Assembly (NCBI GenBank): GCA_002683825.1
Contig: NYUD01000011.1
Span: forward strand, 62,001 to 126,000
DNA: 64,000 nucleotides
Source of the DNA: Planctomycetota bacterium
Lineage (GTDB): Bacteria; Planctomycetota; UBA1135; GCA-002686595
Direction: 5' to 3'
Shown here piece by piece: positions 1 to 64,000 of the stretch. Every line of letters begins with the position of its first letter. Within the stretch, counting starts at the first letter, position 1. A program made the position numbers and the translations under genes. The notes beneath the pieces are model-generated. The model did not search any database and was not told the DNA's origin. It worked only from the letters and a program-made list of their open reading frames with translations.

Positions 1-91
1 TCCCACCGGGCCGAAAAAGCTCTTCGGCCTCCTCGACGCCCAGAGCCCTCAGGGTGGGCAGCTCCCCGGCCAATTGGATGCGCGTGGACAC
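1..91 (-). CDS. Partial CDS, N-terminus of an unidentified protein
   Basis: The minus strand is open from a GTG to the window edge and reads VSTRIQLAGELPTLRALGVE, followed by a Glu-rich stretch. The reading frame stays open upstream of the GTG to a TAG, but no better start codon lies there. No Shine-Dalgarno sequence stands at a good distance. It would be divergent from the carboxypeptidase gene. Thirty codons are too few to assign a family, and it may be a chance open frame. Confidence 0.35.
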   Translation of the reverse strand, partial: MSTRIQLAGELPTLRALGVEEAEELFRPGG

Positions 92-239
92 GGCGGGAGC
101 GATTGTCTCCTTTGAAGCAAGACTTCGAAAGTGGAAAGGAACCTGGCGGTGGGTTGAGTCGCCCTAGAATGTGCGCTTCCCAGGAGACTGCCCCCCCCCC
201 CACTGTCCCGTGCCCCGTGGCACCGTAGCTCATCCCATC

Positions 240-2705
240 ATGCTCTCACTGACCACGATCCTGCTCCCTGCCATCGCCATCCTGCCGCAGACCGTGTCCC
301 CCACCGCGCAGGAGCTCCCCCCGGCTCCCCGGCTGGCTCTGATCGAGATCGACCTGGGCGCGGAAGGCCTGTCCCGGGCCCGGCTCCAGGCGGGCGGCTT
401 CGACGTCGTCCACCAGGATTCGAACGACGTCGTCCAGGTCCTGGTCGACAGCCAGGAGCAACAGCAGCTGGTCCGCAGCCGGGTGAACTACCGCATGCTG
501 CACGAAGACCTGGCGAGCTACTACGTGGAGCGCAACCAGGGCCAGCCGGCCTCCTCACCTCCCTCACAAGGCGCCTCGCTCGTCCCGCCCTTCGGAAGCG
601 GTTCCCAGGCGGGGTTCTACTCGTGGTCCGAGGTCGTATCCGTTCTGGACCAGATCACCGCCACCCACCCCAGCCTGACCACCGACAAGTTCAGCATCGG
701 CCAGACCCTCGAGGGTCGCGACATCTGGGCCGTCAAGATCTCCGACAACCCCGATACGGATGAGAACGAACCCGAGGTGCGCTTCGACGCCATGCACCAC
801 GCGCGCGAGCCTCAGAGCATGCAATGCACGCTATGGACGATGTTGTGCCTGCTGGAAAACTACGGCACGGACCCGCTGGCGACGTATCTGGTGAACGAGC
901 GGGAGATCTGGTTCATCCCCGTGGTCAATGCCGACGGATACGTCTACAACGAGAACACCAACCCCTCGGGCGGCGGGTTGTGGCGCAAGAACCGCCGCAA
1001 CAACGGCGGAGGCTCCTTCGGCGTCGACCTGAACCGCAACTACACGTTCCAGTGGGGCGTCGACAATGACGGCTCGAGTCCGGTCTCGAACTCGGAGACT
1101 TACCGCGGCACGGGCCCGACGAGCGAGCCCACCATCCAGGCGATGGAGGCCTTCATGGCCTCGCACAGCTTCGCGACCTCGCTCTCGGTGCACTCCTTTG
1201 GAAACCTGTGGCTGGAGCCCTGGGGCTACACCTCTTCCACACCGTCGCAGACGGCGCAGTTCGCCGAGTTGTCGGCCATGGCGACCGAGTTCAACAACTA
1301 CACCTCCGGTCCCGCTTCGGTCGTGCTCTATCTGGCCAACGGCGTGACCGTCGACCACGACCACGGCGCCCACGGAACCTATTCCTGGACGCCCGAGATC
1401 GGTTCCGACTCCGACGGCTTCTGGCCCCTGCAATCGCGCATCGTCCCGCTGGCCCAGGAGAACGAGCAGTCCTTCATGCGGACGGCCTGGGCAGCCGGCG
1501 CGTGTGTGCGCGCCATCGATACGACGGTGACGGAGATCGGTGACGGCGACGGCTTCTACGAGGCCGGCGAAAGCCTCCAGATCGTCCTCGACCTCCGCAA
1601 CAGCGGTCTGGAAGCCGCTGCCAGCGTCAGCGTCGGAGTCTCGAGTGCTTCGAGCGAGGTCAACGTCGCCGTTCCCAGCGCCAACCTCGGAAGCCTGGGC
1701 TCTTTCGCAAGCGCCGACAACTCCGCCCAACCGCTGGTGCTCGACATCCTTGCCGGCGCGAGCCCCGGAACCGCGGTCGACTACTCGGTCACACTCACCT
1801 ACCAGGGCTTCACGCAATCGGACGAGCGGACGCTTCTCATCGGGGAGCAGCGCACGATCATGACCGACAATGTCGAGGTCGATCTCGGCTGGGATATCAC
1901 GAACACGGCCTCGACGGGCCTGTGGGAATGGGGCGATCCGGTCGGCACCACCTCGAACGGTGAAGACTCCAACCCGGAAAACGACGTCTCGGTCCCCGGG
2001 GTGAACTGCTTTGCCACGGGCAACGGTTCCACCAGCGCGGGCGGCGATGACGTCGACGATGGCTCGACCATCCTGATCACGCCGGCCTTCGACCTGACGG
2101 GCGTCACGACGGCCCTTTTGACCTACCATCGCTGGTACGCCAACCTGGGCGCCGCCGACGACATGTTCACGGTCGACATCTCCGACAACGACGGCGCCAG
2201 CTGGCTGAACGTGGAGACGATCACGAACCAAAACGCCTGGAACGAGGTCAGCATCGACGTGAGCGACTACGTTTCGCTGACCGATGAAGTTCGCCTGCGC
2301 TTCACGGCGGAGGATGATCCCAACAACTCGCTGGTCGAGGCGGGCATCGACGAGCTTCGCGTCCAGACCTTCGATTCGGGATCGCTCTTGAATTTCTTTG
2401 GAAAGCCCCAGATCAGCACACAGATGGCCATGCATGTCGCGGGCAACGGGAGCGACTTCTACGCCGTCTACGGCTCGAACGCATCGGCTTTCATCATCAT
2501 CCCGGGGCTCGACGGAGCCTTACAGCTGGACCCCGGCGGCCTGTTCTCGCTCTTCTCGGGCGTGATTCCGGCCGGAGGACTGGCGCGCACGGTGTTCACG
2601 ATCCCGAACAACCCCGGCCTGGTTGGAAACACGTTCTACGTACAGGTCTTCACGGCGGGATCGGGACTACGCGCCTCGAACCTGGTCGACATCACCTTCG
2701 AGTGA
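240..2705 (+). CDS. Exported M14-family zinc carboxypeptidase with C-terminal beta-rich modules
   Basis: Secreted metallocarboxypeptidase of 821 aa that should remove C-terminal residues from peptides outside the cytoplasm. I start at the ATG 23 codons into the ORF because it begins a clean signal peptide (MLSLTTILLPAIAIL). The M14 signature is complete: HxxE in MHHAREP, the NRN substrate-binding residues, the third zinc ligand in SVHSFGN and the catalytic Glu in SWTPEIG. After the catalytic domain comes a CARDB-like segment (EIGDGDGFYEAGESL), a jelly-roll-like region (roughly residues 550-720) and a final module of about 105 residues ending FYVQVFTAGSGLRASN. That last module resembles the ends of the proteins at 48783-51032 and 51215-51673. 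Family call is secure; the substrate is unknown. Confidence 0.9.
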   Translation: MLSLTTILLPAIAILPQTVSPTAQELPPAPRLALIEIDLGAEGLSRARLQAGGFDVVHQDSNDVVQVLVDSQEQQQLVRSRVNYRMLHEDLASYYVERNQGQPASSPPSQGASLVPPFGSGSQAGFYSWSEVVSVLDQITATHPSLTTDKFSIGQTLEGRDIWAVKISDNPDTDENEPEVRFDAMHHAREPQSMQCTLWTMLCLLENYGTDPLATYLVNEREIWFIPVVNADGYVYNENTNPSGGGLWRKNRRNNGGGSFGVDLNRNYTFQWGVDNDGSSPVSNSETYRGTGPTSEPTIQAMEAFMASHSFATSLSVHSFGNLWLEPWGYTSSTPSQTAQFAELSAMATEFNNYTSGPASVVLYLANGVTVDHDHGAHGTYSWTPEIGSDSDGFWPLQSRIVPLAQENEQSFMRTAWAAGACVRAIDTTVTEIGDGDGFYEAGESLQIVLDLRNSGLEAAASVSVGVSSASSEVNVAVPSANLGSLGSFASADNSAQPLVLDILAGASPGTAVDYSVTLTYQGFTQSDERTLLIGEQRTIMTDNVEVDLGWDITNTASTGLWEWGDPVGTTSNGEDSNPENDVSVPGVNCFATGNGSTSAGGDDVDDGSTILITPAFDLTGVTTALLTYHRWYANLGAADDMFTVDISDNDGASWLNVETITNQNAWNEVSIDVSDYVSLTDEVRLRFTAEDDPNNSLVEAGIDELRVQTFDSGSLLNFFGKPQISTQMAMHVAGNGSDFYAVYGSNASAFIIIPGLDGALQLDPGGLFSLFSGVIPAGGLARTVFTIPNNPGLVGNTFYVQVFTAGSGLRASNLVDITFE

Positions 2706-2724
2706 CCCGATCGGGCACCCTAGC

Positions 2725-4149
2725 GTGATTGAGACGCATCTGCGCCGGACCGCTCTGCTGATCGGTTCGGCGTTGTTCGTTTGCTGCGGAAGCTCGAATC
2801 CTGAGGGCCCCTCGCTGATCCTGGTCGTCGTCGACACGCTGCGGGAGGACTTTCTCGGCTGCTATGGATTCGAAGGGGAAACGAGCCCCAACCTCGACCG
2901 CCTGGCCCGCGAGGGCATCGTCTTCGACAACTGCTTTGCTCAAGCCCCCTGGACCAAGCCGTCCGTCGCCACGCTCCTGACCTCGCTGCACCCCCGCACG
3001 CACGGGGTCCTGACGCACCACGGTTGGTTCGACAAACGCGATGGCGAGGAACCTGTCGAAGCTCACGCGGCGGGCTCGGATGCGGGGGGAGAAGAGGCCG
3101 TCACGGACGTGCTTCCTCAGGAAGCCTTGACCCTGGCCGAGGTCCTACGCAGCCGTGGTTATCGCACGGCCGCTTTTGTAGCCAACCCCTGGATCCGTCG
3201 TGAGTGGGGGTTCGCCCAGGGCTTCGACGTCTTCCGACAATTCCAGGAGCAAACGGCACAACGACCGATCCTCGAAGCGACGCAATGGCTAGAAGAGATC
3301 GGGGACCGGCCCGGTTTCGTTCTCCTGCATCTGATGGACGTGCACGGACCCTACGATGCGCCGGAGGACGACTTTCGCGCGCTGGGAGACAGTCAAGGAC
3401 TCTCGCTATCGCGGCCCCTGGACGACCGAGCCCTCGAACGCATCCCCGAATACCTGCGGCTTGCCGCGTGGGCAAAAGAGCCCGCAGCCCGAGATCTCAA
3501 TACCTGGCGAACCCGCTACGCGGCGGGGGTGCGTTCGGTGGACCGGGCCATCGGAGCGCTCGTCCAGAACCTCGGGGCGGACGACAGGCTCGAAAACACC
3601 GTCTTGATGGTGACCTCGGACCACGGTGAAGAGCTCATGGAGCACGACGGTTGGGACCACGGACGCAACCTCTTCGACCACCAGACCCACGTGCCCTGGA
3701 TCGTGCGCTTGCCGCAGATGCGCCACGCCGGCCGGCGCGTGAACAGTGTGGTCAGCCTGGCCGACGTCATGCCCACCGCGCTTTCGTTTCTCGGGTGCAG
3801 CATACCTGCGACGTTGCAGGGGGTGGATCGTTCCGCCCTCGACGAAAGCGACGATCCGCTCGCCGCGAGTTTCGCCGAGGGGATCAAGTGGCAACCCCAG
3901 GTCTTCAGCGTACGCACGGGGGCCTACAAGCTCGTCGCGGACCTGCAGCAAAACAAGCACGCGCTCTATCACCTCCCGACCGACCCGGGGGAAGTGCGAG
4001 ACGTATCCACGCGGGAGCCGGAGACGATTCGGTTGCTTCTGGAACAACTGCGCTTCCACATCGAGACAACCGGCGAGAGGGGATTGCGTCCCACGCAGGT
4101 AGACATCTCGGAGGGGCTTCAGGCGGAACTGAACGACCTCGGATACTGA
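2725..4149 (+). CDS. Sulfatase-like lipoprotein with Thr at the nucleophile position
   Basis: Alkaline-phosphatase-superfamily enzyme of 474 aa. The ORF opens inside the carboxypeptidase gene, so I use the GTG 20 nt after that stop. It gives a short signal sequence (LRRTALLIGSALFVCC) with a plausible, non-canonical lipobox. Metal-binding blocks are visible: VVVDTLREDFLG near the N-terminus and TSDHGEELMEHDGW later, and the C-terminus ends LNDLGY as in many sulfatase-like proteins. Where true sulfatases have C/S-x-P-x-R for formylglycine formation, this has WTKPSVATLL, placing Thr at the nucleophile. It is therefore more likely a phosphoester hydrolase or phosphotransferase than a formylglycine sulfatase. 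The protein at 58881-61349 shares this feature. Confidence 0.82.
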   Translation: MIETHLRRTALLIGSALFVCCGSSNPEGPSLILVVVDTLREDFLGCYGFEGETSPNLDRLAREGIVFDNCFAQAPWTKPSVATLLTSLHPRTHGVLTHHGWFDKRDGEEPVEAHAAGSDAGGEEAVTDVLPQEALTLAEVLRSRGYRTAAFVANPWIRREWGFAQGFDVFRQFQEQTAQRPILEATQWLEEIGDRPGFVLLHLMDVHGPYDAPEDDFRALGDSQGLSLSRPLDDRALERIPEYLRLAAWAKEPAARDLNTWRTRYAAGVRSVDRAIGALVQNLGADDRLENTVLMVTSDHGEELMEHDGWDHGRNLFDHQTHVPWIVRLPQMRHAGRRVNSVVSLADVMPTALSFLGCSIPATLQGVDRSALDESDDPLAASFAEGIKWQPQVFSVRTGAYKLVADLQQNKHALYHLPTDPGEVRDVSTREPETIRLLLEQLRFHIETTGERGLRPTQVDISEGLQAELNDLGY

Positions 4150-4210
4150 GCGCGCACAAGAACGACTCCTGCACTCGTGCTACCGGATTTCCTGAATCGC
4201 TACGCCGGAC

Positions 4211-6184
4211 TCAATGCCGCCCGAGGAGCTCTACGTCGAAGCTGAGGTCGGGAGTGTTCGGCACATCCTGGTGGACCTCGACCGCCAGAACGTTGATGCC
4301 GGTTCTCAGCTTGCGATGATCGATGCGTGACTCGAAGTACGTAGTTTCCCCGGCACCTACGATCCCGACACCCGCGGCGGTCGTCTCGTCCAGGTCGCCT
4401 AACGGCAAATTGTAGCGGTACACCTCCCGGCCGTTCAGAAACACCGCGGCCCCGTCGTCGCGAACCAACCTGAGAATCAGTGCATCCCATGCACCCGCGT
4501 CCGCCACGAAGAACTCGTGGCGGAAGTAGGTCGTCGGGTACTTGTCAGCCGGGTCGGGGCCGAAACCGACGACCGTGGCTTCGCCTCCGTCTCCATATCC
4601 CAGCTCGGCCGGACCGACGGGCCAGAGCGAATCATCGAAGCCCACCTGGGGCCAGCTCGGTCCGGGGAAGGTGCCGTCGTCAAAGAAGGACCACATCGCC
4701 CCCGGCGCAACGAGCACCTGCGAGTCGCGAATCGCCTGAAGGTTAGAAGCGAAGCTGATGTCGCTGCTGGTGCCCGAGACCTGGTGGATTTCCACGGCCA
4801 GAACGTTCAAGCCCGCGGTAAGGAGACCCGGGTCCAAGTCGTGCTCGTACAGCGAATCCTCGATGTTGTCGGCCACGGCGCTGAGCGCTGTGGTCGTGAT
4901 ACTCACCGGCCCCGCCGGCAGGTTCGTTCGAACGATCTCGGTCCCGTTCAGGTAGGCGATGGCGCCGTCGTCGCAAAGCAGGTCGAAACGCAGTTCCGTG
5001 ATTTCGCCGGGATTGGAAACCGTGAACGTGCGCCGGAAATGGGTCGTTATGTACTTGTTGTTGGGATCGGGGCCATAGTCGATGAGCGTGTCCTCATCGC
5101 CCTCCACATAGCCGAAGTGACCGGATCCGACCGCCCAGGTGCTGTCGTCGAAACTCGCACTCGTCCAGGCGGGTCCGGGATCCGTCCCGAGGTCGAGATA
5201 GCTCCACTCATCGGCATCCGCCGCCAGGAACTCGGGCTTCTCGCTGAAGTCGCGAGCGAACACCGAGTAGTCGTCGAACACGATGCCGTTCACGGACAAG
5301 AGCCGGATGCGGGCTCTGCGCACGTCGGCATCCACGACTTGCGCTCCGTGGGATCGCCGATAGCGCGATCGGCTGCCCGCGATGGAATCCGATTCGAAAC
5401 CATACAACACCGGGTTTCCGCCGATGCCGTTCACGAAGTACGGGATGCCATCGAGATCGAGCCTCTCGTACAGGTGGTCGTGGCCCGCGAAGACCGCGTC
5501 CGCACCCCAGGCAGCAAACGGCCATTGCATCTCGATGTCCGGTCCATGGCTGGACGACGATGAGTAGGGCGTGTGGTGCATGAACACGAACTTGAACGGC
5601 GCGCCGGAGGACTTCAGGCCGTTCTCGAGCCACTGTCCCTGGATCGAGTCCTCAGTGACCCCGTCCGGTTCGTCGGAATCACTGTCGACCACGAAGGCGT
5701 GCACGGGCCATCTGAGAACGTCGTAGTAGCGCTCGTTGCCCGGCAGAGAGAAGTACGCCAGATAGGGAAAAGCGCCCGGCGTATGCCAATCATGGTTCCC
5801 CAGCGCCGGAAAGAACCGATTCTCATCCGCACCGAAGCCATGGATCCCGAAGTAGGGAGCGATGAAGTCGTGATAGTACTGGCCGACGTTTTCGTCGATG
5901 GTCGCCGCTGTCCCATCGGGGTAGTTGTTGTCCCCCACGGTGAAGATCAGATCCGGGTCCATCCCCAGCACCAGGGCGGCAACCGCCGCCTCGGCCGGCC
6001 CCGCCAGACCGTAGTCACCGAGGACCGTAAAGCGAACCGAGCTGTCGCTCTCGATCGTGCGGGGCGGTGCCGAACCCGGCGGGCCGCCGGGTCGACCCAC
6101 CGTCTGGGAGGAGGCGGGGTTGAGCCCCGGCACGGAAAGAAGGGCCGCGACGGCGAGGACGAGATATCGGAACACGGAGCGCAT
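4211..6184 (-). CDS. Exported purple-acid-phosphatase-like metallophosphoesterase with two repeated modules
   Basis: Secreted metallophosphoesterase, 657 aa from the chosen ATG (an in-frame ATG three codons earlier is equally possible). Signal peptide MRSVFRYLVLAVAALLSVPG. The calcineurin-type motifs run in order: VLGDYG, GDNNYPDG, GNHDWH, the HHTPYS block and GHDHLYERL, which together bind the dinuclear metal centre. The C-terminal half holds two copies of a jelly-roll-like module of about 165 residues. Each has PGPxW, FDDSxWxVG, FGPDP or YGPDP, KYxTTxFR, a DDGAxxxLNG segment and a final NVLAVEIHQ or NVLAVEVHQ. These look like galactose-binding-fold modules that attach the enzyme to a polymer or surface. 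Divergent to nothing close; converges with the upstream sulfatase gene. Confidence 0.87.
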   Translation of the reverse strand: MRSVFRYLVLAVAALLSVPGLNPASSQTVGRPGGPPGSAPPRTIESDSSVRFTVLGDYGLAGPAEAAVAALVLGMDPDLIFTVGDNNYPDGTAATIDENVGQYYHDFIAPYFGIHGFGADENRFFPALGNHDWHTPGAFPYLAYFSLPGNERYYDVLRWPVHAFVVDSDSDEPDGVTEDSIQGQWLENGLKSSGAPFKFVFMHHTPYSSSSSHGPDIEMQWPFAAWGADAVFAGHDHLYERLDLDGIPYFVNGIGGNPVLYGFESDSIAGSRSRYRRSHGAQVVDADVRRARIRLLSVNGIVFDDYSVFARDFSEKPEFLAADADEWSYLDLGTDPGPAWTSASFDDSTWAVGSGHFGYVEGDEDTLIDYGPDPNNKYITTHFRRTFTVSNPGEITELRFDLLCDDGAIAYLNGTEIVRTNLPAGPVSITTTALSAVADNIEDSLYEHDLDPGLLTAGLNVLAVEIHQVSGTSSDISFASNLQAIRDSQVLVAPGAMWSFFDDGTFPGPSWPQVGFDDSLWPVGPAELGYGDGGEATVVGFGPDPADKYPTTYFRHEFFVADAGAWDALILRLVRDDGAAVFLNGREVYRYNLPLGDLDETTAAGVGIVGAGETTYFESRIDHRKLRTGINVLAVEVHQDVPNTPDLSFDVELLGRH

Positions 6185-6364
6185 GTCGATCATCCTGGAT
6201 GGTGTGTTCCCCGTCCGACGAGGGGGCGGACTCATCTTACCCAATTTTTTTATGCCGATACGCTGCGGGAGGAGGGTCTCGGGGAAACCGGTTGCCCAGG
6301 TGGCTCTCACGGTTCATCGAAGAGTCCGATGGAGCCCTGCCCGTCGGTGCCGTCGAGAGAACCG

Positions 6365-6781
6365 TCAAGCAGAGCGGCTGCCGAGAGCGGCCCGAACCAG
6401 TGCAAACAGAAGAAACAGGGCCCCCACGGGAACGAGCAGTATCCCGGGTGAGGCATCGCCCTCCGAATTCAAGACGCCTCCGAGAAAGAACCCGACAGGC
6501 ATCAGGATGGCGGCCGTGCGCAACGCCCGGCCGGCCCCTGTCAGGGCCTGACCGTGAAGCGTGCGTGGGGCCAGGCTGGCGAAGAGAAGACACAAGATCC
6601 CGAGCATGCTTCCGTGGGCGTGGGCCAGCGTCCAGAGCTCGCGTCGCAGCTGGCTGGCCAGGTAGACGGCCACCTTGAAGCCGTGCAAGGCCTCCAGGGT
6701 GAGCCCCAACGGCAACCAAACAGCCAGGAGAATCCATCCGAGACGCAGGGTCTTGCTGACGGCGGGGTCCGACGAATCCAT
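6365..6781 (-). CDS. Four-helix membrane protein coupled to the multihaem cytochrome
   Basis: Integral membrane protein of 138 aa with about four hydrophobic helices (LGWILLAVWLPLGLTLEAL, the AHAHGSMLGILCLLF helix, IILMPVGFFLGGVL-like and ILLVPVGALFLLFALV). The stop of the upstream cytochrome gene overlaps this ATG as TGATG, so I use that ATG instead of the GTG one codon earlier. Translational coupling suggests the two products work together. The AHAHG pair in the second helix could ligate haem or metal, but that is speculation. I do not recognise the family. Confidence 0.7.
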   Translation of the reverse strand: MDSSDPAVSKTLRLGWILLAVWLPLGLTLEALHGFKVAVYLASQLRRELWTLAHAHGSMLGILCLLFASLAPRTLHGQALTGAGRALRTAAILMPVGFFLGGVLNSEGDASPGILLVPVGALFLLFALVRAALGSRSA

Positions 6782-8658
6782 CACTCACCTATCGAAATGG
6801 GACTGGAGGACTGGAGCTCGAGCAGGGCTTGCACGCGATCGAGATCGAGGCGCAGATCGGATCCCAAGAGCGTGGCGGGCGGCGGGACATCGAATCGATC
6901 CCGGTGTCCGGCGAGTCGCGTGAGAAGCTCGGAAATCACTTCACGCCGCCTCTCGGGATCGCCAAAAAGCCCCTCGTCGGCAAGCCCGGATGCGAGGCCG
7001 AGTTCGAGCTCCTCATCCAGCGCCACGAGGGACCGCCGGGCCAGATGCCGGATGGCCGGATAACCGTCACCGAGGGTCACGATCAGGTGAGCGACGAGCC
7101 ACGCCTTCGCGCCGCTCTCCAGGGCGACCTCCGGCGCACCGAAGTGCTGCGCCGCGACGGCGCGCTGCAGAACGTCGCCAGAGAGAAGCGAGGCCAGGGC
7201 CTCGGGAACATCGAGCGGGGCTCGATCGGGTCGCCGGCGCGGGGCCTCAAAGGGCCTACCGAAGATGCGCGTCATCTCCCTCGCCACCCAACCTCCATCA
7301 CGATCGAGATGGCACAACGTGCAAGCGTTCGGCCGCCCGGCCTCGATGTCGCGCCGTGGATCGGGGCTCTCGATGCGATGGCTGCGGCGTATCCCCAGAA
7401 GCCCGTAGACGATGCGCGGCATGTGGCAGGCGACGCAGCGGGATCCCGGCGAATCCGGAGCGTGCCCCGTGTGCCGCTCCAAGGCGTCGACCATCCCCGC
7501 ATGACACCCGGTACAAGCACGATCCCCCTTCAGGTCGGGATCGATCTGTGCACGGGGATCGACCTCGCGCCCGCGGGCGCTGCGATGCATACGGTGACAC
7601 GAATCGCAGCGCAAGGCACCGGCCTCAAAACAGGGCGAAGTGGTCACGCCCTGGTATTCATAGGCGGTCAGACGCGGTGTCCCCTCGCTCCAGAAGCGCT
7701 TCCGAAAGAGATCGGGGTCGCTCGGATCGACCGAAGGCGTATCGATTCGCAGGGGCTCTACGTGATCGCCCAACAGGTCCCCGGGACGAAAGGTCGGACC
7801 TCCTGCCATGAATTCAAAGATCCGCTCGTGGGGGTTGGGCAAACGCTGTGCGTGACACTGCCCGCACAAGGAAACCTCGCGCTCCTGGGAGAGCTTTTCC
7901 GGATGAACGATCGTGGGATCGTCTGAGTCCTCGAACTGAACCACATAACGCAACAGCGGATTCGCGTGGCGCTCGACATGGCGCCGGCCGGGACCGTGAC
8001 AGGCCTCGCAGGCGATGCCGAGTTCACTCACGCGCGAATCGAAGGATCGGTAAGCCTCGCCCCCCCCCGCCTCGGTTGTCCGCATCCGCGGTCGCGGCCC
8101 TGTGTTGTGGCAGAAGATGCAGTTCTCGTTCCAGAGAGCTGCGTGCCGGCCGGGTACGCCGTCGCCGGGATGAAAAAAGACGCGCCCGACGGGCATCCAC
8201 GCCCGCTCTTCGATGTGCCACAGGAACGGCAGGCGGCGGTAGGTCGAGAGTTCCGACGAGTCGATGCGTTCGAAGTATTGCTGGTACACATGCGACCCGA
8301 CAACGAGCGCGATCTCGGCCTCACGGTCGGGGAACGACATCAGGAAAGCATCCCCGCGCCGGAGGGGCGCCCAGGGCCCATCCACCCCCTCGCGCAGCAC
8401 CCCGTCAAACTCGCCCCGCACCGAGCGCGGACCCGGAAGCTGCGTCATCGTTCTGTGGTACGTTCCCCACCAGCTGGCATGCTGGTCGGGATGGCAGGTT
8501 CCGCAGTGCGGCGCGCCTCGATCTTCAGCTCTACGCTCGACCAACACATCGGGCTCAAGGATGAGTGGATCGGGGCCGAGCGCGAGCGTCCCCATCACCG
8601 CCACCGGGGCGACGATGAGAGGAAAAAACAGTCGCAAGGGTATGCGCGCGGCGGGCAC
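6781..8658 (-). CDS. Eight-haem cytochrome c with C-terminal HEAT-like segment
   Basis: Exported multihaem c-type cytochrome, 625 aa. Eight CxxCH haem attachment motifs are present: CGTCH, CIFCH, CEACH, CGQCH, CDSCH, CTGCH, CVACH and CTLCH. The ORF track begins 32 codons earlier, but the GTG chosen here directly precedes the hydrophobic export or anchor segment (IPLRLFFPLIVAPVAVMG). After the last haem the protein continues with about 130 residues of helical, HEAT-like sequence (DVLQRAVAAQHFGAPEVAL, DGYPAIRHLARRSL). Such octahaem proteins act in periplasmic electron transfer, and some relatives are hydroxylamine- or nitrite-type enzymes. I see no evidence for a specific reaction. Overlaps the following membrane-protein gene by TGATG. 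Confidence 0.85.
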   Translation of the reverse strand: MPAARIPLRLFFPLIVAPVAVMGTLALGPDPLILEPDVLVERRAEDRGAPHCGTCHPDQHASWWGTYHRTMTQLPGPRSVRGEFDGVLREGVDGPWAPLRRGDAFLMSFPDREAEIALVVGSHVYQQYFERIDSSELSTYRRLPFLWHIEERAWMPVGRVFFHPGDGVPGRHAALWNENCIFCHNTGPRPRMRTTEAGGGEAYRSFDSRVSELGIACEACHGPGRRHVERHANPLLRYVVQFEDSDDPTIVHPEKLSQEREVSLCGQCHAQRLPNPHERIFEFMAGGPTFRPGDLLGDHVEPLRIDTPSVDPSDPDLFRKRFWSEGTPRLTAYEYQGVTTSPCFEAGALRCDSCHRMHRSARGREVDPRAQIDPDLKGDRACTGCHAGMVDALERHTGHAPDSPGSRCVACHMPRIVYGLLGIRRSHRIESPDPRRDIEAGRPNACTLCHLDRDGGWVAREMTRIFGRPFEAPRRRPDRAPLDVPEALASLLSGDVLQRAVAAQHFGAPEVALESGAKAWLVAHLIVTLGDGYPAIRHLARRSLVALDEELELGLASGLADEGLFGDPERRREVISELLTRLAGHRDRFDVPPPATLLGSDLRLDLDRVQALLELQSSSPISIGE

Positions 8659-8857
8659 CGCCCCGAGTATAGCCCAGCCCGATCGCTCGTCCGACCACGA
8701 TCGCCCGGCGAGAGCCCGGCCGATCGTCTCTCGAGCGGGCCGCGCCCGCCCCATTCAACTCAGCCAGGCCCCCCGGCTATTTCTCGAGCGGAACGGTCGT
8801 GGTCACCTGGAGGCATCCGTCGCCGAGAGGGAAAACGTCCAGAAGCCGACAGGTTGC

Positions 8858-9580
8858 CTATCGCACTTCGTTTCGCAACCTGTGCGACATGGCGAAGAGT
8901 TCGCGGAAGGCCTTCAACACAACCCCGGGATTCGCGCCCGTTTGCTCGCCCGCAGGCCTGGGATAGTGGTGTACGCCGACCTCGCGGATCCGCGCTCCTT
9001 TATTCTGCAGCTTGATCATCAATTCCGTGGACAGCATCGCACCGTCGGTTTCAAGTTTTCCGACATTCGCCAGCACCGAGCGTCGAAAGAGCTTGAAGGC
9101 GCAGTTCACATCGCGAATCCGCAGGCCCAATAGAATGCGCACGAGGCGGTTCCAGAGGAACGCGTTGAGCAAGCGATGAAGCGGGTCGCGACGCTTGAGC
9201 CGGTAGCCGCATACGACGTCAGCGTCCTCGATACGATCGAGCAAGAGCTCGAGTTCCGAGAGATCGAACTGAAGATCGCCGTCCGTAAAGAACACGAGGT
9301 CCATCGCAGCCGATTCGATTCCTGTGCGAACCGCTGCCCCGTAGCCCTGGTTCACCGGGTGATGAACGACGCGCACCTGAGGGTGATCCTGCGCCAGGCG
9401 ATCGGCGATCTGGGGCGTGCTGTCGGAGGATCCGTCATCGACGATCAGCACCTCAAAATTGCTGACCCACCCAGGCAGGACCTCGAGCGCCTTCCGGACG
9501 GATCCCTCGACGTTCTCTTCCTCGTTGTACATGGGAAAGAACACCGTCAGGGAGTCGTCGGGAAAGCGCGGAGATGTCAT
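8858..9580 (-). CDS. Family 2 glycosyltransferase, polyprenol-phosphate mannosyltransferase type
   Basis: Cytoplasmic-face GT2 enzyme of 240 aa resembling dolichol- or undecaprenol-phosphate mannose synthase. Visible motifs are FFPMYNEEENVEGS, the nucleotide-binding VLIVDDGSSD, NQGYGAAVRTG, the metal-binding FFTDGDLQFD and the acceptor region RIRDVNCAFKLF. The start is placed at the ATG that overlaps the upstream stop as ATGA, 8 codons into the ORF. No C-terminal membrane segments, as in the single-domain DPM1 type. Coupled to the GT-C-like membrane protein upstream, so it probably makes the lipid-linked sugar that that protein uses. Downstream of its TAG the same frame stays open for 26 codons. 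Confidence 0.88.
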   Translation of the reverse strand: MTSPRFPDDSLTVFFPMYNEEENVEGSVRKALEVLPGWVSNFEVLIVDDGSSDSTPQIADRLAQDHPQVRVVHHPVNQGYGAAVRTGIESAAMDLVFFTDGDLQFDLSELELLLDRIEDADVVCGYRLKRRDPLHRLLNAFLWNRLVRILLGLRIRDVNCAFKLFRRSVLANVGKLETDGAMLSTELMIKLQNKGARIREVGVHHYPRPAGEQTGANPGVVLKAFRELFAMSHRLRNEVR

Positions 9581-11805
9581 CGTCTGAGTGCGCGCCGAAG
9601 CCACATGCGACCCCTCCCGAAATCGAGGAGGAAGAGCATCATCAAGAAAAGCGGGGAGGCGAAGACCAGGAGCTTTTGCCAGACGGGCGCGCGGAAAGAG
9701 AAACGCACCTCGTGCTTGCCCGGGCCGAGGGCCAGCCCCATGAAGGCGGGCGACAGGGTGTACAGGGGTACGGGCTGGCCGTCAACCTCGGCACGCCAGT
9801 AGGGGTGCGGCGTCACCTTCAAGAGCAACCAGGCATCGTCGGACCAGACTTCGGCACGCGTCGCGTAACCGTTCAACTCGACTTTCTCCTCGGAAAGCGT
9901 ACCGCGGCGGCGACGGTCGGTTTCGAAGGAACGTCGGGGCCATTCGACCGCCTCCTTGCCGAACTCTTCGTGGGCCAGGTTCGCCTTGGGCAGGGAGAGG
10001 CCGCGCCCCTGAATCGGATCGGGCAAGCGCAGAAACCTGGCGCCCTTTGGATATCCCTGCCGCAGCCAGCGCCCGAATAGCTTGCGGTGCTCGACGGGCG
10101 AACCTGCGCCCACCACTTCCGGCTCTCCGATCAACTCGAAATAGCCGTATTCGCCGGGGAGTCTGACGGCCTTGTATCGGCCGCGCCGGAAGACGAGTTC
10201 CGGGCGGAGAAAATCCAGGTCGAGCTTTGGATCGTGCAGGACGTAGCGCACGTTGAACAATCGCGCCAACGCCTGCGCCCGTTCTTGGTCCAGAATGCGA
10301 AAGAAGGACAGGTAGTAGAGGTTCAGACTGTCCTGAACCCCCACGCCGATACTGAGCGTCATCGGCTTCCCCGACAGGAGCGACATGTAGGCCATGGCCC
10401 AGTGGTTGTCGTGCCCGGTCTCCTTGCTGGTGTAGATGCGGCCGGGATTCTCTTCGGCCAGAAGCGCATCGGCGGTCGCGCGATAGGCCTCGGGTTCCAG
10501 CTCTTCGAAGAATGTCCCCAGCCCCCAGCGCACGTCCTTCACGTGCAGCGGCAGGCCCAGGGCCGTCAGCGGAATACAGACGCAAACCACCGCCGCCCAG
10601 CCCTTGTCCCTCAAGGCGGGAATGCGGCGCACGTATCCGGCGAGCACCTCTCCCCCCAGGCCCGCAGCCAGGGCGATAAACAGCTGCAGCATCGCCACCC
10701 AGCGCAGAAGTCCCTCGATGCGCGTGTTCGGAGGAAAGATCCAATCGACCGCGTCTCCAAAGCTCTTGCGCCCGGCCACAAAGCAAAAAAACAAGAGGAC
10801 GCCGAATAGCATCACCGAGTTCACGGCCCGGCGGCGAAAGGTGAGGATTGCGGCACCGAGGCCGAGAAACGACAGGGCCGTCACCACCGGCAGCCGCCTC
10901 AGATCCACGAGCCGTCCGCTGCCCCAATCGCCGATCAGAGCCACGACGCCGATGCCGTCTCGACGCTCGGCATCGCTGAACGGCCAGCCGCCGAAGTAGT
11001 CCGAGCACGAAAGCTGGGGCAGGAGCCAGAAGGCGAGACAGGCCCCGCTCAAGGAGCCGATGGCAACGAGCCGCAGGAAGCGTTTTGAAAGCGGGGGCGC
11101 CGAGGAAAACGGAGCGAACAGCGTGGCGAATACGTAGACGAGAATCATCCCCAACGCCAACAACCCGTGGGCCAGGAAGAGGACGCTGAAACTTGCCACT
11201 GCCAGCGACAGCCTTCCGCGCCCCTGCAAGAAACGCACGCCTTCGGAAAGCGCCAGGGGTGCGAAGACGGCTCCCCAGAGCAGGGTATGCAGCCCCGACA
11301 GAAGAAAGTGGCGGTTCGTCAGACCGTAGGCGTCCTTGGGGGTCGACAGGATCACGAACGAGATGGTCGCGACGATGGCTCCGGCCCGGGAAAGATCGAG
11401 CCGTCGCATGCCGAGGTAGGTCGTGAGAGGCAGCAAGGAAAGCAAGAGCACCACGACCAGCTTGTAGGCGAGTCCGGCCTCATCGGGACCGCCCAGTAGC
11501 AGCGCCAGGATCGCCACCGCCGTGTGCGGCAAGGGCTGATAGAAGTGCGCCAGCGGAAAACCGAGATTGAGCTGCGCCATCCACCAGCCCGGCGATCCCG
11601 CCTGCAGATGCCGCGCGATTTGATGGGCCGCCAAAATGTGAGATGAGGCGTCCTCACCCACCGGCTCGGCCCCACTCAAGTAGCTGGGAGCAAACCACCA
11701 GATCACACCGACGAAGAGCGCCAGGAAGAAACCAGCAGCCCACCTCTCGGCGCTCCAGGCGCGTTGAAGTTCGAGGGACTCAGCGGATGCTTCTCTCTTG
11801 GCCAT
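9577..11805 (-). CDS. Polytopic GT-C-like membrane glycosyltransferase (YfhO/PTPS-related type)
   Basis: Large membrane protein of 742 aa with about a dozen helices. The N-terminus has the loop GEDASSHILAAHQIARHL, followed by a PLAHFYQPLPHTAVAIL block, as in the 'PTPS-related' membrane family of putative GT-C enzymes. The C-terminus carries the periplasmic YfhO-like ending (YWRAEVDGQPVPLYTL, GPGKHEVRFSFRAP) and a last helix. I start at MAKREASAESLE, 30 codons into the ORF, because upstream residues look untranslated. Its stop overlaps the GT2 start by ATGA. It probably transfers a sugar from the polyprenyl-phosphate donor to a lipid, wall polymer or protein. Divergent from polA with 88 bp between starts. 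Confidence 0.83.
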   Translation of the reverse strand: MAKREASAESLELQRAWSAERWAAGFFLALFVGVIWWFAPSYLSGAEPVGEDASSHILAAHQIARHLQAGSPGWWMAQLNLGFPLAHFYQPLPHTAVAILALLLGGPDEAGLAYKLVVVLLLSLLPLTTYLGMRRLDLSRAGAIVATISFVILSTPKDAYGLTNRHFLLSGLHTLLWGAVFAPLALSEGVRFLQGRGRLSLAVASFSVLFLAHGLLALGMILVYVFATLFAPFSSAPPLSKRFLRLVAIGSLSGACLAFWLLPQLSCSDYFGGWPFSDAERRDGIGVVALIGDWGSGRLVDLRRLPVVTALSFLGLGAAILTFRRRAVNSVMLFGVLLFFCFVAGRKSFGDAVDWIFPPNTRIEGLLRWVAMLQLFIALAAGLGGEVLAGYVRRIPALRDKGWAAVVCVCIPLTALGLPLHVKDVRWGLGTFFEELEPEAYRATADALLAEENPGRIYTSKETGHDNHWAMAYMSLLSGKPMTLSIGVGVQDSLNLYYLSFFRILDQERAQALARLFNVRYVLHDPKLDLDFLRPELVFRRGRYKAVRLPGEYGYFELIGEPEVVGAGSPVEHRKLFGRWLRQGYPKGARFLRLPDPIQGRGLSLPKANLAHEEFGKEAVEWPRRSFETDRRRRGTLSEEKVELNGYATRAEVWSDDAWLLLKVTPHPYWRAEVDGQPVPLYTLSPAFMGLALGPGKHEVRFSFRAPVWQKLLVFASPLFLMMLFLLDFGRGRMWLRRALRR

Positions 11806-11893
11806 CAACCTGCAGGGGGGGGTGAATTCACGGCAAAGCCTACTCGAGGTGAAGCCTCGTGGAACTCGCGCTCCAGAGGATAAGATCCCCGCC

Positions 11894-14614
11894 ATGCCGC
11901 GTCTTTTCCTTCTCGACGGAACCGCCCTCGCCTACCGCTCTCACTACGCCCTCGCAAAGTCGACGTTGGCGACGGCCGACGGCACTCCGACGGGCGCGAC
12001 CTACGGCTTTGCGATGACGCTGCGGCGAATCCTGACGGAGGAAGAGCCCGACCTCTTCGCGGTCGCCTTCGACGCACCCGGGCCTACATTCCGGCACGAA
12101 CGCTACAAGGAATACAAGGCCACGCGCCAGAAAGCCCCGAGCGAGATGATCGCGCAGATGGAGTTCATCCGCGAGATCGTGCGCGCGCACGGTCTACCGA
12201 TCTTCGAGATACCCGGTTTCGAAGCCGACGATGTGATCGGCACGCTGGCGTTGGAAGGGGAAAAATCCGGCCACGAAGTTTTCTTGGTCACGGGCGACAA
12301 GGACTTCATGCAACTGGTGAGCGAGCGCGTAAAACTCTACAACGTCTTCCGCCCCGGCCAGCCGCCGGCCATTCAAGGACTGCAGGCGACGCGCGACAAA
12401 TTCGGCACAGCTCCCGACCGCGTGTGCGACGTCCTGGCCATCATGGGCGACTCGTCGGACAACATCCCGGGCGTCAAAGGCATAGGCGAGAAGGGAGCCA
12501 TCAAGCTGGTTTCCGAGTTCGATTCCGTCGCGGGGTTGCTGAAGCGCCTGGACGAGGTACCGGAGAAGACGCGTCGGAAAATCGAGGCCGATCTCGAGAA
12601 TCTCGAACTCTCGCGCGAGCTGGTCGTGATCAATACACAAGTGCCCCTCGATCCGGGGTTCGAAGCGATCACTCCCCCTGCTCCGGATGCGGCACGGCTG
12701 ATTCAGCTCTTCCGCGAGTTTGAGTTCGTCAGCCTGGTCGATCAGGTGGTTGCGGCTTCGCCGGAGGCTCATGACAGAGGCCAGCGCGACTACAACACCG
12801 TGACGGATCGGGCGGGGCTCGACGCAATGTGCGCAGAGCTCCATGAAGCCGGTTCGTATGCACTGGACACGGAAACGACCAGCCTGTTTCCGATGGAAGC
12901 CGAGATCGTCGGTATGTCCTTCTCCGCGGCGGAGGGCCGGGCGTGGTATGTGCCCTTCAACGCCGAGTCGCCCATCGTACCTGGAGGCAAGGCGGGCCTC
13001 ATCGACGCGCTACGCCCCTTGCTGACCGACCCCGGCCTCGAGCGCATCGGCCAGAACACCAAGTACGACTGGCTGGTCATGGGTCAACTGGGACTGGACC
13101 TTCCTGCCCCGACCTTCGACACCATGGTCGCCAGCTTCTGCATCTCCGGCGGCGAGCGGCGCACCCACGGCCTGGACGCCCTGGCGCTGTCGTACTTCGG
13201 GCTGAAGAAGATCCCCACGAAAGATCTGATCGGCACCGGCAAGAAAGAGATCACGATGGACCGGGTGCCTATCGCCCAGGTAGCAGAGTACGCGTGCGAG
13301 GACGCCGACGTTACCTGGAGGCTGGGCCGGGTGCTGGAGGCCGAACTGGAACAATCGAGCTCTTCTTCACTCTTTCACGATCTCGAAATGCCGCTCGTCC
13401 CGGTTCTCGGAGCGATGGAGGAGCGCGGCATCAAGATCGATTCCAAGCTGCTGGAGGACCTGCGCACGCAGATGGAAGCCGAGATCGAGGAGCTGAAGTA
13501 CTCGCTGCACGGCCACGCCGGTGAAAACTTCAACGTCAACAGCACCAAGGCCCTGGGCGAGATCCTCTTCGAAAAGCTCCGCATTCAAGAGCAGACCGGG
13601 GTCAAGCGCCCGAAGCGAACACGGACCGGCTGGGCCACCGACGCGGACTATCTCGCTGACAAGTACGGTGAGGTCGAGATCGTGAAGGACCTGCTCCTGT
13701 ACCGCGAGGTTCAGAAACTGAAGAGTACGTACGTCGACGCCCTACCGCGCTACGTGAACCCGAAGACAGGTCGCATCCACTGCTCCTTCAGCCAGGTCTC
13801 AGCCGCAACGGGCCGTCTGGCTTCCAGCGACCCGAACCTGCAGAACATCCCGGTTCGCTCCGAGCGCGGGCGCAAGCTGCGCGAGGCCTTCATCCCTCGT
13901 CCGGACGACGAGCGTGGAAAGTGGGTCCTCTTGGCCGCGGACTACAGCCAGATCGAACTGCGCATCCTGGCCCACCTGTCGGGGGACGAACACTTGCGGC
14001 GCACCTTCGAAGAGGGTCTCGACGTCCACGCAGCGACGGCGAGCCGGATCTTCAACGTGATGCCGGAAATGATCACGCGGGAAATGCGCTCCCAGGCAAA
14101 GGTCATCAACTTCGGCCTTCTGTACGGCATGGGCCCCTCGAGGGTGGCGCGCGAGACCGGACTGACGCTGGCCGAGGCACGCAAGTTCGTCGAGAAGTAC
14201 TTCGCGTCCTTCCCGACGGTCCGGGGGTGGATGGACAGCATCTTGGAAGGGGCCCGGAAGAACGGGTACGTCGAGACGTTGCTCGGGAGAAGGCGCAGGA
14301 TGGGTGAGGTGAACTCGACGAACTCGAGACTGCGAGCCTTCGCGGAGAACGCGGCCATCAACACGCCGGTTCAGGGTTCGGCGGCCGATGTCATCAAGCG
14401 GGCCATGATCGACCTCGAGGAGCGCCTGCAGGGATCGCAGCTGGCCGCAAGAATGCTCTTGCAGGTGCACGACGAACTGGTGCTGGAGGTACCGGAACGG
14501 GAGCTGGAGGACACGCGCGAGGTCGTGAGGAAGGCGATGGAAGAGGCGTGTGTGCTGGATGTGCCCCTGAAGGTCGATTTCGGATGGGGCCGAAACTGGC
14601 TGGAGGCGCACTAG
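11894..14614 (+). CDS. polA: DNA polymerase I
   Basis: Full-length Pol I of 906 aa for repair synthesis and Okazaki-primer removal. Start chosen at MPRLFLLDGTALAYRS; the 32 preceding codons of the ORF lie in the divergent promoter region. The 5'-3' exonuclease/FEN domain occupies about residues 1-290 (FEADDVIGTLA, VTGDKDFMQLV, DSSDNIPGVKGIGEKGA). The 3'-5' proofreading domain is intact (ALDTETTSL, IGQNTKYDWL, CEDADVTW). The polymerase domain shows YSQIELRILAHLSGDE, the O-helix KVINFGLLYGMG and QVHDELVLEVPE. Phe in the O-helix is the usual bacterial state. Length is typical. Confidence 0.97.
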   Translation: MPRLFLLDGTALAYRSHYALAKSTLATADGTPTGATYGFAMTLRRILTEEEPDLFAVAFDAPGPTFRHERYKEYKATRQKAPSEMIAQMEFIREIVRAHGLPIFEIPGFEADDVIGTLALEGEKSGHEVFLVTGDKDFMQLVSERVKLYNVFRPGQPPAIQGLQATRDKFGTAPDRVCDVLAIMGDSSDNIPGVKGIGEKGAIKLVSEFDSVAGLLKRLDEVPEKTRRKIEADLENLELSRELVVINTQVPLDPGFEAITPPAPDAARLIQLFREFEFVSLVDQVVAASPEAHDRGQRDYNTVTDRAGLDAMCAELHEAGSYALDTETTSLFPMEAEIVGMSFSAAEGRAWYVPFNAESPIVPGGKAGLIDALRPLLTDPGLERIGQNTKYDWLVMGQLGLDLPAPTFDTMVASFCISGGERRTHGLDALALSYFGLKKIPTKDLIGTGKKEITMDRVPIAQVAEYACEDADVTWRLGRVLEAELEQSSSSSLFHDLEMPLVPVLGAMEERGIKIDSKLLEDLRTQMEAEIEELKYSLHGHAGENFNVNSTKALGEILFEKLRIQEQTGVKRPKRTRTGWATDADYLADKYGEVEIVKDLLLYREVQKLKSTYVDALPRYVNPKTGRIHCSFSQVSAATGRLASSDPNLQNIPVRSERGRKLREAFIPRPDDERGKWVLLAADYSQIELRILAHLSGDEHLRRTFEEGLDVHAATASRIFNVMPEMITREMRSQAKVINFGLLYGMGPSRVARETGLTLAEARKFVEKYFASFPTVRGWMDSILEGARKNGYVETLLGRRRRMGEVNSTNSRLRAFAENAAINTPVQGSAADVIKRAMIDLEERLQGSQLAARMLLQVHDELVLEVPERELEDTREVVRKAMEEACVLDVPLKVDFGWGRNWLEAH

Positions 14615-14689
14615 CCCCCGAATAATTCGGTGCTACGGGTCGGCCAGGCGGCTATCTTTTGGATACTTCTCGCTCGTCAGAAGGCCAAG

Positions 14690-15901
14690 ATGACTGGCGG
14701 GCCCCCCGACCGAACCAACCCCACGCGCAGCGAAATGGCAGAATCGCCCATTCAGGAGACCGTCGCCCAGGCAGAGAGGTTCCGGGTCGACCCGGAGCTC
14801 TGTATCGCCTGTGACGCCTGCTGTCAGGATTTTCCGGAAGTCTTCTACATGGGCGACGACCTGAAGGCGCACGCCCACGACGAGCATCCGGCCGAACTCT
14901 ATGACGCGCGCACGGTCGTCGACGTCTGCCCGACAACGGCCATTCTGTTCTCCGGGGAGCTGCCGCCGCCCGAAGATCTCTCCAAGCTCGAAGAGGTTCC
15001 CGGCTGGGAGCTCGAATGGGCCCGCTGGCGCGGCGTCGAAGAGAATCACGTCGAGCGGGACCGCCGCTATGGACGCGACTACTCCATCACGGAGGAGGAG
15101 GGCTACATCCACGTCCGCTTCCATTTGCCGACCCGGGTCCCGGCGGTACGCGATCGCTTCCGTTACGGGTTGCCCGAGGAAATGCCGCTCTACAAGGGAC
15201 ACGTGCAGCTCACGGGCAACAGCATCATGGTCGCGGGCTGGCTGACCGACCCCAAGGTACGCGCTCTGTGCCACACGTCCTCGTCCTTCCCGGCACAGTT
15301 CATGACGACCATAGACTTCAAGAAAGATCTCGTCGGCATCACCTCGCGCTACGACGCCCACTCCGAATTCGAGATCATCCTGTTCACGGATCCGGCCACG
15401 ATGGCGACATGGCAATGGAAGGCGCACTTCATCACGGACAAGTGCACCGCCTGTACGATTTGCGAACGGGTCTGTCCGACCAACGCCATCACTAGCGGCG
15501 AGATCTTCTATATCGATCCGGACCTTTGCATCAACTGCTCTGTTTGCGGTGTCTACTGCCCCTTTGACGCTATCGATGACAGCACCGACGTCACGGTCCA
15601 GCGCATCAAGGCAAAGAAAGTCCCCAAGGCCCTCGTGCACGAGGAGATGTGCACGGGCTGTGAATTCTGCGTCGATATCTGCCCCTTTGACGCGATCGTG
15701 ATGCAACCGGCCGAGGAGGGGATGGCTACGGACCACCCGCTGCCGCAGACGAGTCAGATCGCCGTGGTTCTCCCGAAGGCCTGCGTGTCCTGCAAGCTAT
15801 GCGAGCAGGTATGCATGAAGGACGCGATCGAGGTACCGAGGCAGCACCAGTTCCAGAACATCGGGATGAGCTTCATGAGCTACATCACCGATAATCACTG
15901 A
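14690..15901 (+). CDS. Multi-cluster ferredoxin protein with a central unassigned domain
   Basis: Iron-sulfur protein of 403 aa, probably a cytoplasmic electron carrier or oxidoreductase subunit. The chosen ATG has AGAAGG 5 nt upstream; a second ATG 15 codons later is possible. An N-terminal single-cluster ferredoxin domain (CIACDACC, then VCPTTA) is followed by about 140 residues without cysteine clusters (VRFHLPTRVPAVRDRF, GNSIMVAGWLTDPKVR). Four CxxCxxCxxxC[P] motifs then follow: CTACTICERVCP, CINCSVCGVYCP, CTGCEFCVDICP and CVSCKLCEQVCM. In the last one Met replaces the usual Pro. I do not recognise the middle domain, and no partner oxidoreductase gene is adjacent. Confidence 0.85.
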   Translation: MTGGPPDRTNPTRSEMAESPIQETVAQAERFRVDPELCIACDACCQDFPEVFYMGDDLKAHAHDEHPAELYDARTVVDVCPTTAILFSGELPPPEDLSKLEEVPGWELEWARWRGVEENHVERDRRYGRDYSITEEEGYIHVRFHLPTRVPAVRDRFRYGLPEEMPLYKGHVQLTGNSIMVAGWLTDPKVRALCHTSSSFPAQFMTTIDFKKDLVGITSRYDAHSEFEIILFTDPATMATWQWKAHFITDKCTACTICERVCPTNAITSGEIFYIDPDLCINCSVCGVYCPFDAIDDSTDVTVQRIKAKKVPKALVHEEMCTGCEFCVDICPFDAIVMQPAEEGMATDHPLPQTSQIAVVLPKACVSCKLCEQVCMKDAIEVPRQHQFQNIGMSFMSYITDNH

Positions 15902-15907
15902 TCGGCA

Positions 15908-15949
15908 CGGAGCCGGGCTCGACTTCCCATACGATCGAGCCCGGCTCCG
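15908..15949. terminator. Bidirectional hairpin terminator between convergent genes
   Basis: A perfect 15-bp inverted repeat, CGGAGCCGGGCTCGA and TCGAGCCCGGCTCCG, is separated by 12 nt. It lies exactly in the 54-bp gap between the stops of the ferredoxin gene and the minus-strand BI-1 gene. There is no T-tract on either side, so termination would rely on stem stability or Rho. The location and perfect symmetry support a shared terminator. Confidence 0.8.
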
Positions 15950-15955
15950 CGTGTA

Positions 15956-16657
15956 TCAGTCGCGGCTGGTAAAGGACAACAAGAGCTGCAACACGTAAAA
16001 GAACATCAGCGCCACGGAGGCGAACAGCTGCAACGAAGCGGCAACGTAGCGGTCCTCCGGATAGTGATGAATGACGTTGGAGGTATCGTACAGAACCGCA
16101 GCGCCTGCGAAGAGGATCATTGCCACCGTGAACCAGGTTCCGAGCGCAAACGAAAAGAACATCGACGCGACGATGGCGATCAACGCACCGATAGCGATCC
16201 AGCGCAGCATCCCTCCCTGGAACGAGAAGTCCTTACGAGTCCAAAAAGCGATGAACGTGAGAACACCGAAGCCGGTCAAGGTGATGGCCGCAGCGCTGGA
16301 AATCACACCGTCCGCGTACCCATTCGCGATATAGAGCAGCGGGACGAAGATCAAGGCCTCGACCGCTACGAACGCGGCGAGCGCAAGGTACTGCACGACC
16401 ATCGACTTGGCCGTCGCCGCCGCCCGGGACCCCAGCCAGGAAACGAGCATGAAGGCGCCCAGGACGATGAGCCAGTTCTTCATGAGCGGCGCCGCGATGC
16501 TTGCGGCGACACCGCTTGAGAACAGGAAAAACTCGATCAGCGTGAAGGCGAGGATCGCCCCCAGCAGGTTGGTATAGGTGCGAACGATGAACGTCGCACG
16601 CGAATCGACATCGAGCTGGTCGACGGTACGGACTTCCGAGGCGTAGATGTTCTGCAT
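15956..16657 (-). CDS. Bax inhibitor-1/YccA family membrane protein
   Basis: Inner-membrane protein of 233 aa with seven predicted helices, the normal size and topology of the BI-1 family (YccA, YbhL, BsYetJ). Bacterial members are linked to membrane-protease control and pH-sensitive calcium leak. The N-terminal VRTYTNLLGAI and the C-terminal ALGTWFTVAMILFAGAAVLYDTS region (with the family's loop Asp) fit. An AGGGAG sequence lies about 10 nt before the ATG. The gene ends at the shared terminator, and dinB lies upstream on the same strand with 39 bp between. Confidence 0.93.
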   Translation of the reverse strand: MQNIYASEVRTVDQLDVDSRATFIVRTYTNLLGAILAFTLIEFFLFSSGVAASIAAPLMKNWLIVLGAFMLVSWLGSRAAATAKSMVVQYLALAAFVAVEALIFVPLLYIANGYADGVISSAAAITLTGFGVLTFIAFWTRKDFSFQGGMLRWIAIGALIAIVASMFFSFALGTWFTVAMILFAGAAVLYDTSNVIHHYPEDRYVAASLQLFASVALMFFYVLQLLLSFTSRD

Positions 16658-16696
16658 GGTATTGTTTCTCCCTTGCTTCCGAGGGACCCCGGAATG

Positions 16697-17947
16697 CTAC
16701 GGAACCTGCCCCTCGCTTTCGAGGCCCCCTTCGCTGGCACGGTCCCTGACCCGGTCCCGGGCCATGAGGCTCGCCGGAATCACGGCTCCGCGGCCGTAGC
16801 GCCTGCGGAGCGAATCGAGCGCCTTGGTTGCCCGCTCCATCCGTCCGTCTCCACCGTCGGGCCGCGCTACCTGCGGATCCCCCTGGTCGAACAGGTCGTT
16901 CTGGGCCGGTTCACGCACGTCCGACAGGTTGGAAACCTGTACGCCGATGAGTCGCACGGGGCCGGCAGGGACGCGGCGTAGCAATTCCCGCGCGGTAGAA
17001 TACAAGCGCTTGCCCATGTTGATCGGGTACTCGAGGGTCTTCGAGCGCGTGAGGGTCTTGAAGTTCCAGTACCGAATCTTCAGCGTGATCGTACGACCGC
17101 GTAAACCGCGGTGCCGCAGGTCCCAGGCGACCTCTTCGCAGAATTCGTACAGGATCAGACGCAGCTCCTCGCGGTCGGAGATGTCCTTGACGAAGGTGCG
17201 CTCCATCCCGTGGGACTTTTCGATCCGTTGCGAATGAACGCGCCGTGGGTCGATGCCATGGGCCAGATCGTGTATCCAGGCTCCGGAGGCGCCGAAGCGC
17301 TTCTGAACCTCGTTGCGCTCGCGCGAAGCGAGGTCCGCGACGGTCTTGACGCCCAGCGACTCCAGGCGCTTGGCCGTCCGTGGACCGACGCCGAAAATCT
17401 TCGAAACGGGTAGCGGATCCAGAACCGCGCGGACTTCGTCCTCCTGAATGACGCGAAATCCGTCGGGTTTGTCCAGATCGGAGGCGAGCTTGGCCAGAAA
17501 CTTCGAGGGCGCCACACCGATCGAGGCGACGAGCCCCGTTTCCTTCAGGATGTCCTCCTTGATGCGTCCGCCGATCTCGACCGCATCGCCGAAGAGCCGC
17601 TCGGTTCCAGTGGCGTCAAGGAACGCCTCGTCCAGGGACAGCGGTTCGACCACCGGCGTGTAGCGACGAAAAATCTCCATGATCTGACGGCTGACGCGCG
17701 TGTATTTGTCGAAGTCGGCGGGCAGGAGCACGAGGTCCGGACATAGCTTGAGCGCGCGTGCCGTGGGCATGGCCGAATGCACGCCGAAGCCGCGTGCCTC
17801 ATAGCTCGCGGCCGCGATCACGCCGCGCTGATCCGCGCGCCCCCCCACGCACACGGGGAGCCCTCGCAGATGGGGCTGGTCGCGGGTTTCCACGGACGCG
17901 TAGAAGGCGTCCATGTCAACGTGAAGAATGCGCAGAGGTTCGCTCAA
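16697..17947 (-). CDS. dinB: DNA polymerase IV (Y-family translesion polymerase)
   Basis: Translesion polymerase of 416 aa. The catalytic residues are in HVDMDAFYASVE and PLSLDEAFLD, with the steric region YEARGFGVHSAMP. The thumb helix-hairpin-helix reads IFGVGPRTAKRLESLGVKT, and the little-finger domain follows. Near the C-terminus QNDLF fits the QxxLF-type beta-clamp-binding motif, with about 50 further residues of basic tail after it. This makes the protein longer than E. coli Pol IV. No LexA box was identified in the short upstream region. Confidence 0.95.
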   Translation of the reverse strand: MSEPLRILHVDMDAFYASVETRDQPHLRGLPVCVGGRADQRGVIAAASYEARGFGVHSAMPTARALKLCPDLVLLPADFDKYTRVSRQIMEIFRRYTPVVEPLSLDEAFLDATGTERLFGDAVEIGGRIKEDILKETGLVASIGVAPSKFLAKLASDLDKPDGFRVIQEDEVRAVLDPLPVSKIFGVGPRTAKRLESLGVKTVADLASRERNEVQKRFGASGAWIHDLAHGIDPRRVHSQRIEKSHGMERTFVKDISDREELRLILYEFCEEVAWDLRHRGLRGRTITLKIRYWNFKTLTRSKTLEYPINMGKRLYSTARELLRRVPAGPVRLIGVQVSNLSDVREPAQNDLFDQGDPQVARPDGGDGRMERATKALDSLRRRYGRGAVIPASLMARDRVRDRASEGGLESEGQVP

Positions 17948-18064
17948 AGATCATCGGAGGGGGGGCTCACCCTCCCCCGCTGATGTAAGGTGCACCCTGC
18001 ACCGGGAATCCGTCAACCCGAAGTCCCTTCTCTTTACCGCCGAGCTCTATCCCCGGTCCCGTCC

Positions 18065-19099
18065 ATGCGTTTCAAAAACGTGCGTATCGCCGCCGTAGGC
18101 CATGCTCTGCCCGAAGAATGCGTGACCTCTGCGGCCATCGAGCTGGAATTGCGACCCCTGTACGAACGCTTTCGGCTGCGCGAGGGCAGGCTCGAGCTGA
18201 TGAGCGGAATCCGCGAACGGCGCTTCTTCGAGCGCGGCACGCGCCCCAGCACCGCGGCCGCCCGGGCGGGCGCCCAGGCCCTCGAAATGTCGGGGCTGGC
18301 GCGCGAAGATATCGGTTGTCTCATCCACGGCGCCGTGTCGCGCGACTTCCTCGAACCGGCCACGGCCGCGGTCGTGCATCGTCTGCTGGAGTTGCCCGAC
18401 GCCTGCATGGTGTTCGACCTCTCGAATGCATGCTTGGGCGTATTGAACGGCATGGTACTGATTGCCGGCATGATCGAGCGCGGCGAAGTCGAGGCCGGCA
18501 TGGTCGTCACCGGAGAGGAGGGGCGCGGGCTGGTCGAGGAAACCATAAAGGATCTACTGGCCTCGAAGACCCTCGACAAGCGCGATTTCAAGCACGCCTT
18601 CGCGTCGCTGACGATCGGATCGGGGGCGGCCGCGGTCGTTCTACAACGCGCGGAGGGAAGGCGAGGTCGGCGCCTGATCGGTGGCGCAGTCATGTCTGCT
18701 ACCGAACACAACGTGCTTTGTCGGGGGGACAGTACCTACGGCAGCGGCGGCCCGCTGATGACGACCGACTCCGAGGCCATGCTGCAGGCAGGCAACGACC
18801 TCGCCGGCCGCAATTTTGAACGCTTCTTGGAAGCGATGCAGTGGACGCGCGACGACATCGATCGGGTCATCACACACCAGGTTGGATCGGCCCACCGACG
18901 GTTGCTATTCGAAACCCTGCAGCTCGACATGAAGCGCGACTTCCCGACCATCGAGACCCTGGGCAACGCCGGCTCGGCAGCCCTGCCGATGTCGCTTTCC
19001 CTGGCCCTCGAGACGGGCTTTATCCAACAAGATCAACGGGTCGCCTTGCTGGGCATCGGCAGCGGCCTGAACTGCATGATGCTCGGGCTCGAATGGTGA
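18065..19099 (+). CDS. OleA-like acyl-CoA condensing thiolase / KAS III family
   Basis: Thiolase-superfamily condensing enzyme of 344 aa, start at MRFKNVRIAAVG. It resembles OleA, which joins two fatty-acyl-CoAs head to head in long-chain olefin synthesis, more than FabH: AVSRDFLEPATA, NACLGVLNGM with the catalytic Cys at about residue 123, SATEHNVLCRGD, ITHQVGSAH, LGNAGSAALP and the C-terminal GIGSGLNCMMLG. Cys, His and Asn of the triad are all present. No oleB, oleC or oleD homologue is visible here. The stop overlaps the start of the next gene (ATGGTGA), suggesting coupling to the metallopeptidase. A FabH-like role in fatty-acid initiation remains possible. Confidence 0.83.
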   Translation: MRFKNVRIAAVGHALPEECVTSAAIELELRPLYERFRLREGRLELMSGIRERRFFERGTRPSTAAARAGAQALEMSGLAREDIGCLIHGAVSRDFLEPATAAVVHRLLELPDACMVFDLSNACLGVLNGMVLIAGMIERGEVEAGMVVTGEEGRGLVEETIKDLLASKTLDKRDFKHAFASLTIGSGAAAVVLQRAEGRRGRRLIGGAVMSATEHNVLCRGDSTYGSGGPLMTTDSEAMLQAGNDLAGRNFERFLEAMQWTRDDIDRVITHQVGSAHRRLLFETLQLDMKRDFPTIETLGNAGSAALPMSLSLALETGFIQQDQRVALLGIGSGLNCMMLGLEW

Positions 19100-20097
19100 A
19101 ACGCGACTGGAGGCGCACGAGCGACGCCAAACTCCAGACGATACGTCTGCGCGATCTACGTCTGAAGATCAAAGACAGTCCTTTGCAAGGGCGCATCGAA
19201 AGGCTCTATCAGGAACTTTCCCGTCGGGGGATCGAGTTTCGGCCGCACGTTTGGTTTTCGACCGATTGGTTCTCGCCCGACAGCGTGCCGGGGATCGCCG
19301 TGCCCTTCTACCTGGGACATCCGCGCCTGGCGCACTTCGAACGCCGACGGCACGTCATCGCGGAGGGCTGGAACGAGCGCGAGTGTATGCAACTCCTGCG
19401 CCACGAGGCCGGACATGCGATCGACACCGCCTACGGACTGGCCCGGCACGCCGCCTGGCGCGAGGCTTTCGGACCGCGCAACGCACCCTATCACGGGACG
19501 TACCGGGTCAATCCCTTCTCCCGCGACCACGTACGCCACCTGCCCCGGTGGTACGCCCAGAGCCATCCGGCCGAGGACTTCGCGGAGACCTTCGCTATCT
19601 GGCTCTCCCATGGCACGCGGCCAGGGAAGCCGGGGACCCTGGCGAAGCGCAAACTGGAGCTGGTCGCACACTTGATGCGCGACGTCTGCGGTAGGCAGCC
19701 CAAGGGCCTCCTGCGCGAACGCCCCTACTCGCTTGCGAAGTCGGTAATAACACTCGGTGAGCACTACCTTCGCAAGGAGAAGGCACGCGGTGGCGATCCT
19801 GCGCCGCCCTTCGAGCCATTCCTGGTCCGCTATGCCCAGCCCGGAGCAGCCCGCGGTCGCAGCAGGGTAGCGGCACACGTAATACGCCTGAAGCCCGGGG
19901 TGCGAGCATCCCTCGAGCGCAACACAGCGGCACTGCACTACGACATCGATCAGATCCTCGACGGCATGGTCTCGAACGCGCGAATGCACGGCCTCCGGTG
20001 GAAAACACGGCACCGTCCCCGGGCGGCGGAGCTCGCGGCCTGTGTACGCACGTGCTGGAACAAGCTTCGGCGGGGAACCACGTTCCTCCCGCGTTAG
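19093..20097 (+). CDS. Putative zinc metallopeptidase (HExxH), cytoplasmic
   Basis: Protein of 334 aa with no signal peptide. The zinc motif is RHEAGHAIDTAYG (HExxH), and HPAEDFAETFAIWLS downstream supplies a likely third ligand and a helix, a layout seen in gluzincin-like 'putative zinc-binding metallopeptidases'. The start ATG overlaps the stop of the OleA-like gene; a GTG one codon later is also possible. The C-terminal third is basic and unassigned. A 170-nt gap separates it from the ATP-grasp ligase gene on the same strand. Substrate unknown; context suggests it may process the product of that ligase or of the condensing enzyme, which is inference only. Confidence 0.72.
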   Translation: MVKRDWRRTSDAKLQTIRLRDLRLKIKDSPLQGRIERLYQELSRRGIEFRPHVWFSTDWFSPDSVPGIAVPFYLGHPRLAHFERRRHVIAEGWNERECMQLLRHEAGHAIDTAYGLARHAAWREAFGPRNAPYHGTYRVNPFSRDHVRHLPRWYAQSHPAEDFAETFAIWLSHGTRPGKPGTLAKRKLELVAHLMRDVCGRQPKGLLRERPYSLAKSVITLGEHYLRKEKARGGDPAPPFEPFLVRYAQPGAARGRSRVAAHVIRLKPGVRASLERNTAALHYDIDQILDGMVSNARMHGLRWKTRHRPRAAELAACVRTCWNKLRRGTTFLPR

Positions 20098-20267
20098 TCC
20101 GCAGTCGTAAGGTTCTACGCAAACGGGGCAGGAGTTTGGCCCTGAGAACGCAAAGAGAGCCACATGCTCCCTGCTTGTTTCCGACTTCGTCATATCAGAC
20201 CCCTTGTACTCCAACCCCAGAGGTGGTGAGGTCTAGGCGCTCCTCTTCCACCCACAGCTCGTTCACC

Positions 20268-21359
20268 ATGACTCCTTCCACGTCTTCGCTGACCAAGAGC
20301 CGCAAGAAGAGCGGCAAGGCGCGCACCAAGCACCGCCGGGTGCTGATGATCTGTCACAACGACCTCGTCCCGCCGGATTCCATCCGCGGCCTGTCCGACG
20401 AGGACATATCCGAATGGCGCACCGAGTTCGATGTGCTGTCGACCATGCGTGATCTGAACTACGAGATCGAGGTTCTCGGCGTCGGTGACGATATCGACGT
20501 GATCCGCAAAGCGATCGAGGGATTCAAACCGGAGGTCTGCTTCAATCTGATCGTCGAATTTCTCGGGGCAGCCAACTATGACCAACACGTCGTCAGCTAT
20601 CTCGAGCTGCATCGCCAGCCCTACACCGGTTGCAACCCGCGCGGCCTGACGCTGTCGCGCGACAAGGCGCTTTCGAAGAAAGTCCTTGCCTGGCACGGCT
20701 TGCCCGTGCCGAAGTTCGGCGTGTTTCCGATGAACCGCCGGGTACGTCGCCCGAAGGAGCTGGAGTTTCCCCTGTTCATCAAGTCGTTGAACGAGGAGGC
20801 GTCACTCGGCATCTCGCAAGCCTCCATCGTTCACGACGACACTAGACTCGAACAGCGCGTGCGCTTCATCCACGAGAAGGTCGGCACCGACGCGATCGCC
20901 GAGGAGTACATCGAGGGGCGCGAGTTTTACATCGGCATCCTGGGCAACGATCGGCTGGAGGCGCTGCCGCTGTGGGAGTTGAACATCCCCAACTTGCCCG
21001 AGGGCGCACCCCGGATCGCCACACGCCGGCTGAAGTGGGACATCCCCTATCAGCGCTCGCTGAAGGTGAAGAACCGCCGCGCAACGGACCTTTCCGTAAA
21101 GCTCGAAGCCAGCATCCAGCGGGCCGCCAAGGACGTCTACCGAGCCCTGGGACTTTCCGGTTTCGCTCGCCTCGACCTGCGCATGCGTCCGGATGGACGC
21201 TTCTACTTCCTGGAAGCCAATCCCAACCCCGACCTGACCTACGGCGAGGACTTCGCGGAATCGGCCGAAGCCGCCGGCATTCCCTATGAAACCTTGATCG
21301 AACGCATCGTCGATCTGGGTGTGCGCTACCCGGTCGAGTGGAGGCACGGGACCTCCTGA
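20268..21359 (+). CDS. ATP-grasp ligase of the D-Ala-D-Ala ligase fold
   Basis: ATP-dependent carboxylate-amine ligase of 363 aa. I start at MTPSTSSLTKSRKKSG, 90 codons into the ORF, because upstream codons cover non-coding sequence and overlap the previous gene in another frame. Ddl-like motifs are PEVCFNLIVEFLG, QPYTGCNPRGLTLSRDK, FPLFIKSLNEEASLGI, AEEYIEGREFYIGILG and the metal-binding DLRMRPDGRFYFLEANPNPD. The protein lacks the usual Ddl Ser-loop context and has a basic N-terminal tail. It may ligate another amino acid or peptide rather than make D-Ala-D-Ala. No mur genes flank it. Its stop is 2 nt from the stop of the convergent next gene. Confidence 0.85.
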   Translation: MTPSTSSLTKSRKKSGKARTKHRRVLMICHNDLVPPDSIRGLSDEDISEWRTEFDVLSTMRDLNYEIEVLGVGDDIDVIRKAIEGFKPEVCFNLIVEFLGAANYDQHVVSYLELHRQPYTGCNPRGLTLSRDKALSKKVLAWHGLPVPKFGVFPMNRRVRRPKELEFPLFIKSLNEEASLGISQASIVHDDTRLEQRVRFIHEKVGTDAIAEEYIEGREFYIGILGNDRLEALPLWELNIPNLPEGAPRIATRRLKWDIPYQRSLKVKNRRATDLSVKLEASIQRAAKDVYRALGLSGFARLDLRMRPDGRFYFLEANPNPDLTYGEDFAESAEAAGIPYETLIERIVDLGVRYPVEWRHGTS

Positions 21360-21361
21360 GT

Positions 21362-23716
21362 TCAGCCTCCGAGCTTGAACTTGTTCAGCTCGATTCTCCG
21401 GGGCTCTTCACGACCTTCGACAAAGAGCAAGGTGCGATCCATGGGCACGTCGGCAAAGACCTGTACTCCCTGACCGGGCCATTGGATCTCGAGGCGGGAG
21501 ATTTTCTCGGCCTCTCCCAGCCCGATCGTCTGGCGCAGGGGATTGCAACCGAAGCTGCCGCCGCTGTTGATCCAACGGTAAATCGAACGGGTTTCTCCCC
21601 CCTCCTCGATCTGAATGTGCACGCGCGCCCCGATGGCAGAGCGATTGGATCGGTTCCCCTGCAGATGAACCGTCAGCCAGTGCTTCTTGAAGCCCGGATT
21701 CTCGAACAGCGCATCGTTGAACTTGTCACCCGGCCACGCTCCTCCCATCTGGGCATACAAATCGTTGTCGCCGTCGTTGTCGATGTCCCCGAAGGCCACG
21801 CCGTGTCCCTTTTGCAGGTGCCCGAATCCCCCTGCCATGGTGACGTTGGCGAAGCCCTTGTCCCCTCGGTTCAGGAACATCAGGTTGGGACGTAACTCGG
21901 AGTACGGCACATTCCCCGTTCCCAGGTAGAAGTCGAGATACCCATCGCCGTCCAGGTCACCGAAATTCGCTCCCATCGGCTGTGACGGATAATCCAACCC
22001 GACTTCCAGAGCTACCTCGTCAAAACCTCCGGAGCCGTTGCCGCGATAGAGTCGATTGCGTCCAATGCGCACCTTCTTGGAAGCCAGTACGGCCACCGGA
22101 CCGCTCGAGCAGGCGGCGTAAAGATCCAGGTTCCCGTCGTTGTTGAAGTCCCAGAACCAGCAGGGAAATCCGGCGATCGGCTCGACCACGCCCAGCTTTT
22201 CGCCGACCTCGGTGAACGTACCGTCACCGTCATTGCGATAGAGCCGATTGGGGCCTCCGCCGGGGATGACCATCACGGGATTGGGGGAGCCGACCGAAAC
22301 GTACAGATCGGGGTCCCCGTCGGCATCGAAGTCCCCCCACGACGAGCCCATGCAAAAGAACTCTCCCGCAACACCGGCCTCCACGGCAACGTCGGTGAAG
22401 GTGCCGTCGCCCTGGTTCTGGAAGAGCTGGCACGGCGCCCGGAAATTCGTCGATGACTCGTTGCCGATGAAGAGGTCGAGGTCCCCGTCCAGGTCATAGT
22501 CGGCCCAAGCCCCCGTCTTGGTGGGGTAGCTCGCTGCGGCCAACCCCGCAGCGTGCGTCACGTCCGTGAACGTCGCGTCGCCGTTGTTTCGAAGCAAGGA
22601 ATTGGGATGCTGCCCGCGATGTCTCAACCACGCTCCGCGCAGAACGAACACATCGATGTCCCCGTCGTTGTCGTAGTCGGCCTGGATCATGTTGAGTCCA
22701 CCGAAGAAGCCGTGCAGCCCGGCCGACTCGGTGTGGTCCTCGAACGTTCCATCGCCCTGATTCACGAAGAAACGCATCTCGCCCTGACGATCCCAGGAAG
22801 ACGTCACGATGTCCAGGTAGCCGTCGTTGGTGAGGTCATCGAGTACGACCCCTCCCGAAAGACCAAGCGTGTCCAAACCCAGCTCCGGCCCGATGTTCTT
22901 GAAACGCGGAAAATCGAAATCGATCTCGAAGGCATCCAGGTTGACCCGATACTCCTCGGGCACCTTGTCCGGATACTCGCCCAATGTCATGTAGGCAATG
23001 TTCATGAGCCACTTGGCGGGTAGCTGGCACTCGATTGTCTCCTTCAGGCTCATCCGCTCCGGACGATTCTCCAGCACCTCCGTAAAGCACCGGATCGCAC
23101 CGACCGAGCCGCGCCGCTCGACGTGCAAGCCTCCCCCCTTGATAGGGAAGATGCAGCTTTGGCTGTTGTAGCGCTTGCAGCAGTTTTCGATCTCACCCAG
23201 CCGCAGATAGGCGACGCCCAGTTGCAGCTTGGTCAGGTTTTCCTGATAGACCCGAGCAGCGGCCATCCGCGGCACTTGCCCGGCCTCGATCGCGGAGCTG
23301 AAGTCAACGTCCTTCAACAACTCGAAAGCTCTTTCGAGATATTCGATGCCCTCCTCGGCGTTGTCTTCGCGCAACTCGACCATCCCCAGGTCGCGCCACA
23401 ATCGCCAGGCCTCGAGCGGCATGAGCTCTTCCGATTCCCGATCCGAAGCGGTCACATTCGCATGCCGCGCTCGAAGACCCAGAACCAACGGCCGCTTTGC
23501 ATGGGCCTCGGCGATCTCTCCGAGCGCCCGGCGCATCCGATCGTGATTCGCTTGCTCGCGCGATTCCTCCTCGCTCTCTTGCGACCGGGTGGACGTCTGC
23601 CATCCGGCACCGGCGCAGGGCGCGGTGACGATGGCGACGGTGAGCACGGGAGTCCACTGCAGGATCCAGCCGGGAAGAGGCAATCTGGCAGACATGGGGA
23701 ATCGTCCGCTTCGCAT
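21362..23716 (-). CDS. Exported FG-GAP/VCBS beta-propeller protein with ASPIC/UnbV C-terminus
   Basis: Secreted protein of 784 aa. The ATG used (MRSGRFPMSARLP) is followed by a signal sequence ending near CAGAGWQ; an ATG seven codons later is also possible. After a helical TPR-like region of about 200 residues (EEGIEYLERAFELL, AAARVYQENL) come seven calcium-binding FG-GAP blades: DLTNDGYLDI, DYDNDGDIDV, DYDLDGDLDL, DFDADGDPDL, DFNNDGNLDL, DLDGDGYLDF and DIDNDGDNDL. The C-terminal ASPIC/UnbV domain shows NRSAIGARVHI and LEIQWPGQGVQ. Such proteins are common in Planctomycetota and related phyla, usually of unknown surface or binding function. Confidence 0.9.
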   Translation of the reverse strand: MRSGRFPMSARLPLPGWILQWTPVLTVAIVTAPCAGAGWQTSTRSQESEEESREQANHDRMRRALGEIAEAHAKRPLVLGLRARHANVTASDRESEELMPLEAWRLWRDLGMVELREDNAEEGIEYLERAFELLKDVDFSSAIEAGQVPRMAAARVYQENLTKLQLGVAYLRLGEIENCCKRYNSQSCIFPIKGGGLHVERRGSVGAIRCFTEVLENRPERMSLKETIECQLPAKWLMNIAYMTLGEYPDKVPEEYRVNLDAFEIDFDFPRFKNIGPELGLDTLGLSGGVVLDDLTNDGYLDIVTSSWDRQGEMRFFVNQGDGTFEDHTESAGLHGFFGGLNMIQADYDNDGDIDVFVLRGAWLRHRGQHPNSLLRNNGDATFTDVTHAAGLAAASYPTKTGAWADYDLDGDLDLFIGNESSTNFRAPCQLFQNQGDGTFTDVAVEAGVAGEFFCMGSSWGDFDADGDPDLYVSVGSPNPVMVIPGGGPNRLYRNDGDGTFTEVGEKLGVVEPIAGFPCWFWDFNNDGNLDLYAACSSGPVAVLASKKVRIGRNRLYRGNGSGGFDEVALEVGLDYPSQPMGANFGDLDGDGYLDFYLGTGNVPYSELRPNLMFLNRGDKGFANVTMAGGFGHLQKGHGVAFGDIDNDGDNDLYAQMGGAWPGDKFNDALFENPGFKKHWLTVHLQGNRSNRSAIGARVHIQIEEGGETRSIYRWINSGGSFGCNPLRQTIGLGEAEKISRLEIQWPGQGVQVFADVPMDRTLLFVEGREEPRRIELNKFKLGG

Positions 23717-23975
23717 CGTAGCACCCCCGCAGGACCCTATCGGGGCGCCAAAGTTGAAAGCAGGCCCCATACGCCATGTGTCGGGCTCCTGTTGGGAGTT
23801 CGGCGGAAGCTCTTTCCTTCGATGCGCTTACTTTTCCCCATGGATCCGGAACTTCGAGGCAGGAACACGCGAAGAAACGGGGCGCCCGGGCCTCGACTAC
23901 CGGCAGCTGGAGATCGACTTGACGATCCCCGCGGGCCTTCTCCGCCGACCCGGGCGGTCACGGGGTCCGAATCGA

Positions 23976-25838
23976 CTAGCGGCCGCGCAAGACCGCCTTC
24001 AGGAGCAGCACCTCGGCGCCCCGGCGCACTTCGAACTTGACCTCGTCGCCGGGCTCGTGCCCGGCGAGCATGCGCAGCCAGGAGGGAACGCTCTCGAGCT
24101 CCCGGTCCTGCCACCTGACGATGCGATCCTCGGCCTTGACCCCACCTTCGGCGGCCGAGGACCCCGGAGTCACCGAGGCGATCAGCACGCCCGGCTCGGG
24201 ATCTTCGTTGGGGTCGGCCAGGGTGACGCCGAAGCGCACCCTCGGCCCGCCGCGGGCCGTGCGGTTGTCGCCGCCGATCCGCTGAAACTCAAAACCTTCG
24301 CCGTGGGTCGCGACGGCCATCCCGACCTTGTGGAACAGGTCGACCGTGTGGACGGCATCGACGCGATTGATCTTCGAGGTGACGTCACGCGGGGTGTGAT
24401 AGTCCCCGTGGAAGTCCGCGATGATCCCGAACAGCACCGGAACGTCCTTGCGATAGAACGAGGAGTGATCGCTTGCCCCCGACATTCTCTCGGGTTGAAC
24501 GATCTCGAGGTCGCTCTCCTCGAAGATGGGCTCGAGGAACTCGGCCATGCCCTTGCCCGACCCCGCACCCGAGAGCGAAAGCCGTTTGTTCAAGATCCGC
24601 CCGATCATGTCGAAGTTGATCATGAGCGCGTGCTCCTCGAGGGGCACCAGCGGGTTGTCGACGTAATAACGGGATCCGTTCAGACCCGACTCCTCAGCAC
24701 TGAACCCCACGAAGAGCACCGACCGGACGGAGGCATCGTCATCCAGCTCGGCATAGTCCTCCGCCATGCGCTCGGCGATCATCAAGATCGCCGCGCTGCC
24801 CGAGGCGTTGTCGTCGGCTCCGGGGTGGAGCACGCGGCCGCGCTCACTCGCTGCTCCGCGGGATCCGAAGTCGCCCTGGCCCAGGTGGTCCAGGTGAGCG
24901 CCGATGACGATCAACTCGTCCTTGAGATCGCCCTTGCCCGGAAGGAGCCCACCGACGTTCTCGGCCGTCATCCTCTCCAGCTCCATCTCGACATGAAGCG
25001 CCAGTTTGCCCTGTAGGTCGAATACCTGCCGCCCCTCGTCGCACAGCTGCCGCAGCTCCAACGCCGAGCGTCCCTCGGGATCCATGGCGGACAGAAGCCT
25101 GTCGCCGGCTTCGATGCTGACATGCATCATGGGCACCTTGTTGCGACCGCCGGCGCCACGAAACGGGATCAGCGAATTGGCGCCATCGTGATTCGACGCG
25201 GGCGGATTGATCATGACGACGGCCACTGCCCCGCGCTCGACCGCCTCGGAGACCTTGCCCGAATAGGAAGCGCGGCGGCTCCAGGCGCGCTCGTCCAGCT
25301 TGCTGTCACCGCTTTCATCCATGGGCTCGAGGCGGAACATCACGGCGATCTTGCCGGTGAGGTCGTCGGATTCCCCGTAGCTTTGGTAGTCATCTTCCTG
25401 CCTGGAACGGGGAAGGGAGTAGCCTACGAACACCGCCGGGGCCTCGATGGTTCCGGAAGCCCCTATGGCCAGGGGCGTGAAGTCGGTACCGAAGGCCAGC
25501 TCGCCCTCCTCGTACGCGAACGACGAACCGAGCAATTTGGTCCTCGGCGCCAGATCGAAGGGTTGGCGGAACGATTCGTCCCAGGGAGTCTCGAGCCCGG
25601 TCTTCTTGAAATAGAACTCCATGTATTCCTTGGCGAGCTCCATGCCGCGCGTGCCGGGCAAGCGCCCCTCCATCCAGGGAGAGGCCAGCGTCACGACGTG
25701 ATCGTTATAGATGTCGACCTCCGCGGCGAAGTCATCGGAGACATCCGCCTGAACTCCTTGGCTCGCAATCACCGAGGAAAGCGCTAGCAGGGTGGAGGAA
25801 AAGGAAAAGGAGGCTGCGCAGGGGAGGGATCTCTTCAT
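23976..25838 (-). CDS. Exported M28-family aminopeptidase with PA-like insert and PDZ domain
   Basis: Secreted zinc aminopeptidase of 620 aa, start at MKRSLPCAASFSFS, 90 codons into the ORF. Dinuclear-zinc ligands are all visible: HLDHLGQGD, GADDNASG, SAEESGLNG, NFDMIGR and SDHSSFYRKDVP. A PA-like insert (AVFVGYSLP, GAVAVVMINP) precedes the catalytic domain, and a PDZ domain closes the protein (VLIASVTPGSSAAEGGVKAEDRI). Works on peptides in the envelope or outside. It is divergent from the membrane-protein gene that opens the metal-transport-like run, with 97 bp between the two starts. Confidence 0.92.
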   Translation of the reverse strand: MKRSLPCAASFSFSSTLLALSSVIASQGVQADVSDDFAAEVDIYNDHVVTLASPWMEGRLPGTRGMELAKEYMEFYFKKTGLETPWDESFRQPFDLAPRTKLLGSSFAYEEGELAFGTDFTPLAIGASGTIEAPAVFVGYSLPRSRQEDDYQSYGESDDLTGKIAVMFRLEPMDESGDSKLDERAWSRRASYSGKVSEAVERGAVAVVMINPPASNHDGANSLIPFRGAGGRNKVPMMHVSIEAGDRLLSAMDPEGRSALELRQLCDEGRQVFDLQGKLALHVEMELERMTAENVGGLLPGKGDLKDELIVIGAHLDHLGQGDFGSRGAASERGRVLHPGADDNASGSAAILMIAERMAEDYAELDDDASVRSVLFVGFSAEESGLNGSRYYVDNPLVPLEEHALMINFDMIGRILNKRLSLSGAGSGKGMAEFLEPIFEESDLEIVQPERMSGASDHSSFYRKDVPVLFGIIADFHGDYHTPRDVTSKINRVDAVHTVDLFHKVGMAVATHGEGFEFQRIGGDNRTARGGPRVRFGVTLADPNEDPEPGVLIASVTPGSSAAEGGVKAEDRIVRWQDRELESVPSWLRMLAGHEPGDEVKFEVRRGAEVLLLKAVLRGR

Positions 25839-25935
25839 GGTCGGGAACGCGGACTGAGCACGGAACGTGCTGGAAACGAGGGAACGGGTAAGGTCCGTCT
25901 TCACACGCGAAGTATACTCACCGCCTCGTCCTTGG

Positions 25936-27303
25936 ATGGTTTCGAACGCGGCCAAGAGGAGCCTCATTACGAAGGAACAACAAGAACGGCCCCGGGGAAA
26001 ACCGGACCGGCTGGGTCCGACCCTCGCAGCCGCGCTCCTCTTGGCGGTTTCCGGGCCCGACACCCGCGATCCCCAGGATGGGCCCCACGCCGACGTGCGC
26101 ATCACCATCCACGACGAGGGTGTGCGCGTGAACCTGATCGTAAATCTGGCCTTCGTGGACGAGGTGGTCGACGTGCCGCGCGAAAGCCCGAATGAACTCT
26201 ACCAGGTCGAGCGGGATCTCTTGCGGGAAGTACTGGAGGCCCATTTCCGGGAGAGCATCGCAGTCACGATCGACGATGTCTCGGTTGCACCGCTCTTCAG
26301 CGAGTTCGATGCCCCTGAACCGGACGTGCAGCTATTGCCGCTCTTCCCGCGCACGGGCATGCGCGCGCTCCTGCGGCTGCGTTTTGGCATCGACTATCCC
26401 TGCGACAAGCCGCCGCGCGTCGTGAAGCTAGAGTGGAGCGACTATCCGCCCAATCCGATCATGGAAACCGAGGAAGGCATCCCGTCCCTGGAGGTCGGGG
26501 CCCTCGTGTCGGGCTACGGTACCCACCGCATGGTTCGCTTCAACGAAGACGAGCCGGAGTACACGTGGCACTCCAGCGGACTTTCCCTCGATGATCTGTT
26601 CAGGAACGTCCCCGCGCCGCCGACTCAAGCCCGGATCGAGGTTTCGATTCCAACACTTTCGCTGATCGTGGTCTATCTGCTCGCGCTCGGCTTCGGCGCC
26701 GTTCGCGGGTCGCTACGGCGCGTACTCACCTTCTTTCCCCTGGCGATCGGGGGAGGCGTTCTCGCCTGGAACGTCGGCCGCGTGAGCATGGCGGACCCCC
26801 GAGGCGACGGCCCGGTGCTCGACGAACAGGCCGCACGCACAGCGCTCGAGCCCTTGCTCGCCAACATCTATCGCGCTTTCGACTACAGGAAAGAGAAGGA
26901 CGTCTACGATTCCCTTTCGAAAAGCGTGGCCGGGGATCTCCTGGATCGGCTCTATCAGCGCATCTACGAGAGCCTCGTCTATCAAGAGGCGGAAGGGGCC
27001 GTTGCGCGGGTGCAACGCTTCGAACTCCTCGATTGCTCACTCGGAAAAACGTTCGAGCGCGAAGGCGCACTCGCCTTTGAGATCGGCGCGAGCTGGCAAG
27101 TGGAAGGTGGGGTCTATCATTGGGGGCACACCCACAGTCGCCTGAACGAGTACCAGGCGAACTATACGATCGCGGATATCGAGGGCAGCTGGCGCATCGT
27201 GGAAGAGGAGGTTCTTTCAGCCACGCGCATCGACTCCAATCCCGACGAGGGTTTCGCGGACGCACTGGAAGAGGAATGGATCGCACCGGATCAGGAATTT
27301 TGA
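25936..27303 (+). CDS. Membrane-anchored protein of unknown function heading the ABC/Ni-SOD run
   Basis: Protein of 455 aa from the ATG at MVSNAAKRSLITK. A hydrophobic N-terminal segment (LGPTLAAALLLAVSG) leads to a beta-rich extracytoplasmic domain of about 200 residues (ADVRITIHDEGVRVNLIVN, FGIDYPCDKPPRVVKL). Two helices follow (TLSLIVVYLLALGFGAV and VLTFFPLAIGGGVLAW). The C-terminal 140 residues (WGHTHSRLNEYQANYTI, then GSWRIVEEEV) look NTF2-like in pattern. A TATACT -10-like hexamer lies 18 nt upstream. The ABC ATPase gene overlaps the end by 28 nt, so it is very probably in the same operon. I do not recognise the family. Confidence 0.75.
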   Translation: MVSNAAKRSLITKEQQERPRGKPDRLGPTLAAALLLAVSGPDTRDPQDGPHADVRITIHDEGVRVNLIVNLAFVDEVVDVPRESPNELYQVERDLLREVLEAHFRESIAVTIDDVSVAPLFSEFDAPEPDVQLLPLFPRTGMRALLRLRFGIDYPCDKPPRVVKLEWSDYPPNPIMETEEGIPSLEVGALVSGYGTHRMVRFNEDEPEYTWHSSGLSLDDLFRNVPAPPTQARIEVSIPTLSLIVVYLLALGFGAVRGSLRRVLTFFPLAIGGGVLAWNVGRVSMADPRGDGPVLDEQAARTALEPLLANIYRAFDYRKEKDVYDSLSKSVAGDLLDRLYQRIYESLVYQEAEGAVARVQRFELLDCSLGKTFEREGALAFEIGASWQVEGGVYHWGHTHSRLNEYQANYTIADIEGSWRIVEEEVLSATRIDSNPDEGFADALEEEWIAPDQEF

Positions 27304-27968
27304 CCTTCGCCCTGCGGGATCTCGTCTGGCGTTATGCCGGCGCTGATTTCGAGCTACGGGTCGATGAATTGGCAGCCCGAAGGGGCGAGGCGGTGGCCTG
27401 TATCGGCCCCAGCGGCTGCGGCAAGACGACCCTCGTGCACCTGATCGCCGGCATTCTGGTCTCCAACAACGGCACGGTCCAGCTGGACGGCACCGACCTC
27501 TCGACGCTCAACGAACGCGAGCGACGCGCGCGCCGGATTCGCACGATCGGGATGGTGTTTCAGGAGTTCGAGTTGCTTGAATACCTGAGCGCACTGGACA
27601 ACATCCTGCTCCCCTATCACGTCGCGGACGAGCTGCAACTGGATGCCGATGTGCGCGGTCGGGCACGCGAACTGGCGAGCGAAATGGGAATCTCCGATCT
27701 CCTGGCCCGCAAGCCCAAGAAACTTTCACAGGGCGAGCGCCAGCGGGTCGCGCTTTGCCGTGCGCTGGTGACTCAGCCGAAGCTTCTCATCTGCGACGAA
27801 CCGACGGGCAACCTCGATCCGAAGAATGCAGAGACGATCGTCGAGCTACTCCTGAGGCAGGCCCGGGAGCACGCAGCAACCGTATTCATGGTGACCCACG
27901 ACCACGGTCTGCTGAAACGCTTCGATCGCGTGGTCGACGTACGCAATCTCAACGGGAGAGACGCGTGA
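27276..27968 (+). CDS. ABC transporter ATP-binding protein, LolD/MacB/FtsE class
   Basis: ATPase subunit of 230 aa. Motifs in order: Walker A IGPSGCGKTT, Q-loop VFQEFEL, signature LSQGERQRVALCRAL, Walker B LLICDEPTGNLDP and the switch His in MVTHDHGL. The class pairs with FtsX-type permeases, not with ZnuB-type ones. I start at MDRTGSGILTF, which has GAGGA just upstream and overlaps the previous gene by 28 nt. Its stop overlaps the permease start as GTGA. It should energise the permease at the cytoplasmic membrane face. Confidence 0.93.
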   Translation: MDRTGSGILTFALRDLVWRYAGADFELRVDELAARRGEAVACIGPSGCGKTTLVHLIAGILVSNNGTVQLDGTDLSTLNERERRARRIRTIGMVFQEFELLEYLSALDNILLPYHVADELQLDADVRGRARELASEMGISDLLARKPKKLSQGERQRVALCRALVTQPKLLICDEPTGNLDPKNAETIVELLLRQAREHAATVFMVTHDHGLLKRFDRVVDVRNLNGRDA

Positions 27969-29134
27969 AGGGCGTCCTTCGCTTGTCCTGGCTGCACGCT
28001 TGGCACCACAAGGCTGCCACGGGGATTTTGATCTCGTGTCTCGGGTTGACCGCCTTGCTTCCCGCAGCGACGCGAGTCGTGGTGGAGCGTTACGGAGAAG
28101 ACCTGACGGCACGCGCACGGGCCACGCCGCTGGTTCTGGGGCCGAAGGGCAACCGCTTCGACCTGACGCTCGGCGCCCTCTACTTCAGCGCCAGCTCCCT
28201 GGATACCGTGCCCTACGCCCTGGTGCGCGAGATCGCTGCGGGGGGAGACGCGACTCCGATCCCCATTTCGAACCGGTTCACGGCTCGCGGTAGACCGATC
28301 CTCTGCACGTCGCCCGAGTACTTCGCACTTCGAGGGCTTACCGCCCGCACGGGAACGCCCCCCCTGCGGGTCGGCGATGCGGCACTGGGAGCTCGCGCCG
28401 CCGAGCAACTCGGACTCGCGGTCGGCGATACGCTGCCCTCGGACCCTACCGCCCTGTACGACCTCTCGAAACCCGCATCCTTCGGTTTGCACATCACCGG
28501 CATCTTCGAAGCGAACGGTACGGCCGATGACGAGGCGATCTTTTCCGACGTGAAAACCGCCTGGGTGCTGGAGGGCATTGCCCACGGCCACGCCAAGACC
28601 GACGAACTCGACAACAACCTGATCGTCGACCGCAGCGCGGGCAACGTCGCTCTTTCGGGCGCCCTGATCGAGCACACCGAAGCCACGCCGAAGAATCTGG
28701 AGGACTTCCATGTCCATACGGGTGAAGACCGGCTGCCCTTGACGGCCATCATCGTCCTGCCGCGGGATGACCGCGCCGACACGATCCTGAACACGGGCTT
28801 CAACCTCAGAGAAAAGTTGCAGATGGTGCGGCCGCGGGAGGTGATCGACGATCTCCTGGCCATCGTCTTCAGCATTCGGCGGTTGATCGATCTGATTTCA
28901 CTCGTGCTGGGAGCCGCCACGATCCTCCTGACCGTGCTGGTGCTCATGCTTTCCTCAAAGCTGCGGGCACGCGAGCGCGATACGCTGCACAAGATCGGGT
29001 GCGCCCCGGGCGCCGTCGCCCGTCTGCTTGGCTACGAGATCCTCCTGGTGCTGGGTACGAGCCTTATCCTCGCCTCGGTGGGAACGGCTGCGGTTGCCCG
29101 GTTCGCCCCGAGCCTCACCGCAACGATGAGGTAG
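27965..29134 (+). CDS. FtsX/MacB-type ABC transporter permease, apparently lacking the last helix
   Basis: Permease of 389 aa starting at the GTG that overlaps the ATPase stop. One helix at the N-terminus (GILISCLGLTALLPAA) is followed by an extracytoplasmic domain of about 280 residues (LGLAVGDTLPSD, FGLHITGIFEANG). The FtsX core is visible: LISLVLGAATILLTVLVLMLS, RERDTLHKIGCAPGAV and ILLVLGTSLILASVGTAAV. Normal FtsX-type permeases have a fourth helix; here the protein ends with PSLTATMR after the third. MacB-like permeases usually move lipoproteins, peptides or lipids by mechanotransmission and do not import small ions, which makes the ZnuA-like neighbour noteworthy. Confidence 0.85.
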   Translation: MKGVLRLSWLHAWHHKAATGILISCLGLTALLPAATRVVVERYGEDLTARARATPLVLGPKGNRFDLTLGALYFSASSLDTVPYALVREIAAGGDATPIPISNRFTARGRPILCTSPEYFALRGLTARTGTPPLRVGDAALGARAAEQLGLAVGDTLPSDPTALYDLSKPASFGLHITGIFEANGTADDEAIFSDVKTAWVLEGIAHGHAKTDELDNNLIVDRSAGNVALSGALIEHTEATPKNLEDFHVHTGEDRLPLTAIIVLPRDDRADTILNTGFNLREKLQMVRPREVIDDLLAIVFSIRRLIDLISLVLGAATILLTVLVLMLSSKLRARERDTLHKIGCAPGAVARLLGYEILLVLGTSLILASVGTAAVARFAPSLTATMR

Positions 29135-29141
29135 AAGCGAC

Positions 29142-30059
29142 ATGATGAAAGCAAGCCTCGCACTTTTTTCCGCACTTTTCGCGGCGGCGTGCGCACACGA
29201 CGCCCCCGAAGCGGAGGCCGCCGCGCCGCCGCGCGTCGCGACGAGCTTCTATCCGCTGACCTATTTTGTCGAAACGATCGCGGGGAATGAGCTCGAGCTC
29301 TTCACGCCGGTTCCAGCGCAGGCGGATCCAGCGCTCTGGAAGCCGGATACGGATGCGCTGCTCGCCCTGCAGGAGGTCGATCTGATTCTCTTGAACGGCG
29401 CGGGCTTCGAACAGTGGGTCTCGAAGGTCAGCTTGCCCGAGAGCCGGGTCATCTACACGGCCGACAGCTTCCGCGAGACGTGGATCGGCCACGACGAGGA
29501 GTCCCATTCCCACGGTGGACTCGCACCCCATTCCCACGGCGCCATCAACGGACACACCTGGGTAGACCCGGTTCTGGCCGAGCGACAGGCCGAGGCCATC
29601 TTCGCTGCGCTCCTGGAACGCTGGCCGGATCGACGCGCCGCCTTCGAAGCGGGCCTCGCAAGCCTCAGGGCACAGCTCGCCGAGCAGGAGCGCCTCTGGA
29701 GGGATCTGTGCTCGCGCCTGCGAACGGCGGCGGTCCTCGCATCGCACCCCTCCTACGACTATCCCATCCGAAGCTGTGGAGCGCGCATCGAGAACTTCGA
29801 CCTCGACCCGGCGGCGCCGCTTTCCGCGGCCGAACTCGATGAGATCCTTCTACGAGCGGGCGAAGGTGTACCGAGGCTCATGCTCTGGGAATCCGAACCC
29901 CAGGCGGCCACACGCGCGGTTCTTCTCGAGCACGGCATAGAGAGCGTGGTCTTCGAAACGGGTGAGGCGCTCGATGACGCGGAGCTCGCCCAGGGGCGGA
30001 ATTTCCAGACGCTCATGCTCGACAACCTGAAACGACTTGCCGAAGCGCTCGGCAACTGA
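29142..30059 (+). CDS. ZnuA-like metal-binding lipoprotein with His-rich loop
   Basis: Cluster A-I (ZnuA/TroA-type) substrate-binding lipoprotein of 305 aa. The lipobox FAAAC puts the lipidated Cys at residue 17. A His-rich loop (HDEESHSHGGLAPHSHGAIN) precedes GHTWVDP, which carries a conserved ligand His. A second ligand His is in ASHPSYDY, and the acidic ligand is in LWESEPQA. The usual first ligand His (SPHDY in E. coli ZnuA) aligns with ADPALWKP, so it is replaced by Ala. The protein should bind a transition metal in the periplasm with an altered site. Starts 7 nt after the permease stop. The Ni-SOD gene follows after 49 nt. Confidence 0.87.
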   Translation: MMKASLALFSALFAAACAHDAPEAEAAAPPRVATSFYPLTYFVETIAGNELELFTPVPAQADPALWKPDTDALLALQEVDLILLNGAGFEQWVSKVSLPESRVIYTADSFRETWIGHDEESHSHGGLAPHSHGAINGHTWVDPVLAERQAEAIFAALLERWPDRRAAFEAGLASLRAQLAEQERLWRDLCSRLRTAAVLASHPSYDYPIRSCGARIENFDLDPAAPLSAAELDEILLRAGEGVPRLMLWESEPQAATRAVLLEHGIESVVFETGEALDDAELAQGRNFQTLMLDNLKRLAEALGN

Positions 30060-30108
30060 ACTAGACTGCGCGCCCCCATCCTCCAGGTGCCAATCCAAGA
30101 TTCCTCTC

Positions 30109-30645
30109 ATGAGATCCACCACGACCCTTTTCCCCTCCCTCGCACTCGCCTTCCCCCTCGCCTTTTCCGGCCTGATCTCGAGCCGATCTTCGCCCCCTGA
30201 ACCGGCGCTGGAACCGACTCGACATTGTCAGATCCCCTGTGGCATCTACGGCGACCGTATGCGCATCGCGATGCTGATGGAGGACTGCGCAACGATCGAG
30301 AAGGGAATGAAGATGCTCGCCGTGTTCGACAAAGAGAAATCCCCCAGCAAGAACCAGGTCGTGCGCTGGGTGATAAACAAGGATCACCACTCCCAGGCCA
30401 TCCAGGACCAGGTAGCCGCCTACTGGCTGGCCCAGCGCATCAAGGCGCCCAAGGACGGCAAGAAGGACAAGTACTACGCACAGCTGGAGTTCATGCACGG
30501 CATCACGGTCGCCGCGATGAAGTGCAAGCAAACCGCCGATACGCAGCACGTCGAGAACCTGCGCAAACTCGCCTTCGAGTTCTCGACCACGTACTTCAGC
30601 AAGGAAGACCTCGAGCACATCAAATCGCATCACTCGGATCACTAG
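30109..30645 (+). CDS. sodN: Nickel-containing superoxide dismutase, exported precursor
   Basis: Precursor of 178 aa; start at MRSTTTLFPSLALAFPLAF, an export-type signal. The Ni-hook is unmistakable: HCQIPCGIYGD at about residues 39-49 supplies His1, Cys2, Cys6 and Tyr9 of mature Ni-SOD. The remaining 130 residues (EDCATIEKGMKML, NQVVRWVINKDHHS, YYAQLEFMHGITVAAMKC) fit the four-helix bundle. In most Ni-SODs a SodX/CbiX-type protease exposes the N-terminal His; here a signal and linker end directly before it (EPTR, then HC), and no sodX is visible. The enzyme would dismutate superoxide outside the cytoplasm. It sits last in the ABC/metal-binding run, suggesting nickel supply, although that is inference. 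Confidence 0.93.
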   Translation: MRSTTTLFPSLALAFPLAFSGLISSRSSPPEPALEPTRHCQIPCGIYGDRMRIAMLMEDCATIEKGMKMLAVFDKEKSPSKNQVVRWVINKDHHSQAIQDQVAAYWLAQRIKAPKDGKKDKYYAQLEFMHGITVAAMKCKQTADTQHVENLRKLAFEFSTTYFSKEDLEHIKSHHSDH

Positions 30646-30668
30646 GCACAAGCGCATTCCGCCTCACC

Positions 30669-32144
30669 ATGCTGTACACGCTACCGCTCCTCGCTTCGCT
30701 CGCGCTCCCTCAGAACGCCCCGTCTTTCGACGTTCACCTGGCGGAGGCCGCTTTTGCAGAGCCCTTCTCCGGGGACATCTTCGTGGCCTTTTCGGAGAAT
30801 GACGAACCGCGCAGCTCGATGCACCGTTGGCTCGGAACGCCACCGTTGATGCGCTTCCACGTCGAGAATGTCGCTCCCGGTGGATCCGTCAGGCTTTCCC
30901 CCGAGAACGCCGCAGCCCGCCACCCCTCCCGATGGAACGAAGTCATCGGGAAACCATGGCACATCCAAGCGATCGCCAGGGTGAACCCTGTCAATCGGGT
31001 GGCGGGAACGGGTGAAGGCGATGTCTACGGCGACGCCGTCCAGATCGACTACGTTCCGGGCGCAGGCGCGATCGAGTTGCGATTGGATCACGTGGTCGAG
31101 ACGCAGCCCTTCAAGCAAACCGAACGTATCCGGCTATTCTCCTTTGTAAGCCCTTCCCTGTCTAAATTTCACGGATTGCAGTACACGCTGAACGCCGGCC
31201 TGATGCTTCCGCGGAACTACGAGCCCGATGTGACCTATCCCGTGGTCTACAGCGTGACCGGCTTCGGAGGCACGCACCACGGAATTCACAGATGGGCCCG
31301 GCGCGTGGCCGAGGGCAGCCTCCTCGACGAGTGCATCATCGTCATTCCCGACGCGAGCAATCTCTACGGCCATTCGGTCTTCTGCGACTCCGACAGTATC
31401 GGTCCCTGGGGCGAGGCTCTCGTCCATGAGCTGATTCCGGAACTCGAAGAGGAATTCGGAGGCGCCGGCAAGGACCACCGATATGTGACGGGCGTCAGCT
31501 CGGGCGGCTGGTCGTCCCTGTGGCTGCAGGTCGCCTACCCCGAGGAGTTTGCCGGCTGCTGGAGCCATGTCCCCGACCCGATCGACTTCTTCGACTTTCA
31601 GCAGATCAACCTCTACGACCCGTTGCCGGACGGCTCGCCACGCAACATGTACGTCGATGAGGACGGAAACGCCCGCCCCCTCGCTCGCCGCGGCGAGGAA
31701 GTCATGCTCACCTACGAGGACTTCGTCCGTCGCGAGCACGTCACCAACCCCGGCGGCCAGATCCGTTCCTTCGAGGCCACCTTCAGCCCGTTGGGAGCGG
31801 ACGGCACACCCCACCGTATCTTCGATGTGGAGACAGGCGAGATCGATCACGAGGCCGCACAGGCCTGGAGGAAGTACGACATCTCGCACATCCTGCTGAC
31901 GCAGTGGGATGAACTACGGAACTCTCTCTCGGGCAAGGTCCACGTCTACGCGGGCGAAGTGGATACGTTCTACCTCGAGGGAGCGGTCGAGCGCTTTCAG
32001 GCCCTGGCGCGCGAAGCCGGGATGCTGGATGAGATGGTGGTCGAGGTCGTCCCCGGTATGGCGCACACCCTGTACAACAAGGGGCAGGAGGACATGCTGG
32101 AGACCATCGCGGAGCGCTGGTCGAGACTCGGCGGTGCACAGTAG
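30669..32144 (+). CDS. Exported esterase D-like alpha/beta hydrolase
   Basis: Secreted hydrolase of 491 aa from MLYTLPLLASLALPQNA (signal peptide), 24 nt after sodN. The N-terminal 150 residues form a beta-rich accessory domain. The alpha/beta core then shows the YPVVYSVTGFGGTHHG oxyanion region, the nucleophile elbow TGVSSGGWSSLW and a late His in PGMAHTLYN, as in the feruloyl esterase/esterase D family. Substrate unknown. It may be cotranscribed with sodN but has no obvious functional link to it. The sequence after its stop (32145-32317) holds no gene. Confidence 0.82.
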   Translation: MLYTLPLLASLALPQNAPSFDVHLAEAAFAEPFSGDIFVAFSENDEPRSSMHRWLGTPPLMRFHVENVAPGGSVRLSPENAAARHPSRWNEVIGKPWHIQAIARVNPVNRVAGTGEGDVYGDAVQIDYVPGAGAIELRLDHVVETQPFKQTERIRLFSFVSPSLSKFHGLQYTLNAGLMLPRNYEPDVTYPVVYSVTGFGGTHHGIHRWARRVAEGSLLDECIIVIPDASNLYGHSVFCDSDSIGPWGEALVHELIPELEEEFGGAGKDHRYVTGVSSGGWSSLWLQVAYPEEFAGCWSHVPDPIDFFDFQQINLYDPLPDGSPRNMYVDEDGNARPLARRGEEVMLTYEDFVRREHVTNPGGQIRSFEATFSPLGADGTPHRIFDVETGEIDHEAAQAWRKYDISHILLTQWDELRNSLSGKVHVYAGEVDTFYLEGAVERFQALAREAGMLDEMVVEVVPGMAHTLYNKGQEDMLETIAERWSRLGGAQ

Positions 32145-32317
32145 GGTGACGGCGGCTTCACGGCTTCCGGTGCGGCGTTCCTGATTAGGAGCTGGGAATA
32201 CGACGCGCGGACGCCTCCGGGGGAACCCACGCCGATCCAATCGGGGCTGACGTCTCGATCGGAGCCGGAGATTCGAACCCGCGGCCGTCGGGATCAGGAA
32301 ACCGAGGCTCTTGGGTC

Positions 32318-33970
32318 TCATCCACCGGGTGCGCGCACCTCGAAGCCCTGCAAGACCAGGCCGGCTCGCTTCCCTCTCATGAACGTGAACGAACGCGTTG
32401 TCTCGATACGGACAAACCGATATTGCTCTTCTCCGGATTTTTCTATGCCCTGCCGTAGCAAGAACTCACCCGTTCGTTCGATCACGTGTTCCTCCCCGTT
32501 CAAGCGGACGACGGCCGGAAGCTCGGCGAAGCTTGGCAGCCAGCACTTCAGGACGAGTTCGCCGGTGCGGTTCGGCACCAGGATTTCGCCCTTCTCCCGC
32601 ATGACCCAGCCGTAGGTTTCGCCCCACCAATCCGAGCGCCAACCGTGCCAGCCGAATCCCATGAGTTCGGGGCGGATCTCGACCTGGAGATCGATCTCGC
32701 TCTGTTTTTCGAATACGAGCGTGGGAAGATCGACAGGTTGTCCATTCGTCCCCCCCGGCGCACGCGTCTCACCCTTATCGAATGCCTGGATCGCGCGGGC
32801 TATCTCGCGTCCGGCAAGGGCGTGGCCCCGCCCGTTCCAGTGGCCGTCCTGGCGGTACATCGAAACCCGCTCCTCTGCCGTTTCGCGACGGAGCGGATCG
32901 AGGAGTGAGACCGTCTCGATCTCCAGACCTCGAAGAAGTGCCACCAGACGCCGCTCGGGTAGATTCCAGTCGAGCCGGTCGTTCAGGGGAGGCGACTTGG
33001 AGCGGAGCAACGTTCCGTCCATACCGATCGACGAGGCATCGCGCTGCACCTGAAACTTGTGCGGGAGGATGGCGACGATCAGCCGGGCCCCCAGCCGACG
33101 CACTTCGTCGCGGATCGCTTCCAGGGCGACGGCCGTCGCATCCCAGCCGGCTTCCCAGTGCTCATCCTCTTGCGTGGTGAACATATCGAGGTAGGGGAGC
33201 GGCAGCCGGCCTGCCGCGAGCCGGTCTTTCCGGGAGAGCAGCGCCCCCTCTCGTCGCGCCTGTGAATCGATCCATTCCATGCGCAGCAAGCGATGTTCGA
33301 CCAGCTGAAAAACGCGCGAGCTGGCACGCAGCGCTGCACGGGCGGGCTGGAGCCAGGTCGTGCGCAGGTCGCCGGAATCGTCTCGCAGGAGGAAGGGGCG
33401 CAGGTACCCTCCGGAACTCACAAGCGTGCGCCCGACGAGGTCCCGTGCATTGTCCGCCACATCGTTTCCCGTGGAGAAGCACAGGACGACGTAATCGGGG
33501 TCCAGAGGGCCGGCGTACTTTCGCAGGAGGATCCACTGCTGTGCGGTTCCGTAGCCGTCGCAGGCGATACTGTAGCTCTCCACGTGCCGGCCTGACTCGC
33601 GCAGGGCGCTCTCCGTCGAAAACGGAACCAAGGCCTCCTTGCGAACCTGCCACCCCATGAGAAAGGTATCGCCGCAAAAGAGCAGGCGCTCGGTTCCGGC
33701 AAGCTTCGAGTCGGTCGGCAGTTCGGGACCGCGAAATCCCTGATTATTCAGGTCGTAGGGAAAGCCTCCGCCCGGATCGGAATTCCCCAGGTGCACGTTG
33801 GCCGGGGCACGAAACCCGAGCCCCGGATCGTAGGGCAGGCTGTGAACGTAACGGGGCGCCGGAAAGGCGAGTCGCGCCCCGAGCTCGCAGGCCAACAGCA
33901 CGAACACGAGGGTGACCTGGGCCACGCCAAGGGGACGCGCGTATGCAAACGGATTCGATTTTTTCCCCAT
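32318..33970 (-). CDS. Membrane-anchored SGNH-fold hydrolase, AlgX/AlgJ-like
   Basis: Protein of 550 aa with one N-terminal helix (VAQVTLVFVLLACELGARLAF) and an extracytoplasmic SGNH domain. Block I is seen as LLFCGDTFLMGWQV, the block III-like Asn in FSTGNDVADNA and the catalytic Asp/His pair in RQDGHWNGRGHALAG. The final 130 residues are a beta-rich domain (RTGELVLKCWLPSF, NGEEHVIERTGEFLL). Such proteins often acetylate or deacetylate exopolysaccharide. It is related in type to the shorter protein at 55316-56341. Convergent with the esterase gene. Confidence 0.75.
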   Translation of the reverse strand: MGKKSNPFAYARPLGVAQVTLVFVLLACELGARLAFPAPRYVHSLPYDPGLGFRAPANVHLGNSDPGGGFPYDLNNQGFRGPELPTDSKLAGTERLLFCGDTFLMGWQVRKEALVPFSTESALRESGRHVESYSIACDGYGTAQQWILLRKYAGPLDPDYVVLCFSTGNDVADNARDLVGRTLVSSGGYLRPFLLRDDSGDLRTTWLQPARAALRASSRVFQLVEHRLLRMEWIDSQARREGALLSRKDRLAAGRLPLPYLDMFTTQEDEHWEAGWDATAVALEAIRDEVRRLGARLIVAILPHKFQVQRDASSIGMDGTLLRSKSPPLNDRLDWNLPERRLVALLRGLEIETVSLLDPLRRETAEERVSMYRQDGHWNGRGHALAGREIARAIQAFDKGETRAPGGTNGQPVDLPTLVFEKQSEIDLQVEIRPELMGFGWHGWRSDWWGETYGWVMREKGEILVPNRTGELVLKCWLPSFAELPAVVRLNGEEHVIERTGEFLLRQGIEKSGEEQYRFVRIETTRSFTFMRGKRAGLVLQGFEVRAPGG

Positions 33971-34011
33971 CCGTCGGCGGATTGCAGTCGCGGGTTGCGG
34001 ATCCGAAGCGA

Positions 34012-34239
34012 TCAGTCGGGATCCGGGACGACGCTCTGGCTTCCCTCACGGACGCTACACTCGAGGAGGCATCCCAGGGGACCGCCGAAGAGCACGGCGA
34101 GCGGGTTGGCCTCCATCCCCCGCGCAGGATCCTTACGTTCTTGCGTGGTCGTGCAGGCGCCGAGCAAGAGCGTACAAAGGAGCGCGATGGCCCCGGCGCC
34201 GACGCGGGCGCTGAGGGAGCTGTGGATTCGCGGGGGCAT
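34012..34239 (-). CDS. Small lipoprotein
   Basis: Seventy-five residues with a convincing lipoprotein signal: a positive N-region, the hydrophobic GAGAIALLCTLLLG and the lipobox LLGAC followed by TTTQERKDPARG. The mature part is only about 45 residues (ANPLAVLFGGPLGCLLECSV) and contains two more cysteines. It lies 41 bp upstream of the SGNH gene on the same strand, so the two could be cotranscribed. Function unknown. Confidence 0.6.
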   Translation of the reverse strand: MPPRIHSSLSARVGAGAIALLCTLLLGACTTTQERKDPARGMEANPLAVLFGGPLGCLLECSVREGSQSVVPDPD

Positions 34240-34303
34240 ACCTCACCCTACCCCGTTCTGGGCCTCGGGATCCGGAAAAGAATTCCCGGGCCGTGCCGAG
34301 GGC

Positions 34304-34663
34304 TCAGTTCGTATTGCGGCTCAGCTCGCGCCAGCCGTCGGCAAACGGCAACGCCACGGCGTGCATCGACTCGGCGCCGGTTTCCTCCCGAACCCATCCC
34401 TTGGGGTTCCACTCGGCGAGTTTGATCAAGCCCAGGTCATGGACCTTCCAATCCCCGCCGGCCCCCATCAGGGCGCTGCCCGTGCTCTGGATCAGATCGC
34501 CGAGGAAAGCGTGGTTATCGTCGAGCCCTTCCGTGAAGACGTCGATCCGGGGGTCACCCTGCGGCAAGTTCCAGCGGCAGAACACTCCGATACCGACAAG
34601 GACGAAGACCACCGGCCACAGAAGGCTACGCCGCTTCTCGATCGTGCTGGTTCCGAGTTCCAT
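34304..34663 (-). CDS. Small single-helix membrane protein of unknown function
   Basis: Protein of 119 aa starting at MELGTSTIEKRRSLLW, 54 codons into the ORF, because the upstream codons lie between genes and look non-coding. One helix (LLWPVVFVLVGIGVF) follows a short basic N-terminus, so the remaining 85 residues (NLPQGDPRIDVFTEGLDD, DLIQSTGSALMGAGG) are outside. I recognise no family. Same strand as the methyltransferase cluster, 59 bp after it, so probably its last gene. Confidence 0.5.
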   Translation of the reverse strand: MELGTSTIEKRRSLLWPVVFVLVGIGVFCRWNLPQGDPRIDVFTEGLDDNHAFLGDLIQSTGSALMGAGGDWKVHDLGLIKLAEWNPKGWVREETGAESMHAVALPFADGWRELSRNTN

Positions 34664-34722
34664 GCGGCCCCTATCGGCCTTCGCTCCAAGACGTTTCGAG
34701 ACACTTCTGCAAGGAATGGGGT

Positions 34723-35460
34723 TCAGCGGTGCGAAACCAGTTCGCACAGTCGCACGGCATCCCCCACCACGGCCGAGAGACGGGCGCTTTCCGGCACGCG
34801 CAGGTCGAACCCGAGGCGCTGACACAGCGGCCGAACGATGCGGAGCTCTTCGTCGGTCGTGGAAAAAATAGCCGGTGTCTTTGCAAAGGCGAGGGCGCGG
34901 GTCGTGAGCTCCTCGGCAACGGCGAGTTCCGTCGCCGGGTCTCCACGACCGGTGGCGAGTTCGCCCGTACGTTCGTACAGGCGATCGTGCAGAGCTGGAA
35001 ACACGTCAGGGTCGGTCAGCACGCTGACCATCCACAGATGGTCGCACGTGGGGTCGCTCGACTCGGGCAAGTCCTCGATCTTCGGCAGCGGTACCTGGCA
35101 GTCCAGCTCCTTCGCAACCTGCGCGAGCGCCTGTGTCAGTGCGGTCGTGACCGGCGTTTCCTTCTCGTACCAAAGGACGTCGCGTCCAAGGATCTGGCTT
35201 TCGACGAGCATCGGCACGAGCTCGGCGACGGACGCGCCGACGTACAGACTCCTTCCCGACGGCGTCAGGAGCGCCGCAAGATCGTCCGCAAACAAGAGAC
35301 CCGCATCGAGAATCGCGTCCCGATCCTCGACACCGAAAAAGGACTCGCCCCCCTCGTGACAGTGCAGGACACCGAGCCGCTCCCAATCGAGTGCAGCGTC
35401 CAGTACGCTCCAGATGTGGGCGAAGCGCTCGGCTCTCGCCTGTTCCGCACCCGGGCTCAT
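34723..35460 (-). CDS. Unknown protein with a Rossmann/SAM-fold-like core, coupled to the rlmL-like gene
   Basis: Cytoplasmic protein of 245 aa starting at MSPGAEQARAERF, where ATGA overlaps the stop of the rlmL-like gene. SRSLYVGASVAELVPMLVE followed by DVLWYEKE looks like motifs I and II of a class I methyltransferase fold, with a weak motif I. A later segment, DHLWMVSVLTDPDVFPALH, could be strand 4. A degenerate methyltransferase or SAM-binding partner is possible, but I cannot name the family. Position in a run of methyltransferases supports an RNA-modification link. Confidence 0.6.
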   Translation of the reverse strand: MSPGAEQARAERFAHIWSVLDAALDWERLGVLHCHEGGESFFGVEDRDAILDAGLLFADDLAALLTPSGRSLYVGASVAELVPMLVESQILGRDVLWYEKETPVTTALTQALAQVAKELDCQVPLPKIEDLPESSDPTCDHLWMVSVLTDPDVFPALHDRLYERTGELATGRGDPATELAVAEELTTRALAFAKTPAIFSTTDEELRIVRPLCQRLGFDLRVPESARLSAVVGDAVRLCELVSHR

Positions 35461-36599
35461 GGATCGATTTTCGCGCAGAGAAGTCGGCAGTCCAGCCCAC
35501 CGTTCAGGAGCGTGTGGCGCTCCGGCCGACGCAGGCCCAGCCTTTTTGTCAGCGGTCCCAGGGGGCACAGGAGCGCGACGTGGTAACCCTCACAATGAGT
35601 GCGCAGAGCATCGCCGAAACGCTCGTACAGGACTTCTAGATCGATCCCTCGATCGATGCGTTCACCGTACGGCAGATTGCTTGCGATCCAGGCGTTCCAG
35701 CCCCTGCGCGGGGCAAATTCACGAGCGTCCGCCACCTCCAGCTCGACCTGGTCGCCCACTCCAGCGGAAGCGGCGTTTTCGCGAGCCTCCCCGATACGCT
35801 GCTTGTCACGGTCGGTGCCATAGAGACGCAGCCTCTTCGGCGACCGACGCTTTTGGTGGGCCTCGGACTTCTCTCGCTCCCAGGCCTTGGTGTCGTGGCC
35901 GGGCCAGTTCTCGAAACCGAAGCCCTGCGAGAACAAGCCGGGCGCGATCCCGGCCGCCATGAGTGCGGCTTCGATGGGAATGGTGGCGCTGCCGCAGAAG
36001 GGATCCAGGAGCGGCGCGCGCCCATCCCAGCCGGAGAACTTCACCACGGCCGCCGCAAGGGTCTCCGCCAGGGGCGCACGCCCCTGGTGCTTGCGCCACC
36101 CACGGCGGTGAAGGGCGTGCCCCGAGGTGTCGACCGAAAGTGTGCAACGGTCCCGAAAAAGATGGGCGTGGACCCCGAGATCCGCCCCCTCACGATCGAC
36201 ATTCGGCCTGCGCCCGGTCTTTTCACGAAAGCGATCGACGATCGCGTCCTTGACGCGCTGTTCGATGAAGCGTGAGTGGGAGAGGCTCGAATCCCGGGAC
36301 TGGGCATCGACGACGAGGCCGCCATCGGCCCGCAGGAAGCTCTCCCAGGGGACGCGTTTCGTTTCGGCATAGAGCGTCCCCTCGTCTCCGCAGGCGAACC
36401 GTTGCACGCGCATCAAGACGCGGATTGCCGTACGCAACCATAGATTCGCGCGCCGCGCAGCCTCGATGCCACCCTCGAAGTACACACCCCCGACCTGGCG
36501 CTCCGAACGCGGCAGGCGCAAGGCGCGGATCTCCTCGTGCAACACCGGCTCGACCCCGGGTGCGCAGGTGGCGAAGAAAATGTTTTTCTGTGAACTCAC
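35457..36599 (-). CDS. THUMP-domain RNA guanine-N2 methyltransferase, RlmL-N/YpsC type
   Basis: SAM-dependent RNA methyltransferase of 380 aa, probably for m2G in 23S rRNA. The N-terminal THUMP region (ATCAPGVEPVLHEEI, VGGVYFEGG) is followed by DTSGHALHRRGWR and the Rossmann domain with LLDPFCGSATIPIEA, LYGTDRDKQRI and SNLPYGERI. The catalytic motif is NLPY, not the NPPY of E. coli RlmL. It lacks the second (RlmK) methyltransferase domain of E. coli RlmKL. Its ATG is 2 nt after the stop of the methyltransferase upstream; ATGA overlap with the next gene. Confidence 0.87.
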   Translation of the reverse strand: MSSQKNIFFATCAPGVEPVLHEEIRALRLPRSERQVGGVYFEGGIEAARRANLWLRTAIRVLMRVQRFACGDEGTLYAETKRVPWESFLRADGGLVVDAQSRDSSLSHSRFIEQRVKDAIVDRFREKTGRRPNVDREGADLGVHAHLFRDRCTLSVDTSGHALHRRGWRKHQGRAPLAETLAAAVVKFSGWDGRAPLLDPFCGSATIPIEAALMAAGIAPGLFSQGFGFENWPGHDTKAWEREKSEAHQKRRSPKRLRLYGTDRDKQRIGEARENAASAGVGDQVELEVADAREFAPRRGWNAWIASNLPYGERIDRGIDLEVLYERFGDALRTHCEGYHVALLCPLGPLTKRLGLRRPERHTLLNGGLDCRLLCAKIDP

Positions 36600-36600
36600 G

Positions 36601-37404
36601 CTAGCGCCTACGAAGGATGAGCACGCAATCGAGCTGTTCGTCGTTCAGTTCGCGTTTTTCGCCGTAGGTAAAGTCATAGGTGGCGACGTGTTCAAGTTCG
36701 GGAACGCTGGCCAGGAGTTGACGCAACTCCTTGGCATCGTAGGTTCGGAAGTCCCACAGTGTTTCCGTGCGGTCGACGCGCCCCTTTTCTTCCACCGTCA
36801 GACGCGCTCGCACGCGCTCGACGCGTTTGCGTTTTTCGGGCGGCCAGCTCTGAATGTTGCACACGATTCTTGTTCCGCCTCGCTCGGCCACCCAGCGTTC
36901 GCGTAGCCGATGGCGCCAGTTGTACTGGGTCAGGTGCATGCCCAGCACGAAGATCCCGCCGTTCTTCAGCGAGCGCGCCACGGATTGCAGAGTGGCACGC
37001 GCCGATTCTTCATCCAGGAGGTGTTTGAAGGTATTGATCAAGCAATGCGCGAGGTCGAAGCTCCTACGGAAGCGAAAGTTCTCCATCGACGCCACCTGCA
37101 GCTCGCCCGCGAGCCCCTTTGCGGCCAGGCGCCGGCGGGAATACTCGATCATGGGTGCACTGAGGTCGATGCCCGCAACCTTCCAGCCGCGCCGCGCCAT
37201 CTCGACCAGGAGCCGACCGCTGCCGCTGGCGATCTCCAGGACCGAGAGCCCCTCGGTCCCTTGCCTGGCTCGGGTCGTCTTCGAAAAGCGCTCGAGCGCC
37301 GCCTCGAGGAAGGTCCCCTCGAGCCTTGTATCGTCCTCGAAAAGGATGTCGCAGTAGTGAGGGGTCGCGTACCAGTCCGCTCGGCGAAAGGTGGGCATGG
37401 ACAT
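36601..37404 (-). CDS. Class I SAM-dependent methyltransferase
   Basis: Methyltransferase of 267 aa from MSMPTFRRADWYATP (an ATG two codons later is also possible). Motif I is LEIASGSGRLLVEMA, motif II VAGIDLSAPMIEYS, motif IV FDLAHCLINTFKHL, and the post-IV region is KNGGIFVLGMHL. It matches small-molecule methyltransferases of the UbiE/Methyltransf_25 type, with an SPOUT-free single domain. First gene of the cluster that continues with the rlmL-like gene. Substrate cannot be told. Confidence 0.82.
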   Translation of the reverse strand: MSMPTFRRADWYATPHYCDILFEDDTRLEGTFLEAALERFSKTTRARQGTEGLSVLEIASGSGRLLVEMARRGWKVAGIDLSAPMIEYSRRRLAAKGLAGELQVASMENFRFRRSFDLAHCLINTFKHLLDEESARATLQSVARSLKNGGIFVLGMHLTQYNWRHRLRERWVAERGGTRIVCNIQSWPPEKRKRVERVRARLTVEEKGRVDRTETLWDFRTYDAKELRQLLASVPELEHVATYDFTYGEKRELNDEQLDCVLILRRR

Positions 37405-37516
37405 ATCGTGACCGATCCCGGCGGCGTGTCCAAGATAGCCCCTGCCCGGTCTGACCGATGGCGCCGCCCAACGCGCACCTTTCCGCCGAGCCACCCCTCC
37501 CGCTGCCAGGTTGCGG

Positions 37517-40510
37517 CTACGGTTTCAGAACGATCCCCTCGCCTGTCCGCCCGCTCAGCTTGATGACCAACGGCTTCTCCGTTCGAAGATGCACGACGAA
37601 CTCGGTGCGCTCGAGCGGAGCCTGACCGGCAAGCCAATCCCAGTCGAGCTTCCCTTCACCCAGGGTGGGATTCACCGTGAAGTATCCCACGCCGCTGGAA
37701 GTCAGGTTCTGGAAGAAGTGGGTGCCCTGTGACGGCGCAACCCTCAGATCCTCGAAGCCCGATTCCACGATGATCCGCGCGCCTGAAATCTGGTTCCAGC
37801 TGACCGGAATCCCAAGTCGCGGGTCGGAAGACCCCCAGCGCCCCACACCGATCAGGAGATAGGGGCGTCCCCCTTTGCGCAGCAGGGCATCGAACTTCGC
37901 GACCTGCTGAGCTACATCCTGGGTGCGCATGCGATCGAAGGACGACAAGTCGATGGCGACGATGTCGTGGACCCCTTCGATCAGGCCGTTGCCCAGAACC
38001 TTGTTGCTACGGCAGAGAACCTCTTCCGCAGCCACATCACCAATGGCAACCTCCTCGGTCTCCGCCGAAAGCGCCAGGGGCCGCAGTTGCAGAAACGCAA
38101 ACTGCGATTTGCGAGCCGTCTTGCCCGGCCCGCTCACCCCCAGGTTTCCTGCAAACTCGATCTCGACGGGGCCTCCCGTTCCCTCACTGCAACGGTCCAG
38201 GAGCGCCGATAGGATCCGGGCGAGGGGGTAGATTTCGTGCTTCAACACCTGCGCAAAACTCACCAGGCGAACTCCCGACCGCGAGATACCGTCTACGATC
38301 CGGTCGTCATCGGGCAGGAAGGTCGACCCCAGCCAGGCCAGGGGCCCATCCTCTTCCGCCATCTCGAGTGGGTAGGAACGCATCCCGGCTCCGAGCCCAC
38401 GGCCGGTCTCCCAGGTCAGATCAAGGGCGATGAATTCGCGTTGCGAGTTCTCGAGCGCGTCCGCGACGGACGAGAAGCGCACCAGCTGGCGCGGATGCTT
38501 CGGACAGAAGCGCAAAGCCGTGCCGCCGCCGACAACGGTCCGCCCCAATCCTAGCGCTACCACCGCCACCCCATCCTCGGCCCGATGTCCGGGTTCGGGA
38601 TAGAAGTTGTGCGAGCGGGCGACCCCAGCGAAGTCCGGATAGAAGGTGTCTCCGTGTTGCTGCCCCACCAGCTGCTGGATCATCACGCCCATTTTCTCCT
38701 CTTCCAAACGGTAGGAGGTCATGGCGAGATAGCTCTTCGCTTGCTGGGTGAAGGCGGAGGCGTAGACGTGCTTGACGGCGCTCTCGAGCTGGAAAACGCG
38801 CGCCTCCAGTTCGTAGGAATTGTTGGGCAACATCAGGGTGTCGTACACACCCGCAAAGGGCTGCGAAACCGAATCTTCCAGCAGGCTCGAGGAGCGCACG
38901 GCGAGCGGGTACTGAACCCGCTGAAGGAAGGCCCGTAGCGCTAAACTGGGATCGTGCGGGAACGGCGCACGTTGAAAATGCATCGCGACCGCCTCGTCAT
39001 CCTTGGATGAAAGGGCGAAGTCATGAATGCGCTCGAATTTCAGAAACTCATCGTAGGTCTGGGTTCCGAGAACGACCGAAGGGGGAACAAGCAGATCGAC
39101 GCCGGGAAAGAGTTCCTCGTGTTCCATGTCCCGCAGAATGCGGTTGGCGAAGGCCACACCCCGCGCCTTGCCGCCGATCGATCCCCCGCCGATACGCGTG
39201 ATAGTGACTTCCGGTTGAAAGCGCGTGCGGTCGAAATCGGCGATCACCGTGCGGTGTCTCTCGAGCCTATATTCCTCGATCTTTTGCACGAGCACCTGAC
39301 GCAGTTCTTCGATGTCGTCGAAGGTGCCGACCTGGTGCGGTTCCAGGCGCTCGGCCAGGACGAATTCCGTGCGCGCCTTGAGCCAATTGGAAAAGTGGTT
39401 CAACTCACCGTGATAGCCGACGCTAGCGGACGGCACACTCTTCAGTTTCTCGGCGAGCGACTTCAAACCGTGGGCTCGCCCGACCTCAACGCCGTTGGGA
39501 AGCCGGAAGATGAAGTCACCGAAACCGAAGCGTTCGGTCAGAAGCTCCTGAAGGTCGTGCAACAGGAGAGGGGATCCCTTCGTCAGAAACGAAGCGCCCA
39601 GTCTGCGCGCCTGTTCCCCGTTTTTCTCATCACTGGACTGCAAGACAAGCCGTAGGTCGGGACGTAACCCGCGGGCGCGCTGGCACAGATTGAGACCCGC
39701 CTGGGGATCCGAGACGCCGTCCCGGGGGAACTGGAAATCCGAGATGATCCCCAACACGTGTTTCTGATACCGCTCAAAGTACCCCCAGGCTTCCTCGTAG
39801 TGATTGCACAGAAGGACCTTGGAGCGCGCGCGCATGCGCAGCATCTTCTGCGACGAATTCAAGTCCTCCGAAAGCAGCTTATGCGTGTGCCTGAACAACT
39901 CGCCGTAAATCGTCGGCAGGAACGAGGAATAGAAACGGATGTTGTCCTCGACCAGGATGATCAGCGGCACCCCCGAAACCTCGATGTCGTTGGCAACGTT
40001 CAGACGATCCTCGAGGCCGAGAATCATCGCCATGATCAGCCGGACGTCCCCCTGGTAGAGAAAAACGCGCTCGAAACAGGAGATGTCGTTGGCCTTGGAG
40101 AATTCATTCAGCTCGCGGCTGGTGTACGCCAGGCCCATGATCGGAGCGGTGCAGCCTTCGCGTAACTTCGCGACGAACTCCGCCGTCGTGTCTCCGCGAA
40201 CACCACAGATGATGAGGTCGAAGCCGTGGTCCCGGGACAGAAGGTCGAAGGCCTCTTTTCCAGTCGAGACCTGGACCAATCTCGGAAGCGTCGACGCGTT
40301 CATTTCGAGGAATTGGCTCTGCAGCGTCTCCTGCAGGTTGCCTTCTTCGGAGAGGATGAACGAATCGTACAGGCTTGAAATCAGCAGAATGCGCCGCACG
40401 CGTTTCTGCATCAGTTCGCTGAAGCCGCCGACGGTGCGAGCGTGCCCCGCTCCTGCACCGCCGCGAGCAGAGCCCGCGACTTGAGATTCGGACTCGCTCG
40501 AAGCGCTCAT
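37517..40510 (-). CDS. Tandem receiver-like domains fused to a PPDK N-terminal (ATP-binding) domain
   Basis: Protein of 997 aa. Residues about 38-170 form a degenerate receiver-like domain in which the phospho-acceptor Asp is missing (DLIICGVRGD). A second receiver follows with an Asp-rich start (PLIILVEDN), a candidate acceptor in IISDFQFP and the conserved Lys in FLTKGSP. From about residue 430 the PEP-synthase/PPDK ATP-grasp begins: GGGSIGGKARGVAF and the signature LAVRSSSLLEDSVSQPFAGVYD. The C-terminal part (LLIGVGRWGSSDPR, GTHFFQNL) resembles stand-alone PPDK_N proteins. The swivelling phosphohistidine domain and PEP-binding barrel are absent. It probably acts as a regulated phosphotransfer or signalling protein, not as PEP synthase. 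Sits 16 bp downstream of gdhA. Confidence 0.82.
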   Translation of the reverse strand: MSASSESESQVAGSARGGAGAGHARTVGGFSELMQKRVRRILLISSLYDSFILSEEGNLQETLQSQFLEMNASTLPRLVQVSTGKEAFDLLSRDHGFDLIICGVRGDTTAEFVAKLREGCTAPIMGLAYTSRELNEFSKANDISCFERVFLYQGDVRLIMAMILGLEDRLNVANDIEVSGVPLIILVEDNIRFYSSFLPTIYGELFRHTHKLLSEDLNSSQKMLRMRARSKVLLCNHYEEAWGYFERYQKHVLGIISDFQFPRDGVSDPQAGLNLCQRARGLRPDLRLVLQSSDEKNGEQARRLGASFLTKGSPLLLHDLQELLTERFGFGDFIFRLPNGVEVGRAHGLKSLAEKLKSVPSASVGYHGELNHFSNWLKARTEFVLAERLEPHQVGTFDDIEELRQVLVQKIEEYRLERHRTVIADFDRTRFQPEVTITRIGGGSIGGKARGVAFANRILRDMEHEELFPGVDLLVPPSVVLGTQTYDEFLKFERIHDFALSSKDDEAVAMHFQRAPFPHDPSLALRAFLQRVQYPLAVRSSSLLEDSVSQPFAGVYDTLMLPNNSYELEARVFQLESAVKHVYASAFTQQAKSYLAMTSYRLEEEKMGVMIQQLVGQQHGDTFYPDFAGVARSHNFYPEPGHRAEDGVAVVALGLGRTVVGGGTALRFCPKHPRQLVRFSSVADALENSQREFIALDLTWETGRGLGAGMRSYPLEMAEEDGPLAWLGSTFLPDDDRIVDGISRSGVRLVSFAQVLKHEIYPLARILSALLDRCSEGTGGPVEIEFAGNLGVSGPGKTARKSQFAFLQLRPLALSAETEEVAIGDVAAEEVLCRSNKVLGNGLIEGVHDIVAIDLSSFDRMRTQDVAQQVAKFDALLRKGGRPYLLIGVGRWGSSDPRLGIPVSWNQISGARIIVESGFEDLRVAPSQGTHFFQNLTSSGVGYFTVNPTLGEGKLDWDWLAGQAPLERTEFVVHLRTEKPLVIKLSGRTGEGIVLKP

Positions 40511-40526
40511 GAGCGAGGCGCGCCGC

Positions 40527-41921
<1,395 letters not shown>

Positions 41922-41981
41922 TTAGCTCGGAGGTGTGAAGAGATCCGAGAATTGCGGGGGAAAAGGCCGAACGTACGGCGG

Positions 41982-42452
41982 TCAGCGGCCAGCCTGCTGG
42001 ACGGCGATGCCGGTCATTTCGAAGCGAGCGCCGCGCAAGAGCGGAGGCGTTCCGATGAAGGCCCTTGCCGGCAGGCCGCTCCTCTGAAAGTAGCTCCGGT
42101 AGATCCCGTTGAACGTGCTGTAAAGCGAGAGGTCCGAAGCGAAGACTTGAACGTGGACCAAGTCGTCCATGCTCATCCCTACCAGGGCGAGTTTGTCCCG
42201 AAAACCATCTAGCATCAGCCGAATTTCGGCTTCGGGATCCTCAGGCGGTTCTCCCGTTCGCGGGTCGATTCCCAGAGTTCCGGCGACATACAACGTGTCG
42301 CCGGCCAAAACGACGTCGCTGAACGGCAAGTCGTCAGAACGCCCCTGGGACTGAATGTGGCGCACCTTCGGATGCCGTTCGAGCACGGCTGCGCACGAGC
42401 CGGAAAGAAACAACCCAAGGACGAGCGGAAGGGCGTGGACGGGGTCTTTCAT
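41982..42452 (-). CDS. Exported RidA/YjgF-family protein
   Basis: RidA-superfamily protein of 156 aa with an N-terminal signal (VHALPLVLGLFLSGSC), the start being 98 codons into the ORF. The Cys could be lipidated but the lipobox is weak. Core motifs are FSDVVLAGDTLYVAGTLGIDPRTGE, the trimer-facing LVGMSMDDLVHVQVF and GLPARAFIGTPPLLRGARFEMTG, with the Arg of PAR equivalent to the ligand-binding Arg of RidA. Cytosolic RidA deaminates reactive enamines and imines. An exported copy must do something else or work on external imines; I cannot say which. Confidence 0.85.
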   Translation of the reverse strand: MKDPVHALPLVLGLFLSGSCAAVLERHPKVRHIQSQGRSDDLPFSDVVLAGDTLYVAGTLGIDPRTGEPPEDPEAEIRLMLDGFRDKLALVGMSMDDLVHVQVFASDLSLYSTFNGIYRSYFQRSGLPARAFIGTPPLLRGARFEMTGIAVQQAGR

Positions 42453-42582
42453 CGGAGATGGCTTTCGGCGCCGGACACGAGGACGGCCTGGGCTCGCGGA
42501 CCATGGTACCTGGTGGAGCCCGCTCTCCGTAGAGGCAGGGGCCTCTTCCGCCCGAGACTCGCCCGTGGGGTAGTCTTGGATC

Positions 42583-43689
42583 ATGGGAGAAGTCCCAGCT
42601 CCCCAAGCTATTTCCCGACCCCGAATGATCTTCTCATCCGATCCCGCATATTCGCCGACGCACGAAGACTCGATCCCCGCCGTGCGCGGACGCATGGAGG
42701 GGGCCTTCCTCTCCGCATCCCGAGAGGGGCGTCCCGTCTCCCTCATGATCCTCGGAGCCGACGATCTCGAGCAGGCGGCGGATCGCGAAGATTCCGGGGA
42801 GGAGGCTCTGATGGAGGCGTTGCGCGCGCGACTCGAAGTCGCGCTGGAGGGTCGCGATGTTCCTATCCACGTCTACGCCGAGGGCGCCCACATCGTCGCT
42901 CTACTGGAAATGCCCCTGGCGGAGGCCGAAGCCGTCGGGCACGAAATCGTCCTCAAAACGAAGCGTCTCCCCTTCGACGGCCGCAGCGTCCGCCTGGCGC
43001 TCAGCGCCGGATTGGCGGAAAACCGCACGGAAATCGAACTCTTCTTCGAAACCCTGATCCTCGTGGCCGAGGAAGGCCTGGCAGTGGCACGGGCTCGCGG
43101 CGGTGGATGCTGCGTACACACCATGCTCTATCACTCCCTTCAGGAGATGAAGGAACGCGACGAGGGCGATTTCGCCGACAGCCCCAAGGCCTCCCGCCAA
43201 CCCGCGAAGACAGTCCACTCCCCCCGGCCGACGCAACACTCCAAGGAGCCCGCCCCAGCCCCCCGTACCCTCACTCTGAACGGGGAGATCGGCGCCGAGG
43301 AGGAGATTCGCAGGCGGGCCACGACCCTCGCCGAAGCGATGGCCGCCGACGCGGTGGCCGATATCCAAGAGGAGTTCGAGAAGCGCCTGAACGAGGCGCG
43401 CAAGGAGCTGGAACTCTCGGAAGGCTCACCGGAAAGCATCGAGCTGCTTCGGCTTCGAATCAGAAAGCTCTCGGAGTCCCTGGGAAAGACCGAAGAACGC
43501 CTCGCCCATGTGTGCAGGATGAAGGGACTCGACACCGGTATCTCCTCGATTTATCGGGAAGTTCAAGGTCTTTCGGACAGCGACAGCAACCAATCGGTGA
43601 AAAAGGAGATGATGAAGGGCATCTTCCTGGCCAATCTGGCGATGCAGCACGAGGCAGGCCTGGGCCGAAAACCGTTCTCCCCCGTTTGA
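42583..43689 (+). CDS. Degenerate GGDEF-like domain with C-terminal coiled coil
   Basis: Cytoplasmic protein of 368 aa. Residues about 50-185 follow the fold pattern of a GGDEF domain: SLMILGADDLEQA, VYAEGAHIVALLEMP where GGDEF would stand, RLALSAGLAENR and EEGLAVARARGGG. The catalytic GG(D/E)EF motif is absent, so it should not make c-di-GMP. A charged linker (residues about 200-235) and a long helical/coiled-coil region follow (RRRATTLAEAMAADAVADI, RLRIRKLSESLGKTEERLA). It is probably a scaffold or nucleotide sensor. An ATG 14 codons later is an alternative start. Confidence 0.65.
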   Translation: MGEVPAPQAISRPRMIFSSDPAYSPTHEDSIPAVRGRMEGAFLSASREGRPVSLMILGADDLEQAADREDSGEEALMEALRARLEVALEGRDVPIHVYAEGAHIVALLEMPLAEAEAVGHEIVLKTKRLPFDGRSVRLALSAGLAENRTEIELFFETLILVAEEGLAVARARGGGCCVHTMLYHSLQEMKERDEGDFADSPKASRQPAKTVHSPRPTQHSKEPAPAPRTLTLNGEIGAEEEIRRRATTLAEAMAADAVADIQEEFEKRLNEARKELELSEGSPESIELLRLRIRKLSESLGKTEERLAHVCRMKGLDTGISSIYREVQGLSDSDSNQSVKKEMMKGIFLANLAMQHEAGLGRKPFSPV

Positions 43690-43706
43690 TCCGGCGGCCC
43701 GTTCGC

Positions 43707-43737
43707 TATTTTGGAGGACTCTGGAGACTCCAAAATG
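43707..43737 (+). promoter_or_regulatory. Inverted repeat spanning the ribosome-binding site and start codon of the PafA-like gene
   Basis: TTTTGGAG and CTCCAAAA form a perfect 8-bp repeat with an 11-nt loop, extendable by an A-T pair and a T-G wobble. The left arm holds a GGAGG, the loop a second GGAG, and the right arm ends in the ATG at 43735. In RNA the stem would hide the start codon. As DNA it could equally be an operator over a TATTTT -10-like box at 43707-43712. Confidence 0.45.
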
Positions 43738-45483
43738 CTCATCCTTCTCCTCCCGTTTCTGCTCGCCGGCGGCGAAGAATCACCCGTCCAGGGTCCGGCC
43801 CGGCGCCCCAAACTCGTGGTGCAGATCACGATCGATCAGTTGCGGGCGGATTTCCTGCCACGTTTCAAGGAACGCTTCGGCACCCACGGCTTGCGATACC
43901 TGATGGAACACGGGGTGGACTTCCGGGATGCCCGGTACGCGCACGCCACCACGTTCACTGCCGTGGGACATGCGACCCTGTTCACCGGAGCTCATCCGGA
44001 AGGGCATGGGATCGTGGGAAATTACTGGCTGGACCGCACGACCAACACGCAGGTGTACTGCGTGGACGACGCTCTGCACGCAAGGAGCGCGCGCAACCTG
44101 CTCTCCAGCACGATCGGCGATGAACTCGTGCTGTCTTCGCCGAAATCCAAGGTGTTCAGTGCTTCCTTCAAGGATCGCGGAGCCATCCTTCCCGGCGGCA
44201 AGCGCGGCAAGGCCTTCTGGTACGACCGGGACACCGGGTCGTTTCGCTCAAGCACCGCTTATTATCCCGAGCACCTACCGTCGTGGGTCGTGGCCTGGAA
44301 CGAAGCGGGACGAGCCGTGGGGCTGGCGGGACGTGAATGGGGTTTGTTGCGCAATCCCTTTTCCTACGCCGCCCTCGAACGCGACGACCGACAGGGCGAG
44401 CGGCCGCCGCCGGGATTCGAACGCACGTTTCCGCACGCTCTGCCCTCCGAGAAGGCCGATCTCTTTCGGTTGCTGCCTTTTACTCCGTTCGGAGACGAGC
44501 TCCTTCTGGACTTCGTGCTCGAACTGATCGACCAGGAGAAGCTCGGTCAACGCGGCGTCACGGACATGCTGGCGATCAGCTTCTCGTGCTCCGACTACAT
44601 CGGACACGCCTTCGGACCGAACAGCCTGGAGGCGGAGGATAACCTGTTTCGGCTGGACGAGACGCTCTCGCAGTTGCTCTTGACTCTCCAGGAGAGGGTC
44701 GGCCTGGAGAACTGCCTCATCGTCCTATCGTCGGACCACGGCGTCGATTCGATCCCCGAAGAACGCCACCTACTAAGCTGCGACAGCAAGCTGAACGACG
44801 AAGCCTGGGTGGCCCGATCGACGAACGAGCGCGAAACCTTCCTCAAGCACGTTGACTCGGGGGTCGCATGCTGCGAAGCCGGACGTCACTACCCGGACGA
44901 TTGGATCACAGAGGTCAATCGCAAACTCTGCAAGCGCTGGAACCTCGAAGATGGCACGCGACCACTGCTCGGTTTCTGGAACCCCTCGGTATACCTCAAC
45001 GAGAATTGGTTTGCGGAGCAGACGCTCGAACGCAATCTGATCGAGAAGATCGTTGCAGCCGAATTGCGCCGGATCCCGGGAATCGCCTTCGTGCTGGAAA
45101 AACACCGTCTACAGCAAGGCGCGACGCCGCGCTCCGAGTGGGTCGCGATGGTCGAACGCAGCTTTCACGACTCCCGCTCGGGGGACTGGATCCTGGTCCA
45201 GGAGCCCTTCTGGTTCCTCAATCCCGTCCCGAACAAGTACGCGGCCATGCACGGCTCACCGTACTCCTACGACACCCAGGTGCCGGTCCTGATCGCGGGT
45301 GCGGGCATCGCTCCCGCTGTCGTGCATCGACGGATCGGACCGGAAGACATCGCCCCAACCATCGCCGTCATCCTGGGCATCCAGCTCCCCTCGGCCAGTG
45401 TCGGGCACGTGCTGATCGAAGCGGTACCGGGCGAGGAAGAGGTGCGCCGACGCGCGCTGGAGGCCAACTGGCGCAAGCGCTAG
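43735..45483 (+). CDS. Exported PafA-type alkaline phosphatase
   Basis: Phosphate-irrepressible alkaline phosphatase of 582 aa. Start is the ATG at MLILLLPFLLAGG (signal peptide), not the upstream TTG of the ORF. The Thr nucleophile lies in HATTFTAVGHATLFTGAHP, the active-site Asn in GNYWLD, and the Lys/Arg pair that separates PafA from other superfamily members in SFKDRGAILPGGK. Metal ligands follow in FSCSDYIGHAFGP, LSSDHGVDS and AMHGSPYSYD. It would release phosphate from monoesters in the periplasm or at the cell surface. The start codon lies in an inverted repeat described separately. Confidence 0.92.
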   Translation: MLILLLPFLLAGGEESPVQGPARRPKLVVQITIDQLRADFLPRFKERFGTHGLRYLMEHGVDFRDARYAHATTFTAVGHATLFTGAHPEGHGIVGNYWLDRTTNTQVYCVDDALHARSARNLLSSTIGDELVLSSPKSKVFSASFKDRGAILPGGKRGKAFWYDRDTGSFRSSTAYYPEHLPSWVVAWNEAGRAVGLAGREWGLLRNPFSYAALERDDRQGERPPPGFERTFPHALPSEKADLFRLLPFTPFGDELLLDFVLELIDQEKLGQRGVTDMLAISFSCSDYIGHAFGPNSLEAEDNLFRLDETLSQLLLTLQERVGLENCLIVLSSDHGVDSIPEERHLLSCDSKLNDEAWVARSTNERETFLKHVDSGVACCEAGRHYPDDWITEVNRKLCKRWNLEDGTRPLLGFWNPSVYLNENWFAEQTLERNLIEKIVAAELRRIPGIAFVLEKHRLQQGATPRSEWVAMVERSFHDSRSGDWILVQEPFWFLNPVPNKYAAMHGSPYSYDTQVPVLIAGAGIAPAVVHRRIGPEDIAPTIAVILGIQLPSASVGHVLIEAVPGEEEVRRRALEANWRKR

Positions 45484-45565
45484 TACGCCGTGGCGCGCCG
45501 GGTTCGGTTCTCGGCGTTGTGGGCGTGGTGGGTGGAAGATGGCGAAAAGTCGCCTCCCCGGCTCC

Positions 45566-47524
45566 TCAGCGAGGGTCCTTGATGGACTCCGTCTTCTCCT
45601 TCGGTGCGGGCCAGGGATGCCCCAGCCAATCTGCGTAGACCGCCTTCTGCGAGTCGGTCGGCTCATCGACGCGCTTCACGGACCAGCTGCCATCGGGCTT
45701 GCCGGCCAGGGAGACCTCGATCTCGAGCAGCTCATCCCGGCGCAGCAGGTGCAGTGTGACGAGATCGCCGGGCTGCATGCGCTCGAGACGCTTGTCCAGC
45801 CTTCCCGAACGCAGACGCCTGCGGTTCAGTGTGATGATCTCATCGCCCGCGAGAATGCCCGCCTTGTAGGCGGGTCCATCGGAAAAAACGCTTTGCACGA
45901 TGGCGCCGCCGCCGGCCGATCTCAGACGCACGCCGAGACTGGCCTTCAACGCCACCTTCTGCGATGAGGAAGGGGACTTCGTGTCCTCCTCGGAGACGGA
46001 GTCCGCCTCGCCCCCCGCTTCCGCCTCGGGCTTCACGTCGGGCTCTTCACCGAGTTTTTCACCGGGCTTGAACCAAAGTTCGAGGCCCGCGGTCATCAGT
46101 GCCGCTTCCAAAGCAAGCGTCTGTGTGCCTTCGATGCAGTCGTCGAAGAACCGGCGGAAAGAAGAACTGGAATGGCGCTCCAAGGTCGCGACCAAATCGT
46201 CTGTCGTATAGCCCGGACCGCCCAATGGGAAGCGCTCGTACATATCCCGCATGACCGTATCCAGCGAAGCTCTGTTTTCGGTCCGACGGCGAACCTCGAG
46301 GTCCAGCAGGAGACACGCCAACGCCCCCTTGCTGTAGAAGGACACTTCCGAGTTCACATCGTCGGCGGAGCGCTTGTTGAATTTCGTCCAGGCATCGAAG
46401 GACGAGGCCGCCAGGCTCTGCACCCGCGCTCCCGGCAACGTGCGCTCTGAATTCACAGCTCGCCCGATCGAGTCGATGTAGCTCTTCTCCTTCGTCAAAC
46501 CCGCCCGCACGAGCGAGAGGCGGCCGTAGTAGCTCGTCCCACCCTCGGCGACCCAAAGGAGGTCGGTGTAGTTCTCGCGTTCGTAGTCGTAGGGGTGGAG
46601 CCCGGCCGGTCGCAGCTGCTTCACGTTCCAGGTGTGGAAGAACTCGTGTGCGACCAACCCCAAAAAGCCCTTGTAAGGGTCGTCGTTGCTGAAGCTGGCC
46701 TCCAGGGCGGAAGCCGAGGTCTGCATGATGGTGGAGTTCAGATGCTCGGTCCCTCCTCCACCGACACCGACGTGCGTCAGAAAAACGTAGCGAGAGCACG
46801 GAACCTCTCCGAAGACCGCCGCCTGGGCCTCGATGATCTTCGTGAAGTCCCGCTCGAGACGCCCGGAATCGAGCTCGATTCCGGGGGGCCAGATGACGAT
46901 TTCATAATCGGTGTCGGCCACCCGAAATTCGTACCGATCGTGAAGCCCGATCTCCAGGGGTGAATCGACGAGGACATCGTAGTTCGCGGCGAAGTAATCT
47001 CCGTTGCCAAGGAGCCGGAGTCCGGTTGCCACCTCCCAACCCTCGGGCGCATGGTCGATATGGACGCGGACGGGCGCATTGCGCATAGACGGGGAGTACA
47101 TGAAGACGGACGACCCGGATAGGAAGGCGTGCGTGGAGTCAGCATGTCGCGTTCGATCGCCGATCGAGTTGGCGTAGATCCGATAGCCGAGGTGGACTAC
47201 TTCCGCACCGTTGGGAGCGATGACCCAGGTGGCCTTGGCCGTCTTCTTGATCGACAGGGATTCTCCATGGGGGTCGCTGGCCCGCACATCCCGCACGCCC
47301 CCCACCGTGTCGAGAATCTCATAGCGCCCCGGCCTCCAGGCGGGCAGGAGAACCTCCAGACGCTCGATGCCCGCAGCAGGAAGATCGATATGGATCGACA
47401 CCATCTGCGCATGGGCGTCCTGCAACCCGATCCTGTAAACAACCTCTTCCGTCTGCACGATCGAGGTCATGGACAGACAGGCCACACAGCAGGGAAGCCA
47501 CGACAGTAGAAGCGCCTTTCTCAT
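45566..47524 (-). CDS. Exported M61-family (glycyl aminopeptidase) peptidase with PDZ domain
   Basis: Secreted gluzincin of 652 aa starting at MRKALLLSWLPCCVAC, a short signal possibly with lipidation. The N-terminal beta-domain has LPAWRPGRYEILD, typical of the family. The catalytic motif is LVAHEFFHTWNVKQLRP with the downstream Glu in WVAEGGTSYYG. The C-terminal PDZ domain (LGVRLRSAGGGAIVQSVF, GPAYKAGILAGDEIITLN) is interrupted in front by a long acidic linker (EEPDVKPEAEAGGEAD). M61 enzymes prefer N-terminal Gly/Ala. Divergent from the PhoD-like gene with only 22 bp between start codons. Confidence 0.9.
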   Translation of the reverse strand: MRKALLLSWLPCCVACLSMTSIVQTEEVVYRIGLQDAHAQMVSIHIDLPAAGIERLEVLLPAWRPGRYEILDTVGGVRDVRASDPHGESLSIKKTAKATWVIAPNGAEVVHLGYRIYANSIGDRTRHADSTHAFLSGSSVFMYSPSMRNAPVRVHIDHAPEGWEVATGLRLLGNGDYFAANYDVLVDSPLEIGLHDRYEFRVADTDYEIVIWPPGIELDSGRLERDFTKIIEAQAAVFGEVPCSRYVFLTHVGVGGGGTEHLNSTIMQTSASALEASFSNDDPYKGFLGLVAHEFFHTWNVKQLRPAGLHPYDYERENYTDLLWVAEGGTSYYGRLSLVRAGLTKEKSYIDSIGRAVNSERTLPGARVQSLAASSFDAWTKFNKRSADDVNSEVSFYSKGALACLLLDLEVRRRTENRASLDTVMRDMYERFPLGGPGYTTDDLVATLERHSSSSFRRFFDDCIEGTQTLALEAALMTAGLELWFKPGEKLGEEPDVKPEAEAGGEADSVSEEDTKSPSSSQKVALKASLGVRLRSAGGGAIVQSVFSDGPAYKAGILAGDEIITLNRRRLRSGRLDKRLERMQPGDLVTLHLLRRDELLEIEVSLAGKPDGSWSVKRVDEPTDSQKAVYADWLGHPWPAPKEKTESIKDPR

Positions 47525-47546
47525 GGACACGTTATAAAGGGCCGCG
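47525..47546. promoter_or_regulatory. Very short divergent promoter region with palindromic TTATAA
   Basis: Only 22 bp lie between the ATG of the M61 gene and the ATG of the PhoD-like gene. A self-complementary TTATAA at 47532-47537 sits almost in the middle. Used as a -10 box in either direction it would place transcription starts a few nucleotides from each start codon, giving leaderless or nearly leaderless mRNAs. The -35 contacts would then fall inside the opposite gene. Confidence 0.35.
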
Positions 47547-48620
47547 ATGTCGGTGCTCATCCCTGCTCTCTCGTTTTTGTTCGTCTCCGCCTGTATCACG
47601 CTGCCGCACCGAGAAAGCTCTCCGGTGCAGCGCATCGCCTTCGGTTCCTGTTTCCAAAGCGACGGTCCTTCTGAGATCTGGGACACGATCGCTGACTACG
47701 ACCCCGAGCTCTTCATCCTCCTCGGCGACAACATCTACGCAGATACCGAAGACATGCAAGTGATGCGTGGCAAGTACGCCCGGCTGGACTCGGTCGAAGG
47801 CTTCGCTCGCCTGCGCACGTCGGCGACGATCCTGGCAACCTGGGACGACCACGACTACGGCGTAAACGACGGCGGGGCGGACTATCCCATGCGGAAGGAA
47901 GCCCAGCAGGTGTTTCTCGATTTCCTGCGCGTACCGAAGGAGAGTGCTCGCCGGAAACGCGAAGGGATCTTCCACGCCCGGATTCTGGGCTCCCCCGGCC
48001 AACGGGTGCAGGTGATCCTCCTGGATACGCGCTACTTCCGCGGACCGTTGATGCTCCGAGCGAAGCGTTCGAACCCGGCCCTGGGAACGGGCGGACCCTA
48101 TCGACCGAACACCGATCCCGAGGTCACCGTGCTGGGTGAGGCGCAGTGGAAGTGGCTCGAAGACGAGCTACGCAAACCCGCGGAGCTACGGATCCTCGCC
48201 TCTTCGATACAACTGGCCGCGGAAGACCACGCTTGGGAAGCGTGGATAAATTTTCCTCTGGAGCGCAAACGGCTCCTGGAAACGATCCGTGGAACCGGAG
48301 CCGAGGGCGTGATCGCTATATCGGGCGACCGTCACAAGGCCGAAATATCGATTTTAGATCCTGCGCGTGCGAAACCCGGCTCGGCCGTCGATACGGGCTA
48401 CCCCTTGATCGATGTCACTTCGAGCAGCCTGAACAGACCTTCGACCTGGTACAACGAGGTCAATCGGCACCGGGTCGGTTCTGTCTATCACGCTGAGAAC
48501 TTCGGAACGATCGAGGTCGATTGGAAGTCCGCCGGCCTCGTGCTGGCGATTCGCTCGCTCGCAGGCGCGGAGGTCATTCGTTACGAGGTTTCGCTGCACG
48601 ACCTCGCCCGGCGCGAATAA
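47547..48620 (+). CDS. PhoD-like alkaline phosphatase lipoprotein
   Basis: PhoD-family phosphodiesterase/phosphatase of 357 aa with lipobox FVSAC at residues 12-16. Metal-binding motifs: IAFGSCFQSD, LLGDNIYAD, TWDDHDYGVND, a late ISGDRHKAE and the substrate-side YRPNTDPEV. Shorter than B. subtilis PhoD, like the Fe/Ca-dependent short PhoD-like proteins. With the PafA-type and purple-acid-type enzymes it makes a third envelope phosphatase in this window. Confidence 0.9.
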   Translation: MSVLIPALSFLFVSACITLPHRESSPVQRIAFGSCFQSDGPSEIWDTIADYDPELFILLGDNIYADTEDMQVMRGKYARLDSVEGFARLRTSATILATWDDHDYGVNDGGADYPMRKEAQQVFLDFLRVPKESARRKREGIFHARILGSPGQRVQVILLDTRYFRGPLMLRAKRSNPALGTGGPYRPNTDPEVTVLGEAQWKWLEDELRKPAELRILASSIQLAAEDHAWEAWINFPLERKRLLETIRGTGAEGVIAISGDRHKAEISILDPARAKPGSAVDTGYPLIDVTSSSLNRPSTWYNEVNRHRVGSVYHAENFGTIEVDWKSAGLVLAIRSLAGAEVIRYEVSLHDLARRE

Positions 48621-48782
48621 ACGCGCAAAGCTTTCGCACACCGCGCGATCCCGGGAGAAGCGCTTTCCCGGCGCGATGACCACTCACTGTAAACACGACA
48701 GCAAGCCACCGGGTGGCCAGGCCACGCCCTCGGAGGGAGCCTATAGTTGAGAGTGGGACCTCCCTTCGCTGCGCTCGCAACC

Positions 48783-51032
48783 ATGCATCGACAACCCAAG
48801 GGCCGCTTCGCAATCGCTCTTCTGTTCTCCCTCGGCACGGCCTCCATCACCGTCGCTCAGGAAACGATTCCGAACCGGATCTTCCCCTCCAACTCCAAAC
48901 CGATCCTCTACGCTCCACCCGAGCGTGTAGCTGCCGGTACGCCCGCGCCCGAACACTACGTCAATGTCTTTCTGCCGCCCGGCACGCCACCCACCGCGGG
49001 TTGGCCGGTCGTGGTCACCACGGGCTTCGGCGGAGGCATCGCGACGCCTCCCCAGCGACTGCTCGGCAGGATCGGCCCAACCGCGGCCCTGCACAGGCTG
49101 CTCGGCGCGGGGATCGCGGTCGTCTCCTACGGAGTACCCGGAGTCGGTGGCGGTCGCGGGCTCTGGTATCCACCGGGGCACCCCAGCGGCAGGTACGAGT
49201 CCTTCGATCCGTCGAACGACAATCCGGAGAAGTCCGGCGTGTGGGCGGTGCAGTGGGTGCGCAACCAGACCGAGTTTCCCCTCGATCTATCGAACATGGG
49301 ATTGCGCGGCTCCTCCGGTGGAGCGGTCCTGGCTGTGCGCACCGCAATGGGGCCAAACCGTGCGTCCATGGACGGCTCGGCACAGCTGCAAACCGAGACA
49401 CGCGTCAAGGCGATCCTCGCGATCCAGCCGCCGACCTCGATCTTCGCCCTGGAACAGGGCCCGGAGCTCACGCTCGGTCTTCCGACACACCTGGAACAGG
49501 CGGCGAACCCCGGTTCCGCCGCCAACATCCTCGATCAGGTCGACCACGAGTTGCAAAAGGACTACAGCCTCATTCGCACCGCCTTCGAAAGCGCGGAGGC
49601 TCGAGCGAACAACGGAGAACAGCGCATCTGCCTGGTCTTCGCGGACCCCGTGCTCCAAGTCGCAGATCAGCCCGCGACGATGGCCCTGGATGGAACGGGC
49701 TTCCCCCTGCTCTACGACGCGATCAATCAGCCTTTCCAGCACGACGGCTGGTTCGGCTACATCTTCTTCAAGAGTTTGCTTGAGCTATCCCCCACGGCAG
49801 AGATGTTCCATCGGGCGAACTCGGTGTTCGCGATGCGCCTCGATTACGCCCTGGCACCACCGCTCGACTACCACACCACCACGTTTAGTGGAGCCTTCAA
49901 CGGCACAGAAGCCAACGACATCGGGCACCTCTGGCTGGTGTCCCAGTTGATCGGTGACGACGGGGGCGTCGATCCGCCTCCCCCCCCGCCGCCGCCCGCC
50001 GCGGGAGCTCTCGCGGATGCGAGCTTCGAGGCGCAAACCGCCGGAACGATGCCTGTCGATCCCTGGGGCGCATTCGGCGCCGGAAGTCAAAGCGTGCTTT
50101 CGCAGGGAACCGACACGGAAGTCGGCCTGCCGAGCGACGGTCTCTTGTGGCTCGAGCTCGATGCAAACGGCACATCGGGGACGACTCCGCCAACCAACCC
50201 CTCAGACGTGACACAACCCGCGCTCGGCGGCTCCGGAGTTCAACAAGCATTCCTGTTCGACCCCACGCAAACCATGCTCCAGTTCGAAGCGGCGTTCGCA
50301 CCGGCGGACATCTCCTCGGCTGCACGCAACGATTGGATGAGCGTGGACATCAGCGATGGTTCGACCACCTGGAACCTCTTTTTTGCGGATACGTTTTCCC
50401 CACTGCCGATGACCTCGACGCGCACGGGCGGAGCGATGACGGCGGTGCGCACGATGACCGTGGACACGGCCGTGCTCTTCCCGCTCGCGGATGGAGCGAC
50501 ACCCCTCTTGCTCTCCGCCCAGGTTGGCAACTTCGGCGACGGCCTGCGTCCATCGATCGGCTACGTCGATGGGTTTCGGCTGATGGCAGAAGCCAACGTC
50601 CGGCCCTTTGGATGCGGGATCAACCCCTCCGGCAGCCTGCTCATCCTGAGCGGCCGACCGGAGCTGGGCCAAACGATGACCTTCGGCGTGGACAATCCCC
50701 TGGGCACCCAGGCAGCCGGCGCCATTCCCGTGATCGCCATGTCGACGGTTCCCGCGCGTGGCTTCCCTTGCGGAATACAACGTTCGGGCTACGGCATGGC
50801 GGGTGACACCGGCGAGCTCCTGTTCAACCCCGCGCGGCTTTTGATGCCCTTCGTCCTGGGACTTCCCTGGCAAGGTCCCGCCAATCCGGCCCCCGTCAGC
50901 GTGCCCATTCCCATCGATCCTGTCCTGGCGGGGGTCCATGCCTTCGTCCAGGGGGTGCTCTATGACCCCTCAGCCCCGTCAGGCAGCCGGGTGAAACTGG
51001 GCGAGGCCGTCGAGCTCACGCTCAGCCTCTGA
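48783..51032 (+). CDS. Exported modular esterase: alpha/beta hydrolase, jelly-roll module, C-terminal surface module
   Basis: Secreted protein of 749 aa, start at MHRQPKGRFAIALLFSLG after the more upstream in-frame ATG. The first 400 residues form an alpha/beta hydrolase with TTGFGGGIATP near the oxyanion hole and the elbow LRGSSGGAVLAV. A run of eight prolines (DPPPPPPPPAAG) links to a carbohydrate-binding-like jelly roll (LADASFEAQTAGTMP, GLLWLELDANGTSG). The final 130 residues (LLILSGRPELGQTMTFGV, then PIPIDPVLAGVHAFVQGVL) look like the same module as the carboxypeptidase end and the 152-aa protein just downstream. Substrate unknown, probably a polymer ester. Confidence 0.82.
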   Translation: MHRQPKGRFAIALLFSLGTASITVAQETIPNRIFPSNSKPILYAPPERVAAGTPAPEHYVNVFLPPGTPPTAGWPVVVTTGFGGGIATPPQRLLGRIGPTAALHRLLGAGIAVVSYGVPGVGGGRGLWYPPGHPSGRYESFDPSNDNPEKSGVWAVQWVRNQTEFPLDLSNMGLRGSSGGAVLAVRTAMGPNRASMDGSAQLQTETRVKAILAIQPPTSIFALEQGPELTLGLPTHLEQAANPGSAANILDQVDHELQKDYSLIRTAFESAEARANNGEQRICLVFADPVLQVADQPATMALDGTGFPLLYDAINQPFQHDGWFGYIFFKSLLELSPTAEMFHRANSVFAMRLDYALAPPLDYHTTTFSGAFNGTEANDIGHLWLVSQLIGDDGGVDPPPPPPPPAAGALADASFEAQTAGTMPVDPWGAFGAGSQSVLSQGTDTEVGLPSDGLLWLELDANGTSGTTPPTNPSDVTQPALGGSGVQQAFLFDPTQTMLQFEAAFAPADISSAARNDWMSVDISDGSTTWNLFFADTFSPLPMTSTRTGGAMTAVRTMTVDTAVLFPLADGATPLLLSAQVGNFGDGLRPSIGYVDGFRLMAEANVRPFGCGINPSGSLLILSGRPELGQTMTFGVDNPLGTQAAGAIPVIAMSTVPARGFPCGIQRSGYGMAGDTGELLFNPARLLMPFVLGLPWQGPANPAPVSVPIPIDPVLAGVHAFVQGVLYDPSAPSGSRVKLGEAVELTLSL

Positions 51033-51214
51033 TCGGGAGAAATTTGTCCGAGCCCCCCCACCCTGATCCTGGGCTGAAATCACGGTCGATTCTTGAACAC
51101 GGCGGGTCTGGTTGGCTGATTTTCGTCCTCCGCCCGACCATTTCGCCCCGGACTTTCCTACCCTGTCCGGCTCAGGGCCCGCGAACGAGGCGCGCGACGC
51201 TTCACCCTACGGAA

Positions 51215-51673
51215 ATGAAGAAACCGGCGCGGACCCGAAAAGCCTCCTTTGAGAGTTCCTTGATGCAGGCGTCCGGCCGTGTTCTCGGTAACAAGCCGCG
51301 AGAGACCCGTGAGCTGGGGGCGATCGCCGTCCCGCTTCTCGAGGTATCGACCGAGGTCAACCCCGGCGGCATCGTGAAGATCTCCCTGAAGGGCCGCGCC
51401 GACGAGCGCTTCCTGATCCTGGCGGCGCCCCACCCGGGGCCGATGCAACTCGGAAACTTCCCCATTCCCGTGGATCTCGGAAACCGGGAAGAAGACCTCA
51501 TCCTGGCCCTCGATGGGACCCTGGATTCCTCGGGGAAGACCCTCAGGAAGCTCGAGGTTCCCGATGACCCGCTCCTGCCCGGCAGGCCGCTGTACTGGCA
51601 GGCCCTGCTCTTTTCGGCCCAGGGCGTGGCGAAGACGAATCTGGCCCAGACGTTTGTCTGGGAACGGGCCTAG
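51215..51673 (+). CDS. Stand-alone copy of the C-terminal module
   Basis: Protein of 152 aa from MKKPARTRKASFESS, 57 codons into the ORF; the start is uncertain and no signal peptide is evident. From about residue 40 it reads as the module seen at the ends of the two big exported hydrolases: LLEVSTEVNPGGIVKISL, DGTLDSSGKTL and LEVPDDPLLPGRPLYWQALL, the last matching IPNNPGLVGNTFYVQ in the carboxypeptidase. Function unknown; perhaps a binding or sorting domain working alone. Confidence 0.6.
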   Translation: MKKPARTRKASFESSLMQASGRVLGNKPRETRELGAIAVPLLEVSTEVNPGGIVKISLKGRADERFLILAAPHPGPMQLGNFPIPVDLGNREEDLILALDGTLDSSGKTLRKLEVPDDPLLPGRPLYWQALLFSAQGVAKTNLAQTFVWERA

Positions 51674-52195
51674 AAAGGGACGTAGCGGCCCCCAGAGGGG
51701 ATTCGGCGTTTTCTAGGGGTAGTCCCCGAAAAAACTTTCCCGATTCGCCAAGGTTTCGAACCCGCCCGTTCGGAGGTTGCTGCGAGCAGTGTGAGCTGCT
51801 CATCGCTGATAATTTCCAAATCCTTCCCCATGTTCGTCTGGAGCGGTTCTCCGGGGACGGCGGCTTCGGCCGCACACGGAGACACCAAGAGCTGTGCGAT
51901 CAGGGCCGTACTGTCCTTCGCTTGAGCTCTTCACTCTGAAGAAACGCTCCGGCGGACATGGGTAAAGGGCGGGGCTTGGGGGGCGAACCTCGCGGTAGGG
52001 GATTCCTTCTCCTCCCCACCCCCTCGTTCTCCTGGTCCTTGCGCTTTCTTCCCCTCCCGGATGATCGCGCGTCCCGTAGGACCTGAGGGGAGTCCCTAGC
52101 CGTACCTCAACCCGCCCGACCGGGCCGATCGTAAGGTCGGTCCGGTATCTGGCTATGCGCGTGAAGCCCCCCCGCCCCGGTGAACCCGACCCGGT
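51674..52195. other. Non-coding gap of about 520 bp between convergent genes
   Basis: No gene is supported here. A minus-strand ORF (51670-51831 from its internal ATG, 53 codons) reads MGKDLEIISDEQLTLLAATS and continues with a basic tail. The SDEQLTLLAA part is faintly like the leader of a ribosomal peptide precursor, but there is no modification enzyme nearby. GC-rich tracts fill the rest (51960-52080). No clear hairpin with a T-run follows either convergent stop. Confidence 0.5.
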
Positions 52196-54661
52196 TCAGC
52201 TCCGCCCCCTCCAGCGCGCCGCCTTCTCCACGTCCCCGGTGCTCTTGTAGATGCCGTAGAGCTTGTACGCACAACTGCGAGTCTCCCCGGCGTCCTTTCC
52301 GAGAACCGCCGAAAACACGCCGTAGGCCTCCAGAAGCAGCTCTGCCGCCTCGTCCAACCGCGACATCCGCTGCAAGCACTCGCCGTGGTCATGGAGATAG
52401 AGCCCCAATTCGATCCTGCGCTTGTCTCTCCTGCGGATCTCGTCCACGGCGGCATGGAGTCTTCTCTCGGCCTCCTCCAGGCGGTTCTGCCGCATGCTGA
52501 CGCGCCCTAGAGCATTGAGCGTCGCCACGGTCTCCGGCGCCGACTCCCCGATCTCTTCCACCTGCATGTCGTAGACCTCTGAAAACACCGCATCGGCGTC
52601 CTCGTAGCGACCGGTGTCGAAGAAGACCTCACCGAGGTTGAAGCGGCTGAGCAGAGTCCACGGATGGCTGTCGCCGAGGTTCTGGATTTCAAGTTCAATC
52701 GCGTCCCGGAGGATCGCCTCTGCTTCGTCAAAACGATTATGTTTGATGCGTAGCAGGGCCAAACCGTTCATCGTGGTGGGCGCCGCTCGACCGAAGCGTT
52801 CGGTCTCGATCCGAATCACATCGTTGAAAATCGCCTCGGACTCGGCGTCCCGGTCCCAGATCTCGTAGAGGCTCGCGAGCGAACCACGGGCGCCCAGGGT
52901 GTCGAAGTCCAGGGCGCCGCGCAGGGCTTCATAGCCCGCGATGGTCTCCAGGTAGGACTTCTCGGCTTCCTCGAAGCGCCCCTGCTCGAGCCACAGCGAG
53001 GCGCGGGCGCCCTTGGCCTCCAGGGTGTCCTCGTGGACCTTGCCGAGAACGACCTCGAGCCGCGGGATGATCTCGTTGAGCTCGCTCTCCGTCTCGCCGG
53101 CCTCCGATTCCTGGACCAGGATCAAGCCGAGTCGGGCCCGCAAGGAGTGCGGGTGATCCACCCCCAGGTGGTCTTCGAGGATGTCTATCGCCTTCTGTAG
53201 GTGCTCTTCGGCCGCCTTGATTTCGCCCAGCGAGTGGTAGGTGCGCCCGATCGTCGAAAGCACCCGGCCGTGCAAGATCGGGGCGTCCTCGAGGGCCGCC
53301 AGCTTGAGCTCCATTCGTCCCAGGAGGACCTCGACGGTCGGCAGGACCCTGTTGCGACGCGGATCGATGTCTTCGAGGCTGCGCGCGAGGAAACCCGTCA
53401 TCGCCTCTGCGTCCCGGCGCGCGCGCTCCTCCCGCTGGGCCCAGAGCAGTGAGAAGATCGCCCCCAGGATCAACCCGAAACCGACGAAGGCGGAGGTCGC
53501 CGTGACGACGGGGTGGCGGCGAAAGAAGAGCCGGCTTTGATAGACCAGGCTGGGGGGCCGCGCCAGAATCGGCAGTGACCTCATGAAGCGATCGAGATCG
53601 ATCGCCAGGTCCTGGACCGTTCTGTATCGACGCGAGGTCTGCTTTTCGAGCGCCTTCTCGACGATGGTCTCCAGATCCCCTTTGACCCCCGGATTGGTTG
53701 CCGAGGCGCGCATCGGACGGTGCTCCTGGATGATCCGTGTGGCCTCGGCGATGGGCAACTCGGTGACATCGTAGGGCAGTCGGCCCGTCACGAGTTCGTA
53801 CAGGATGATCCCCAGCGAGTAGACGTCGCTGGCAGTATCCAAGAAACGGTCGCTGAATTTCAGCTGTTCGGGGGACATGTACTGCAACGTCCCCATCAGC
53901 TGGCCGGCTTCGGTCAAGGTCGGGGCCTCGGTAGCCATACTGCGCGCGACGCCGTAATCGATCAGCTTGGGAACGCCGTCGCTGCCGACCAGGATGTTCG
54001 AGGGCTTGAGATCACGATGGAGGAAGCCTCGACTGTGCCCGTGCGCAACGGCATCGCAGATCTTGATGAACAGCTCGAGCCGGCCGCGGAGGCTCAGTTC
54101 CTTCTCCCGGGCATATTCGGTGATCGAGCGGGCGCCCTCGACAAACTCCATGACGAAGTAGGGAACCTGCTCGTAGGTTCCACCACCGATGATGCGGCAG
54201 ATGTTCTCATGACGCATGCTCTCGAGAACCTGGCGTTCTTTTTCAAAGCGCTCGATCACCTTCGCAACGCCGGCACCGAACCTCACCATCTTGAGGGCGT
54301 ACTTCTTCTTCGTCTCCTCGTGCTGGGCCAGGTAGACGCGCCCCATGCCGCCCTCACCGATGCGCATGAGAATCCTGTACTCACCGATATAGCGTGGCGC
54401 CTTGTTCGGGAATGTGGTGACGGGCGCGGAGATCTGATCGGTGTCCTTTTCGGTCACCAGATTCTGAACCGGGCTCAGCAGAAACCCCTTCGTATCCGCA
54501 GCGTCCTCGGCGAGCATCGAGTCCACCTCTTCCAGCAGCTGCGGCGCATCGTTGCACTCGCGTTCGAGGTAGTCCTTGCGTTCCTCTCGGGGGAGTTTTC
54601 GCGCTCGCTGAAAGAGGTATTCTAGACGTGTAATGTCCGAGTTGCTTCCCGCTCCGCTCAT
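52196..54661 (-). CDS. Transmembrane Ser/Thr protein kinase with TPR-rich extracytoplasmic region
   Basis: Hanks-type kinase of 821 aa; the start is the ATG that overlaps the sigma-factor stop as ATGA. Kinase motifs: IGEGGMGRVYLAQ, YALKMVRFG, HRDLKPSNIL, LIDYGVARS (DYG in place of DFG) and GTLQYMSPEQ. A helix (SAFVGFGLILGAIFSLLW) separates it from about 400 residues of TPR-like repeats (TLGRTYHSLGEIKAAEEHL-type, AEKSYLETIAGYEALRG, GRVSMRQNRLEEAERRL). This PknB-like kinase with a TPR sensor is common in Planctomycetota. Coupled to the ECF sigma factor, it probably controls that sigma factor by phosphorylation, as described for STK-linked ECF groups. Confidence 0.93.
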   Translation of the reverse strand: MSGAGSNSDITRLEYLFQRARKLPREERKDYLERECNDAPQLLEEVDSMLAEDAADTKGFLLSPVQNLVTEKDTDQISAPVTTFPNKAPRYIGEYRILMRIGEGGMGRVYLAQHEETKKKYALKMVRFGAGVAKVIERFEKERQVLESMRHENICRIIGGGTYEQVPYFVMEFVEGARSITEYAREKELSLRGRLELFIKICDAVAHGHSRGFLHRDLKPSNILVGSDGVPKLIDYGVARSMATEAPTLTEAGQLMGTLQYMSPEQLKFSDRFLDTASDVYSLGIILYELVTGRLPYDVTELPIAEATRIIQEHRPMRASATNPGVKGDLETIVEKALEKQTSRRYRTVQDLAIDLDRFMRSLPILARPPSLVYQSRLFFRRHPVVTATSAFVGFGLILGAIFSLLWAQREERARRDAEAMTGFLARSLEDIDPRRNRVLPTVEVLLGRMELKLAALEDAPILHGRVLSTIGRTYHSLGEIKAAEEHLQKAIDILEDHLGVDHPHSLRARLGLILVQESEAGETESELNEIIPRLEVVLGKVHEDTLEAKGARASLWLEQGRFEEAEKSYLETIAGYEALRGALDFDTLGARGSLASLYEIWDRDAESEAIFNDVIRIETERFGRAAPTTMNGLALLRIKHNRFDEAEAILRDAIELEIQNLGDSHPWTLLSRFNLGEVFFDTGRYEDADAVFSEVYDMQVEEIGESAPETVATLNALGRVSMRQNRLEEAERRLHAAVDEIRRRDKRRIELGLYLHDHGECLQRMSRLDEAAELLLEAYGVFSAVLGKDAGETRSCAYKLYGIYKSTGDVEKAARWRGRS

Positions 54662-55233
54662 CCGCAGCCCTTCGCCGACTCGACACGCCGCTGCAACCAG
54701 GCTCGGGCAAAGCGCCAATCGTTTTCAACCGTGCTCAGGGAAACATCGAGAACCTTGGCGATAGCAGCCATCGAAAGACCGGCGAAGAAACGCAACATGA
54801 CCACCTGGGCCTTACGAGATTCGATGGCCTCCAGGTCTTCGAGCGCTTCGTCGAGCGCCAATATGTTGTCCGTCGGAGGCTCGATCGCGGGCTCGATCGC
54901 CTCATCGATCTCGCCATCGAACCGGGAGCTGCGCTTGCGTCGCGCCTGATCGACGAGGATGTTGCGCATCGCCCGTGCGGCGGCTCCGAAGAAGTGGGCG
55001 CGGTTCTGCCAGTCCGAGGAGTCGGATTTAGATACCCGCATCCAAGCCTCGTGAACGAGCGCCGTTGTCTGCAGGGTCTGTCCGGGCCCCAACCTGGCCA
55101 TCTTACTCTTCGCAAGTCTGCGCAGATCCTGGTAGACCAAGCCCAGAAGTCGATCGGCGGCGTCCAGCTCCCCCAAGCTGGTGGCACGCAAGGCCTCGGT
55201 GACACTCGCGTCTTTGGCTCCGGATCCAGTCAT
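54658..55233 (-). CDS. ECF-family sigma factor of the Planctomycetota-type ECF group
   Basis: Sigma factor of 191 aa. Region 2 contains DLRRLAKSKMARLGPGQTLQTTALVHEAWMRV, with an FFGAAARAMRNILVDQARR core-binding stretch; an acidic linker (DEAIEPAIEPPTDN) separates it from region 4 (QVVMLRFFAGLSMAAIAKVLDVSLSTVENDWRFARAWL), the helix-turn-helix. The pattern is that of the Sigma70_ECF family (PF07638). First gene of a two-gene unit with the kinase. Divergent from the SGNH gene across 82 bp. Confidence 0.94.
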   Translation of the reverse strand: MTGSGAKDASVTEALRATSLGELDAADRLLGLVYQDLRRLAKSKMARLGPGQTLQTTALVHEAWMRVSKSDSSDWQNRAHFFGAAARAMRNILVDQARRKRSSRFDGEIDEAIEPAIEPPTDNILALDEALEDLEAIESRKAQVVMLRFFAGLSMAAIAKVLDVSLSTVENDWRFARAWLQRRVESAKGCG

Positions 55234-55315
55234 GGTGCCCTATCATGACGCAGCCGAGCCAAACAGGCAAAAAAGACCGGCCGAGATCGTCCCCCGAGAA
55301 GCCTCCTTTCCCAGC

Positions 55316-56341
55316 ATGAGCCCCGTCCCCCGCTACCGTCGCTACCGGTGTTTTCTGGCCTTGATCTTGGCCTTGCTGGGGCTGGAATTGGCTTGCCGCT
55401 TCTTCTGGAAGGCCACCCAGGGGATTCCCGTGCTTCACCCGGAGCGCTTCGTGCAGCTCTTCTACCCACAGCTGAAGCACTCCCACTACGACGCGCCGCC
55501 CCCGGAGGAAGCCTTCGACGTCCTGATCCTCGGAGCCTCCGTCTTCCACGAAGATTTCGGGAACTTCGAGGCGATGTTCGAACGTGAGCTGAGCAAGCGG
55601 ACGGATCGTCCACTCAGTGTTTGCAATCTGTCCACTCCGGCTCACACCAGCCGAGACAGCTTGCTGAAGTACCGCTATGCGAGCGAGCGGCGGCAGTTCG
55701 ATCTCATCATCGTGTACCACAACATCAACGAGCTTCGCGCCAACAACTGCCCGCCGGAAATTTTTCAGAAAGACTACGGCCACTACGCGTTCAATCGCCT
55801 CGCAAACGCCTACTTCGAACACCCGGCGCTCACTGCAACTTCCCTGGGTGCGACGGTCTACTACGTCTTGAACAAGCTCGCGTGGAAACTCGGCCTCCTG
55901 GAGTCGATCCCTCGCGGCCGCCCGAATCCGAAATGGTTGGAATTCGGCGCAGACATTCGCACCGCCGCATGTTTGCAGGACAACTTTGAGGCCATCATCG
56001 AGGATGCGCAGGAACGCGGCACTCCCGTGCTCTTGATGAGCTACACGTTCTACATTCCCGATGGCTACTCAATCGATAGGTTTCTCGCGAAGGAGCTGGA
56101 CTACGGCACGTCTGAGCTCCCCATCGAACTGTGGGGAACGTTGGAAAACGTGCGCGAGGGTCTGGAGCAACACAATCGGACGATCGCCAGCCTGGCTGCG
56201 GAACACGAATGCCTCTGGGCCGATCAGAATGCCTCGGTCCCGAAGAACGCCGAGACTTTCAACGATATCTGTCATCTGACGGGTCGCGGCCTCGAGAGTT
56301 TTATCGTCAACATGATGCAATCCATCGATCACCTTTTTTGA
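55316..56341 (+). CDS. Membrane-anchored SGNH-like protein
   Basis: Protein of 341 aa from MSPVPRYRRYRCFLAL, with one N-terminal helix (CFLALILALLGLELACRFF). The extracytoplasmic domain has the block-I-like VLILGASVFHED, a block-III-like Asn in VYHNINELRANN and a possible catalytic pair in FNDICHLTGRGLES (Asp and His). This arrangement resembles SGNH hydrolases that modify exopolysaccharide, and the longer protein at 32318-33970. Its TGA overlaps the next ATG as TGATG, so the EamA gene is translationally coupled. Confidence 0.72.
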   Translation: MSPVPRYRRYRCFLALILALLGLELACRFFWKATQGIPVLHPERFVQLFYPQLKHSHYDAPPPEEAFDVLILGASVFHEDFGNFEAMFERELSKRTDRPLSVCNLSTPAHTSRDSLLKYRYASERRQFDLIIVYHNINELRANNCPPEIFQKDYGHYAFNRLANAYFEHPALTATSLGATVYYVLNKLAWKLGLLESIPRGRPNPKWLEFGADIRTAACLQDNFEAIIEDAQERGTPVLLMSYTFYIPDGYSIDRFLAKELDYGTSELPIELWGTLENVREGLEQHNRTIASLAAEHECLWADQNASVPKNAETFNDICHLTGRGLESFIVNMMQSIDHLF

Positions 56342-57276
56342 TGGACCGCATACACAAGGGGGGAGAGCGGACCGAGCCATCCGCACCCCCCACCTGGGTC
56401 ATCAACGGGGGCATTGTCGTCTTGTCCCTGATCTGGGGCAGCACGTGGCTCGTCATCCGACAGGGACTCACCGACCTTCCCCCACTGACCTCCGCCGCGA
56501 CACGGTTCGTGCTCGCAGGAGCGATCCTGGCCTCGATCGCTCCCAAGCTCGCCCGCCTCGAGGGAGGCGCGCGCCCGTCCTTCAAACTTGCACTGGCCTA
56601 TGCCGTTCTGACCTTGGCCGTGCCCTACGGCGTGATCTATGAGGTGGAAACGATCCTCCCCTCCGGATTGGTCAGCATTCTGTGGTCGGTCTACCCCTTG
56701 ATCCTGGCCTGCTGCGCCCACGCTTTCCTTCCCGATGAACGGCTCGGAGTGCGCCAGTGGTGCGGCCTTTTCGCGGGCTTCGGAGGCATCCTGCTCCTGT
56801 TTGCAACGGAGGTCCAGGCGCTCGGTCCGGAGGCGCTGCCCGCCGGCCTGTGTCTTCTGTCCAGCCCGGCCCTGTGTGCCGTGGGCAACACGGTGATCAA
56901 GCGCTACGGGGGCGGCACAAGTTCGGTCCTTCTCAACCGCAACGGCAACCTCTTCGGAGCGCTCCTTTTGGTGGTCTCCGCCGTGGCCCTGGAACACGAC
57001 CAAGAACGCTCCTGGAGCACCCAGGCGATAGGCAGCATCCTCTACCTGGCTCTGGTCGGCTCTGTCCTCGCTTTCTCGCTGTACTACTGGCTCTTGAGAT
57101 ATGCTCCCGCCACACGCATGTCGCTACTGGTCTATGGTATCCCTCTGGTCGCTGTGTTGCTGGGCGTCACGCTCGGCGAAGAAGAGGCCGGTCCAAACAC
57201 ATTCCTCGGGATGGCCGCAATCCTCGCGGGAGTTTTCCTGGTCCTGACACCTCGGACAAGAAAGTCGAATGGTTAG
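56341..57276 (+). CDS. EamA/DMT-family membrane transporter
   Basis: Ten-helix drug/metabolite transporter of 311 aa with two EamA repeats. Typical landmarks are LSLIWGSTWLVIRQGL, AATRFVLAGAIL, LPSGLVSILWSVYPLILA, and in the second half LVGSVLAFSLYYWLLRYAPATR with SLLVYGIPLVAVLLGVTLGEE. Start overlaps the stop of the SGNH gene (TGATG). The lipase gene starts within its last codons (8 nt overlap). Probably an exporter of amino acids or small metabolites; substrate unknown. Confidence 0.92.
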   Translation: MDRIHKGGERTEPSAPPTWVINGGIVVLSLIWGSTWLVIRQGLTDLPPLTSAATRFVLAGAILASIAPKLARLEGGARPSFKLALAYAVLTLAVPYGVIYEVETILPSGLVSILWSVYPLILACCAHAFLPDERLGVRQWCGLFAGFGGILLLFATEVQALGPEALPAGLCLLSSPALCAVGNTVIKRYGGGTSSVLLNRNGNLFGALLLVVSAVALEHDQERSWSTQAIGSILYLALVGSVLAFSLYYWLLRYAPATRMSLLVYGIPLVAVLLGVTLGEEEAGPNTFLGMAAILAGVFLVLTPRTRKSNG

Positions 57277-58093
57277 CCGACGCAAGCGCAGAGTCGTTGG
57301 AGTGCTGGGAACAACCCTCGCCGTGTTTCTTGGGGTTGTAGCCGGCGGCTGCATGAATCCGTCGCTGCCCACGGACTTGATCTTGAATCTCCCCGGCACC
57401 CCCCATGACCAGGAGCTCGAGGCCACCGAACGAACACTGGTCGTCCTGCAGCACGGCCTGTGGCGGTCCTGGGGTTCGATGTGGCGCCTGGAACGAGCGC
57501 TCGAAGCGCACGGCTATGAGGTCTTGAACACCTCCTACCCCAGCACCCGTGCCCACATCGAGGACCACGCCCAGCGGTTGGCGGGGCATATCGAAGAGCG
57601 TGTGTCGCACAGCAAAGACCCCTTCACACGGATTTGCTTTGTCGGCCACTCCATGGGTGGGTTGGTCATACGCAGCTACCTGCAGTCAGAGGACGCAAGG
57701 GGTGCCTGGGCCTGCGTTTTCATCGCAACACCCCAGCGCGGTGCGACTCTCGCGCAACAAAACCGAGAGGGTTTTTGGTTCCAGCTGGTTCTGGGAACCA
57801 AGAGCGCTTCACAGCTCGCGTCGTCGGATCCCTATTACGCCGGACTCGCTCCCCTTCACTGCGATCACATCGGCGTCATCTCCGGCGGCAAAGGCGACGA
57901 TTCGGGTTGGAGCGACAAGATCCCGGGCGACGATGACGGCGCGGTCGGGACGGACGAGGCGCTCCTTCCCGAGCAAACCGACGCGATTCGTCTGAGACTC
58001 GGCCACACGCGCCTGGGTTTCGCGGCACAGACGATCCGCCAGGTGCTGGTTTTCCTGCGCCACGGGAAGTTCGAAGACCCGGCCACGCGCTAG
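57269..58093 (+). CDS. Alpha/beta-hydrolase lipase-like lipoprotein
   Basis: Lipoprotein of 274 aa with basic N-terminus (MVSRRKRRVV), hydrophobic core and lipobox VAGGC. The hydrolase fold shows VVLQHGLWRSWGSMWRLE (oxyanion), the nucleophile elbow FVGHSMGGLVIRSYL and a late His in LGHTRLGFAAQTI. A GKGDDSGWSDKIPGDDDGAV loop is strongly acidic and may bind calcium, as in some lipases. Overlaps the EamA gene. Substrate unknown, perhaps an acyl ester or cutinase-like substrate in the envelope. Confidence 0.82.
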   Translation: MVSRRKRRVVGVLGTTLAVFLGVVAGGCMNPSLPTDLILNLPGTPHDQELEATERTLVVLQHGLWRSWGSMWRLERALEAHGYEVLNTSYPSTRAHIEDHAQRLAGHIEERVSHSKDPFTRICFVGHSMGGLVIRSYLQSEDARGAWACVFIATPQRGATLAQQNREGFWFQLVLGTKSASQLASSDPYYAGLAPLHCDHIGVISGGKGDDSGWSDKIPGDDDGAVGTDEALLPEQTDAIRLRLGHTRLGFAAQTIRQVLVFLRHGKFEDPATR

Positions 58094-58149
58094 GCCGCAT
58101 AGGTTGGTTGTTGCGCCCCGACAGGGTCGAGCTTAGTTTCCTTCTCCCC

Positions 58150-58869
58150 GTGACGAACTTGTCTCGAGTCAGTATCTGCCTCTTCGCCGCCACCCCTTTC
58201 GGTTGCGGAGCGACGAGAGAACCCGCCGCACAGCCCCCTCCCGAACTCGTGGGGGCAACCGATCAGGATCGGATTAGCTCGAGCCTCTACGAGCGTGCGC
58301 GTGTCCTCGAGGAGTATGGCCTCCTTCGCGAAGCGATCGGGGCCTACACCGAGGTGCTTGATCAGTTTGGCGAGTACAAGGACTCGAAGGAACGCCGCCA
58401 GCAACTTGCTGACGCCCTTGGAATGAGCCTGGCCGAAATCATCATTCCCGAGCGGCCGACCGCCGCCACAGCCCAGGTCGGGGCGCCCTTCGGGCCGGCG
58501 AAGATCCCATCCGGCGAGGGCGCCCCGCGCCTGCCTCCGCGATCCGGTGGCGCGCCTTCCGGTTCGAGCGAGCGCGAAACGCGGTGGATTGAAATGTATG
58601 GGCGCGCCAAGGAACACGAGCGCGCACACCGCTACCTCACGGCAATCGACGTGTATACGGAATTGCTCGACGGCCGCGGAAGCTACAAGGACGCTGCACT
58701 GCGCCGCTCGACGCTCGTCGCCCTGCACCGACTGGCCGAACAGCTCTATGCCAGAGGAGTCGCTGCAGCCTCTGAAGAGGAAGCACAGAACAACTTCGAG
58801 CAGATCGAGGTGTTCTGGCCCGAATTTCGCGATATCGCCGAGCGCCTGGCGGAGCTGCGCGAAGATTAG
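58150..58869 (+). CDS. Small exported protein with two TPR-like repeats
   Basis: Protein of 239 aa; the start is uncertain (GTG chosen ahead of SRVSICLFAATPFGCGA, an export or lipoprotein signal). Two similar segments of about 40 residues are visible: YERARVLEEYGLLREAIGAY then YKDSKERRQQL, and YGRAKEHERAHRYLTAIDVY then YKDAALRRSTL. They look like TPR or Sel1-type helical pairs. A proline- and glycine-rich stretch lies between. No recognised family. The sulfatase-like gene starts 11 nt after its stop. Confidence 0.6.
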   Translation: MTNLSRVSICLFAATPFGCGATREPAAQPPPELVGATDQDRISSSLYERARVLEEYGLLREAIGAYTEVLDQFGEYKDSKERRQQLADALGMSLAEIIIPERPTAATAQVGAPFGPAKIPSGEGAPRLPPRSGGAPSGSSERETRWIEMYGRAKEHERAHRYLTAIDVYTELLDGRGSYKDAALRRSTLVALHRLAEQLYARGVAAASEEEAQNNFEQIEVFWPEFRDIAERLAELRED

Positions 58870-58880
58870 TCGAGCTCGCA

Positions 58881-61349
58881 ATGCCGGCCCAAACGCAGTC
58901 TCGTCACGAGGAAGCCCCGCTAGACCTGAAGCGTGCCTTGCGCGCCCTGTGGATCGTGGGAGTGTGGAGCACGCTCGTGTGGGCAGCCACCCGCGGAACG
59001 CTGCTCTTCGGCATGGATCGCATCGCTCACGGTAGCGATCTGGTGCGCACCCAGCTGCGCCTGGCAGCGGCACTGCCGGACGTGGTCCTGCGCTCGGGCT
59101 TCTTCGCCTTCACTATCTGCTGCGTGTTCGTGGTCAGCGGGGCCATCCGGAAGCGCGGTGTACGTTGGCCCCTGCTCGGCGCCGTGCTTGTAGCGGCGAC
59201 TCTCGTGGGGCAAAGCTTGCTCGCCGGCTGGGACGTCGATGACGCATCCCGTGCAGTCGGTCATGACACCCAACGCGGCCGCATGGTGGGCCACGTACTT
59301 CTCGGCATCGCCGGCCTCTATAGCGCGGCCTCGCTCTTTGCTGCGGACCGCGCTCGGGGTGCTGTGTGTCGTCTGTCCTGGAGCGTGCTCCCACTCCTCT
59401 TGTTGGTCGGCGTACCGCTGGGCATTCGAATCGCCTATTCGTCCATCGGCAATCGCATGGCGATTCGCAAGACGCTCGTAGATGTGCTGGCAGTTCCGGA
59501 CGCGTGGACCGTGGTCGACGGACGAAGGGATGCACCGCCGGGAATCGAATCGTTGTGTCCCTCGGTGGACTACCGCATCGCCGGAGCGGATATGCCCAGT
59601 CTGATGATCGCTCCCCCCGGAGAGGTTTCATTCCGCGCCCCCGAGGGCCACGGTCCGCTCGTGCTCAACACAAGAGCAGGCATCCACCACACTCTGGTCG
59701 CTCCCGAAAGCGCGTGGCTCAAGCGTGGCACCATCCGCTTCGAAGTCCGAGTAGACGACAAGGGGCGCAAGCGCATCGACATTCCGATCGAGCCCCAGGG
59801 AGGCCGGTTTCCCGGAACCGAATGGGTACCCGTCGGTGGCGAATCGGGTCTTTGGGTCGCTCCCGGGAGTGAAGTTCGCTTGAAGACGCTCTTCCTCGAT
59901 GAGGACGGTATCGAGAAGAAGCCGTCCGAGGCGCTGCGGGTCGGATTTGGGGGCCTGTCGTTCGAACGCCGCTGGAGCACCGAGCGGACGCTCTCTTCGT
60001 CCGACAAGCCGAATGTCATTCTGATCGTCATGGACACCCTGCGTGCCGATCGAATGGACGTCTACGGGTACGCCAAACCCACGACGCCGAACCTCTCCCG
60101 TCTTGCACAGCGCGGCATCGTGTACGAACGCGCCTACTCAACAGCCAGCTGGACCTGGCCTTCGACGGCGTCCATTCTGACGGGCAAGCTGCCCCAGGAA
60201 CACGGCGTCCAGGACGAGGCCAGTGCGTATCTGTCCGGACTGAACATGACGGTAGCCGAGGCCCTACAGGAGCAGGGGCTCACGACCGCTGCCTTTTCGG
60301 CCAACATCCTGATCGTGCCCGACAAGAACTTCGATCAGGGATTCGAGTTCTTCGACCACGGGAGCGGAGGGACGCGCCCCAGCAACGTCGTGATGCCCGC
60401 GGTTCTGGAATGGGTCGAGGCGACAGCTCCGACGCGCTTTTTCCTTTACCTGCATCTGGCCGATCCGCATGCACCGCTGGACCCCCTACCCGAGGGGCGA
60501 AGGCTCTTTGCGGCGGACGTGCCCCGAGATTTTTCTTCAAGGCAGGCCAATGAACACCAGCACCGCTTGCTGGATGGCTGTGGCTACACGGATGACGGTC
60601 GGTCGATTCTGAATGAGTGCGTTCCCGAACAGGAGCAGATCTGGGTCCACCAACTCTACGACGCATGTGTGTGGAGTGGAGACCATCAGGTCGGCAGGTT
60701 GATCGAGCTGCTCGAACGGCTGGAGATCGCCGACGAAACGATCATCGCCTTCACCAGCGATCACGGCGAAGAACTGTACGAGCACGGCTTTGCGACGCAC
60801 GGGCATGGACTACACGAAGAGCTCGTGCACGTGCCGTTGATCCTGGCCGGCCCGAGACTCCGGCCGGGGCAGCGTATCGCAGCGCCGGTGGCCAACCGTC
60901 ATCTCGCTCCAACGTTGGCGAAACTTGCGGGAGCCGCATTCGAAGGCGCGTCGGATCCGCTCGACCTGTCGCAACCCTCGGAGATTACACAGGGACAAAC
61001 CGGCGGCATCCTGACTTCGACGAACGCCGGCTGGTGGAAGGGCCGGTACCGCACGAGACTCCTGGGATTACGCAAGGGCACGCTCAGCCTGCATTACGCC
61101 CCCGAAGGAGCGCCCTGGGGAACCGTCGAGCCGAGTGCTCTGGGAGACTGGAAGCTATACGACCTGGCCCGCGACCCCGATCAGGAAGAGGATCTCTCCA
61201 GGGTGCGCAGCGACGAGGCCGAAAGCCTGCGCAAGGAGCTCGAACGCAGGATCCTTGAACTGAACGCTCGCCGCCCCAGTTCCCCACTCCTGGAGGCCGG
61301 AGAAGCCACGCTGGAGCGCTTGAAAGCCATCGGCTACGTCCAGGATTGA
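58881..61349 (+). CDS. Membrane sulfatase-like enzyme with N-terminal helices and Thr nucleophile
   Basis: Protein of 822 aa. The first 200 residues contain four to five helices (LWIVGVWSTLVWAATRG, AFTICCVFVVSGAI, LLGAVLVAATLVGQSLL, VLPLLLLVGVPLGIRIAY). A beta-rich stretch (residues about 210-370) leads into the catalytic domain: LIVMDTLRADRMDVYGY, the nucleophile region ASWTWPSTASILTG with Thr in place of the formylglycine Cys/Ser, and FTSDHGEELYEHG. It ends LERLKAIGYVQD, as in related sulfatases. Resembles lipid- or glycan-modifying phosphotransferases of the superfamily, which also combine helices with an extracytoplasmic domain. Activity not established. Confidence 0.85.
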   Translation: MPAQTQSRHEEAPLDLKRALRALWIVGVWSTLVWAATRGTLLFGMDRIAHGSDLVRTQLRLAAALPDVVLRSGFFAFTICCVFVVSGAIRKRGVRWPLLGAVLVAATLVGQSLLAGWDVDDASRAVGHDTQRGRMVGHVLLGIAGLYSAASLFAADRARGAVCRLSWSVLPLLLLVGVPLGIRIAYSSIGNRMAIRKTLVDVLAVPDAWTVVDGRRDAPPGIESLCPSVDYRIAGADMPSLMIAPPGEVSFRAPEGHGPLVLNTRAGIHHTLVAPESAWLKRGTIRFEVRVDDKGRKRIDIPIEPQGGRFPGTEWVPVGGESGLWVAPGSEVRLKTLFLDEDGIEKKPSEALRVGFGGLSFERRWSTERTLSSSDKPNVILIVMDTLRADRMDVYGYAKPTTPNLSRLAQRGIVYERAYSTASWTWPSTASILTGKLPQEHGVQDEASAYLSGLNMTVAEALQEQGLTTAAFSANILIVPDKNFDQGFEFFDHGSGGTRPSNVVMPAVLEWVEATAPTRFFLYLHLADPHAPLDPLPEGRRLFAADVPRDFSSRQANEHQHRLLDGCGYTDDGRSILNECVPEQEQIWVHQLYDACVWSGDHQVGRLIELLERLEIADETIIAFTSDHGEELYEHGFATHGHGLHEELVHVPLILAGPRLRPGQRIAAPVANRHLAPTLAKLAGAAFEGASDPLDLSQPSEITQGQTGGILTSTNAGWWKGRYRTRLLGLRKGTLSLHYAPEGAPWGTVEPSALGDWKLYDLARDPDQEEDLSRVRSDEAESLRKELERRILELNARRPSSPLLEAGEATLERLKAIGYVQD

Positions 61350-61409
61350 GGACGGGACCCGCTCGGCGGCCTTTCGCCTAATCCACGCGCTTCCCGAAAA
61401 CGCCGGAAC

Positions 61410-62630
61410 CTAGGCCGCCTGTGCCTGGCCGGGCGATTCCTCAACGCCGAAGGGCCGAACGCTCGCCAGCGTAAAGCGGAAGTGCGCTCCCTCGCCCGGT
61501 TCGGATTCGACCCAGATCCTCCCGCCGTGCCGTTCGACGACGGTCTTGCAGATCGACAGCCCGATCCCATTCCCCTTGAACTCCATTCGAGAGTGCAGCC
61601 GCTTGAAGGGGGTGAAGATGGAGTGCACGTATTTCGAATCGATGCCGATGCCGTTGTCGCGTACACCTATGACGTGTTCATCACCAACGAGCTCATAGGT
61701 AAAGTGCAGCCTTGGAATTTTGTCGCGCACGAACTTCAAAGCGTTCCCCGAGAGGTTCTGTAACATCTGCGAAATGAGGCCGGGATCACCATGGATGGTC
61801 GGCAATTCGTCGATCAGAACCTCGGCCCCCGTCTCTTGGATACACAGACTGAGCGTGTTCATAACTTCAGTCACGCAGTCCTTGAGGGGAACCTTGACCC
61901 ACTGCATCATCGAGTTGCCTGCTCGCGAAAGCCGCAAGAGGTCTTCGATCATTCGGCTCATGCGCGAGGCCGAATCTCGGATGTAGTAGATATCCTGCGT
62001 GACAGCCTCGTCCAGCTTATCGCCGAGGTCTTCATTCAGAAGATCGCTGAAGGCCAGCAGTTTGCGCAGGGGTTCCTGCAAATCGTGGCTGACTTGATAC
62101 ACGAACTCGTCCAGTTCCCGATTCTTGTTTGCGAGCTCCGTGTTGGATGACTCCAGCTCGACGGAGTGACACCGCAGCTCCTGGGTCATCTGCCTGAGGA
62201 GACTCTCCCGGTTGTGCGAGTCGGAGATGTCCTGTACCTCCAGCAGACAATAGCGTTGCCCGTTGCTGGCCCGGATGCTACGGACGGTCAAGGAGTGAAT
62301 CAGCCACTTGCGTGGATTCTCGGCATCCCGCAGGGGTAGCGGATGTGGGGCGAAGGCGTGCGAACGACCAGCGAAGGAACTTCCGTCCAGGGACTTGCCA
62401 ACGACGCGCAGAAGCCGTCCTGACAGTTGGTGACGCGACCCAAAAGCCTCACTGAGAGGCTTCCCGATCACCTTCTCGGTCGCTCGACGGGATCGGTCCT
62501 CCATCCAGCGATTCCAAAGGCAAACACGGCCGGCCGCGTCGAGCAATATTTGCCCGTACATCGTCTCGTGAACGATTTGCCGGTAGACCGCGTGATCCAT
62601 GGAAGTGACTCGAACAAGGAGCCGTAGCAT
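61410..62630 (-). CDS. PAS-containing sensor histidine kinase
   Basis: Soluble-looking histidine kinase of 406 aa. A PAS-like N-terminal domain (LLDAAGRVCLWNRWMEDRS) is followed by a coiled coil (ESSNTELANKNRELDEF). The HisKA domain has the phospho-acceptor VSHDLQEPLRKL (His about 182), and the ATPase domain has NLSGNALKFV, VRDNGIGID, FTPFKRLHS and KGNGIGLSI. No receiver is fused. An ATG ten codons later is possible. Divergent from a receiver-only regulator, its probable partner, across 103 bp. Confidence 0.9.
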   Translation of the reverse strand: MLRLLVRVTSMDHAVYRQIVHETMYGQILLDAAGRVCLWNRWMEDRSRRATEKVIGKPLSEAFGSRHQLSGRLLRVVGKSLDGSSFAGRSHAFAPHPLPLRDAENPRKWLIHSLTVRSIRASNGQRYCLLEVQDISDSHNRESLLRQMTQELRCHSVELESSNTELANKNRELDEFVYQVSHDLQEPLRKLLAFSDLLNEDLGDKLDEAVTQDIYYIRDSASRMSRMIEDLLRLSRAGNSMMQWVKVPLKDCVTEVMNTLSLCIQETGAEVLIDELPTIHGDPGLISQMLQNLSGNALKFVRDKIPRLHFTYELVGDEHVIGVRDNGIGIDSKYVHSIFTPFKRLHSRMEFKGNGIGLSICKTVVERHGGRIWVESEPGEGAHFRFTLASVRPFGVEESPGQAQAA

Positions 62631-62733
62631 TCTTCGGCCTCGGTCCGGGTCCAGGCGAAGTCCAATTCAAGATTGTGGGAGCAACGGGATCCTGCTCTTG
62701 GTCGCCGTGGGATTGCGCCGATAAGGGCGATCC

Positions 62734-63126
62734 ATGAGTTCCGCCAGGAAGTGCATCACGATTCTCGCGATCGATGACGACCAGGGAGACCTCGCTATCC
62801 TGAGACGGCTCATCAGCCGCATAGAGGACTGGGATGTTTCCCTCCATCTCCATTCGGACCCCAAGGCGGGCCTGGAACAGCTGGCGTCGGCCCCGTGCGA
62901 CCTGGTCATCCTGGACTACGACCTGGGCAAGGAGAACGGATTGGAGGTCTTCGCTCGGATCCGCCGTGCCCACACTGAGCTGCCGGTCATATTGTGGACC
63001 GGGCGCGGCGACTCCGAAACCGAAGAGCGAGCCCGGAGCGCCGGTGTCTCGGAGTATCTTCCCAAGAACTCGGTCGACCGAGAAAGCCTACGGGAAACGA
63101 TCAGCGGAGTGCTGGCGCTTCACTGA
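62734..63126 (+). CDS. Receiver-only response regulator
   Basis: Single receiver domain of 130 aa: acidic pocket IDDDQGD, phospho-acceptor Asp about 61 in LVILDYDLGKENG, Thr-like ILWTGRG and Lys about 111 in YLPKNS. No output domain, in the Rcp1/CheY style. The neighbouring PAS histidine kinase is divergent from it and the probable donor. Converges with a second receiver-only gene 31 bp after its stop. Confidence 0.9.
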   Translation: MSSARKCITILAIDDDQGDLAILRRLISRIEDWDVSLHLHSDPKAGLEQLASAPCDLVILDYDLGKENGLEVFARIRRAHTELPVILWTGRGDSETEERARSAGVSEYLPKNSVDRESLRETISGVLALH

Positions 63127-63157
63127 TCGGCGGCCTGGTGGCCGACCGCCCGGTCCG

Positions 63158-63179
63158 CTACTGCCCGTCCGGGTAGTGG
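63158..63179. terminator. Possible hairpin between convergent receiver genes
   Basis: CTACTGCCC and GGGTAGTGG can form a 9-bp stem (two G-U pairs) around a GTCC loop, starting 31 bp after the stop of the plus-strand regulator and overlapping the stop of the minus-strand one. There is no T-tract. It may end transcription of the plus-strand gene. Confidence 0.3.
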
Positions 63180-63622
63180 AAAGTGCGGTTCTGGTCCTTC
63201 AAAATCCGCGGCGAGGTCCGATGCGGTAGCGTGAGCGCGACTTGAATGGTCGAAGCGATCCGGGCCGGATCCAGATCCGACTTGCACAGGTACGCATCCG
63301 CCCCATGCCAGTGGAAGTTCATCACCAGCATGTCGTCGTCCCGGTTGGTCAACATGATGATCGGTCCGTCGTACCCACCCTCACGAAGCTCCTTGAGCAC
63401 GTCGAGGCCGCTCTCCGCAGTTCCCAGATGGTGATCCAGGAACAGCAGGTCTCCCTTTCCTGAGAGAAGGGCTGCGAGCGCGCGATCGGGACGGGTGTAG
63501 TGGTGGACATCCGCGTCCAACCAATCGATCTTGCCGAGAAACCGGGCCAACAGATGAGCCTGCCCGGCGTCGTCGTCCAGATAAATCGCTTTGATGTGCT
63601 TTCTGTCGCCGTAGGATTCCAT
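63158..63622 (-). CDS. Receiver-only response regulator
   Basis: Receiver protein of 154 aa starting at MESYGDRKHIKAIYLD, 55 codons into the ORF. Acidic pocket LDDDAGQ, phospho-acceptor Asp about 63 in LLFLDHHLG, IIMLTNRDD and Lys about 114 in YLCKSDLD. The C-terminal tail of 30 residues is not a DNA-binding domain. It is the second single-domain regulator around the histidine kinase, so one kinase may serve both. Confidence 0.88.
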   Translation of the reverse strand: MESYGDRKHIKAIYLDDDAGQAHLLARFLGKIDWLDADVHHYTRPDRALAALLSGKGDLLFLDHHLGTAESGLDVLKELREGGYDGPIIMLTNRDDDMLVMNFHWHGADAYLCKSDLDPARIASTIQVALTLPHRTSPRILKDQNRTFHYPDGQ

Positions 63623-63786
63623 GGCGTAGTCTTGAGGACTTGGAGCGCCGCCGCGCGTTGATCTGGCCCCCTTATCGGAGGAATGCGCCCCAGATCTGAG
63701 TCCTGCCAGCCAAACTGCGCGCGGAACCTCTTCCGAGAGCCTCGGAAACCGTGGGGCCCCGTCACCGCGGTGGTTATCCTCTGGCA

Positions 63787-64000
63787 ATGCCCGTTCTCAG
63801 CATCACCACCTCCAACGATCTTTTCGAGAGCGTCCGCGAGAAAATACTTCGAGAAGCCTCCGTCGTCGTGGCCAGGAGCCTCGGCAAGTCCGAGGCCGCG
63901 GTCATGGTCACGCTACGCAGCGGGCACAACCTCTTCGGCGGGGATCCCGGCCCTTCCGCTTTTCTCGAACTCCGGAGCGCGAGCTCGCTGGACTCGAATA
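63787..64000 (+). CDS. MIF/phenylpyruvate tautomerase-family protein, cut by the window edge
   Basis: Not in the ORF track because it runs off the end. From the ATG it reads MPVLSITTSNDLFESV, then LGKSEAAVMVTLRSG, FGGDPGPSAFLELRS, matching the MIF fold in order: the catalytic Pro after Met1, the KSE(A)xVMV strand and the FGGxxxPxAF segment. Seventy-one codons are present out of an expected 115 or so. MIF-family proteins keto-enol tautomerise phenylpyruvate-like substrates; the bacterial role is unclear. Starts 164 bp upstream of the divergent receiver gene. Confidence 0.85.
   Translation, partial: MPVLSITTSNDLFESVREKILREASVVVARSLGKSEAAVMVTLRSGHNLFGGDPGPSAFLELRSASSLDSN

Follow-up and report, generated by a model that had tools for sequence, protein, structure and literature searches.

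What is the module that ends an exported carboxypeptidase in this planctomycete, and what does it do for the proteins that carry it? The first-pass annotation of the 64,000-nucleotide stretch of DNA analyzed here (the window) had described a C-terminal module at 2385-2705, recurring in three exported proteins, and had read it as a lineage-specific surface, sorting or binding domain. The answer that we favor, at a probability of roughly 0.55, is a lineage-specific C-terminal domain for surface retention or sorting, which would be read by a candidate receptor. The relevant features of the window are the following:

171..2705, + strand: host gene 1, exported zinc carboxypeptidase, with Pfam Peptidase_M14 at residues 156-433, then a weak choice-of-anchor J match, then the module
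2385..2702, + strand: module copy 1, in the M14 carboxypeptidase; profile match
48747..51032, + strand: host gene 2, exported alpha/beta-hydrolase (esterase), with weak matches of the BD-FAE and extracellular PHA-depolymerase-like kinds, and a signal peptide that begins near 48783
50610..51026, + strand: module copy 2, in the esterase; profile match
51215..51673, + strand: host gene 3, a 152-aa stand-alone copy without signal peptide; GC3 favors coding from ATG 51215
51335..51661, + strand: module copy 3, most of the small protein; profile match, model and single-sequence search

Extent of the module family

The coordinates of the first copy were right: the profile match covers 2385-2702 and ends at the last residue of the carboxypeptidase. 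As a single query, the carboxypeptidase end led to 26 places in the window's own genome, nearly all with the same pattern and most of them where a long open frame ends; one of the 26 (C3:2475) is a chance match, and perhaps a few others are too. In a seed alignment of 27 module copies, P74 and Q87 do not vary. The profile made from it reports 107 places with E <=1 across the 5.4 Mb genome, of which about 100 are credible, so that the module is not limited to three proteins. Two ORFs of this genome contain two copies each. The module is about 105-140 residues long and its family is split into many diverged subfamilies. G, P, N and Q make up most of the conserved columns, and the blocks picked out in the first reading (G-x-P, L-D/N-P, (I/V)P-x-(D/N)P-x-L-x-G and a Q-containing strand) coincide with these columns.

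Circularity was avoided with a leave-out HMM, built from 88 copies that all lie outside the window and run on six-frame translations of the window. It recovers all three of the proteins that had been said to share the module, the esterase at E 6e-14, the carboxypeptidase at E 4e-13 and the protein at 51215-51673 at E 6e-5 (best domain 2e-4), and gives no fourth significant match in the six frames (next E = 0.37). The likeness among the three proteins is real and not due to chance. An HMM search of Planctomycetota, which had been proposed as a check, yielded many further members.

The three copies differ in character. In the carboxypeptidase, the weak choice-of-anchor J match (residues 626-730) lies directly N-terminal of the module. 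The orthologue in Planctomycetota isolate OFTM43 also has a module that runs to the last residue, with an identity of 33% as against 68% for the catalytic domain; in this comparison, the module slot appears to be conserved more than the module sequence. The esterase carries the module in a longer form, that of a subfamily (GCGxNPxGSL ... FGVDNPLGTQ ... PCG) to which at least two other copies of the same genome (C94_17879 and C62_13276) belong as well. A related form of this subfamily is present in another genome.

For the small third protein, ATG 51215 is the most likely start codon, as GC3 is 0.82 downstream of it and 0.65 upstream. Its N-terminus then reads MKKPARTRKASF, and no signal peptide is found there. 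The earlier description of three exported proteins therefore stands for the carboxypeptidase and the esterase, but not for this stand-alone copy. As a lone query, the protein matches long open frames of relatives (185-2,014 aa) with E-values between 4e-6 and 9e-4, in most cases through its module part, and we found no full-length relative among 40 genomes. Judged by its sequence, it is a diverged member of the family; possible readings are a binder in the cytoplasm, a gene in decay or a fragment. Its gene lies 183 bases downstream of the esterase gene, on the same strand.

The family appears to lack a name. None of 76 module members matches any Pfam family, and a search of the same members against NCBIfam gave no named family and a single weak match, to an unrelated repeat. 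The module yielded chance matches only in a sequence search of the PDB, and in papers we found no description of such a domain. As both of the main libraries leave this large family unnamed, many planctomycete surface enzymes are annotated only in part.

Fold, position and cargo

Structure prediction assigns the module a beta-sandwich fold with good confidence. An AlphaFold model of the carboxypeptidase module, computed with a 76-copy alignment, has a pLDDT of 89 and shows an all-beta, Ig-like sandwich, and a model of the third protein from a smaller alignment (pLDDT 75) has the same strand order. The two models find overlapping Ig-like structures in the PDB, where no match of the carboxypeptidase-module model is better than E 0.001, and the structural likeness is generic Ig-like. 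Since the models share alignment rows, the agreement between them cannot count as independent of what the sequences show. Unrelated folds would have spoken against a common module; the two copies modeled, carboxypeptidase and third, share both strand order and fold matches.

Retention of the fold despite low sequence identity, together with its generic Ig-like similarity, would also suit a purely structural C-terminal cap that stabilizes secreted proteins without serving in recognition, and so would the existence of a stand-alone copy without signal peptide. We regard such a cap as improbable, for a (near-)invariant pattern of Q, P, G and N persists across very different cargo, and the presence of about 90 copies in some genomes as against 0-6 in several members of the same family suggests a lineage-favored trait rather than a general stabilizer.

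The module is C-terminal in most of its bearers. In the window's own genome, 76 of 101 copies end no more than 4 residues from the stop, 7 end within 25 residues, and 18 lie further inside or at the N-terminal end. The position is even stricter in 38 other genomes, where 39 of 40 copies end no more than 5 residues from the stop. After 9 of the 18 clearly internal copies comes a PKD domain, which in most of these proteins is the only one and forms the C-terminal end.

Most bearers also start like exported proteins. A signal-peptide-like start was found in 69 of the 92 own-genome bearers with complete starts (about 75%), compared with 19 of the 42 genes of the window (p 0.0015, Fisher test), by a home-made and lenient score that took the best start within the first 160 codons in both sets alike. 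Among bearers from relatives, 30 of 36 have such a start. The window also encodes, at 4211-6310 on the minus strand, a predicted exported metallophosphatase with two C-terminal tandem galactose-binding-like repeats and, as judged by reading, no module.

The cargo is diverse. The parts N-terminal of the module, taken from 99 proteins, match 64 Pfam families, with PKD (14) and FG-GAP (9) among them. Protease cargo includes M14, M10/M12/M43 (matrixin and other metalloproteases), S8 subtilases and trypsin-like enzymes; there are also glucose/sorbosone dehydrogenases (GSDH), MauG, endonuclease I, PHA depolymerase-like and beta-propeller proteins. We are thus dealing with a family of C-terminal modules, mostly behind signal-peptide-like starts, on unrelated enzymes as well as on beta-propeller and FG-GAP proteins. 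NCBIfam places some of the cargo in the choice-of-anchor B and I families and identifies relatives of myxosortase-dependent proteases. Members of a choice-of-anchor family vary in their C-terminal anchoring tag from one bacterium to another, and it is because these tags differ that a module in the same slot is suggestive.

The main rival of the retention or sorting reading is a non-catalytic binding domain, for polysaccharide or matrix for example, that is C-terminal by habit like many carbohydrate-binding modules and retains its bearers only as a by-product. A beta-sandwich on extracellular enzymes, split into many diverged subfamilies as ligand-binding modules are, and sometimes placed internally ahead of PKD domains, would fit this description. 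A binding module would, however, be expected at either end of its bearers, so that 39 of 40 terminal copies in relatives is stricter than anticipated; moreover, the 76 members have no match to a Pfam carbohydrate-binding family, and the preponderance of G, P, N and Q in the conserved columns likewise speaks against it. On balance we consider a binding domain unlikely, if the strongest of the alternatives to retention or sorting.

Known C-terminal sorting tags

In type IX secretion systems (T9SSs), the C-terminal domain (CTD) is an Ig-like beta-sandwich at the end of unrelated Sec-exported proteins, with the export signal in its last strands (PMC4804311). The module resembles this CTD (Por_Secre_tail) in being C-terminal, in its Ig-like sandwich and in the Sec signal peptide at the front of its bearers (PMC4804311); the model with pLDDT 89, the Ig-like PDB matches and the terminal position all place it among C-terminal Ig-like beta-sandwiches. 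It differs in length, at about 105-140 residues compared with 73 for the crystallized T9SS CTD, and in its host phylum, Planctomycetota. That it is a true T9SS CTD, or another sorting tag already known, is very improbable in spite of the same general design, since neither Pfam nor NCBIfam gives any of the 76 members a match to the Por_Secre_tail profile or to another tag of C-terminal type. The T9SS translocon protein SprA gave no match in the window's own genome or in 244 Planctomycetota either, in a search whose control genomes were silent too. PorU-type C25 peptidases do not track the module, being present in 31 of 58 genomes with it and in 113 of 236 without it (p 0.47); the window's own genome has one C25 protein.

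LPXTG, PEP-CTERM, GlyGly-CTERM and MYXO-CTERM-type tails consist of a motif, a membrane helix and a basic cluster (PMC3237569). Like them, the module is a C-terminal region present in many copies on unrelated exported proteins, and there is overlap in cargo, namely choice-of-anchor B, I and (weakly) J proteins and the relatives of myxosortase-dependent proteases. Unlike them, it is a folded domain with neither a membrane helix nor a basic tail. None of 116 C-terminal bearers has a C-terminal membrane helix (a 19-residue segment with mean KD >=1.8 in the last 45 residues), and 78 of the 116 have no K or R among their last 10 residues. This architecture rules out a membrane-helix tag as the identity of the module and counts against the known sorting tags as a group. 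Exosortase does not track the module (24 of 58 genomes with it, 90 of 236 without it, p 0.65), and no PEP-CTERM proteins were found above the cut-off in the window's own genome. One short exosortase-like match (model positions 130-252) occurs in this genome, at 53256-53609 of contig C92.

Surface proteins also contain PKD and further Ig-like domains, which are beta-sandwiches as well, and PKD often adjoins the module. In contrast to these domains, the module is mostly terminal and single-copy, and it matches no Pfam model for PKD or any other Ig-like domain.

Mechanism, distribution and consequences

Terminal position, unrelated exported cargoes and a folded sandwich together make up the design of the T9SS CTD, although membership in that family is not supported and a membrane-helix tag is ruled out, and it is for this reason that we favor a retention or sorting domain. 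In such a model, bearers would be exported by Sec and would carry the module at their free C-terminus. A putative envelope component would then recognize the folded module, and this recognition would keep the bearer at, or deliver it to, the cell surface or an outer layer. The model supposes that the module acts after export, that recognition depends on its position at the end, and that bearers end up retained at or sorted to the surface instead of binding a ligand in some other way, all of which we infer. Against it speak that neither exosortase nor C25 tracks the module and no cognate machinery was found, the internal or N-terminal copies (18 of 101), the two ORFs with two copies each, the third copy in the window, whose protein lacks a signal peptide, and the generic Ig-like fold similarity. 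It is possible, but doubtful, that the module is the tag of an undescribed Planctomycetota system for sorting or outer-surface delivery, T9SS-like in its use of a folded C-terminal beta-sandwich, with unrelated machinery and up to about 100 cargo proteins per genome.

Of 31 genomes searched, which comprise that of the window and those of 30 relatives, 30 carry the module, each in 1 to 112 copies (E 1e-5). When 294 Planctomycetota genomes were sampled, with at most 15 candidates scored in each, so that copy numbers are to be read as "at least", the module was present in 58; 28 of these belong to the window's order, in which no sampled member (28 members) was seen without it, and 30 belong to families scattered elsewhere in the phylum. 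Plasmid records, a weak probe of the distribution outside Planctomycetota, gave no match. The lineage-specific, export-related side of the original proposal is therefore upheld by about 100 copies for which neither Pfam nor NCBIfam has a name; most are terminal and most follow a signal peptide, and the family extends through one order and scattered families of the phylum. We found neither a machinery nor a ligand that would decide between a surface, a sorting and a binding role.

If the module is a sorting or retention tag, about 100 proteins of one planctomycete become assignable to the cell surface at once, and the machinery that reads it can be searched for by comparing module-rich with module-poor genomes. 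Genomes of the same family hold anywhere between 0 or 1 copies and about 90, several members having 0-6, a spread that would suit phylogenetic profiling for a partner.
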